Position numbers and translations under genes: made by a program. From assembly GCA_945829225.1 (NCBI GenBank), contig CALZTY010000022.1, forward strand, positions 1 through 37,311: a stretch of 37,311 bases of DNA, written 5' to 3'. Each line of letters opens with the position of its first letter. Position 1 is the first letter of the stretch. Shown here piece after piece: positions 1 to 37,311 of the stretch. Source of the DNA: an uncultured Bacteroidales bacterium. GTDB lineage: Bacteria > Bacteroidota > Bacteroidia > Bacteroidales > Muribaculaceae. The notes under the pieces were generated by a model. It made no database searches. It was not told where the DNA came from and was given only the letters and a program-made list of their open reading frames with translations.

Positions 1-448
1 TCCAGGCACCACGAAGGTAGAGAACTCTGGAAACTCTCAGCGTTTTATCTTTGAGATTAACTGTAAATAAATACTCACTACCATCGGCACTAAGATACCA
101 ATTCCGTTGATTTTTTTGAACAATCTCTAAATCTGTGGTTCCAACTTGTGAAGTGAGATTCCAATCACCATTTCCATCAGGAGCGCCTAAAGAAGCGCCA
201 GCATTCCATCCAGTCAACTCCTTATAAAAGCGAAAATATACATTTCCATTGAGTTTAAATGTACCTTCAAAGACATTTTCGCTAACTTTATTCAATTTGT
301 ACTTTTGATAGTATGAGGCATTGTCTGAATTTGGTTCTGTCCAATCACCTAATTCTGAGCCGGAGCCAACAATGTAGATGTAATCCTGAGCCTGAGCCGA
401 ATAGGCGCAAGCGAGGAATGCCAAAAGAAAAAGTAATATTTTCTTCAT
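1..448 (-). CDS. Secreted protein of unknown function, cut by the window edge
   Basis: An open frame runs from an ATG at 448 to the left edge without a stop, giving 149 visible residues; the C-terminus lies outside. Residues 1-20 form a clear Sec signal peptide (MKKILLFLLAFLACAYSAQA, cleavage before Q21). The mature part is rich in aromatic and polar residues and carries two similar openings, DYIYIVGSGSELGDW near residue 22 and VLYLRGAW at the visible end, which suggests repeated beta-sandwich domains of the kind seen in Bacteroidota secreted or SusE/F-like starch-binding proteins. This family link is inference from pattern only. The gene is much more AT-rich than its neighbours, with many AAA/TTT/TTA codons, so it may be recently acquired or simply an exported surface protein with relaxed composition. 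A -7 element lies about 70 bp upstream. Confidence 0.8.
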   Translation of the reverse strand, partial: MKKILLFLLAFLACAYSAQAQDYIYIVGSGSELGDWTEPNSDNASYYQKYKLNKVSENVFEGTFKLNGNVYFRFYKELTGWNAGASLGAPDGNGDWNLTSQVGTTDLEIVQKNQRNWYLSADGSEYLFTVNLKDKTLRVSRVLYLRGAW

Positions 449-518
449 GTTATTAAAAATTTTAAGGTTTAAAAAATATGAATAATCTCTATGTAAAAAT
501 TCTCTATGGAAAACGGCG

Positions 519-526
519 CAAAGGTA
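519..526 (-). promoter_or_regulatory. Bacteroidota -7 element of the secreted-protein gene
   Basis: On the minus strand the sequence reads TACCTTTG, an exact match to TAnnTTTG, about 70 bp upstream of the ATG at 448. No clear TTTG -33 element lies 20 bp upstream. Confidence 0.55.
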
Positions 527-610
527 AGCATTTTTGCGATACGATGTGCCGAAAGGGCGTTAAAGTTTGTTAATATCAATTAGGAGTGGCGGCTTAGATA
601 GGAATGGGCG

Positions 611-884
611 TTTGCAACCCTTCCAGGGTTGTACGTGGCTTGGGGCATGTACCCCAGGGAGGGCTTCGCCCACCCTGGGGTTAGTGATGATGAGACCCCT
701 CCAGGGTCTTCTTACCCACCCTGGGGTTAGTGATGATGAGCCCTCCAGGGTCTTCTCGCTACGTAGACCCCGGCGGGGTCTCAATGTGTGTAACCCCTGG
801 GTGGGCGCGCATGCCGAAAGGCATCGCGAACTCCCTGGGGTCCCCGAGATGATAAGGGCGATCAACCCCGGAGGTGGTTGCAAA
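611..884. repeat. Hairpin-rich interspersed repeat bounded by TTTGCAACC / GGTTGCAAA
   Basis: This non-coding, G+C-rich block begins with TTTGCAACC (611-619) and ends with its exact reverse complement GGTTGCAAA (876-884). Inside are small hairpins: CAACCC-TTCCA-GGGTTG (615-631), TGGGG-CATGTA-CCCCA (641-656), GACCC-CTCCA-GGGTC (694-708), AGACCCC-GGC-GGGGTCT (765-781) and CAACC/GGTTG (863-880). A 26-bp stretch is repeated directly at 669-694 and 715-740. Open frames in this block on both strands are by-products of the repeat and are not called as genes. The right half is homologous to a second copy near 10.3 kb. Confidence 0.8.
669..740. repeat. Direct 26-bp repeat with 46-bp period
   Basis: Positions 669-694 and 715-740 are identical (beginning CCCACCCTGGGGTTAG and ending GATGATGAG). 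Each is followed by a variant of CCCTCCAGGGTCTTCT, so the repeating unit is about 46 bp, present nearly twice. Confidence 0.85.
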
Positions 885-886
885 TC
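761..886 (-). repeat. Interspersed repeat, copy 1 (minus orientation)
   Basis: The reverse complement of this stretch aligns nearly end to end, with a few 1-2 base gaps, to 10307-10432. Shared landmarks in order are GCAACCAC, TCC-GG-TTG, GATGCC, TTACACA, ATTGAGACCCCGCCGGGGTC and TACG. The 17-bp palindrome AGACCCCGGCGGGGTCT (765-781) is the best conserved part. Confidence 0.75.
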
Positions 887-999
887 GGCTTATAGGGAAA
901 CCATAAACATTATGTGCTTGCTTATGTGATTATTTATTTGTTACTTTGTGGCTCCATTCAGGTATATGAGTCATACACATTAATATATATAGCACACTC

Positions 1000-3057
1000 A
1001 TGAGTACGGAGATTTATAATTTTGACATAGTGGTGGACCGCCACGACACTTGCGCGACCAAAATCGAGGAAATGGATAACCGCTTCGGGCGGCACGACTT
1101 GCTGCCGCTGTGGATAGCGGATATGGACTTCGAGGCTTGTCCATGCATCATTGATGCCCTGCGGCGGCGCCTCGACCATGCGGTGCTGGGCTACACGACG
1201 GTGCCTGAGGAGTTTTGGCAGAGCATCACCGGATGGCTTCAGCGGCGCCACGGCTGGGCTGTGGACAGCGAGGAGGTGACGTTCATGCCAGGATTGAAGA
1301 AGGCTCTGAGCCTGTGTATCAACTACTTCAGCCGACCCGGCGACAATGTGGTGATACAGCCGCCGGTGTATCACTCCTTCCGCAGCGTCATTGAGGGCAA
1401 CGGGCGCAGGGTGGTCACCAATCCGCTCGTCGCCGATGCCCGAGGCAGGTATAGCATGGACTTGGAGGGCTTGGAGGCGGTGATCGAGCGCCATCAGCCG
1501 TCGATGATGATAGTGTGTAACCCCCACAATCCCATAGGAATACAATGGAGCGCCGAGACGTTGCGGCGCCTTGTCGACATATGTGCCGACAGGGGCGTGA
1601 CGTTCATCTCCGACGAGATATACGGCGATATGATGCTGGCGGGCAAGCGCCATATACCCACCGCATCGGTGTCGGAACGTGCTGCCGCCACGGTGGTGAC
1701 CCTGGGTGCGCCGTCGAAGACCTTCAACATCCCAGGTATAGTGAGCGCCTGGGCAGTGGTGAAGTCGGCGAGCCTGCGCGAGCCGTTCTACAACTGGCTG
1801 TCGGCGAGCGAATTCAACACGCCGCCGATAGCGGCGATGGTAGCCACGCAAGCCGCCTACAGCCGGGGAGAGGCGTGGCTCGACCAAGCGCTGGCATACT
1901 TGCAGGGCAATGTGGAGATGGTGGAGAAATACCTCGGCGAGCAACTGCCGGGGCTGTCGATGACGGTGCCCGATGCCTCCTTTGCCGTGTGGCTCGACTT
2001 CCGCAGCCTGGGCATGTCGCAGGAGCGACTGGTGGAGATGCTGGTCAATCGCTGCCACCTGGCGCTCAGCGACGGGGTGTCGTTTGGCGCTGAAGGCGAG
2101 GGATTTATGCGCATGAATATCGGAGTGCCGCGCACCATACTGCGCGAGGCTCTCGAGCGCCTGCGCCGGGGCATCGAGGCGATGCACCAGCCGGCAGACG
2201 AGGCAGCGGCAATCGCCGGCATCCCCTTTGTCAAGATGCAAGGCTTGGGCAACAACTTCGTGGTAGTGGACTGCATGGAGCGCCACCTGGAGGGGCTATC
2301 CACCCTCGCCGTGGAGATGAGCCGCCGCCACACCGGCATGGATACCGATGGCATCATCATCGTGCTGCCGTCGGAAGTCGCCGACTGCCGCATGCGCATC
2401 TTCAATGCCGACGGCTCGGAAGCGCAGATGTGTGGCAACGGCATACGCTGCGTGGCTAAATATGTGTATGACAGCAAATTAGTGGGCAAGCAGGGCATGA
2501 GCATCGAGACCCTCAGCGGCATCAAGCACGTGGAGGTGCACTGTGGCATCGACGGGCTGGTGGATACCGTCACCGTGGATATGGGCGTGCCGCAGACGGC
2601 AGCCGAGGCGGTGCCGGTGTGCTGCGCGGGCGAGGCGCTGATAGACAGCGAGGTGGATGTTGCCGGCAGGCGAGTGCGCCTCACCGCCGTATCGGTGGGC
2701 AACCCCCATGGGGTGGTCTTTGTCGACAATTTCAGCGACGAGATGGTCAGCGGCATGGGACCGCAATTAGAGCGCCACGCCATATGGCCCGAGCGTGCCA
2801 ACATCGAGTTTGTGCGCGTGGATGCGCCCGATGCCCTGTCGGTGCGCACCTGGGAGCGTGGCGCCGGCGAGACCATGGCATGCGGCACCGGCGCCTGCGC
2901 GGCAGCGACCGCCGCAGTGCTCACCGGGCGCGCCACATGGCCCATGACAGTGCGCCTGGTGGGTGGCAACCTGCATATTGACTGCGCGGACGGGCACCTG
3001 CTGATGACCGGACCGGCGACGACGCTCTACACCGGCACACACTGGGGTGGATGTTAA
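1000..3057 (+). CDS. dapF: Fusion of MalY/PatB-type PLP C-S lyase/aminotransferase with diaminopimelate epimerase
   Basis: This 685-residue protein joins two enzymes. Residues about 1-395 are a class I/II aminotransferase-fold PLP enzyme of the MalY/PatB (cystathionine beta-lyase) branch: early LPLWIADMDF motif, NPHNPIG, SDEIYGD, and the PLP lysine K240 in APSKTFNIPG. Residues about 408-685 are DapF, which interconverts LL- and meso-diaminopimelate for lysine and peptidoglycan; it starts IPFVKMQGLGNNFVVVD and has both catalytic cysteines, C478 in MCGNGIRC and C628 in ACGTGACA. The linker is only about 12 residues and there is no stop, frameshift or internal start between the parts. The first half could act as a C-S lyase or an aminotransferase; DAP pathways of other bacteria use a distinct aminotransferase, DapL, which this half does not obviously match. 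A weak -7-like TTACTTTG lies at 941-948. Confidence 0.92.
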   Translation: MSTEIYNFDIVVDRHDTCATKIEEMDNRFGRHDLLPLWIADMDFEACPCIIDALRRRLDHAVLGYTTVPEEFWQSITGWLQRRHGWAVDSEEVTFMPGLKKALSLCINYFSRPGDNVVIQPPVYHSFRSVIEGNGRRVVTNPLVADARGRYSMDLEGLEAVIERHQPSMMIVCNPHNPIGIQWSAETLRRLVDICADRGVTFISDEIYGDMMLAGKRHIPTASVSERAAATVVTLGAPSKTFNIPGIVSAWAVVKSASLREPFYNWLSASEFNTPPIAAMVATQAAYSRGEAWLDQALAYLQGNVEMVEKYLGEQLPGLSMTVPDASFAVWLDFRSLGMSQERLVEMLVNRCHLALSDGVSFGAEGEGFMRMNIGVPRTILREALERLRRGIEAMHQPADEAAAIAGIPFVKMQGLGNNFVVVDCMERHLEGLSTLAVEMSRRHTGMDTDGIIIVLPSEVADCRMRIFNADGSEAQMCGNGIRCVAKYVYDSKLVGKQGMSIETLSGIKHVEVHCGIDGLVDTVTVDMGVPQTAAEAVPVCCAGEALIDSEVDVAGRRVRLTAVSVGNPHGVVFVDNFSDEMVSGMGPQLERHAIWPERANIEFVRVDAPDALSVRTWERGAGETMACGTGACAAATAAVLTGRATWPMTVRLVGGNLHIDCADGHLLMTGPATTLYTGTHWGGC

Positions 3058-3116
3058 AGTTAGTTAAAGTTTTAGACTCGACACAGGAGAACGGCGTGTG
3101 GGTGAAGAAAAATTCG

Positions 3117-3124
3117 TACCTTTG
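3117..3124 (+). promoter_or_regulatory. Promoter -7 element of rplU-rpmA
   Basis: TACCTTTG matches the Bacteroidota consensus exactly, followed by GCC and a leader of about 90 nt before the rplU ATG at 3223. Two GTTAAAG motifs lie upstream (around 3054-3070). Confidence 0.7.
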
Positions 3125-3146
3125 CCACGCATTTTCCGTCACGGGC

Positions 3147-3209
3147 ATGGACAAGCGCGTGTACATTGCCTCGGCAGTGGCAGCCGCCCGGCGGGTTAAC
3201 AATTTATAA
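3147..3209 (+). CDS. Possible 20-aa leader peptide upstream of rplU
   Basis: A short frame in the rplU leader reads [20 protein letters not shown] and stops 13 nt before the rplU start. It starts about 16 nt after the predicted transcription start. Ala/Arg-rich content and the nearby GC-rich stretch could allow translation-linked control of the ribosomal operon, but nothing proves translation, and a short frame of this size is expected by chance. Confidence 0.2.
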
Positions 3210-3222
3210 TCAACAAATTATA

Positions 3223-3543
3223 ATGTACGTTATCGTAGAAATTCAGGGTCAGCAGTTCAAGGCAGAAAAGGACCGCTTCCTGTATGTACACTACCTCGGC
3301 GACGAAGTCAAGGACGGACAGACGGTAGAATTTGACCGTGTGCTGCTCGTTGACGCCGATGGTGCCGTAAAGGTCGGCGCACCCCTCGTTGAGGGCGCAA
3401 AAGTAGTATGCGAGGTAGAGAAATCCCTCGTAAAAGGTGACAAGGTGATTGTGTTCAAGAAGAAACGCCGCAAAGGCTATCGTCGCAAGAACGGTCATCG
3501 CCAGTATTTCACCAAAGTTGTTATTAAAGACGTAGTCGCTTAA
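3223..3543 (+). CDS. rplU: 50S ribosomal protein L21
   Basis: The 106-residue product starts [16 protein letters not shown], the typical L21 opening, and ends with the basic [16 protein letters not shown] tract that contacts 23S rRNA. Length matches the family (about 103). An in-frame ATG at 3166 would add 19 residues unlike any L21 and lies within the leader, so 3223 is the start. It is followed 21 nt later by rpmA, the universal L21-L27 pair, and is expressed from the promoter at 3117-3124. Confidence 0.97.
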
Positions 3544-3564
3544 CCCCTTAAAAATCAGAAAGAA

Positions 3565-3828
3565 ATGGCACATAAAAAAGGTGTCGGTAGTTCGAAGAAC
3601 GGCCGTGAATCAGAAAGCAAACGTTTAGGTGTCAAGATTTTTGGTGGTCAGTTTGCCAAGGCAGGCAACATCATCAAGCGTCAGCGTGGCACCGCCCATC
3701 ACCCGGGCCTCAATGTGGGTCTCGGCAAGGATCACACCATCTATGCCCTCATCGACGGCATCGTAGTGTTCACCGAGGGTCGCAATGGTCGCAAGTTTAT
3801 CAACGTAAAACCTGTAGGCGAGGCATAA
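3565..3828 (+). CDS. rpmA: 50S ribosomal protein L27
   Basis: This 87-residue protein starts [24 protein letters not shown], the standard L27 N-terminus that reaches toward the peptidyl transferase centre. It lacks the N-terminal extension cleaved by Prp protease in Firmicutes. It is second in the rplU-rpmA operon and is followed by an intrinsic terminator. Confidence 0.97.
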
Positions 3829-3856
3829 GCCGGTCTACACGACCATAACAACACGG

Positions 3857-3892
3857 CAAGCCGCTCCCGTCACGGGGGTGGCTTGTTTGTTT
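3857..3892 (+). terminator. Rho-independent terminator of rplU-rpmA
   Basis: The stem CAAGCC-GCTCCCG pairs with CGGGGGT-GGCTTG (3857-3885, one G-U and one U-G pair) around a three-base loop and runs into TTTGTTTTGT. It lies 29 nt after the rpmA stop. Confidence 0.8.
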
Positions 3893-4002
3893 TGTGTCCC
3901 CGGCGAGGAGTCAGACTATTAAATCGGGTAAACGTTAAAAAAATTGCGTTAAAATTTGGGCTAATTAACCTCATAGGGAGTACAATTATGCTCAGGAGAT
4001 GT

Positions 4003-4010
4003 TAACTTTG
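4003..4010 (+). promoter_or_regulatory. Promoter -7 element of the DegP-like protease gene
   Basis: TAACTTTG matches the -7 consensus. Transcription should begin near 4017, leaving a leader of only about 8 nt for the first ATG (4025) or about 23 nt for the second (4040). Confidence 0.65.
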
Positions 4011-4024
4011 CGTCCAAAATCACA

Positions 4025-5506
4025 ATGTCAATAAAAACTATGAACACCAAGACATTAATCGTAGCGGTAGCCGCCATGTGCTGCGCCGCACCACAGGGCG
4101 AAGCATCAGCGCCCATCTCACAGGAGGATTTCATTAACGTATCGGCATCGACGGTCAACGGCGTGGTGTCGGTCAAGAGTTATGCGGCAATCCGACAGCC
4201 TAATCGCCGGCAGTACAACCCGTTCTACGACGACCCGTTGTTTCAATACTTCTTTGGCAACCCACAGCCCCAGCAGCCCCAGCCACGCCAGCGCATGGAT
4301 GGCGATGAGCCCCAACAACAACAGCGCCAGATAGGCTTGGGCTCGGGCGTCATCATCTCCTCCGACGGCTATATCGTCACCAACAACCACGTGGTCGAGG
4401 GCGCCGACCGCCTCGAGGTGGTGCTCAATGACAATCGCAACTATGCCGCCACCATAGTGGGCACCGACGAGACCACCGACCTGGCGCTCATCAAGGTGGA
4501 CGGCGTCAACGACCTCCACGCCATCCCCATGGGCGACAGCGATAGCCTCAAGGTGGGCGAGTGGGTGCTCGCCGTGGGCAATCCCTTCGGCTTCACCTCG
4601 TCGGTGACCGCCGGCATCGTGAGCGCCAAGGCACGCAACATCTCGGCACTCACCGGGGTATCGGCACATGGAGGCATCGAGTCGTACATACAGACCGACG
4701 CCGCCGTCAATGCCGGCAACTCGGGCGGCGCGCTGGTGAACCTGCGCGGCGAGTTGGTGGGCATCAATGCCGCTATCTACTCAAATACAGGCACTTATGC
4801 CGGGTGCTCCTTTGCCATCCCTACAGCCATAGTGCGCAAAGTCACCGACGACCTGCGCCAATACGGCGCCGTGCAGCGCGCCTTCCTCAATATCACCTTC
4901 CGCGAACTCACTCCCGAATTGATTGAGGAGCAAAATATTAGGGGTGTAAATCGAGGTATCTATGTAGAGGAAGTGCAGGACCGCAGCGCCGCTCGCGAGG
5001 CAGGCATACGCCACGGCGACGTCATCATTGCTATTGATGGCGTAGAGGTGACCGGCACGGCGAGCATCCAGGAAATCATGGCTCGCCTGAGCCCCGGCAA
5101 CACCGTGACCATGGTGTATGTGCGCGACGGCAAACGCAACGAGTGCTCGGTGACCCTGCGCAATCGCGATGGCAACACCAACCTCACCGCAGCAAACGCC
5201 TCTACATTCAACGAACTCATGGGCGCCGACTTTACAGCCGCCGGCGAGGAGTTGCTCAACCAACTGGAACTCTCGCGCGGTGTGCAGGTGAGCATCACCG
5301 GCAACGGGCGCTTCAGCGATGCCGGGGTGCGCGACGGCTTTGTCATCACAGCCATCAACAATGTGCGCGTGTCGGCTCCTGAAGACATCGAGAAGATATA
5401 CAAGGCGGTGCGCAGCAGCGGAGCCGCCGACGAGCAGGTGCTCTTCATCAGCGGTATCTATCCCTCGGGCAAGCGTGCCCACTATGCCGTCGACATAGCC
5501 GAGTGA
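4025..5506 (+). CDS. degQ: Periplasmic serine protease/chaperone of the HtrA/DegP/DegQ family
   Basis: The 493-residue protein has an N-terminal signal peptide (cleaved near ASA at about residues 27-29), a trypsin-like domain with triad H122 (NNHVVEGA), D152 (TTDLALI) and S233 (NAGNSGGAL), then two PDZ domains (about 280-375 and 395-490). It degrades or refolds misfolded envelope proteins. A Q/P-rich insert (about 75-100) follows NPFYDDPLFQYFFG, the flexible LA-loop region typical of DegP-like oligomers. Either ATG 4025 or ATG 4040 could be the start; the second gives a more usual signal peptide (MNTKTLIVAVAAM). Gene symbol is by family; degP would serve equally. It stands alone, with its own promoter. 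Confidence 0.93.
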   Translation: MSIKTMNTKTLIVAVAAMCCAAPQGEASAPISQEDFINVSASTVNGVVSVKSYAAIRQPNRRQYNPFYDDPLFQYFFGNPQPQQPQPRQRMDGDEPQQQQRQIGLGSGVIISSDGYIVTNNHVVEGADRLEVVLNDNRNYAATIVGTDETTDLALIKVDGVNDLHAIPMGDSDSLKVGEWVLAVGNPFGFTSSVTAGIVSAKARNISALTGVSAHGGIESYIQTDAAVNAGNSGGALVNLRGELVGINAAIYSNTGTYAGCSFAIPTAIVRKVTDDLRQYGAVQRAFLNITFRELTPELIEEQNIRGVNRGIYVEEVQDRSAAREAGIRHGDVIIAIDGVEVTGTASIQEIMARLSPGNTVTMVYVRDGKRNECSVTLRNRDGNTNLTAANASTFNELMGADFTAAGEELLNQLELSRGVQVSITGNGRFSDAGVRDGFVITAINNVRVSAPEDIEKIYKAVRSSGAADEQVLFISGIYPSGKRAHYAVDIAE

Positions 5507-5538
5507 CGCGGAAATACGCCTGTAGCCGTTAACAAATG

Positions 5539-5569
5539 TTGCAGATACGATAAAAAAATCGTACCTTTG
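5539..5569 (+). promoter_or_regulatory. Promoter of the manA cluster, possibly leaderless
   Basis: A -33-type TTG (5539-5541) is followed by exactly 20 bp and TACCTTTG (5562-5569). Only five bases separate this element from the manA ATG at 5575, so the mRNA would begin at or within a few bases of the start codon. Confidence 0.7.
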
Positions 5570-5574
5570 CCCCG

Positions 5575-6519
5575 ATGTTACCATTTTTGCTCACACCATA
5601 TCTGAAGAAAGTGCTCTGGGGCGGCAGCGCATTGGCGCCGTTCAAGGGGCTTCCCGCCCATCTCGACCATATCGGCGAGAGCTGGGAGGTGTCGGCAATG
5701 CCCGGCTGCGAGTCGGTGGTAGCATCGGGACCCCACGAGGGTATGACGCTCCTGGAACTGTGCCGATTGCATGGCAAAGAGTTGATGGGCAAGGCGGTAT
5801 ATGAGAGCACCGGGGGCGAATTTCCGCTATTGGTGAAGTTTATCGATGCCGCCGACGACCTGTCGGTGCAGGTGCACCCGGGCGATGAGTTGGCGCGACG
5901 TCGCCATGGCTGCGCGGGCAAATGCGAGATGTGGTACATCCTGCACTCCCACCCCGGCACGCGCCTCGGCGCCGGACTTCGCGAGCCGTTGACCCCCGAG
6001 GACTTTGAGCGCCGCGTGAGCGACGGCACCTTCGGCGACGCCATCGAGTGGTACGAGACCAGCCCCGGCGACATCTTCTATCTGCCGGCAGGTCGCGTCC
6101 ACGCTATCGGCGCCGGGAATATGCTCCTCGAGGTGCAACAGCCCAGTGACATCACCTATCGCATCTACGACTACAACCGCCGCGACGATGCCGGCAACCT
6201 GCGCCCGTTGCATATCGACCACGCGCGCGACGCCATTGACTTCTCCATCGCCAACACATATCGCGTAAGTGCCGATGGCGACACCCTGCTGAGGTCGGAG
6301 CACTTCACCGTGCAACGCATAGATGTCGCATCCGACAAGCCATATGACTTGCATCGCGAGTGCTTCACCGCGCTGATGTGCATCGCCGGCGAGGCGACAG
6401 TGGCTACCGCCGACGGCTCGTGCAGCCTCACGCTGCAATGTGGTCACTCAATGATTGTCCCCGCCGATACCGCTGTGGTCATATCGGGCACGGCGACCAT
6501 AATAACAGCAATTCCCTGA
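5575..6519 (+). CDS. manA: Type I mannose-6-phosphate isomerase
   Basis: This 314-residue cupin enzyme interconverts fructose-6-phosphate and mannose-6-phosphate, feeding GDP-mannose/GDP-fucose glycans. It is the short form found in Bacillus and Bacteroidota. The zinc ligands are all visible: Q99 and H101 in SVQVHPGDE, E118 in KCEMWYIL and H176 in PAGRVHAIG; the N-terminal LTPYLKKVLWGG is typical. The start is fixed by the family N-terminus and by the promoter immediately upstream. It is the first of four closely packed genes (6 nt to ftsE). Confidence 0.95.
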   Translation: MLPFLLTPYLKKVLWGGSALAPFKGLPAHLDHIGESWEVSAMPGCESVVASGPHEGMTLLELCRLHGKELMGKAVYESTGGEFPLLVKFIDAADDLSVQVHPGDELARRRHGCAGKCEMWYILHSHPGTRLGAGLREPLTPEDFERRVSDGTFGDAIEWYETSPGDIFYLPAGRVHAIGAGNMLLEVQQPSDITYRIYDYNRRDDAGNLRPLHIDHARDAIDFSIANTYRVSADGDTLLRSEHFTVQRIDVASDKPYDLHRECFTALMCIAGEATVATADGSCSLTLQCGHSMIVPADTAVVISGTATIITAIP

Positions 6520-6525
6520 CAATCA

Positions 6526-7188
6526 ATGGCAATAATCGAGTATAACAACGTACAAATCCTGCGCAAGGAGCACGTGGTGCTTAAGGACGTGACATTCAGC
6601 CTCGCCGAGGGCGAGTTTGTCTACCTCACCGGCAAAGTCGGCTCGGGCAAGAGTTCGCTGATGAAATCCATCTATGCCGAGGTGCCCATCACCGAGGGCG
6701 AGGCGCGTGTCTTCGACTACGACCTGCCCACAATCCGCCGTCGCGACATTCCCTACCTGCGTCGTCGCATCGGCATCGTGTTCCAGGACTTCCAGTTGCT
6801 CACCGACCGCTCGGTATTTGCCAATCTCGAGTTTGTGCTGAAAGCCACCGGGTGGACCGATGCCGCGGCGCGAAACGAGCGCATCGAGGAGGTGATGAAG
6901 CGAGTGGGCATGACCAATAAGTCATACAAGATGCCCCACGAACTGTCGGGAGGCGAGCAGCAGCGAGTGGTAATAGCCCGCGCCTTGCTCAACAACCCCG
7001 ACCTCATCCTTGCCGACGAGCCCACCGGCAACCTCGACCCCGAGACCGGGGCACGCATCGTGGAGCATCTCCACGACATCGCCGCTGCCGGCACCGCCGT
7101 CATTATGGCAACGCACAATATGCAGTTGCTGGAGGCGTATGCCGGACGTACCATGCATATAGAAGCCAAAAAACTTATAACCGACTAA
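6526..7188 (+). CDS. ftsE: FtsE-like ABC transporter ATPase (cell division)
   Basis: The 220-residue ATPase has Walker A GKVGSGKS (36-43), Q-loop VFQDFQLL (85-92), signature LSGGEQ (140-145), Walker B ILADEP (161-166) and switch H197. FtsE with membrane partner FtsX controls peptidoglycan hydrolases at the septum. The sequence fits FtsE ([25 protein letters not shown] region) better than LolD, but these subfamilies are close. No ftsX is in the window; in this phylum the two genes are often apart. It sits 6 nt after manA and 11 nt before the aspartate kinase gene. Confidence 0.9.
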
Positions 7189-7199
7189 CCAACAGATAG

Positions 7200-8519
7200 A
7201 TGAAGGTACTGAAATTTGGCGGCACCTCAGTGGGCACGGCACAGCGCATACAGCATGTCGCCCGCCTCGCCGTCGCTTCGGGACGCAATGTTGTGGTGCT
7301 CTCTGCCATGGCAGGCACCACCAATACACTTGTCGAAATTTCCGCTTATCTCTATAAGGGGAATGTGCCGGGCGCCCAGGAGACCCTGAACGCCTTGCGA
7401 CAGAAGTATGCCGGCGTGATAGCCGAGTTGTACGACAACGACGCCTCGCGCGAGCGAGCCACGGCGGTCACCGACCGTACTTTCAGCCTCATCGCCCACT
7501 TCATGGAGGGCGAGTTCACTGTTGCCGAGGAGAAGGAAGTGCTGTCGTGTGGCGAGTTGCTGTCGACGGCGCTGATGCATATCTACCTCGAGCAGATTGG
7601 TGTAAAGGTAGCATTGCTCCCGGCACTCGAGTATATGCGCACCGCCCAAGGCGGCGAGCCGGATATGAAATACATATCCTCGCGCCTGCGTCGACTCATC
7701 GATCTGGAGCCGGATGCCCAATTGTGGCTTACTCAGGGCTATATCTGCCGAAATGCTTATGGCGAAGTCGACAACTTGCGCCGCGGTGGCAGCGACTACT
7801 CAGCCTCTATCATCGGCGCCGCCCTCGGCGTCGAGGAAATACAGATTTGGACCGACATCGACGGCATGCACAACGGCGACCCACGCATCGTGAGCAACAC
7901 TCGCCCGGTGGAACATCTCCACTTTGAGGAAGCAGCCGAATTGGCTTACTTCGGAGCCAAAATCCTGCATCCCACCTGCGTGTTGCCTGCCAAACTCAGC
8001 AATATACCGGTGCGACTGCTCAACACCATGCAGCCCGAGGCGCGCGGCACCATCATCGCCAATTTTCCGCCCGACGGCACCATCAAGGCTGTCGCTGCCA
8101 AGGACAATATCACCGCCATCAAGATCAAATCGGGACGTATGCTCCTCGCTTACGGCTTCCTGCACAAGGTGTTTGAGATCTTTGACAAGCACCACACCGC
8201 CATCGACATGATGGCTACCAGCGAGGTGGGCGTGTCGCTCACTATCGATGATACCGACCATCTCGCCGCCATCGTTGACGAACTCAAGGGCTTCGGCACC
8301 GTCACCGTCGACTCCGACTTGGTCATCGTGTGCGTCGTAGGCGACTTCTCGGGCGAGCAAGGCAGCACCTACGGTGCTCACGTGGTCAATGCCCTCGAAG
8401 ATATCCCCGTGCGCATGATTTCCTACGGCGGCAGTAACTATAATATCAGCGTCGCTATCCGCGCCGTCGACAAGGAGCGCGCGCTCAACAGCCTCAACCA
8501 TAACCTCTTTGACCTATGA
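7200..8519 (+). CDS. lysC: Aspartate kinase
   Basis: This 439-residue monofunctional kinase phosphorylates aspartate, the first step to lysine/meso-DAP, threonine and methionine. It opens MKVLKFGGTSVG (nucleotide-binding KFGGTS) and carries the substrate motifs LSCGELLST, RGGSDYSA and WTDIDGM, followed by two C-terminal ACT regions (about 300-439) that usually give feedback inhibition by lysine or threonine. The architecture resembles E. coli LysC (AKIII). It overlaps the next gene by 4 nt (ATGA). The downstream pathway genes asd and dapF are also in this window but not in this operon. Confidence 0.95.
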   Translation: MKVLKFGGTSVGTAQRIQHVARLAVASGRNVVVLSAMAGTTNTLVEISAYLYKGNVPGAQETLNALRQKYAGVIAELYDNDASRERATAVTDRTFSLIAHFMEGEFTVAEEKEVLSCGELLSTALMHIYLEQIGVKVALLPALEYMRTAQGGEPDMKYISSRLRRLIDLEPDAQLWLTQGYICRNAYGEVDNLRRGGSDYSASIIGAALGVEEIQIWTDIDGMHNGDPRIVSNTRPVEHLHFEEAAELAYFGAKILHPTCVLPAKLSNIPVRLLNTMQPEARGTIIANFPPDGTIKAVAAKDNITAIKIKSGRMLLAYGFLHKVFEIFDKHHTAIDMMATSEVGVSLTIDDTDHLAAIVDELKGFGTVTVDSDLVIVCVVGDFSGEQGSTYGAHVVNALEDIPVRMISYGGSNYNISVAIRAVDKERALNSLNHNLFDL

Positions 8520-8809
8520 TCAAACACGTCGTTACCTTCAAACTTCGTGGCAGCGATGCCGAGCGCCACGCCGTCGCTACGCGCTTTGTGGAAGCCCTCA
8601 ACGCCCTGCCGGGCATCATTCCCGAACTCCGCACGATGGAGGCTGCGGTGAATATCAACCCTGCCGAGACCTGGGATGTGGTGCTTACCGCTACCGCCGA
8701 CACCGCCGCCGATGTCGCCGCTTACTCGGCACACCCCGCCCACGTGGCTGCCGTGGCTATCATTGCTCCTTACAAGGAGGCTCGCGCCTGTGTAGACTAC
8801 GAGGTGTGA
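8516..8809 (+). CDS. Stress-responsive alpha/beta-barrel (Dabb) domain protein
   Basis: This 97-residue protein matches the Dabb pattern: MIKHVVTFKLR at the start, LPGIIPELRTMEAAVNI, then the AYSAHPAHVA segment and terminal VDYEV. Dabb proteins are small dimeric barrels; functions vary and many are unassigned. The ATG overlaps the lysC stop by 4 nt, implying translational coupling, so it is the last gene of manA-ftsE-lysC-dabb. Its 3' end overlaps the opposing lipoprotein gene by 13 nt. Confidence 0.88.
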   Translation: MIKHVVTFKLRGSDAERHAVATRFVEALNALPGIIPELRTMEAAVNINPAETWDVVLTATADTAADVAAYSAHPAHVAAVAIIAPYKEARACVDYEV

Positions 8810-9192
8810 CGTCCTATCCATAGCCCGGTCGCTGCGGCGCCCAGTGCCGCCAATATCATCATCCATTTGCTAATACCCGTGGAGGGCTGTCGGCTCTCCT
8901 CGCTCTTGGCGTGCGCCTCCATAGTCGTCTCGACTGCCGTCGACGCCACTTGAGTCGCATCGCTTCTCACAGACACTCGCCCGGCGCTGTAAGTCACTCG
9001 CCGCCGTGGCGTGTCGATATATTCGACAGTCACCACGGGCGAGTCAACCTCGACGCGATAGTGTAGTGCGAGGGTGTCGTATCGTGTCACATTGTGATTT
9101 ACCGCTTCGTCGGTGCTCGTCGCCACACTGTGGCGCGAACTGCTGCAGCCGCTCATCGCGATTGCAGTCATTGCTATTACTATCGCTCGCAT
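8797..9192 (-). CDS. Small lipoprotein with C-terminal membrane segment, unimolecular-spanin-like
   Basis: From ATG 9192 the product has 131 residues: a lipoprotein signal MRAIVIAMTAIAMSG|C with lipidated C16, a 90-residue polar periplasmic stretch rich in S/T/V/R with a central beta-like VDSPVVTVEYIDTP, and a C-terminal hydrophobic helix W110-G127 ending RHTS. A lipid-anchored N-terminus plus a C-terminal transmembrane helix is the design of phage unimolecular spanins (T1 gp11 type), which join the outer and inner membranes in the last step of lysis. The start overlaps the end of the amidase gene by 13 nt, an arrangement common in lysis cassettes. An ATG at 9231 would bury the signal sequence, so 9192 is preferred. 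The spanin role is inference; a domesticated envelope protein is the alternative. Confidence 0.72.
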   Translation of the reverse strand: MRAIVIAMTAIAMSGCSSSRHSVATSTDEAVNHNVTRYDTLALHYRVEVDSPVVTVEYIDTPRRRVTYSAGRVSVRSDATQVASTAVETTMEAHAKSEESRQPSTGISKWMMILAALGAAATGLWIGRHTS

Positions 9193-9623
9193 AGGTCGGC
9201 ATATTCGGTTGTTGCATCGAAACATGGACACGCCTTGGCGGCAAAGTCCCTGTGTCCGCAGATTTTAGCCCCGGGATAGCGAGCGATAATATCGCCCAAG
9301 AGCCTTCGCAGAGCCGTGCGTTGCTCCGCGGTGCGCGTATCTGCCGGCGCCCCTCTGCCGTCGATACCACCACAATAAGCCACGCCGATGGATATGTGAT
9401 TATGCCCGGTGCAGTGCGCCCCGTCATCACCCTCGGGACGCCCTGCCTCGACGGTGCCGTCGAGTCGCACCACCCAATGATAGCCACAGCCTCGCCAGCC
9501 GAGGCTGCGATGATAGCGGTCGATGTCGGCAACGCCGATATCCTTGTCTGCCGCAGTAGCCGTACAATGAACGATAATCTCCTTGATGTCTCTTTTTGTC
9601 TTAAATGTGTCTTTCATAATCAT
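9180..9623 (-). CDS. N-acetylmuramoyl-L-alanine amidase, T7-lysozyme-like
   Basis: The 147-residue Amidase_2 protein would cut the bond between N-acetylmuramic acid and the stem peptide. Zinc ligands H19 (IIVHCTAT), H124 (CGHRD) and C132 (AKACPCFD) correspond to those of T7 lysozyme, and the HSIGV-like GHNHISIGVAYCGG and YHWVVRLDGTV segments are typical. There is no signal peptide, so export would need a holin or other route, as with phage endolysins. Such amidases occur widely in Bacteroidota genomes as prophage remnants or small cassettes. A second ATG 6 nt downstream (9617) is equally possible. It is divergent from the tRNA-Met gene and overlaps the spanin-like gene downstream. No holin is visible. 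Confidence 0.9.
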   Translation of the reverse strand: MIMKDTFKTKRDIKEIIVHCTATAADKDIGVADIDRYHRSLGWRGCGYHWVVRLDGTVEAGRPEGDDGAHCTGHNHISIGVAYCGGIDGRGAPADTRTAEQRTALRRLLGDIIARYPGAKICGHRDFAAKACPCFDATTEYADLCER

Positions 9624-9671
9624 TTGATAATTAAAGGTTTGTAAATTAGTTAATAAATAAGGTGCAAAAAA

Positions 9672-9703
9672 TTTGGTAAAACCGAATAAAAAATCTAACT
9701 TTG
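9672..9703 (+). promoter_or_regulatory. Promoter of tRNA-Met
   Basis: A complete Bacteroidota promoter: TTTG (9672-9675), a 20-bp spacer, TAACTTTG (9696-9703), then 11 bp to the first tRNA base. Confidence 0.8.
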
Positions 9704-9714
9704 CATCCGCAAAC

Positions 9715-9788
9715 GGCGGGATAGCTCAGCAGGTTAGAGCGTCGGATTCATAACCCGGAGGTCTCGAGTTCAATTCTCGATCCCGCTA
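9715..9788 (+). tRNA. tRNA-Met (CAT), probably elongator
   Basis: The 74-nt cloverleaf has acceptor GGCGGGA/TCCCGCT (with a G1-U72 wobble pair), D arm GCTC/GAGC, anticodon loop TTCATAA with anticodon CAT, T arm TCGAG-TTCAATT-CTCGA and discriminator A. CCA is not encoded (next bases are CA). The anticodon stem lacks the three G-C pairs of initiator tRNA (it has GGA opposite CCC), and the 1-72 position is a wobble pair, so elongator tRNA-Met is favoured; a lysidine-modified tRNA-Ile(CAT) cannot be fully excluded by eye. Confidence 0.93.
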
Positions 9789-9789
9789 C

Positions 9790-9824
9790 AAAGCCTCGAT
9801 TTTTCATTCGGGGCTTTTCTTTTG
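9790..9824 (+). terminator. Terminator of tRNA-Met
   Basis: AAAGCCTCGA (9790-9799) pairs with TCGGGGCTTT (9808-9817, one U-G pair), followed by TCTTTTG. Confidence 0.75.
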
Positions 9825-10152
9825 CCCCTTTGCGTCATTCTGCGCTGCAAAGTTACAACCTAAATTGTATTTATGCAAATATTTCAACAAAAAAATTTAT
9901 CCTCCCGACTCAATCAGTACACAATAATACCTCGCCATAAATGTTAACAACTGTTATATCCTGCGACAAGTCTCCGGTTTTACCCACTTACGGCAGAATA
10001 AACCCATACTTATTTTGCCAATCAAAAGACCATTCATCAATCAAAGCGACAATTAACACATTTTAAATCACCCACATCACACCATCCACCCAATAACCTC
10101 CAAACACATCACAACATATACAACTGTATATTAATCATTTAAATAAACAACA

Positions 10153-10169
10153 ATTACGTGGCACGTAAT
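10153..10169. promoter_or_regulatory. Perfect palindrome ATTACGTG-G-CACGTAAT
   Basis: Eight-base arms around a single G in AT-rich DNA. It could be a regulator binding site or a short hairpin; no gene starts nearby on either strand. Confidence 0.4.
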
Positions 10170-10246
10170 ATATTTTTAACTATTTATAATACTTCTTTAA
10201 ACATTGATAATAGCTGTAAAACTGATGGTGGAAGGTCTGATGATTA

Positions 10247-10295
10247 GGAATTGGAGGTTGGAGGTTGGGAATTGGGAATTGGAGATAGCGAATTG
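10247..10295. repeat. Seven tandem heptamers
   Basis: Seven consecutive 7-bp units: GGAATTG, GAGGTTG, GAGGTTG, GGAATTG, GGAATTG, GAGATAG, CGAATTG. Consensus is GRRRTTG. Confidence 0.8.
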
Positions 10296-10306
10296 GCAGG
10301 CGATGT

Positions 10307-10432
10307 GACTGGCAACCACTTCCAGGATTGCTTTACTTGATGACTCGCACACGGGGAAGGTGCTCGATGCCCGAGGACATCTGCGCTCCATCCCCGTGTT
10401 ACACATATTGAGACCCCGCCGGGGTCTTACGG
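10307..10432 (+). repeat. Interspersed repeat, copy 2 (plus orientation)
   Basis: Homologous to the reverse complement of 761-886, including the palindrome AGACCCCGCCGGGGTCT at 10411-10427 and the preceding TTACACATATTG. Confidence 0.75.
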
Positions 10433-10504
10433 CACAGCATCCCCTGACGTGTTGTATCATATCACCATTGATTTGTAGGCAACGTATTGATATTCAACAA
10501 CTTG

Positions 10505-10728
10505 TAGGGACGCGATACATCGCGTCCGCGCAAGCATCCTGACCTTGCGAGAACCTGCAGAGCAGGTTGCTCATGCGTAACCCCACGTTGGATCGCAGTG
10601 AAGCGGCTGAGCATCAGCCGCGTAGCGAGCACCTACGTGGGGATCGCCGCCCCGCCCAAAAAAAGCACAACCCGCAGCGCGGGTTGCTTAGAGCACGGCT
10701 GCCCCGGACGCTAAATATAGCGTCCCTA
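10505..10728. repeat. 224-bp element with terminal inverted repeats and nested hairpins
   Basis: It begins TAGGGACGC (10505-10513) and ends with the exact reverse complement GCGTCCCTA (10720-10728). Internal hairpins: GGACGCGAT-AC-ATCGCGTCC (10508-10527), AACCTGC-AGA-GCAGGTT (10552-10568), CCCCACGT (10581-10588) pairing with ACGTGGGG (10635-10642) and enclosing CGGCTGA-GCA-TCAGCCG (10604-10620), CAACCCGC-AGC-GCGGGTTG (10668-10686), and GGACGCTA-AATA-TAGCGTCC (10706-10725). No coding frame. It resembles a miniature transposable or REPIN-like element. Confidence 0.7.
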
Positions 10729-10872
10729 CCAGCATGGTAATATTGCGTTGATTTACAATGGCTTGTGTGGATTTGTCAGGCTATTCTGCCACAGGACGAA
10801 CGGTTAACCCGCCGTAACGATAGTCCAAAACCCGGTAAAGGCCACCCAAATTATTTAACACTACAACGATAT

Positions 10873-11637
10873 TTATTGTTGCTCGGTGGGGCTGAGGTAT
10901 TTGTGGAGGTAGCGGAGGTGATGTAGGATGGTGGTGAGGAGGATTGGCTCGTAGCCGAAGGTGAATACCGGGGCGGTGACCGCCATGGCGGCGGCTCGCC
11001 ACTGATAGCGGTCGGAGGCGCGCCCGACGATGTGCGACTGGGTCTCGGGCTCGAGGACTATGGGATGCGGAATGAAAGCCTTGAGTTGCAGTCCGCGGCT
11101 GTGGTAATAGTCCCACTCGTCGGCAACATAAGCCGGTTTGCCCAGGCTGAGCATCAGCCGTGCACCTGCCGGATTGATGAAGTAACACTCTGTGCCATAG
11201 GCGATACGCGGGCTAGCCACTACTCCGCCGGCTACCCTGTGGGCGCGGTGATAGAAGAAATGGCGCGGCAACAGCAAGGCTCGCGGCTCGGGTGAGTCGA
11301 GCCATGGCTCGGCGAACGCCAAGACATCGTCCCAAGGTCCCTCGAAGTGGAGGTCGTCCTCGAAGACCACAGCCGGAGCATCGGCGTCAGCCACTCGCTG
11401 CCAAAAAGCATAATGCGAGAGGGTACAACCCACCTCGCCCTGCGTGGGGATACACATACGACGAATACCAAAAGCCTCGTAATCAAAGGCTTGGTGCAAT
11501 TCCTCGGCAGTCATGCGCCTGCCATTGACACCGACCAAGAACTCCCAATCGGTAGCGAAGGGCGAGTCGTTCATCACCGCCTCCATATGCCGGCGGCGCT
11601 CGACGGCGTGGGCGAGATTAATGACGTATGCTTTCAT
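10873..11637 (-). CDS. Glycosyltransferase family 25 protein
   Basis: The 254-residue protein begins MKAYVINLAHAVERRRHME, the GT25 (LPS/LOS sugar transferase) opening, with the family motifs GEVGCTLSHY (67-76), the DxD-like VFEDDL (91-96) and a later CYFINPAGAR. GT25 enzymes usually add galactose or glucose to lipooligosaccharide. It has no signal peptide or membrane segment. Its ATG overlaps the flippase stop as ATGA, so it is coupled to and last in the GT90-flippase-GT25 set. Confidence 0.9.
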   Translation of the reverse strand: MKAYVINLAHAVERRRHMEAVMNDSPFATDWEFLVGVNGRRMTAEELHQAFDYEAFGIRRMCIPTQGEVGCTLSHYAFWQRVADADAPAVVFEDDLHFEGPWDDVLAFAEPWLDSPEPRALLLPRHFFYHRAHRVAGGVVASPRIAYGTECYFINPAGARLMLSLGKPAYVADEWDYYHSRGLQLKAFIPHPIVLEPETQSHIVGRASDRYQWRAAAMAVTAPVFTFGYEPILLTTILHHLRYLHKYLSPTEQQ

Positions 11638-13172
11638 GGTAACAAGTCTTTTAAACGATTACACAACAGGCGCATACCCGGGGTGAGCATCAGCATCACA
11701 ACAACCAAGACAGCAGCCACGACGAGGGCTGCCACTGCGGCATAGGCGATGAAAGCGCCCGTCGATGCCGTCGGGTTTATGCCAATAGCCGGCAAAACAA
11801 GCCACAGGGCAACAAAGGCGACAATCGCAGCCGGGATATGTCGGAAAAACGCGCCCCAGAAGAGCCACGGCGAGGTGCGCAGTCCGCGACGACATACAAA
11901 GTAAGATTTCCAGCCCAACACAATGAGTATCTGCGAAATAAGCACACCGGCAAGAATGCCGGGCAAGCCCCAAATGACACCGCCGGCGATGCTGAGCCCG
12001 AAGTTGAGCACCGCCTCGGTGCCGGCAGCCCACACATCGTAGAAGAGCCCATAGGCATCCTTGAAAGTCTCGATGCTCCGGCGGAAGCCGTTAATGAAGA
12101 AGATAGCCAAGATAAGAGCCAAGACGACTCGGGGCATCACATATTGCGAGCCAAGCCATATAGCCACCAACGGCTGGAGCAGAAACCACAGCAAGATGCT
12201 GAAAAACGCAGCGATGAAGAAGCACAACGAGAACAACTCGTTGAACACGCGCCGTATATTATCTGAATTGTCCGTGGCGACCAAATTGCCGACTCCGGGA
12301 TTGAGATTATTGAGAGTAGTCTGCAACAGTATCAGCACCCCACCGACGACAATCATATAGTTGTCGTAATAGGTGACCACGGTGAGGGTTGCAAAGGCAT
12401 AAATGATGAGCGGCGATGTCTGGGTGAGGACATACTCGGAGATGCGATGGACAAAGAGCCGACGAGTATTGGCAGCAACGTCGGGATACTTGGTCCTGAG
12501 GGCTTGGTGGTCGTACTTAACACCGAAAAGATAAGGATAGAAATGCCTGGTGGCGAGTCGGAGGACTATCGAGCCGACAATTACCCCGGCACACTGTATG
12601 ACAAGCCACCACACATAAGGGTTATCGGCTGTGGCAACAGCCACAATCTGCGCCGAGGTCTTCACGAGCAACACCGAGTAATAGGCATGCTTGAAGCGAT
12701 ACTCACGCTGCTCGGCGACCATTATCACCTGGCGGTAGTTGAAAAAATACGAGAGCAAAGAGGATAGGAGTAGAGCGCCAAAGGTGCCGTAGGCATACCA
12801 CAGCGGGAGGTCCATGCGAGCAAAAATCAGCGGAAAGAAGCAGCACAACACCACAGCGCCGGCAATGACCGCCCAACCCACACGACGATAGATAAAGCCC
12901 TGCAGGGCTATGATTTCGCTGATAGTGGAGCGGTCGCCAGCCTCGATGGGCTTATATAGAGCGTAGCCTATGGCTGCGCCGACTCCCAATTCGGCAAGGT
13001 TGAGAAATTGCAGGAGATTGGTCGCCGTAGTGTTCAAGCCAAGCACCTCGGCACCCATATTGTCAATGAATACCCTCCGCGACACAAACTGCAATGCCAT
13101 GGCAGCGACAAAGTAAAACAGCGCTACCACGACATTCCTTATACTGAGGCTTGTACGAGAATTGGCATCCAT
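11634..13172 (-). CDS. Polysaccharide flippase (Wzx/MATE-like)
   Basis: From ATG 13172 the product is 512 residues (MDANSRTSLSIRNVVVALFYF...), with about 12-14 hydrophobic helices along its length and the early RRVFIDNMGAEVLGLNTTATNLLQFLNLAELGVGAAIGYAL region, characteristic of the PST/Wzx family that moves lipid-linked glycans across the inner membrane. The longer frame from 13352 would add 60 residues that overlap the GT90 gene and look non-coding, so it is rejected. It lies 55 nt after the GT90 stop and overlaps GT25 by 4 nt. Substrate is unknown; the two transferases suggest a surface glycan. Confidence 0.88.
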   Translation of the reverse strand: MDANSRTSLSIRNVVVALFYFVAAMALQFVSRRVFIDNMGAEVLGLNTTATNLLQFLNLAELGVGAAIGYALYKPIEAGDRSTISEIIALQGFIYRRVGWAVIAGAVVLCCFFPLIFARMDLPLWYAYGTFGALLLSSLLSYFFNYRQVIMVAEQREYRFKHAYYSVLLVKTSAQIVAVATADNPYVWWLVIQCAGVIVGSIVLRLATRHFYPYLFGVKYDHQALRTKYPDVAANTRRLFVHRISEYVLTQTSPLIIYAFATLTVVTYYDNYMIVVGGVLILLQTTLNNLNPGVGNLVATDNSDNIRRVFNELFSLCFFIAAFFSILLWFLLQPLVAIWLGSQYVMPRVVLALILAIFFINGFRRSIETFKDAYGLFYDVWAAGTEAVLNFGLSIAGGVIWGLPGILAGVLISQILIVLGWKSYFVCRRGLRTSPWLFWGAFFRHIPAAIVAFVALWLVLPAIGINPTASTGAFIAYAAVAALVVAAVLVVVMLMLTPGMRLLCNRLKDLLP

Positions 13173-13227
13173 ATCACTCGCAAATTTAAGCAAAAAAGCG
13201 TAAATAGCGAATGGAATAGAGAAAAAT

Positions 13228-14193
13228 TTAAAGTTGGGAGGAGAGTTGAAGATATTTCTCGACAACGCGCAGCGAGATGTAGCGCTCGCGAGATTTATTG
13301 AAAAAGCGGGCAACATACTCGTTGGCATGGCGCACGATTTCCTTTGCCTCATCAGGATGGTCGATGTAGTAGCGGATACGCTCCTCGAAGTCGCTGAAGT
13401 CTCGCTTGATGGCTACGTAGTGATAGTTGGGGATAAGTTGCCCCTCCATAAACCAAGTCTCAAACTCGGGCTCGGGCATCACCGCCACCGAGTTGGACGA
13501 CATCACCCACTTGAGGTTGCTGGCGACGTCATTTCCCTCGAGGGCGAGGATAAACTTGAAGCCGAGTTGCTCGCGGATGGTCATCTTGTCGGTGCGCCAC
13601 TTGGGTGCATGACGGCTGGTATCGCCGAGGTCGCAAATGGGATTGCCGAAGTACATCTCGAAGAAGCGCGAGCGCTTCGCCTTGTTGTGGATTTTGCCGC
13701 GGAAGACTGCCATATCCGACTTCTCCTCCCAAGCAACAGTATCATGCACGAAGGTGAAATGACGCACTCGATCGAGGTTGAGGAGCACCGAGCGAGCATT
13801 CTCCCCGGCGATGGGACGACTCTTGACGAATGCCGGCTTCTCGGGGACGTATGTGACGTCGCCCCAATGACATGCGACAAGCGCCCTCGAGGGGAACCAT
13901 CGCAACCAACGCCGCGTGTCAAAGAAGTAGACCGAAGCCTTGCCTCCGCGGCTGAGGTGACCTATGGGTCCGGTATTGTTATCCCCGCTCGAGAGGTTAA
14001 ATGGCTCGGCGAGTTTGCAATAGTAATTGATGCGGTCGACAACCTCGGGGTCTTCGGCATACTTGTAATGAGTGAGCACCCGGTGGCGCAGAGCACGAAA
14101 AAAACACGCCGGGATGAGCATCTCGGCGTAGTTTTTCATAAAGTAGAATAACTTGACATTGTGCCCGCTTCGTAATTTATATAGAATTTTCAT
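13228..14193 (-). CDS. Glycosyltransferase family 90 (CAP10/LpsA-like)
   Basis: From ATG 14193 the product has 321 residues (MKILYKLRSGHNVKL...). It contains the GT90 hallmark FRGK (164-167), the ALEGNDVASNLKW segment (217-229) and the following VMPEPEFETWFMEGQLIPNYHYV stretch, as in bacterial LpsA core transferases and CAP10 xylosyltransferases. It should transfer a sugar in LPS core or surface glycan synthesis; the donor cannot be told from sequence. The earlier ATG at 14223 lies inside the -7 element (14223-14230), so 14193 is the real start. It is first in a three-gene glycan set. Confidence 0.87.
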   Translation of the reverse strand: MKILYKLRSGHNVKLFYFMKNYAEMLIPACFFRALRHRVLTHYKYAEDPEVVDRINYYCKLAEPFNLSSGDNNTGPIGHLSRGGKASVYFFDTRRWLRWFPSRALVACHWGDVTYVPEKPAFVKSRPIAGENARSVLLNLDRVRHFTFVHDTVAWEEKSDMAVFRGKIHNKAKRSRFFEMYFGNPICDLGDTSRHAPKWRTDKMTIREQLGFKFILALEGNDVASNLKWVMSSNSVAVMPEPEFETWFMEGQLIPNYHYVAIKRDFSDFEERIRYYIDHPDEAKEIVRHANEYVARFFNKSRERYISLRVVEKYLQLSSQL

Positions 14194-14222
14194 TTGTGCG
14201 ATGTTTATGTGCGTTTGACGCA

Positions 14223-14253
14223 CAAAATTACGACAAAAAGGGCAAACTGCAAA
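14223..14253 (-). promoter_or_regulatory. Promoter of the glycan gene set
   Basis: On the minus strand TTTG (14250-14253), a 19-bp spacer and TAATTTTG (14223-14230) precede the GT90 start at 14193 by about 30 nt. Confidence 0.7.
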
Positions 14254-14270
14254 TTAATGGTGAAGAAAAA

Positions 14271-15344
14271 TCAAGAAATGCAAGTCATAGATGTAGTGGC
14301 TGCTGTAGAAGCGAAGGCAAAGAGGTGATCGGTAGATGCCAGTTGAAGGAGGACAACTGAGGCAACTATCATGATTATCTCAATGATTACCAAGGTGATA
14401 ATAGCACCTTTGGAGGGAGCCTTGACGTTGAACAGAGCGTTGCAACCAGCCCACACGGCTGCGGCTGCCGGTAGGAATATGGCTACCGAGAGGCAGATGC
14501 CACCGATGGTGCCTATCCAGGGATTGTAGAAACTATTGGCAATGCCGAAGATATTCTGCTGGATGAACAAATCATGCCAGCCCCACATCATAATAACGGA
14601 GCAGAGCATCACAACAAAACCGATAATGGCTCCAATGCCTATAGCGGCACCGACTGCACCGAAGATGGCGAGAAACACCTTGCCGAGCACGGAGAAGACA
14701 TCCGTGAATACATTTGACGCCGTGGCAGGAGTGTTAGTCGGGTCGGGAGTGCCCAGGATTGTCTGCCCTACATTACTCACCGTGATGGGCGTCCCGGTCA
14801 TCTCAAGGATCTGACGCGGAGAGCGAGCAGCCGGAATAATCATCCAAGCAACAAAGTAAATGATTAACAAGGGCCAGAAATAAGTGAATAGAGCGAGGAC
14901 TACATAGAAGAAGCGCATGATATTGGCACTCCAACCCAGGTAGTGCTGCAAGCCGGCAAATACACCGCCGAAGACTTTGTTGCTCTCGTCGCGATAGAGA
15001 CGCTTAACAGTTTGGGGCTGAGCGTTCAACGGGGGAGGAGTTGTCTGTCCATTGTCGGCAGTAGTATCGGCATCGTTGGCATCATCGCCGGCGAGGTCCT
15101 TGGGGCTACCCATTTGCTTGATGATTTCGTTAACGTCATCGATGACTATGATATTCTTGCCCTTGGAGAGTTTCTCGGCAAAAATCTCGGAGATGCGGCT
15201 CTCGATGTCGTTGATAGTCTCGGCGCCCTCCTTGCCGGGAAAAGCCTTGCGAAGTTGGTCGATGTAGTTGTTGAGGAGATTGTAGGCGTCTTCATCGATG
15301 TAGTAAACTGCGCCATTGATGTTAACCGGGAAAGTCTTTTTCAT
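14271..15344 (-). CDS. PspC-domain membrane protein
   Basis: The 357-residue protein has an N-terminal soluble part (1-110) including a DUF1700-like region IESRISEIFAEKLSKG, an acidic linker, a PspC domain (about 114-173: KRLYRDESNKVFGGVFAGLQHYL, then a membrane helix pair ending WMIIPA) and several further C-terminal helices. PspC proteins respond to envelope stress, and PadR-PspC pairs are common in Bacteroidota. It follows padR by 26 nt. The C-terminal third, rich in A/G/I and without charged residues, is poorly conserved and its role is unknown. Confidence 0.87.
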   Translation of the reverse strand: MKKTFPVNINGAVYYIDEDAYNLLNNYIDQLRKAFPGKEGAETINDIESRISEIFAEKLSKGKNIIVIDDVNEIIKQMGSPKDLAGDDANDADTTADNGQTTPPPLNAQPQTVKRLYRDESNKVFGGVFAGLQHYLGWSANIMRFFYVVLALFTYFWPLLIIYFVAWMIIPAARSPRQILEMTGTPITVSNVGQTILGTPDPTNTPATASNVFTDVFSVLGKVFLAIFGAVGAAIGIGAIIGFVVMLCSVIMMWGWHDLFIQQNIFGIANSFYNPWIGTIGGICLSVAIFLPAAAAVWAGCNALFNVKAPSKGAIITLVIIEIIMIVASVVLLQLASTDHLFAFASTAATTSMTCIS

Positions 15345-15370
15345 AACTTATAATGATTGATTGTTTTTTT

Positions 15371-15706
15371 TTACTTTTGTTGATTATTGCGCAGATGGTC
15401 GACTGTAAGCGACAGGTCGTCCCATGCTGCAGAGAGTTGGTTGAGGACAGAAGTACCGAGGTCGGTGAGTTCGTAATACTTGCGTGGGGGACCCGATGTA
15501 GACTCTACCCATCGGTAGGCGAGCATACCATCGTTCTTGAGGCGAGTGAGCAACGGGTAGAGCGTGCCCTCGACGACGATGAGCCTTGCCTGCTTGAGCC
15601 CCGCGATGAGGTCGGAAGCGTAAGCCGGGCGTTCGCGCAGAATGAGGAGCACGCAGAACTCCAACATTCCTTTTCGCATCTGAGATTTTAAATTTTCTAT
15701 ATTCAT
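15371..15706 (-). CDS. PadR-family transcriptional regulator
   Basis: The 111-residue winged-helix protein starts MNIENLKSQMRKGMLEFCVLLILRERPAYASDL and has the PadR recognition segment VVEGTLYPLLTRLKNDGML and wing SGPPRKYYELTDLG. It is the short PadR-s2 type with a brief C-terminal dimer helix. It is first in a padR-pspC operon and probably represses its own promoter at the inverted repeat just upstream. Confidence 0.93.
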   Translation of the reverse strand: MNIENLKSQMRKGMLEFCVLLILRERPAYASDLIAGLKQARLIVVEGTLYPLLTRLKNDGMLAYRWVESTSGPPRKYYELTDLGTSVLNQLSAAWDDLSLTVDHLRNNQQK

Positions 15707-15742
15707 TCTTACGTTTTTAAGTCGTTTGATTTAATGACGATG

Positions 15743-15750
15743 CAAAGTTA
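15743..15750 (-). promoter_or_regulatory. Promoter -7 element of padR-pspC
   Basis: TAACTTTG on the minus strand, about 37 nt upstream of the padR ATG at 15706. Confidence 0.65.
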
Positions 15751-15763
15751 TGAAAAGTTACAG

Positions 15764-15785
15764 TACTATGTATAACAAGGTAGTA
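15764..15785. promoter_or_regulatory. Candidate PadR operator
   Basis: TACTA (15764-15768) and its reverse complement TAGTA (15781-15785), separated by 12 bp, lie where the -33 region of the padR promoter should be. Confidence 0.45.
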
Positions 15786-15843
15786 TATTTAACACAATTT
15801 TAACACTTCAAGCGATATTTTCCCGATTTTGACTATTTTTCAA

Positions 15844-15887
15844 CCACTTTTCAGGCACTTTTTGACACTTTTCCAACCATTTTGTTA
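15844..15887. repeat. Four phased 11-bp T-tract units upstream of ilvD
   Basis: CCACTTTTCAG, GCACTTTTTGA, CACTTTTCCAA and CCATTTTGTTA follow each other without gaps, so T-tracts recur once per helical turn, a pattern that bends DNA. Confidence 0.5.
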
Positions 15888-15947
15888 AGAAGTGTTTATC
15901 CAATTTATCGTCGCGTGTTTCACAGATTGCATTTTTTTGTGCAGAAG

Positions 15948-15979
15948 TTTGGTGGTAGAGAAAAACCTTTGTACTTTTG
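15948..15979 (+). promoter_or_regulatory. Promoter of the ilv operon
   Basis: TTTG (15948-15951), a 20-bp spacer and TACTTTTG (15972-15979); ilvD starts 27 nt downstream. The leader is too short for a classic attenuator and shows no T-box. Confidence 0.75.
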
Positions 15980-16005
15980 CGACACTAACCAATAGGTAAA
16001 AAAAT

Positions 16006-17832
16006 ATGTCTACTCCACTCAGAAGTGATAAATCATTGAAAGGTAGGCGTATGGCAGGTGCGAGAGCCCTGTGGCGCGCCAATGGGATGACCGACGAGCA
16101 GATGGGTCGTCCCGTGATAGCCATTGCCAATTCGTTCACACAATTTGTTCCCGGGCACGTACACCTGCACGACATCGGGCAAGTGGTTGCCGACGAGATA
16201 CGCAAATTGGGCTGCTTCGCCGCCGAATTTGACACCATAGCCATTGATGATGGTATCGCTATGGGGCACGAAGGTATGCTCTACTCCCTACCCTCGCGCG
16301 AAGTCATTGCCGACTCGGTCGAATATATGGTAAGGGCACACTGTGCCGATGCCTTGGTGTGCATCTCCAATTGCGACAAGGTGACACCCGGCATGCTTAT
16401 TGCCGCTATGCGCCTCAATATACCCACAATATTTGTATCCGGCGGTCCCATGGAAGCCGGGCGAGTCGACGGCGAAGCCGTTGATTTAGTTGATATTATG
16501 GTGCAAAGCGCCGACACGAGCGTTCCGGATAGCAGCATTGACAAGTTGGAACGCCGCGGCTGTCCCACCTGTGGATGCTGCGCCGGTATGTTCACCGCCA
16601 ACTCTATGAACTCGCTCACCGAGGCATTGGGTCTGTCACTGCCAGGCAATGGTACCGTGCCGGCGACACATGTCAAGCGCATCGACCTCTTCAAGCAAGC
16701 CGCCCGACAGATAGTGCGAAATGCCGAGGCATACTATTTCCACGACGACGAGAGCGTATTGCCACGCAACATCGCCTGTCGCGAGGCAATGCTCAACGCC
16801 ATGACTCTGGATATCGCCATGGGTGGCTCGAGCAACACTGTGCTACACCTGCTCGCCGTGGCGCATGAGGGTGGTATCGACTTCACACTGAAAGATATAG
16901 ACTCGCTGTCGCGCCGCACCCCCGTGCTATGCAAGGTGGCTCCCAATTCGCGATACCATATCGAGGACGTCAACCGAGCCGGAGGCATCCTCACCATTAT
17001 GGCTCAACTTGCCGATGCCGGACTGCTTGACACCACAGTGCGTCGCGCCGACACGCTCACCCTTGCCGAGGCTATAGATGCCAATGTTGCCGGACGCTCG
17101 GGCTACACCGAGCAGGCTCAACGCCGCCACCTGGCAGCCCCGGGCGGTGTGCGCACCACTGTATTAGGCTCGCAAAAAACATACTACGCTGCCACCGACG
17201 ACGACCGCGCCGGCGGATGCATACGCGATGTGGCTCATGCCTACAGCACCGATGGTGGTCTGGCTGTGCTCCGCGGCAACCTCGCCCCCGATGGATGCGT
17301 GGTCAAGACCGCCGGTGTCGATGCCTCGATACTGACATTCAGCGGACCCGCCCGCGTATACAACTCACAGGAAGCCGCAGTCGACGGCATCCTCCATGGC
17401 GACGTGAAAGCCGGCGATGTGGTGGTCATCACCTACGAAGGTCCCAAGGGTGGACCGGGCATGCAGGAGATGCTTTACCCCACATCGTATCTCAAGTCGC
17501 GCCACTTGGGCGCCGCATGCGCCTTGATAACCGACGGACGCTTCTCGGGCGGCACCTCAGGCTTATCTATAGGACACGTGTCGCCCGAAGCCGCTGCCGG
17601 TGGCACCATTGCCCTGGTGCGCGACGGCGACATTATCGATATTGACATCGCTACACGCGCTATCAACTTGCGCGTTGACGATGCCACCCTGCAGGAACGC
17701 CGCGCCGCCGAGGAGGCTCGCGGTGCCGACGCATTCACCCCCATCGGGCGCGAGCGCTATGTGAGCGCCGCCCTACGCGCATACGCCGCACACGCCGCAT
17801 CAGCCGACCGCGGTGCCGCGCGTATCATCTAA
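16006..17832 (+). CDS. ilvD: Dihydroxy-acid dehydratase
   Basis: The 608-residue enzyme dehydrates 2,3-dihydroxy-isovalerate and -methylvalerate in valine and isoleucine synthesis. It follows E. coli IlvD closely ([26 protein letters not shown] with C123, [17 protein letters not shown] with C186/C189, [21 protein letters not shown]). The extra early cysteine of [2Fe-2S] forms is absent (GHVHLHD is there instead), so an oxygen-sensitive [4Fe-4S] cluster is expected, fitting an anaerobe. It is first in ilvD-ilvB-ilvN-thioesterase-ilvC; ilvB follows after 16 nt. Confidence 0.96.
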
Positions 17833-17848
17833 CACACATATATATTAT

Positions 17849-19606
17849 ATGTCACAAGAACATGCAATAAAACAAACAACCATAGACAAGACGACAAGTA
17901 TCACCGGAGCCGAGGCGCTGCTGCGCTCCTTGGTTGCCGAGGGTGTCGACACTGTATTCGGCTACCCGGGCGGTGCCATACTGCCGGTGTACAATGCCTT
18001 ATACGACTTCAAGGACCTGCGCCACATATTGGTGCGCCACGAACAAGGCGCTATGCATGCCGCCCAAGGCTATGCTCGCGCCACCGGACGTGTTGGCACA
18101 GTGATCGTCACCTCGGGACCCGGCGCCGCCAACTGCGTCACCGGATTGAGCGACGCGATGATGGACTCCACACCCATCGTGCTCATCACCGGGCAAGTAG
18201 GCGCCCGCTACCTGGGTAGCGATGCCTTCCAAGAGACCGATGTGGTGGCAGTCACCCAGCCCATAACCAAGTGGGCATATCAAGTGCGCCGCGCCGCCGA
18301 CCTCCCCGAGGCTGTCGCCAAGGCGTATTACATTGCCTCGACCGGACGTCCCGGTCCCGTGGTCTTGGATATTGCCAAGGACGCTCAAGTGGGAATGGTG
18401 GAGAATTACTGCCATCGTCACGTCAACTTCATACGCAGTTACAATCCCGAACCCGAGACCTCCCCGGCAGCCATTGCCGAGGCGGCACAACTCATCAACT
18501 CAGCCTCCAAGCCCATGATTATCGCCGGTGGCGGTGTCACGGGCGCCGGAGCCGATGCTTTGTTGCAGTCCTTGGCAGAAAAAGCCGAAATACCCGTGGC
18601 TGCCACACTGATGGGTATGTCTGCCATGCCTGCCGACCATCCTCTGTTTATGGGTATGGCAGGAATGCACGGCGCCGTGGGTGTCAATGTCGCCACCAAC
18701 CGAGCCGACGTCATCATCGCCATAGGTATGCGCTTTGACGACCGCGTCACCGGCAACACCGCCACATACGCCCCTCAAGCCAAGATTATCCATATTGATA
18801 TCGACCGCTCGGAGTTCAACAAGACCGTAGCAGTCGACGTAGCCATCCACGGCGATGCCGCCAAGGTCCTCGAGGCTTTATTGCCCCAAGTGAAGCCCGC
18901 AAGCCACAGCGATTGGCTCAGACTCTTTGCCGAGTGTCACCAAGCCGAGGATGCCGAGGTGTACTCGCGCGAATTGCGCCGTAGCGGCTCCGAACCTATG
19001 ACTATGGGCGAGGTTGCCGATAAGATATCGGCAACGGCTCCCATGGGCACCATCGCCGTCACCGACGTGGGACAAAACCAGATGATGACCGCTCGCTACT
19101 TCCGTTGCAGCGCACCCCGCAGCCTCATCACCTCGGGCGGCTTGGGCACTATGGGCTTCGGACTCCCGGCTGCCATGGGCGCTGCCGTTGGTGCTCCCGA
19201 CCGCACCGTGTGCTACTTCGGCGGCGACGGTGGCTTCCAAATGACCATCCAGGAACTCGGCACCATAATGCAGTACAATATTCCGGTGAAAATGATTGTC
19301 TTCAACAACAGTTTCCTCGGAAATGTGCGCCAGTGGCAGCAACTGTTCTTCAACGGACGCTTCTCGCAGACGCCCTTGCTCAATCCCGACTTTGTAGCCA
19401 TCGCCGCGGCATACAACATTGCAGCCGAGCGCGTCGCCGACCGAGCCGACTTGCAAGCCGCTATCGAGCGTATGCTCGACCACGACGGTCCATACCTGCT
19501 TGATATCGCAATCGACCCCACCGACATGGTGTTCCCAATGACCCCGGCAGGGCGCGACGTCGACTTCATAATGCTCACTCCCGACACCACTTACAGCCAT
19601 GACTGA
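17849..19606 (+). CDS. ilvB: Acetolactate synthase large subunit
   Basis: The 585-residue ThDP enzyme forms acetolactate or acetohydroxybutyrate. Visible are the catalytic glutamate E65 (RHEQGAMHAAQGYARATG), the FAD-domain FDDRVTG motif and the ThDP-binding GDG (459-461) ending at NNSFLGNV. The start at 17849 (MSQEHAIKQTTIDKTTS) lies 16 nt after the ilvD stop; an upstream in-frame ATG at 17813 is inside ilvD and gives an atypical extension. It overlaps ilvN by 8 nt. Confidence 0.95.
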   Translation: MSQEHAIKQTTIDKTTSITGAEALLRSLVAEGVDTVFGYPGGAILPVYNALYDFKDLRHILVRHEQGAMHAAQGYARATGRVGTVIVTSGPGAANCVTGLSDAMMDSTPIVLITGQVGARYLGSDAFQETDVVAVTQPITKWAYQVRRAADLPEAVAKAYYIASTGRPGPVVLDIAKDAQVGMVENYCHRHVNFIRSYNPEPETSPAAIAEAAQLINSASKPMIIAGGGVTGAGADALLQSLAEKAEIPVAATLMGMSAMPADHPLFMGMAGMHGAVGVNVATNRADVIIAIGMRFDDRVTGNTATYAPQAKIIHIDIDRSEFNKTVAVDVAIHGDAAKVLEALLPQVKPASHSDWLRLFAECHQAEDAEVYSRELRRSGSEPMTMGEVADKISATAPMGTIAVTDVGQNQMMTARYFRCSAPRSLITSGGLGTMGFGLPAAMGAAVGAPDRTVCYFGGDGGFQMTIQELGTIMQYNIPVKMIVFNNSFLGNVRQWQQLFFNGRFSQTPLLNPDFVAIAAAYNIAAERVADRADLQAAIERMLDHDGPYLLDIAIDPTDMVFPMTPAGRDVDFIMLTPDTTYSHD

Positions 19607-20156
19607 ATCACCATATAAATTATTCACCGTCATCATTTACTCGGAGAACTCGGTGGGCTTGCTCAACCAAGTATCCAACATCTTCACCCGCCGATGCCTC
19701 AACATCGAGGATGTCACCGCCTCGCTATCCTCGGCTCCCGGTGTGCACAAACTCACCATCACCACCGAGAGCGATCGCCCCACAATGGAGAAAGTGGTGG
19801 GGCAGTTGGAGAAGATTGTCGAGGTTATCAAGGTGGGATTGTATACCGACGATGATATCATATACCAAGAAATCGCCCTGTACAAGGTGCCGACAATGGA
19901 GTTGCTCCAGAGCCACGAATTAGAGACCATCATCCGCAGCCACGGCGCTCGCATCTTGGAGATGACCCCCGAATATACCATTATCGAAAAAACCGGACAT
20001 CGCTGGGAAATCGAGGCTCTCTTCGATTGCCTCAAGCGCTACGACATACGACAATTTGTGCGCTCCGGGCGCGTATGCGTCACCAATTCACCGGTAGAGC
20101 ACATCGACCTTTTTCTCGAGAAACAACGACAACGACAAAAACAATCAGAACAATGA
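19599..20156 (+). CDS. ilvN: Acetolactate synthase regulatory small subunit
   Basis: The 185-residue protein has an N-terminal ACT domain (KLFTVIIYSENSVGLLNQVSNIFTRR at about 5-31) that binds valine for feedback inhibition, and an ALS_ss C-terminal domain ending in a Q/R-rich tail. It overlaps ilvB by 8 nt and the next gene by 4 nt (ATGA), so all three are translationally coupled. ilvH would be an equally fair symbol. Confidence 0.94.
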   Translation: MTESPYKLFTVIIYSENSVGLLNQVSNIFTRRCLNIEDVTASLSSAPGVHKLTITTESDRPTMEKVVGQLEKIVEVIKVGLYTDDDIIYQEIALYKVPTMELLQSHELETIIRSHGARILEMTPEYTIIEKTGHRWEIEALFDCLKRYDIRQFVRSGRVCVTNSPVEHIDLFLEKQRQRQKQSEQ

Positions 20157-20911
20157 ACACACTACCTAACTCATTCAGCCTCACACACCAACTCATCGCC
20201 GGCGAGACCGATGCTCAGGGCTTGATGCCCGTCACCCTCATCGCCCGCCGAGCCATTGAGATTGCAACTCTCCATGCCAATGCCCTCGGCATAGGCTATG
20301 CCAACCTCAACAGCATCAATCTGGGCTGGGTGCTCGCACGAATTGCCATCGAGGTATATCGCTACCCGACTATCAATGAGACATATACCATCACTACATG
20401 GATCGAGGGCTACAACCGACACTACAGCGACCGCTGCTACGAACTCACCGACGCCGACGGGCAAGTATTCGCCGCTATCCGCTCGGTGTGGGTGGCTATC
20501 GACATCGACCAACGCAAGATGGCTGACCTCACCGCTCTCCCCGGTGAGAACTTCCCTCTGGGCGAGCGCAAGTGCTCCGTTGCCAAGTGCCGCCCGCCGA
20601 TGATCGCTCCCGACGCTGAGGTGAAAACCGCATATCACACTTTCAAATACAGCGAAATCGACTTCAACCGCCACGTTAACACCCTCCGATACCTCGAGAT
20701 AGCACTCAACCGCCACGATGTCGACTTCTACGACAATTGGCGTCCCTCGCGCATCGAGGCTTCGTTCGAGCGCGAGTGCCTCTTCGGCGATACCGCCGAA
20801 TTGACCACCGGACCCGCTGCTCGCAACCCCGAAGCCGAGGTCACCGTCATCTCGACCGGCGGACGCCGAGCCGCTGCCGTCGAACTCGTTCTTAAGCCCT
20901 TGGAAAAATAA
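20153..20911 (+). CDS. Acyl-ACP thioesterase (FatA/FatB-like double hot-dog)
   Basis: The 252-residue protein is a tandem hot-dog thioesterase: first domain with DAQGLMPVTLIARRAIEIATLHANALGIG, second with the catalytic-type SEIDFNRHVNTLRYLEIAL (D170, N172, H174, N176). It would release fatty acids from acyl-ACP. From family knowledge, Bacteroidota commonly keep this gene between ilvN and ilvC, and a plausible link is the branched-chain fatty acids made from the same 2-keto acids. The start at 20153 overlaps ilvN as ATGA; the longer frame from 20027 lies within ilvN. Confidence 0.92.
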   Translation: MNTLPNSFSLTHQLIAGETDAQGLMPVTLIARRAIEIATLHANALGIGYANLNSINLGWVLARIAIEVYRYPTINETYTITTWIEGYNRHYSDRCYELTDADGQVFAAIRSVWVAIDIDQRKMADLTALPGENFPLGERKCSVAKCRPPMIAPDAEVKTAYHTFKYSEIDFNRHVNTLRYLEIALNRHDVDFYDNWRPSRIEASFERECLFGDTAELTTGPAARNPEAEVTVISTGGRRAAAVELVLKPLEK

Positions 20912-20930
20912 CAAACTTTAACATACAATT

Positions 20931-21974
20931 ATGGCAAAATTAAATTTTGGCGGCGTTGAAGAGACCGTCGTCACACGCGAAGAATTCACCATAGAGCACG
21001 CCCGCGAGGTGCTCAAAGACGAGACTATCGCCGTAATAGGCTACGGCGTACAAGGTCCCGGACAAAGCCTTAACCTGCGCGACAATGGCATGAAAGTCAT
21101 TGTGGGTCAGCGCCAAGGCAAGACCTACGACAAGGCTGTCGCCGATGGCTGGGTGCCCGGCGAGACCCTCTTCTCAATCGACGAGGCTTGTAGCCGAGCC
21201 ACCATCATCATGTGCTTGCTCTCTGATGCCGCCGTCATCTCGCAGTGGCAAGTCATCAAGTCACACCTCAGCGCCGGCAAGGCTCTGTATTTCTCACACG
21301 GCTTTGCCATCACATGGTCCGACCGCACCGGCGTTGTGCCCCCTGCCGACGTCGACGTCATCATGGTAGCCCCCAAGGGCTCCGGTGCCACCGTGCGCTC
21401 TCACTTCCTCGAGGGGCGCGGCATCAACGCCTCATTTGCCGTGCAGCAAGACGCCACCGGCCGTGCCCTCGACCGCACCCTCGCCCTGGGCATCGGCATC
21501 GGCTCGGGATACCTCTTTGAAACCACATTCACTCGCGAAGCGGTCAGCGACCTCACCGGCGAGCGCGGCGCACTCATGGGTGCCATTCAAGGCCTTTTCC
21601 TCGCTCAATACGAGACCCTGCGCGAGCATGGACACACCCCCTCGGAGGCTTTCAACGAAACCGTTGAGGAACTCACGCAATCGCTGATGCCGCTCATCGC
21701 CGCCAAGGGTATGGACTGGATGTATGCCAACTGCTCCACCACCGCACAGCGCGGCGCCCTCGACTGGATGACACCATTCCACGACGCCATCAAGCCCGTC
21801 ATGGAACGCCTCTACGACAGCGTCAAGAGCGGGCACGAGGCACAAATTGCCATCGATGCCAACTCGGCACCCGACTATCGCGACCGCCTCAACAACGAAC
21901 TACGCCAAATGCGCGAGAGCGAACTGTGGCGCACCGCCGAGACCGTCCGTCAACTCCGCCCCGACGCCAAGTGA
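20931..21974 (+). CDS. ilvC: Ketol-acid reductoisomerase
   Basis: The 347-residue enzyme isomerises and reduces acetolactate to dihydroxy-isovalerate. The Rossmann motif is GYGVQGPGQSLNLRDNG, with the cofactor loop VIVGQRQGKTYDKA, then MVAPKGSGATVRSHF and the knotted C-terminal domain with ETTFTREAVSDLTGERGALMGAIQG. It is last in the ilv operon, 19 nt after the thioesterase gene, and is followed by a strong hairpin. Confidence 0.95.
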   Translation: MAKLNFGGVEETVVTREEFTIEHAREVLKDETIAVIGYGVQGPGQSLNLRDNGMKVIVGQRQGKTYDKAVADGWVPGETLFSIDEACSRATIIMCLLSDAAVISQWQVIKSHLSAGKALYFSHGFAITWSDRTGVVPPADVDVIMVAPKGSGATVRSHFLEGRGINASFAVQQDATGRALDRTLALGIGIGSGYLFETTFTREAVSDLTGERGALMGAIQGLFLAQYETLREHGHTPSEAFNETVEELTQSLMPLIAAKGMDWMYANCSTTAQRGALDWMTPFHDAIKPVMERLYDSVKSGHEAQIAIDANSAPDYRDRLNNELRQMRESELWRTAETVRQLRPDAK

Positions 21975-22003
21975 TCACCCGCATATACCGCCATGCCGGT
22001 TAA

Positions 22004-22045
22004 CGATAGCGCCACTGAAGCCCGCGGGCATCAGTGGCGCTATCG
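22004..22045. terminator. Perfect 15-bp stem, probable two-way terminator
   Basis: CGATAGCGCCACTGA (22004-22018) pairs fully with TCAGTGGCGCTATCG (22031-22045); the 12-base loop itself contains CCCGCGGG. It lies between converging ilvC and the gpmI unit. There is no T-run, so it may act as an mRNA end stabiliser or with Rho. Confidence 0.65.
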
Positions 22046-22069
22046 ATATGTCTATAAGTGGTTTATAAT

Positions 22070-22246
22070 CTAGCCTTGAGGGCTGTGACGATGTCGTTGT
22101 AGCCGCGGCAACAGCATCAGCGCCACAATCATAGCGAGGACGGTCTGCCCGGCATTGAAGCAGGTAATCATGCACATCACCAAGATGGTAGCACCGACTG
22201 CCGACAACACTATCGACCACGCCGATATATAAACCGATTTCTTCAC
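22070..22246 (-). CDS. 58-aa two-helix membrane protein starting with GTG
   Basis: Directly after the gpmI TAA, GTG opens a frame of 58 codons ending TAG. The product starts (M)KKSVYISAWSIVLSAVG and has two hydrophobic segments (about 8-27 and 34-48) followed by the basic tail PRLQRHRHSPQG, the profile of a small inner-membrane protein. There is no other start in the first helix and the gene uses the same strand and codon style as gpmI. I do not recognise a family. The zero-base spacing to gpmI suggests translation by re-initiation. Confidence 0.5.
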   Translation of the reverse strand: MKKSVYISAWSIVLSAVGATILVMCMITCFNAGQTVLAMIVALMLLPRLQRHRHSPQG

Positions 22247-23764
22247 TTAGTCTGTGATAAGGTCGTGACCGGTCATCTCGGCAGGCTGCGGGATGCCCAT
22301 AATGTGAAGCAACGAGGGAGCTACGTCGGCGAGCACGCCATTGGCAGTGGTAGCGTGGTGGTTCTCGGTGATGTATACAAAGGGCACAGGGTTGAGCGAG
22401 TGAGCGGTATTGGCACTACCGTCGGGATTGACAGCATAGTCGGCATTGCCGTGGTCGGCGATGATGATAGCCTCGTAGCCGGTGGCACGGGCAGCCTCAA
22501 CGACATCGTGCAGGCAAGCGTCAATGGTGGTGACAGCCTTCTCAATAGCAGGATAGATACCTGTGTGACCTACCATATCGCCGTTGGCAAAGTTTACAAC
22601 GATAAAGTCGTACTTGTCGGCACGGATAGCCTCCACGAGTTTATCTTTAACCTCAAAAGCGCTCATCTCGGGCTTGAGGTCATAGGTAGCCACCTTAGGC
22701 GAGGGCACCAAGATGCGATCTTCGCCCTCAAAGGGTTGCTCGCGACCGCCGTTGAAGAAGAAGGTCACGTGGGCATATTTCTCGGTCTCGGCAATATGCA
22801 ATTGCTTCTTGCCCAGATTTGAGAGATACTCGGCGAGGGTGTTGGATACATCTTCCTTGTCGAAGAGGATATTTACGCCGGTGAATGACGAGTCGTAGGG
22901 GGTCATGCAGAAATACTGCAAGCCGGGGATGGTGTGCATACCTTCCTCGGGCATATCCTTCTGGGTGAGTACCACGGTGAGTTCCTTGGCGCGGTCGTTG
23001 CGGTAGTTGAAGAAGATCACCACGTCGCCCTCCTTGATGGTGCCGTCGACGCCGGCATTGTTGATGGGCTTTACAAATTCATCGGTGACACCTTCGTCGT
23101 AACTCTCCTGCATGGCAGCCACCATATCGGTAGCCTGCTTGCCCTCGCCATTGATGAGCAGGTCATATGCCACCTTGACGCGCTCCCAGCGCTTGTCGCG
23201 GTCCATAGCATAGTAGCGACCGATGATCGAGGCTATCTCGCCGGCTGATGCCTTGCAGTGGTTTTGCAATGCCTCGATGAAGCCCTTGCCGCTGCGAGGG
23301 TCGGTGTCGCGACCGTCCATGAAGCAGTGCAAGTATACCTTGTCGAGACCATATTGCTTGGCGATATCGCACAAGGCAAACACGTGGTCGAGCGATGAGT
23401 GTACACCACCGTTACTTGTCAAGCCCATCATGTGCAGACCCTTGCCTGTCTCCTTAGCGTAGGTAAATGCCTTCTTGATGCAAGGATTTTCAAGAATAGA
23501 ACCCGAGGCAATAGCCTTGTTAATCTTGACCAAATCTTGGTACAAAATGCGGCCGGCACCGATGTTGAGGTGACCGACCTCCGAGTTGCCCATCTGACCG
23601 TCGGGCAAACCGACATTTTCGCCCGATGCTTGCAACTGCGAGTTGGGATATGTGTTCAACAGTGAGTCCCAATAGGGAGTGGGTGTAGACGAGATAGCAT
23701 CGCTGTGATCCTTGGCACCGATGCCCCATCCGTCAAGAATGATAAGGAGTGATTTTTTGCTCAT
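22247..23764 (-). CDS. gpmI: 2,3-bisphosphoglycerate-independent phosphoglycerate mutase
   Basis: The 505-residue glycolytic enzyme converts 3- to 2-phosphoglycerate with two metal ions. It opens [16 protein letters not shown] (metal ligand D11), has the catalytic serine S61 in [28 protein letters not shown], and the C-terminal metal motif [13 protein letters not shown]. Length fits the family (about 505-515). It follows a 75-aa membrane protein gene by 13 nt and is followed at once by the GTG-started small ORF. pgk, the preceding glycolytic step, is 6 kb away in another unit. Confidence 0.97.
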
Positions 23765-23777
23765 AATATATTATGTG

Positions 23778-24005
23778 TTATTGATTATTCTCTAAATCTT
23801 GCTGACGCTTGCGGCGCAGGCGGTCGCGCCGGCGCAGGCTCCACGAGAGCACAATGATTACCGCCAAGGTCACACCGATGGTGCCAAAATACTGTAGCGA
23901 CGACATCTGTCCCTCAGCCCACGAGTCGTAGGCATATATCGCCATGATGACCAAGTGGACCAGCAAAGCGGCGGGAATTACTATGTGACGCGGCAAGTGC
24001 TTCAT
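23778..24005 (-). CDS. 75-aa membrane protein of unknown function
   Basis: From ATG 24005 the product is MKHLPRHIVIPAALLVHLVI... with two transmembrane helices (about 8-26 and 37-56) and a very basic tail (RRRDRLRRKRQQ) that should face the cytoplasm. The ATG overlaps the exonuclease stop by one base (TGATG), showing coupling. The longer frame from 24182 lies in the exonuclease gene and is rejected. No family recognised. Confidence 0.72.
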   Translation of the reverse strand: MKHLPRHIVIPAALLVHLVIMAIYAYDSWAEGQMSSLQYFGTIGVTLAVIIVLSWSLRRRDRLRRKRQQDLENNQ

Positions 24006-24673
24006 CAGTTGTGAGTTGAGGGGATTTGACCGTTGTTGTTGAGGATGGCGCGGTCGACAATATATGGCGATGCATCGGGGTCGTATTCGCCCGAGCGCAG
24101 ATAGCGATATAGGCGGAGACATGCCCAAGCATCGATTGCTGCATATATCTGCTGAGCCTCGGTGAGGTGCTCCGCCTCCCAATTGGTGAGGCGCTGCGTC
24201 TTGGAGATGCGCTCATTGAAGATTATCGCATAAATCTTTTGCAAGGATATATCGCTAATGTTAAAATATTTAACATAGTCTTGTAAGTCGATAAAGCCCT
24301 GTGGCGACAGATCGGGCGACAGACGGCGCATCACCGAGAAGTCGTCGTGCACCGACAAGCCTATCTTGATAATTTCGGGATTCTCGAGGAAAGCACGCAA
24401 GCCCTCGGAGATGCCGAGGATGTTGAGGCGGAATAGGAAGCAATGGTCGTCGGTAGAGAGTTGCATCAACGCCACATTGTGCAAGCGTCCGCGCTGAAAC
24501 GATGGGCGTGTCTCCGTGTCAAAGCCGATTACGCGGGCGCGCGTCAACTCTCGCAGGGCAACTCGTGCCTTAGTAGGAGTATCAACCACAGTGATACCGC
24601 CACGATAAGTCACCGTCGGCATCGACGCTACCGTTTCCTTGCTGATGGCTATTGTTTGAGTGAGATTATTCAT
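24005..24673 (-). CDS. 3'-5' exonuclease, DEDDy (RNase D-like) family
   Basis: From ATG 24673 the product has 222 residues. The exonuclease motifs are D52 and E54 (GFDTETRPSF), D110 (SVHDDFSVM) and Y177/D181 (YAAIDAW), the DEDDy set of RNase D and Werner exonuclease domains. It has no HRDC domain, so it resembles the stand-alone bacterial exonucleases of unknown substrate rather than full RNase D. The earlier ATG at 24706 lies inside the -7 element (24704-24711) and is rejected. It is first in exonuclease - small membrane protein - gpmI - small membrane protein, divergent from bioA. Confidence 0.9.
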   Translation of the reverse strand: MNNLTQTIAISKETVASMPTVTYRGGITVVDTPTKARVALRELTRARVIGFDTETRPSFQRGRLHNVALMQLSTDDHCFLFRLNILGISEGLRAFLENPEIIKIGLSVHDDFSVMRRLSPDLSPQGFIDLQDYVKYFNISDISLQKIYAIIFNERISKTQRLTNWEAEHLTEAQQIYAAIDAWACLRLYRYLRSGEYDPDASPYIVDRAILNNNGQIPSTHN

Positions 24674-24703
24674 ATATTCATAATCCGGAACGATTTTCCA
24701 CTG

Positions 24704-24731
24704 CAAAATTACTAAAAAAAAAGTAACTTTG
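24704..24731. promoter_or_regulatory. Back-to-back promoters of exonuclease and bioA
   Basis: TAATTTTG on the minus strand (24704-24711) and TAACTTTG on the plus strand (24724-24731) are only 12 bp apart. The plus element ends 4 bases before the bioA ATG. Confidence 0.65.
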
Positions 24732-24735
24732 CACT

Positions 24736-26025
24736 ATGAAATCGCAAGTCCATGATTTATGGGACCGCCAACACCTGTGGCATCCCTATACGTCAACCAT
24801 AAATCCGCTCCCCACCTATTGCGTGCAAGACGCTCACGGAGTGGAGATTAGCCTCGTCGATGGGCGCAAACTCATCGACGGTATGTCGTCGTGGTGGTGT
24901 GTAATCCACGGATACAATAATCCTCGACTCAACGCTGCCGCCAAGGCTCAAATCGACCGAATGAGCCATGTAATGTTCGGTGGCTTCACTCATGAGCCGG
25001 CAATTGAGTTGGGCAAGCGCCTGCTGAGCGTGGCGCCGCCATCGATGTACAACATTTTTTATGCCGACTCGGGCTCGGTGGCTGTCGAGGTTGCCATGAA
25101 GATGGCTATCCAAGCCGCTATCTCGGTGAGCGGCAACCACGGCAAGAGCAACTTCGCCACCATTCGCTCGGGCTACCACGGCGACACGTGGAATGCCATG
25201 AGTGTCTGCGACCCGGTCACCGGTATGCACGGAGCATTTGGCTCCGCCCTACCCGTGCGATATTTCGTGCCACAACCACGCTCGCGTTTCGATGGCGAGT
25301 GGAACGCTGAAGATATCGCCCCCGTTGAGCAACTGTTTAAGGAACATGCCGATGATATTGCCGCCTTCATTCTCGAGCCTATCGTGCAGGGAGCCGGCGG
25401 CATGTGGTTCTACCATCCCGAGTATTTGCGGCAACTACGTCGCCTGTGCGACGAATATGGCATATTGCTGGTTTTCGATGAGATAGCCACCGGATTTTGG
25501 CGCACGGGCAAGATGTTTGCCTGGGAACATGCCGGCGTAGAGCCCGATATCATGTGTATCGGCAAGGGTCTCACCGCCGGATACCTCACTATGAGCGCGG
25601 TGCTCACAACTCGCGCAGTCGCCGACGATATCTCGCGCGGCGAAGCCGGAGTCCTGATGCACGGACCCACCTTCATGGCTAATCCGCTGGCATGCGCCAT
25701 CGCTTGCGAGTCTTTTGATATGCTCGCCGAGCAAGATATGGCTTCGCGCTTGCAGCATATCGAGAGCCGACTGCGCCATGGGCTGGCACCCGCTGCCGCC
25801 TTGGACAATGTCACCGATGTGCGCGTCATCGGCTCTATTGGCGTTGTCGAGGTCGACCGCCAGGTCGATGTGGGCGAGTTCCAGCGTCGTTGCGTCGATG
25901 CCGGTGTGTGGATACGTCCCTTCGGTCGCAACGTATATCTCATGCCGCCATATATCATTAATGATGAGCAACTTGACGTGCTCACTGCCGCTACTGTCGA
26001 ATTAGTGAAAGAATTGCCTCGATGA
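24736..26025 (+). CDS. bioA: Adenosylmethionine-8-amino-7-oxononanoate aminotransferase
   Basis: The 429-residue PLP enzyme makes 7,8-diaminopelargonate from KAPA in biotin synthesis. Typical features are [13 protein letters not shown] at the start, [47 protein letters not shown] and the PLP lysine K277 in GKGLTAGYL. The nearly leaderless start is set by the family N-terminus. It overlaps bioF by 4 nt and leads the operon bioA-bioF-bioGC-bioD. Confidence 0.96.
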
Positions 26026-27143
26026 TTGAGCCTACAACATATCTCGAGCAACTGAGCGCCACCGGCAATCTGCGCAGTATTCCCACCACCGATGCCGCCG
26101 GCGATATGGTCGATCTCTCATCAAACGACTACCTCGGCTTGGCTGAAGACATTGCTCTGCGCGAGCAATTCCTTGCACAGACCGATGCCTCGACTCTGCT
26201 GATGACGTCGTCGGCATCGCGCCTGCTGGCTGCTCGCCAACGCGCCTACACCGACCTCGAGCGACTGTTGTCATCTTCATATGGCGCTGATGCCGCTCTG
26301 CTATTCAACAGTGGCTATCACGCCAACACCGGCTTGGTGTCCGCCATCGGCTCAATGCCTTCGACACTCATTGTGGCTGACAAATTGGTCCATGCCAGCA
26401 TCATTGACGGCATTAAGTTGTCGGGTGCGCCCTTTGAGCGATTCCGCCACAACGACTATGCTCACCTGGAGCGTATCCTCGCCAAGCAGGCTTCGCGTTT
26501 TTCCACCATCCTGCTCATTGTCGAGAGCATATACAGCATGGATGGCGACCGCGCACCCCTGCGACCCTTGGCTGAGTTGAAACGTCGCTACAACAACATA
26601 TTATTATATGTCGATGAGGCTCATGGCGTCGGTGTCTGCGGACCCGCCGGCTTGGGGTGCGCTGCCGCCGAGGGCATCGTAGGCGATGTAGACATCCTCG
26701 TGGGCACTATGGGCAAGGCGCTTGCCTCGTCAGGCGCCTATGCCATCGTCAACCGCGCGATGCGCGAGTTTATGGTCAATCGTGCTCGCAGCCTCATCTT
26801 CTCCACAGCCCTGCCACCGGCTGTAGCGCAGTGGAGCATCCTCACCTGGCAAGCCTCGCTCGAGGGCGATAGCCGCCGCGAGAGTCTGCACAGGCTTGCC
26901 GAGCAATTGGCGGCTGCCATTCCCGGTGGCGAGCCGTCGCATATCCGCCCGCTCATCGTCGGCGATGCCTCCCGTGCCGTAGCGCTGTCGCACACCCTCG
27001 CCGCCGAAGGCTTCAAGGTGCTGCCAATACGCACACCCACCGTGCCCCCGGGCACCGAGCGACTGCGCTTCAGCCTCTCGGCTGCTATTCAACCTGAGGC
27101 CATTAATCGCCTTACCAACACGTTAAATAAACTTAAAATTTGA
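26022..27143 (+). CDS. bioF: 8-amino-7-oxononanoate synthase
   Basis: The 373-residue alpha-oxoamine synthase condenses pimeloyl-ACP and alanine. Motifs are SSNDYLGLA, the glycine-rich and [12 protein letters not shown] segments, [16 protein letters not shown] and PLP lysine K232 in [16 protein letters not shown]-type threonine enzymes share the fold, but the biotin operon settles the call. Overlaps bioA by 4 nt. Confidence 0.95.
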
Positions 27144-27146
27144 TAG

Positions 27147-28544
27147 ATGAAACATCAATTGATATGTAACAACCACTCTACCCGCCTGTTGCTCATCTTT
27201 GCCGGATGGGGCATGGATGCCGGCGTGTTTGCCGGGCTGTCGCGCAGCGGCTACGACATCATGGTGGTGTGGGACTACACCTCGCTACATATCGATTGGA
27301 ATTGCATCGCACAATACGACGAGGTGTGCCTATTGGCATGGTCTTTAGGCGTTTATGCCGCCACAAAGACCACCCACGCCATCAACTACAAGATTACACG
27401 CCGCATTGCAGTTAACGGCACCACCCACCCCATCGACGACCGCTTGGGTATTCCTGTCGACACATTCTACGGCACCCTCGCCGGCTTGAATGAAGCCTCT
27501 TTGCGCAAATTTCAGCGCCGTATGTGCGTCGACCGCGAGGACTATGCCCGCTTCTGCGCTCATTTGCCCCAACGCCCTGTCGACGAATTGATTAACGAAC
27601 TACAAGCCGTCGCCGACAGCCTCATCCTCTGCGTCCCCGGTGTCACCGAGTGGGACATGGCTTTTGTAGGACGCGACGACCGCATCTTCCCGCCCATCAA
27701 TCAGCGTCGTGCATGGCTGGAAGCCGGCGTCGAGGTGCGCATCCTCAACTGCGGACACTATCCCGACTTCGAGCGCATCATCGCCGAACATTTTATCGAC
27801 AAAGTTGCCATGGAGCAGCGCTTTGGGCGCGGTATGGCTACTTATAGCGCCAACGCTACCGTGCAGAGCGAGGTTATCGACCGCATGATGGTCATGCTGC
27901 GCAACTCCAACATCCTCAAGGGAATGCAAAATCGCGTGAGCGAGGTGCTGGAAATAGGCAGCGGCTCGGGATTGCTCACTCGCCGCATCGTCGACTTCGC
28001 CCCCAAGGCGCTACTCACGCTATGGGATATGGCTGCCGACAAGCCCGAGGGTCTACCCGAAACGACGCGCATGCTCAAATGCGACGCTGAGATGCAGATT
28101 CATCGCATCGAGCCTGAGTCCTTCGACTGCATTTTCTCCGCTTCGACCATGCAGTGGTTCAACTCGCCACGGCATTTCCTCGAGGGCTGCTCCGCCGCAC
28201 TCAAGCCCGGCGGCTGCGCCGTCCTCTCAACATTTGTCGAGGGTAACTTGCATCAAATCAAGAATTTGACCGGCAGTTCATTGCCCCTGTTGCGTCCCGA
28301 CGAACTGCTACGCATGGCTGGCGAACACTTCGACATTGTCGCCTCATCGGTTTATGAGCGCGACCTCGACTTCGACAGCCCGCTCGACGTGCTGCGACAC
28401 CTGCGCCTCACCGGTGTCAACTCCCTGGGCGACGGACAGGAGACCGCCCGTGCCCTCACCATTGCCAAGCACTACCCCATGATGCTCGACGGTCGCTTCC
28501 ATCTCACTTATCGCCCTATGATTCTTATACTTAGCAAAAAATGA
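27147..28544 (+). CDS. bioGC: BioG-BioC fusion: pimeloyl-ACP methyl ester esterase plus malonyl-ACP O-methyltransferase
   Basis: The 465-residue protein has an N-terminal BioG (DUF452) hydrolase, about 1-215, with nucleophile S66 in LLAWSLGVYAA, an acid around D177/D178 (VGRDDRIFP) and H204 (NCGHYP), and a C-terminal BioC methyltransferase, about 222-465, with the BioC start FGRGMATYSANATVQ and SAM motif LEIGSGSGLL (268-277). BioC methylates malonyl-ACP to disguise it for fatty acid synthesis, and BioG removes the methyl after pimeloyl-ACP is made, so one chain holds both the opening and closing step. Fusions of these two are known in Bacteroidota. It starts 3 nt after bioF and overlaps bioD by 4 nt. 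Confidence 0.93.
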   Translation: MKHQLICNNHSTRLLLIFAGWGMDAGVFAGLSRSGYDIMVVWDYTSLHIDWNCIAQYDEVCLLAWSLGVYAATKTTHAINYKITRRIAVNGTTHPIDDRLGIPVDTFYGTLAGLNEASLRKFQRRMCVDREDYARFCAHLPQRPVDELINELQAVADSLILCVPGVTEWDMAFVGRDDRIFPPINQRRAWLEAGVEVRILNCGHYPDFERIIAEHFIDKVAMEQRFGRGMATYSANATVQSEVIDRMMVMLRNSNILKGMQNRVSEVLEIGSGSGLLTRRIVDFAPKALLTLWDMAADKPEGLPETTRMLKCDAEMQIHRIEPESFDCIFSASTMQWFNSPRHFLEGCSAALKPGGCAVLSTFVEGNLHQIKNLTGSSLPLLRPDELLRMAGEHFDIVASSVYERDLDFDSPLDVLRHLRLTGVNSLGDGQETARALTIAKHYPMMLDGRFHLTYRPMILILSKK

Positions 28545-29188
28545 CACGCACCTACTTCCTCACAGGCATCGACACCGATGCCGGCAAGACCTACGCCACC
28601 GCATTCATGGCTCGCAAGTTCATGGACCAAGGCTACAAGGTTATTACTCAGAAATTTATCCAAACCGGATGCACCGACTCCAGCGAGGACATCGTCAAGC
28701 ATCGCGCCCTATTGGGTATGCCCATGCAACCCGAGGACCTCGACCACACCACCGCACCCATCATATTCACCTATCCGGCTTCGGCACAATTGGCGGCTCG
28801 CCTCGATGGGCGCGATATCGACTTAAGCATCGTTGATGCCGCCACCGAGCGGCTGCTCACCACCAACGACATCGTCATCATCGAGGGCGCCGGGGGATTG
28901 ATGGTACCCATCACCGACACTTTCTTCACCATCGACTATATTGCCACCCGACGATTACCCGTAATTCTCACAACCAACGGCGTGCTCGGCTCAATCAATC
29001 ACACAATCCTGTCACTGGAGGCAATCGCCGCTCGCGGGCTACAATTGCCCTATGTGATATACAACCACCACTTCGACACCGACGAAGTCATCGCCGCCGA
29101 CACCCATGGATTCATCACCCGCTACCTCGCCACCCACTTCCCCGACACTACCCTCATCGACCTCCCCTCAATCCCCTCCGACATATAA
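28541..29188 (+). CDS. bioD: Dethiobiotin synthetase
   Basis: The 215-residue ATPase closes the ureido ring of dethiobiotin. It has the P-loop GIDTDAGKTYAT (K16), the substrate segment QKFIQTG and VIIEGAGGLMVPI. It ends the biotin operon; no bioB (biotin synthase) is found in the window. About 170 bp of non-coding DNA follow, with an inverted repeat ATTGTGAA (29221-29228) / TTCACAAT (29277-29284). Confidence 0.95.
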   Translation: MTRTYFLTGIDTDAGKTYATAFMARKFMDQGYKVITQKFIQTGCTDSSEDIVKHRALLGMPMQPEDLDHTTAPIIFTYPASAQLAARLDGRDIDLSIVDAATERLLTTNDIVIIEGAGGLMVPITDTFFTIDYIATRRLPVILTTNGVLGSINHTILSLEAIAARGLQLPYVIYNHHFDTDEVIAADTHGFITRYLATHFPDTTLIDLPSIPSDI

Positions 29189-29380
29189 ATACAATAGATT
29201 TACCGAGTTTTTCGTAACGTATTGTGAATCGTGCGAATCCCAGCCCCAGCCGATGGCGCCTAATGACATTTGACACTTCACAATTCACCTGCGTTGATTT
29301 GCATTGTCGACGGGAATTAGCAGACTAATTTTTTCCGATTAAAAAAATGTAACAGTGAGGTGATTGTCGAAAATTTTCAT

Positions 29381-29388
29381 TAATTTTG
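29381..29388 (+). promoter_or_regulatory. Promoter -7 element of pgk
   Basis: TAATTTTG, followed by a leader of about 60 nt before the ATG at 29457. Confidence 0.65.
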
Positions 29389-29456
29389 CAGTCGCAAAGG
29401 CTTCGACTCAAGCCGATGCCCCAACAGAGAAATATAACCAACAAAAATATAGAGAA

Positions 29457-30707
29457 ATGACAATCGACAAGTTCAATTTTGCAGGCAAGAAAGCCATCGT
29501 TCGCGTTGACTTCAATGTGCCCTTAGACGAGAATGGCAACATCACTGATGACACCCGCATCCGCGGCGCCCTCCCCACCCTCAAGAAAATCTTGAGCGAT
29601 GGCGGCTCGCTCATCATCATGTCGCACATGGGCAAGCCCAAAGGCAAGGTTAACCCCAAATATTCACTGAGCCAGATTAAGGATGCCGTAGCCAAGGCTC
29701 TCGGCGTTGACGTAACTTTTGCTCCCGACTGCGCCGCTGCTGCTGATGCCGCTGCCGCTCTCAAGCCCGGCGAAGCCCTCCTGCTCGAGAACCTCCGCTT
29801 CTATCCCGAAGAAGAAGGCAAGCCCGTGGGTATCGAGAAGGAAGACCCCGCATACGATGCCGCCAAGAAGGAGATGAAGGCTCGCCAAAAAGACTTCGCC
29901 AAGACTCTTGCTTCGTATGCCGACGTATATGTAAACGACGCATTCGGCACCGCTCACCGTCGTCACGCTTCGACCGCTGTGGTTGCCGACTTCTTTGATG
30001 CCGACCACAAGATGCTCGGCTACCTCATGGAGAAGGAAGTAACCGCCGTTGACAACATCCTCAACAACATCAAGCGCCCCTTCACCGCCATCATGGGTGG
30101 TTCAAAGGTGTCTACAAAGATTGGTATCATCGAGAACCTCATGGACAAGGTAGACAACCTCATCCTCTGCGGTGGTATGACCTATACCTTCGCCAAGGCT
30201 CAAGGTGGCAAAATCGGCAACTCGCTCTGCGAGAACGACAAACTCGACCTCGCTCTTGAGATCATCAAGAAAGCCCAAGAGAAAGGTGTCAACCTGGTAC
30301 TCGGCACCGACTGCGTCGCCGGTGACGCTTTCTCCAACGACTGCAACACCCAGGTGTGCCAAGCCAACAATATTCCCGAGGGTTGGGAAGGCCTTGATGC
30401 CGGTCCCGAGACCCGCGTGAAATTTGCCGAAGCCATCAAGCCCTCCAAGACCATCCTGTGGAACGGTCCTGCCGGTGTCTTTGAGTTTGACAACTTCACC
30501 GGTGGCTCACGCGCTATCGCCGACGCTATCGTTGAGGCAACTGCAGCCGGCGCCTTCTCGCTCGTAGGCGGTGGCGACTCAGTGGCTTGCATCAACAAGT
30601 TTGGTCTCGCCGACAAGGTTTCTTATGTATCCACCGGTGGCGGTGCACTCCTCGAGGCTATCGAGGGCAAGGTGCTCCCCGGCATTGCAGCTATCAAAGG
30701 CGAATAA
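29457..30707 (+). CDS. pgk: Phosphoglycerate kinase
   Basis: The 416-residue glycolytic enzyme has the PGK signature [14 protein letters not shown], the substrate loop [18 protein letters not shown] and the nucleotide site GGGDS. The frame stays open upstream to an ATG at 29364, but that lies before the -7 element and its extension is not PGK-like; [13 protein letters not shown] at 29457 is the family start. It is a single-gene unit with its own promoter and terminator. Confidence 0.97.
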
Positions 30708-30732
30708 GTTTTAAGTTCTCATAATAGTATGT

Positions 30733-30775
30733 ATCCGGCGCTCGGACGTTATGCGTTCCGGCGCCGGATTTTTTA
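30733..30775 (+). terminator. Terminator of pgk
   Basis: ATCCGGCGC (30733-30741) pairs with GCGCCGGAT (30761-30769), followed by a run of T residues. Confidence 0.85.
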
Positions 30776-30782
30776 AACACTA

Positions 30783-31955
30783 ATGAACAAGGACTTTTTT
30801 GAATGGATAGATGCCCATATGGGCGATGACCCGGGCAGTCTGTGGCTCAAGTACGGCAAGACACACGCCTCGGCAATCACCCAGGTGGAGTGCCGCCGCC
30901 GTTTCGGCGCCAAGTTGAGTCGCACTCTTGCCGACGACCCACAGTTCTTGTTCCCCAACACCCTTGCCGGCGAGCAATCCACCTCGGATGTTTTAGCCTC
31001 ATTTCACTCCTCGCTCATTGCACCGGGGAGTCGCGTCGCCGACTTCACAGCCGGGCTCGGCATCGATGCAATGGCAATGGCTCGACATGCCTCGCAGGTC
31101 ACAGCCCTGGAGATTAACCCGGAGGTAGCCCAAGCCCTCAAGCGCAACTCCCACAATCTCACCAACTTAGATGTAATATGCGCCGACTGCCGCGAGTATG
31201 CCGAGATGCTTGCCTCCGAGGGCTGCATGTTTGATACAATATTTATCGACCCGGCACGTCGTGACAATTGCGGCGGGCGCACATATGCCCTGGCAGATTG
31301 CACGCCCAACATCGTAGACATGCTCCCATTGATGAGGAAGATTACTCGCCGAGTGATTGTCAAGGCGTCGCCTATGCTGGATATATCGCATACAATCAAC
31401 GAATTAGACAATGTCACCGGGGTAATAATTCTCGGCACGCCCGGCGAATGTAAGGAATTGGACGTGGTAATAGACTTCGGCGTGGAAGTTGCCGAGCCGG
31501 TCATCAGTGCAGTTACCCTCACAGCCGAGGGCATCAGCCGCTTCGACTTCACACGCAGTGAGGAAGCCGCCACGACTCCTCGCTACGGACTCCCGAAGGT
31601 AGGCGATTTCATTCTCGAGCCCTATCCGGCGGTCATGAAAGCCGGAGCATTCCGCTTGTTATCAGAGCGTTATGGCTTGCAGTCAATCAGCGCCAACACC
31701 CACCTGTGGCACAGCGAAGCCATTCCCGAGGGCTTCCCCGGTAAATCATTCTTAATCACTGATATTCAGGAATTTGCATCGAAGAATATCAAGCGCTATA
31801 CAGCCAGCCACCCACGCGTGAGCGTCACGGTGCGCAATTTTGACATGAGCGCCGAGGCATTGCGTGCCAAATTGCGCGTGCGCGACGGCGAGAAGCGTCT
31901 CTTTGCCATTGGGAGCAACGAAGGGCGACTGCTCATCACCGCAACGCCCTGTTAA
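30783..31955 (+). CDS. Class I SAM-dependent methyltransferase with THUMP-like domain
   Basis: The 390-residue protein has SAM motif I VADFTAGLGIDAMAMA (85-100), acidic E110, and the motif FIDPARRD (154-161) in the place of the NPPY-type catalytic loop, followed by a C-terminal THUMP-like domain ending near the stop. This set is conserved in Bacteroidota and presumably acts on RNA; the target is unknown. It begins right after the pgk terminator and overlaps the convergent rmuC gene by 4 nt. Confidence 0.85.
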   Translation: MNKDFFEWIDAHMGDDPGSLWLKYGKTHASAITQVECRRRFGAKLSRTLADDPQFLFPNTLAGEQSTSDVLASFHSSLIAPGSRVADFTAGLGIDAMAMARHASQVTALEINPEVAQALKRNSHNLTNLDVICADCREYAEMLASEGCMFDTIFIDPARRDNCGGRTYALADCTPNIVDMLPLMRKITRRVIVKASPMLDISHTINELDNVTGVIILGTPGECKELDVVIDFGVEVAEPVISAVTLTAEGISRFDFTRSEEAATTPRYGLPKVGDFILEPYPAVMKAGAFRLLSERYGLQSISANTHLWHSEAIPEGFPGKSFLITDIQEFASKNIKRYTASHPRVSVTVRNFDMSAEALRAKLRVRDGEKRLFAIGSNEGRLLITATPC

Positions 31956-32992
31956 TCATCTACATCGCGAAATTTAGCCGGCACCGGGCGCGAAGGCTTG
32001 GCGCCCAAAGCCGCCATATTGGATATGCGCCGCGCCACATTCCCCTTGCCGGTGCGCAACTTGTTGATAGCCGCATCGTAGGCATCGCGAGCCTTATCCA
32101 ATTGTTTGCCCACAGCCTCCAGGTCCTCAAAGGCGGCAGTGAGTTTGTCGAGCATATTCACCGCCTCCTCGGCAATGCGTTGTGCGTTGGTATTGCGGTC
32201 GTCGGTCACCCACATTTGCTCGATAATCTTAATAACAGCCACTAAGTGGACCGGCGAGGCGATAATGACTCGCGCATCATAGGCTCGTTGCCACAGATTT
32301 TCATCAGTATGCATCGCAGTGATGAATGCGCCCTCGTTAGGCATAAACATAATGACAAAACCGAGGTTGTCGCCGTCGATGCTATCTTGATAAGCCTTAG
32401 ATGCCAAGGTCTTGATATGCGTATCGATAGCAGCCACATGCGCCTTGGCGGCTACGGCACGCTCGGCATCGGTATCGGCTGTCGCCCAGCGCATATAAGC
32501 CGTGAGCGAGCACTTCGAGTCGATGATAATCTTGCGTCCGTGCGGGCAAGTGATGACAGCATCGGGACGCAATCGGCGTCCTTCGTCGTCGGTATGGCTA
32601 TACTGATACACCAACCAACGCCCGCGCTCCAAGCCCGAGTGCTCGAGCACATTGGCGAGTATCATCTCGCCCCATTGCCCTTGGAAGCCCTTGTCGCCCT
32701 TGAGAGCATGAGTGAGCCGGCGAGTCTCCTCGCCGACGAGGCGATTGAGTTGAGCAAGAGAATCAATGCCTTGCTTAAGGACTGCGCGGTCGGCATGTTC
32801 GCTGTCGTAGCAAGCCTTGAAATCGCGCGTGAAGATATCAATCGAGGTCTTCACGGGCGCCAATACAGCCTCGATGTCGGCGCGAGCCGTGTCCTTGCGG
32901 GCACGCTCATTGCGCACGTTCACCCACACCACGATTAGTGTGACTGCCAATGCCACGACAGCCACCAGCAGGCATATCTCCAAGGTGCTCAT
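31952..32992 (-). CDS. rmuC: DNA recombination protein RmuC
   Basis: The 346-residue protein has one N-terminal membrane helix (about 5-25), a short coiled region and the RmuC nuclease-like domain (about 90-330) with GFQGQWGEMILANVLEHSGLERG, RPDAVITCPHGRKIIIDSKCSL and FMPNEGAF. RmuC limits DNA inversions and is thought to trim DNA; it is membrane-anchored. Its start is two bases from the SIMPL stop, so the two form an operon. Confidence 0.93.
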   Translation of the reverse strand: MSTLEICLLVAVVALAVTLIVVWVNVRNERARKDTARADIEAVLAPVKTSIDIFTRDFKACYDSEHADRAVLKQGIDSLAQLNRLVGEETRRLTHALKGDKGFQGQWGEMILANVLEHSGLERGRWLVYQYSHTDDEGRRLRPDAVITCPHGRKIIIDSKCSLTAYMRWATADTDAERAVAAKAHVAAIDTHIKTLASKAYQDSIDGDNLGFVIMFMPNEGAFITAMHTDENLWQRAYDARVIIASPVHLVAVIKIIEQMWVTDDRNTNAQRIAEEAVNMLDKLTAAFEDLEAVGKQLDKARDAYDAAINKLRTGKGNVARRISNMAALGAKPSRPVPAKFRDVDD

Positions 32993-32993
32993 A

Positions 32994-33701
32994 TCAATCC
33001 TCGAGCATATATTGGATTGTGGTCACCACACGCACATTCTTGATATAAGGAGTCGTCTGGTCGCGGTCGTCTATAGTGAATTGACCTTGATAAGCCGTTT
33101 TGATTTTGCCGAGGTTGCTCTCCGAGTCAGCGGCAAATTGCTCGGCAGCGGCACGAGCATTCTGGGTGGCTTCCTTAATCATATCAGGCTTGATATCGTT
33201 GAGCCCGGTGAAATCAAACTGTATCGACGGTGTGCTGTAATCACCTACAGTGACAGCCACACCTTGCTCGATAAGTTCGCTTTGACGCTTGAGCAATTGG
33301 AGTACAGTCTCTACCTTGGTGGTGTTGACCGTGACTATCGACAGCATGCGATAGCGATAGACACTGCGCTCGGCATTGTATGCATCGGCTTGTATATCAT
33401 TGACTTGCACACTGGTAGTAATCTCATCGGCGGTGATACCGCTCTCGGTGAGCATCTTCTCCACGATCTTGTTTTTCTCGGCAACAGTGGCATAGAGAGC
33501 CGGCAAGTTGTCGCCCAACTCCTTGAATACGATGGGCCAAATCACCTTGTCAGCCTTGACTTCGCGCTCTGCCAAGCCCTTGACGGTCACTACGCGCTGG
33601 CTATCGGATAAACTACCGAATGCACTGCGGATACACAGACCTAAAATCACAATACCCACGGCTATCAATGCCGCAGCAATCACTTGCTTGTTCTTCTCCA
33701 T
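32994..33701 (-). CDS. SIMPL (DUF541) domain periplasmic protein
   Basis: From ATG 33701 (MEKNKQVIAAALIAVG) the product has 235 residues: one N-terminal membrane helix or uncleaved signal (8-25), then a SIMPL/DUF541 domain with VVTVKGLAEREVKADKV at its start. Homologues form periplasmic ring-like oligomers linked to oxidative stress and capsule, function uncertain. An ATG 12 nt earlier (33713) is possible. It shares a promoter with rmuC. Confidence 0.87.
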   Translation of the reverse strand: MEKNKQVIAAALIAVGIVILGLCIRSAFGSLSDSQRVVTVKGLAEREVKADKVIWPIVFKELGDNLPALYATVAEKNKIVEKMLTESGITADEITTSVQVNDIQADAYNAERSVYRYRMLSIVTVNTTKVETVLQLLKRQSELIEQGVAVTVGDYSTPSIQFDFTGLNDIKPDMIKEATQNARAAAEQFAADSESNLGKIKTAYQGQFTIDDRDQTTPYIKNVRVVTTIQYMLED

Positions 33702-33767
33702 AACATTACACATTTATTATTATAAGACAATCAACCGCCTCATAAGTTTAACACTATTATATTTTTA

Positions 33768-33775
33768 CAAAGGTA
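33768..33775 (-). promoter_or_regulatory. Promoter -7 element of SIMPL-rmuC
   Basis: TACCTTTG on the minus strand, about 67 bp upstream of the ATG at 33701. Confidence 0.6.
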
Positions 33776-33818
33776 GTCTTTTTTAGGCATAATTCGGTGC
33801 AAATCCAAATTTATTTGA

Positions 33819-33863
33819 AGATTTTTGGATTACATTCCTTAAATATTTAAAGATTTTTGGATT
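33819..33863. repeat. Direct 13-bp repeat in AT-rich spacer
   Basis: AGATTTTTGGATT occurs at 33819-33831 and 33851-33863. Confidence 0.7.
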
Positions 33864-34116
33864 TGGAAGCATTTCGAGTAATCTTAACCAAAAGGAAATA
33901 TGACAACGTGATGGCAAACCCCACAGGTGCTCGTCCGTGGATGCCCATCGGTAGCGAAGGCACCTTCAAGGACGGCAAATTTCAGGGCACCTTCGACGGT
34001 CGCGGCTACACCATCTCCGGTCTCTACATCGACCACACCTCCACCATCTCGGGATTGCTGCACAGGCTCAAGAAGGCAAGGGCGTAATCTCGACCGGTAT
34101 CAGATACAACTTCTAA
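33857..34116 (+). pseudogene. Relic of surface/outer-membrane protein genes (GLUG-like segment plus beta-barrel-like end)
   Basis: One frame (33857-34087, 76 codons) encodes PWMPIGSEGTFKDGKFQGTFDGRGYTISGLYID, typical of the repeated GLUG-like segments in large Bacteroidota surface proteins, but only about one repeat remains and there is no signal peptide. A different frame across the end (about 34050-34116) reads AAQAQEGKGVISTGIRYNF and stops; a final aromatic residue after alternating residues is typical of outer-membrane beta-barrel ends. The join needs a frame change, so this looks like the decayed or deleted remainder of one or two genes. It converges with the antiporter gene 1 nt away. 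Confidence 0.5.
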
Positions 34117-34117
34117 A

Positions 34118-36241
34118 TCAGTTGAGGAATTTGCCTAAGAACTCGCGGACGTGTCGCTTAGTCTCGCGTATAGCCTCCATAAGCGGCGAGGGCTGAGTGG
34201 TGAAGTCGGCAGCCAAGGGGTCGGTGAACGATGTGGGCAATACCGGCTCCTCGCCAAACTGCTCGGGGAAGATGACAATCAAGTTGTTATGCGAGAAATT
34301 GCGTTGCAACAGAGCCGGCATCTCGGTGACCTCGTCGGAGTGAGAGACCGAATTGGGACGCGCACTGATGACCACCAACAGGTCGTCCTCGCGCACTCTG
34401 CCACTGAGCAAAATCATGCTGTCGTGCGAGTCGATGGTGCGAAATTCACAACGGATGCCGAAGTTTTCGTGATAAATAAGACCGCGAATGAGCGGCTGAA
34501 TATCGCTGTGGCAGCAGAAGATGACCCGGCATCCCAATTGGCGAGTGAGGCGAGCGATTGCTCTCACCCAACGCGAGAAGCCTGTCTCGTACTGTGCCGA
34601 GTGCGGCACGGTGACCACGATGCGGGCGACAGTATTGATGGAAATGAATATGCGCGAAATGATCACCATGCGATTGGTGGCGCGCAGCAGTTGCTCGATC
34701 TTGACGCCATAGAACGAGTCGATGACCGTTGAGCGGCGGTGCATGCCGATGACCACCTCGGTGATGTCGCGCTCGGGCAGGGCATTGAGTATACCGGTGA
34801 CGGTATTGAGGTCGTAGCGGTCAATCTCGGTAACATCGACATTGGCGAGCGCCGCGGCATTAGATGCCAGCGACAGCGAGCGATGCGATATCTCCTTGGC
34901 AGTGGGCGAGTCGTCGTTGCGCACATGCAGGGCATAGAAGCGATGAGTGCCGCGGTCGTTGCGCATCAGCACGCTCAACTCGGCGAGCGAGGGAGCCGTC
35001 AAGGGGTTGGACACAGCGATAAGGGTGTTGTTGGTGCGGGTGTGACGTATAACGTCCGAGTCGCTCTGCATACTAATCTTAACCTTGGGGGCTGCCGTGG
35101 CTGTAATAACCGGAGCGGTGCCACAGGTGATGAGTATCACCAAGATGGTGGCATTGAGGACCACGTCGCTGAGGATACCCATTTGATTGCCGAGGGTCAC
35201 CACGGCAAGCGCCACCGCCGTGTGCGCGGCAGTGAGCCCGAAGAGCACCTTGCGCGAGGGCTTGTCGTAGCCGTTGGCTCGCTGCACGATATACGCCGGT
35301 ATCCACTTGGAGAGCATAGCCACCACGAGCATCACACCGGCGATGCCCAGTGTGTCCCAATTGGCTACCACTCCGAGATTAATCATCATACCCACACTGA
35401 TGAGGAAGTATGGAATGAAGAGGGCATTGCCCACAAACTCAATCGACGACATCAGCGGAGATGCCGGCGGGACAAAGCGGTTGAGCACCAAGCCGGCAAG
35501 GAAGGCTCCAAGGATACCCTCCAGACCAATCATCTCGGCACTCCACGCCGCCAGGCACACCAACGCCATCACAAAAACATACTGTGTGACGCGGTCGTTG
35601 TAGTGCTTGAAAAACCAGCGTGTGAGACGTGGATAGACATAAAGAATAGCCGCGAGCCACGCCAGCATCGTCAGCAGCAACTTGGCGATATCGCCGGGAT
35701 AGAAGCCGCCATTGTGGTGTATAGTCACTGCCGCCGCGATGACAAACAGCGAGCCTACCACGGCGATGATGGTACCTACCACGGCGATAATCACAGCCGG
35801 CGACTTGGTGATGCCATAGCGAGCCACCACCGGATAGGCAATCAAAGTGTGGGCTGCATACATCGCACCGAGCAGCAACGACGCGTTGAGGTCGATATTC
35901 AACAGCCACACGCTCGACACCACGCCCATTATCAGGGGAATCATCAATGTGAGGATGCCAAACCACAACCCGCGACGAAGATTGAGCCGCAAGTGAAACA
36001 TATCTATCTCCAAGCCGGCGAGGAACATTAAGTAGAGCAAGCCCACCTGCCCGAAGACGGCAAAACTGGAGTCGGCACTCAGCACATTGCAGCCATAAGG
36101 ACCAATCGCCACACCGGCGGCAATCATGCCAATGATGTGGGGCACCTTAAGGCGGTTGAGCAACAGCGGCGCCAACAAGATGATTGACAGCACGATGAAA
36201 AATATCGTGATGGGGTCGGTGACTATGGCTGTTGCTAACAT
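34118..36241 (-). CDS. CPA2-family cation:proton antiporter with C-terminal universal-stress domains
   Basis: The 707-residue protein has about 12 membrane helices (1-395) with CPA2 features: LKVPHIIGMIAAGVAIGPYG, GLLYLMFLAGLEIDM, AAHTLIAYPVVARYG and GLEGILGAFLAGLVLNR. The cytoplasmic part (about 405-700) looks like two universal-stress-protein-type domains. It should exchange Na+ or K+ for protons and help pH and ion balance; the ion cannot be told from sequence. There is no TrkA-N (KefB/C) domain. Its start is 33 nt after the asd stop, so co-transcription with asd is possible. Confidence 0.9.
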   Translation of the reverse strand: MLATAIVTDPITIFFIVLSIILLAPLLLNRLKVPHIIGMIAAGVAIGPYGCNVLSADSSFAVFGQVGLLYLMFLAGLEIDMFHLRLNLRRGLWFGILTLMIPLIMGVVSSVWLLNIDLNASLLLGAMYAAHTLIAYPVVARYGITKSPAVIIAVVGTIIAVVGSLFVIAAAVTIHHNGGFYPGDIAKLLLTMLAWLAAILYVYPRLTRWFFKHYNDRVTQYVFVMALVCLAAWSAEMIGLEGILGAFLAGLVLNRFVPPASPLMSSIEFVGNALFIPYFLISVGMMINLGVVANWDTLGIAGVMLVVAMLSKWIPAYIVQRANGYDKPSRKVLFGLTAAHTAVALAVVTLGNQMGILSDVVLNATILVILITCGTAPVITATAAPKVKISMQSDSDVIRHTRTNNTLIAVSNPLTAPSLAELSVLMRNDRGTHRFYALHVRNDDSPTAKEISHRSLSLASNAAALANVDVTEIDRYDLNTVTGILNALPERDITEVVIGMHRRSTVIDSFYGVKIEQLLRATNRMVIISRIFISINTVARIVVTVPHSAQYETGFSRWVRAIARLTRQLGCRVIFCCHSDIQPLIRGLIYHENFGIRCEFRTIDSHDSMILLSGRVREDDLLVVISARPNSVSHSDEVTEMPALLQRNFSHNNLIVIFPEQFGEEPVLPTSFTDPLAADFTTQPSPLMEAIRETKRHVREFLGKFLN

Positions 36242-36274
36242 GGCTATGAAATAATATGAGATATATCGCCCGCC

Positions 36275-37276
36275 TTAACGGTGTGCGATAATATATTGCA
36301 CGATTTGCACGGCATTGAGGGCGGCGCCTTTGCGCAATTGGTCAGCCACTGCCCAGAATGACAAACCCTTGCCGCTGATATCGGCACGTACACGTCCCAC
36401 AAATACGGGGTCGGTGCCGGCGACATCCAAGGGCATGGGATACACCTGCGCGGCGACATCGTCGGCAAGCACCACACCGGGAGCGGATGCAAAGGCAGCG
36501 CGAGCCTGCTCGACGGTGATTGCCTCCTCGCCCTCGACCCATATAGCCTCGGAATGGGCACGCATCACCGGCACACGCACACAAGTGGCAGATACCGCGA
36601 TATTGTCATCGTGCATAATTTTCTTGGTCTCGTGATACATCTTCATCTCCTCGCGAGTGTAGTCGTTGTCGGTGAAAACGTCTATTTGAGGAATTACATT
36701 GTAAGCCAACTGAGCCGAGAAACGATTGACCACGGGAGCGCGACCGGCAACAATGTCGGTATGCTGCTGCTCCAACTCAGCCATCGCAGCCGCTCCGGCG
36801 CCGCTGGCTGCCTGATATGTAGCCACATGCACGCGACGCAAGGGCGTGATTTGATGCAAGGGGTTGAGAGCCACCACCATCTGTATAGTGGTGCAATTAG
36901 GATTGGCGATGATGTTACGGGGCGCGTTGAGGGCATCGGAGCCGTTGACCTCGGGCACCACCAGGGGTACATCCTCGTCCATGCGGAAGGCGCTCGAGTT
37001 ATCCACCATCACCGTGCCGTGTGCCGTAATAACCGAGGCAAACTCTCGCGAAACAATCGCACCCGCTGAGACCAGCGCAAAGTCAACTCCGCTGAAATCG
37101 CTCTCGTGCGTGAGTTCTTCTATTTCAATTTCTTTACCTTGAAAAGTTAATGTGCGACCCGCGCTACGCGCCGAGCCGAATAAGCGCAAATTGCCGACGG
37201 GGAGGGCACCCCCCTCGAGGACTTTTAAAATTTCACGGCCGACAGCCCCGCCGGCCCCGACAATTGCAAAATTCAT
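36275..37276 (-). CDS. asd: Aspartate-semialdehyde dehydrogenase
   Basis: The 333-residue enzyme reduces aspartyl phosphate to the semialdehyde, the branch point to DAP/lysine and homoserine. NADP motif [12 protein letters not shown] (6-17), catalytic C128 in ANPNCTTIQ, the [10 protein letters not shown] segment and H244-region AHSEAIWVE are all present. It follows lysC in the pathway but lies 28 kb away on the other strand. The 35 bp upstream to the window edge show no exact -7 element. Confidence 0.95.
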
Positions 37277-37311
37277 TCTTTATACCTAAAATAATATCGA
37301 TTATTAAAAAA

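Follow-up and report, generated by a model that had tools for sequence, protein, structure and literature searches.

Sets of a holin, a peptidoglycan hydrolase and a spanin that lie among host genes and belong to no phage have been described as type 10 systems, with ChiWXYZ of Serratia and YenLC of Yersinia entomophaga as examples (excerpts of PMC10847048 and PMC13284979). In the Yersinia system the holin releases the endolysin and, once the wall has been cut, the outer membrane is acted upon by the spanin (excerpt of PMC10847048). The cases outside phages that are named in these excerpts come from Serratia, Yersinia, Salmonella and Clostridioides (PMC13284979, PMC10847048), and in titles and abstracts on u-spanins, type 10 secretion and holins in Bacteroidota or Muribaculaceae no such system appeared among the matches listed. 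For the class of u-spanins no physiological or biochemical data on function were available as of 2018 (excerpt of PMC6139136).

Here we describe the computational analysis of a gene pair from an uncultured bacterium of the Muribaculaceae, located in a stretch of 37,311 nucleotides (contig CALZTY010000022.1) that is called the window in the following. In our judgement the chances are a little better than even that the pair constitutes the endolysin and the u-spanin of a phage-derived lysis system, which is now a chromosomal trait of one species group within the genus. The features of the window are:

8516-8809, plus strand: Dabb-domain gene, converging with the u-spanin gene, 13 nt shared (8797-8809)
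8797..9192, minus strand: u-spanin-like lipoprotein, 131 aa, two membrane anchors
8806..8868, minus strand: predicted C-terminal transmembrane helix, residues 109-129
8935..9087, minus strand: predicted four-strand beta domain (AlphaFold model), residues 36-86
9145..9156, minus strand: lipobox MSGC, residues 13-16, with Cys16
9180..9192, minus strand: overlap of the amidase and lipoprotein genes, 13 nt
9180..9617, minus strand: T7-lysozyme-type N-acetylmuramoyl-L-alanine amidase (endolysin), 145 aa from the ATG at 9617
9180-9623, minus strand: the same reading frame from a longer start, the in-frame ATG at 9623, 147 aa
9715..9789, plus strand: tRNA-Met (CAT), divergent from the amidase

The amidase matches Amidase_2 of Pfam (E 9.2e-17) and the amidase family phrog_822 of PHROGs (E 5.8e-58), and its top match among solved structures is T7 lysozyme (E 1.6e-34; residues 4-135 of 145 covered). 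In 145-aa numbering it contains H17, Y46, H122, K128 and C130, which we take to be the positions of the zinc-binding and catalytic residues of T7 lysozyme. An earlier note on this DNA had proposed a T7-lysozyme-type amidase with the zinc ligands H19, H124 and C132, which are H17, H122 and C130 in the shorter numbering, and this proposal is borne out by the presence of an Amidase_2 domain with zinc ligands at these positions. Unlike T7 lysozyme, which also inhibits the RNA polymerase in T7, the amidase of the window is chromosomal. Inspection by eye gave no apparent N-terminal signal, and an amidase without such a signal needs a holin or another export route.

How closely does the partner resemble a u-spanin? 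Its gene overlaps the amidase gene by the 13 nt that the earlier note had reported, and its product combines a lipoprotein signal (by a relaxed rule), a predicted beta-rich centre, a predicted C-terminal transmembrane helix and an endolysin neighbour, which are all common to it and gp11 of phage T1 (excerpt of PMC6139136). The comparison with gp11 is one of layout, not of sequence, and the window lipoprotein has its own traits in the lipobox MSGC, the chromosomal location and relatives that often carry a cysteine. MSGC, including the Cys16 named before, passes the relaxed rule and fails the strict consensus [LVI][ASTVI][GAS]C (excerpt of PMC6139136), which is fitted by only 6 of the 21 partners at isolated loci (defined below). 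Between lipobox and helix there is no cysteine in the window lipoprotein, yet one is present in 12/21 isolated partners, and none of 58 catalogued u-spanins has a periplasmic cysteine (excerpt of PMC6139136). The C-terminal helix, placed at 110-127 by the earlier note, is predicted at residues 109-129 with a mean hydropathy of 1.79 across 17 residues, and the linker between the two anchors spans about 94 residues. From an alignment of 13 sequences including the window's own, AlphaFold modelled a signal helix, then a sheet of four strands at 36-86, low-confidence linkers and the helix at 109-129 (mean pLDDT 67.5, pTM 0.30), with a pLDDT of 82-96 in the 10-residue blocks within 41-80 and less at both edges of the beta domain. 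Searches for a family of the lipoprotein gave nothing convincing (best E 0.061 in Pfam, 0.012 in NCBIfam and 0.0079 in PHROGs), and a fold search with Foldseek in BFVD and PDB gave no match at E <= 0.001. A single-sequence search retrieved no credible match in phage records (best E 0.4), no confirmed homologue in viral contigs and matches in 10/49 genus genomes at E <= 0.01. Since so few homologues were found in this way, a test of layout and position was used instead.

This test was applied to the genus set of 49 genomes, one per species and the window's genome included, in which the amidase search (E <= 1e-15) detected 34 places in 26 genomes; the pairing was tested in the window and the 33 fetched loci. 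The test requires a frame of 95-230 aa that starts between 80 nt before and 260 nt behind the amidase stop and has a lipobox, a middle part that is not strongly hydrophobic, and a helix within the last 55 residues. Such a two-anchor protein lies behind 30 of the 34 genus amidases, as compared to 0/202 control positions at the ends of other genes of these loci, which rules out that the layout arises by chance from dense open reading frames. The u-spanin-like layout recognised in the earlier note was thereby found again across the genus. Neither of the two outcomes that the earlier note had named as refuting came about, as lipoproteins of this kind do occur together with amidases and a C-terminal helix is predicted. 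The four failures are two isolated loci in which no partner was seen (L107, L114) and two prophage-like loci (L124, L125); in the latter, overlapping frames after the amidase resemble, by eye, an embedded two-component spanin of the Rz/Rz1 type.

Beyond the genus loci, 22 of the 80 loci kept (of 135) from genome contigs passed the test. Some share their contig with a genus locus, and in two of the 22 (L063, L090) the distance from the amidase to the start of the partner is 169 and 232 nt. The test is crude, resting on hydropathy and a relaxed lipobox, and a partner visible by eye in L091 went undetected, so that the misses among genome contigs are upper bounds: up to 58/80 amidases (loci among L013-L092) are without recognised partner. 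In several of these a short upstream frame is related to a small prophage protein. Two contigs titled Staphylococcus sp. (L028) and Paenibacillus sp. (L071) carry amidases that group with those of Bacteroidales, and the assemblies are possibly mislabelled. Among viral contigs 11 of the 80 loci kept (of 130) passed the test, indicating that the arrangement occurs in contigs classed viral as well; two of these 11 loci (L144, L145) share 13 and 25 of 83 prophage reference proteins.

Clustering of the flanking genes divided the 34 genus loci into 11 prophage-like ones and 23 that are isolated among housekeeping genes. The partner is present in 21 of the 23 isolated loci and missing from two, which means that the pair is kept without phage genes, a check that the earlier note had suggested. 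By tblastn, ligA adjoins 10/23 isolated pairs and lysC two, those of the window and of L112. L112 and its public copy L050 also keep the neighbours of the window in unchanged order (Dabb, lysC, ftsE, manA). A tRNA-Met lies on the opposite strand 47-270 nt before the amidase match in 8/23 isolated and 0/11 prophage-like loci. When 94 neighbouring proteins from 22 isolated loci (the window left out) were scanned, Pfam returned LigA nine times and other housekeeping families in scattered fashion among the matches listed (25 of 104 families), and among the PHROG matches listed (25 of 42) no family was named structural, those listed being ligase, reductase, helicase, PhoH, ABC transporter and the like, or unnamed. 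As positive control, 21 proteins from prophage-like loci yielded tape-measure, tail and head families. In eight of the 23 isolated loci (L097, L102, L105, L107, L108, L109, L114, L118) fewer than 850 bases are available on one side, so that the call as isolated rests mainly on the other side. An amidase tree, tried as a means to split isolated from prophage types, was set aside with 39 of 97 inner branches open (139 columns, 100 rows); the window's row falls in no starred set.

Two further observations concern the window itself. A 685-aa frame at 1000-3057 (plus strand) matches an aminotransferase class I/II domain and diaminopimelate epimerase and is apparently a fusion of two lysine-pathway enzymes. 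Between the tRNA-Met and a GT25 gene, a repetitive ggaattggaggttgg-like stretch (10220-10300) is antisense to a frame reading NSQFPTSNLQF.

The genome of the window contains a second pair of amidase and two-anchor protein at a prophage-like locus (L120, G000:C21:1-15034). Directly upstream of it a 72-aa protein is encoded that may be the holin of that phage; for a relative, a weak match to DUF6249 was found (E 6e-4). That this prophage-like locus has its own pair bears on the idea that the isolated pair provides helper lysis for particles encoded elsewhere, such as a gene transfer agent, a tailocin or a contractile injection system lacking lysis genes of its own. Known systems do keep lysis genes off the main structural operon, for example FpGTA II of Faecalibacterium, whose lysis operon holds structural genes too (excerpt of PMC12946183). 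Phage_portal (PF04860), the one portal family searched, was found in no more than 7/49 genomes and 4/23 genomes with an isolated amidase, which as far as this family goes lends no support to a gene transfer agent. We regard helper lysis as improbable. The injection-system marker PF14065 was found in 0/49 genomes, with the control likewise silent.

How old is the isolated pair? It was found in 21/49 genus genomes, and the statement of the earlier note that such a pair is unusual consequently does not hold for this genus. In an unrooted FastTree phylogeny of ligA from 41 genomes, one branch (support 0.89) separates 28 genomes, 22 of which have an isolated amidase, from 13 genomes that have none; every isolated-amidase genome for which a placement was possible, 22 in total, sits within the group of 28. 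One genome (G041) is absent from the tree because no ligA was found at E <= 1e-100. Selection was assessed by comparing isolated loci with one another nine times, the window being involved in two of the comparisons. The pN/pS of the amidase is 0.22-0.43 and significantly below 1 in 9/9 comparisons, and that of the partner is 0.41-0.88 with p <0.05 in 7/9, the exceptions being L099/L100 and L095/L099; loci were reused, so the comparisons are not independent, no correction was applied to the p values, and saturation is close at many synonymous sites. Purifying selection is seen in both comparisons that involve the window. Compared with the amidase, the partner diverges at a much higher rate; spanins have been called extremely diverse (excerpt of PMC6139136).

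These data bear on the possibility, raised in the earlier note, that the pair is a prophage scar, in which a prophage next to a tRNA has decayed down to its final two lysis genes and these are devoid of function. The amidase does belong to phage families, the same kind of pair is found in prophage-like loci of the genus including the second copy in the window's own genome, and the tRNA-Met is 98 nt from the amidase. Integrases usually use the 3' end of tRNA genes, whereas the pair is on the 5' side. Moreover, purifying selection would not be expected of a dead remnant, the isolated pair occurs in too many of the genus genomes, and ligA or tRNA-Met adjoins it across diverged species. Finally, 30 chosen open reading frames of the window matched 11 PHROG families at 1e-10; those that have a name are neither structural nor integrase, and the others are unnamed. 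A functionless remnant is thus very improbable, and of the two origins that the earlier note had considered for an isolated lysis module we prefer a domesticated system. Its remark that integrase and structural genes are absent agrees with the named families matched by these reading frames; for the holin the remark applies to the window at most, and a candidate is encoded elsewhere in the genome.

In three isolated loci (L101, L111, L098) a membrane protein of 147-153 aa is encoded adjacent to the pair or about 2 kb from it. Two members of this holin-like group were tested; one matches PF05105 (Phage_holin_4_1) weakly (E 9.7e-4, 19.7 bits at a cut-off of 22.2), the other has no Pfam match, and neither has a PHROG match. 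A profile built from the proteins of the three loci detected a homologue in 30/49 genus genomes, including the window's own:

G000:C30:9272-9694: holin-like gene of the window's genome; the product has 156 aa, and two or more membrane stretches are predicted in it

The holin-like gene is present in 22/23 isolated-amidase genomes, G040 being the one without it, and in 8/26 others (Fisher p 3.7e-6, phylogeny ignored). Restricting the comparison to 33 good-quality genomes gave counts of 16/1/5/11 for holin-like gene and isolated amidase (Fisher p 2.3e-4), and with the prophage-type amidase no association was found (p 0.45). Pagel's test for holin-like gene and isolated amidase was marginal (p 0.046), which suggests that shared ancestry explains much of their co-occurrence. 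In 19/22 genomes the holin-like gene is on another contig than the pair and in 3/22 within about 2 kb; in the window's genome the two are at least 18 kb apart, these distances being lower bounds as the assemblies are drafts. In the latter genome the holin-like gene is about 2.1 kb from ligA (G000:C30:5168-9694), which in 10 other genus genomes is a neighbour of the amidase pair. No cluster of neighbours recurs in more than three of the 27 holin loci that were fetched. In the upstream regions of amidase and holin, TAnnTTTG-like boxes, presumably the Bacteroidota -7 box, can be seen by eye before many starts.

Across the family the holin-like gene was detected in 38/225 genomes at 1e-10, the genus included. 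Among 16 holin loci fetched from other genera, which represent 17 of the 22 places listed, five (L245, L246, L248, L249, L253) show the order holin-like gene, amidase, two-anchor protein. Two of them, L245 and L246, belong to a single genome and are almost identical. Of the prophage reference proteins, L248 shares 35, L253 shares 34, and L245, L246 and L249 share one each. The amidases of L245, L246 and L249 are 36-37% identical to that of the window. These cassettes have the same holin family, amidase and two-anchor protein in the same order and form one cluster, whereas the set of the window is dispersed and away from phage genes. Two further loci (L259, L260) have a holin in front of the amidase and no recognised spanin, in nine loci no amidase match was found beside the holin, and in G236:C69 the holin and amidase matches are about 35 nt apart.

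Could the pair serve the envelope without any lysis? The amidase might recycle or remodel peptidoglycan and the lipoprotein might tether both membranes, with no holin involved. Retention of the pair at housekeeping loci in one species group and the location of the holin-like gene on another contig in most genomes would fit such a role, and the many genome-contig amidases without recognised partner suggest that related amidases may serve otherwise. On the other hand, an amidase that has no apparent signal peptide would still require an export route, the gene order is that of phage cassettes, and the holin-like gene tracks the isolated amidase. We therefore regard a non-lytic envelope role as unlikely.

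How, then, might a phage-derived lysis system work from dispersed genes? Given the order of events in the Yersinia system, an amidase that appears leaderless and a two-anchor partner, we propose that the dispersed set acts likewise. The holin encoded elsewhere, G000:C30:9272-9694 in the window's genome, would open the inner membrane, whereupon the amidase could reach the periplasm and cut peptidoglycan. The lipoprotein, its N-terminal lipid inserted in the outer membrane and its C-terminal helix in the inner one, would then disrupt or fuse the two membranes. Cytoplasmic contents would escape, and the set would work like a type 10 secretion system or a programmed-lysis module. We infer that the three proteins cooperate in this manner, with lysis and some benefit from it as the presumed outcome. 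The set would resemble the type 10 systems in having a candidate holin, a hydrolase and a spanin-like protein outside a phage, the holin call resting on the weak Pfam match and the position in the cassettes of other genera. It differs in that the spanin is unimolecular, the hydrolase a T7-type amidase and the host a member of the Bacteroidota; in most genomes the three genes do not form one operon, the holin-like gene usually being found on a separate contig from the pair. It is conceivable, at somewhat less than even chances, that gut Bacteroidota possess a type 10-like secretion or altruistic lysis system, ancestral to the species group, in which the phage lysis cassette came apart into a solitary holin gene and an endolysin/u-spanin operon, which jointly release large cargo or the contents of whole cells.

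Only recently have sets of holin, endolysin and spanin outside phages been counted among the secretion systems. If true, a set inherited vertically within a gut family would constitute a route by which large proteins, vesicles or DNA are released in the gut, and would provide u-spanin-like proteins that serve no phage.
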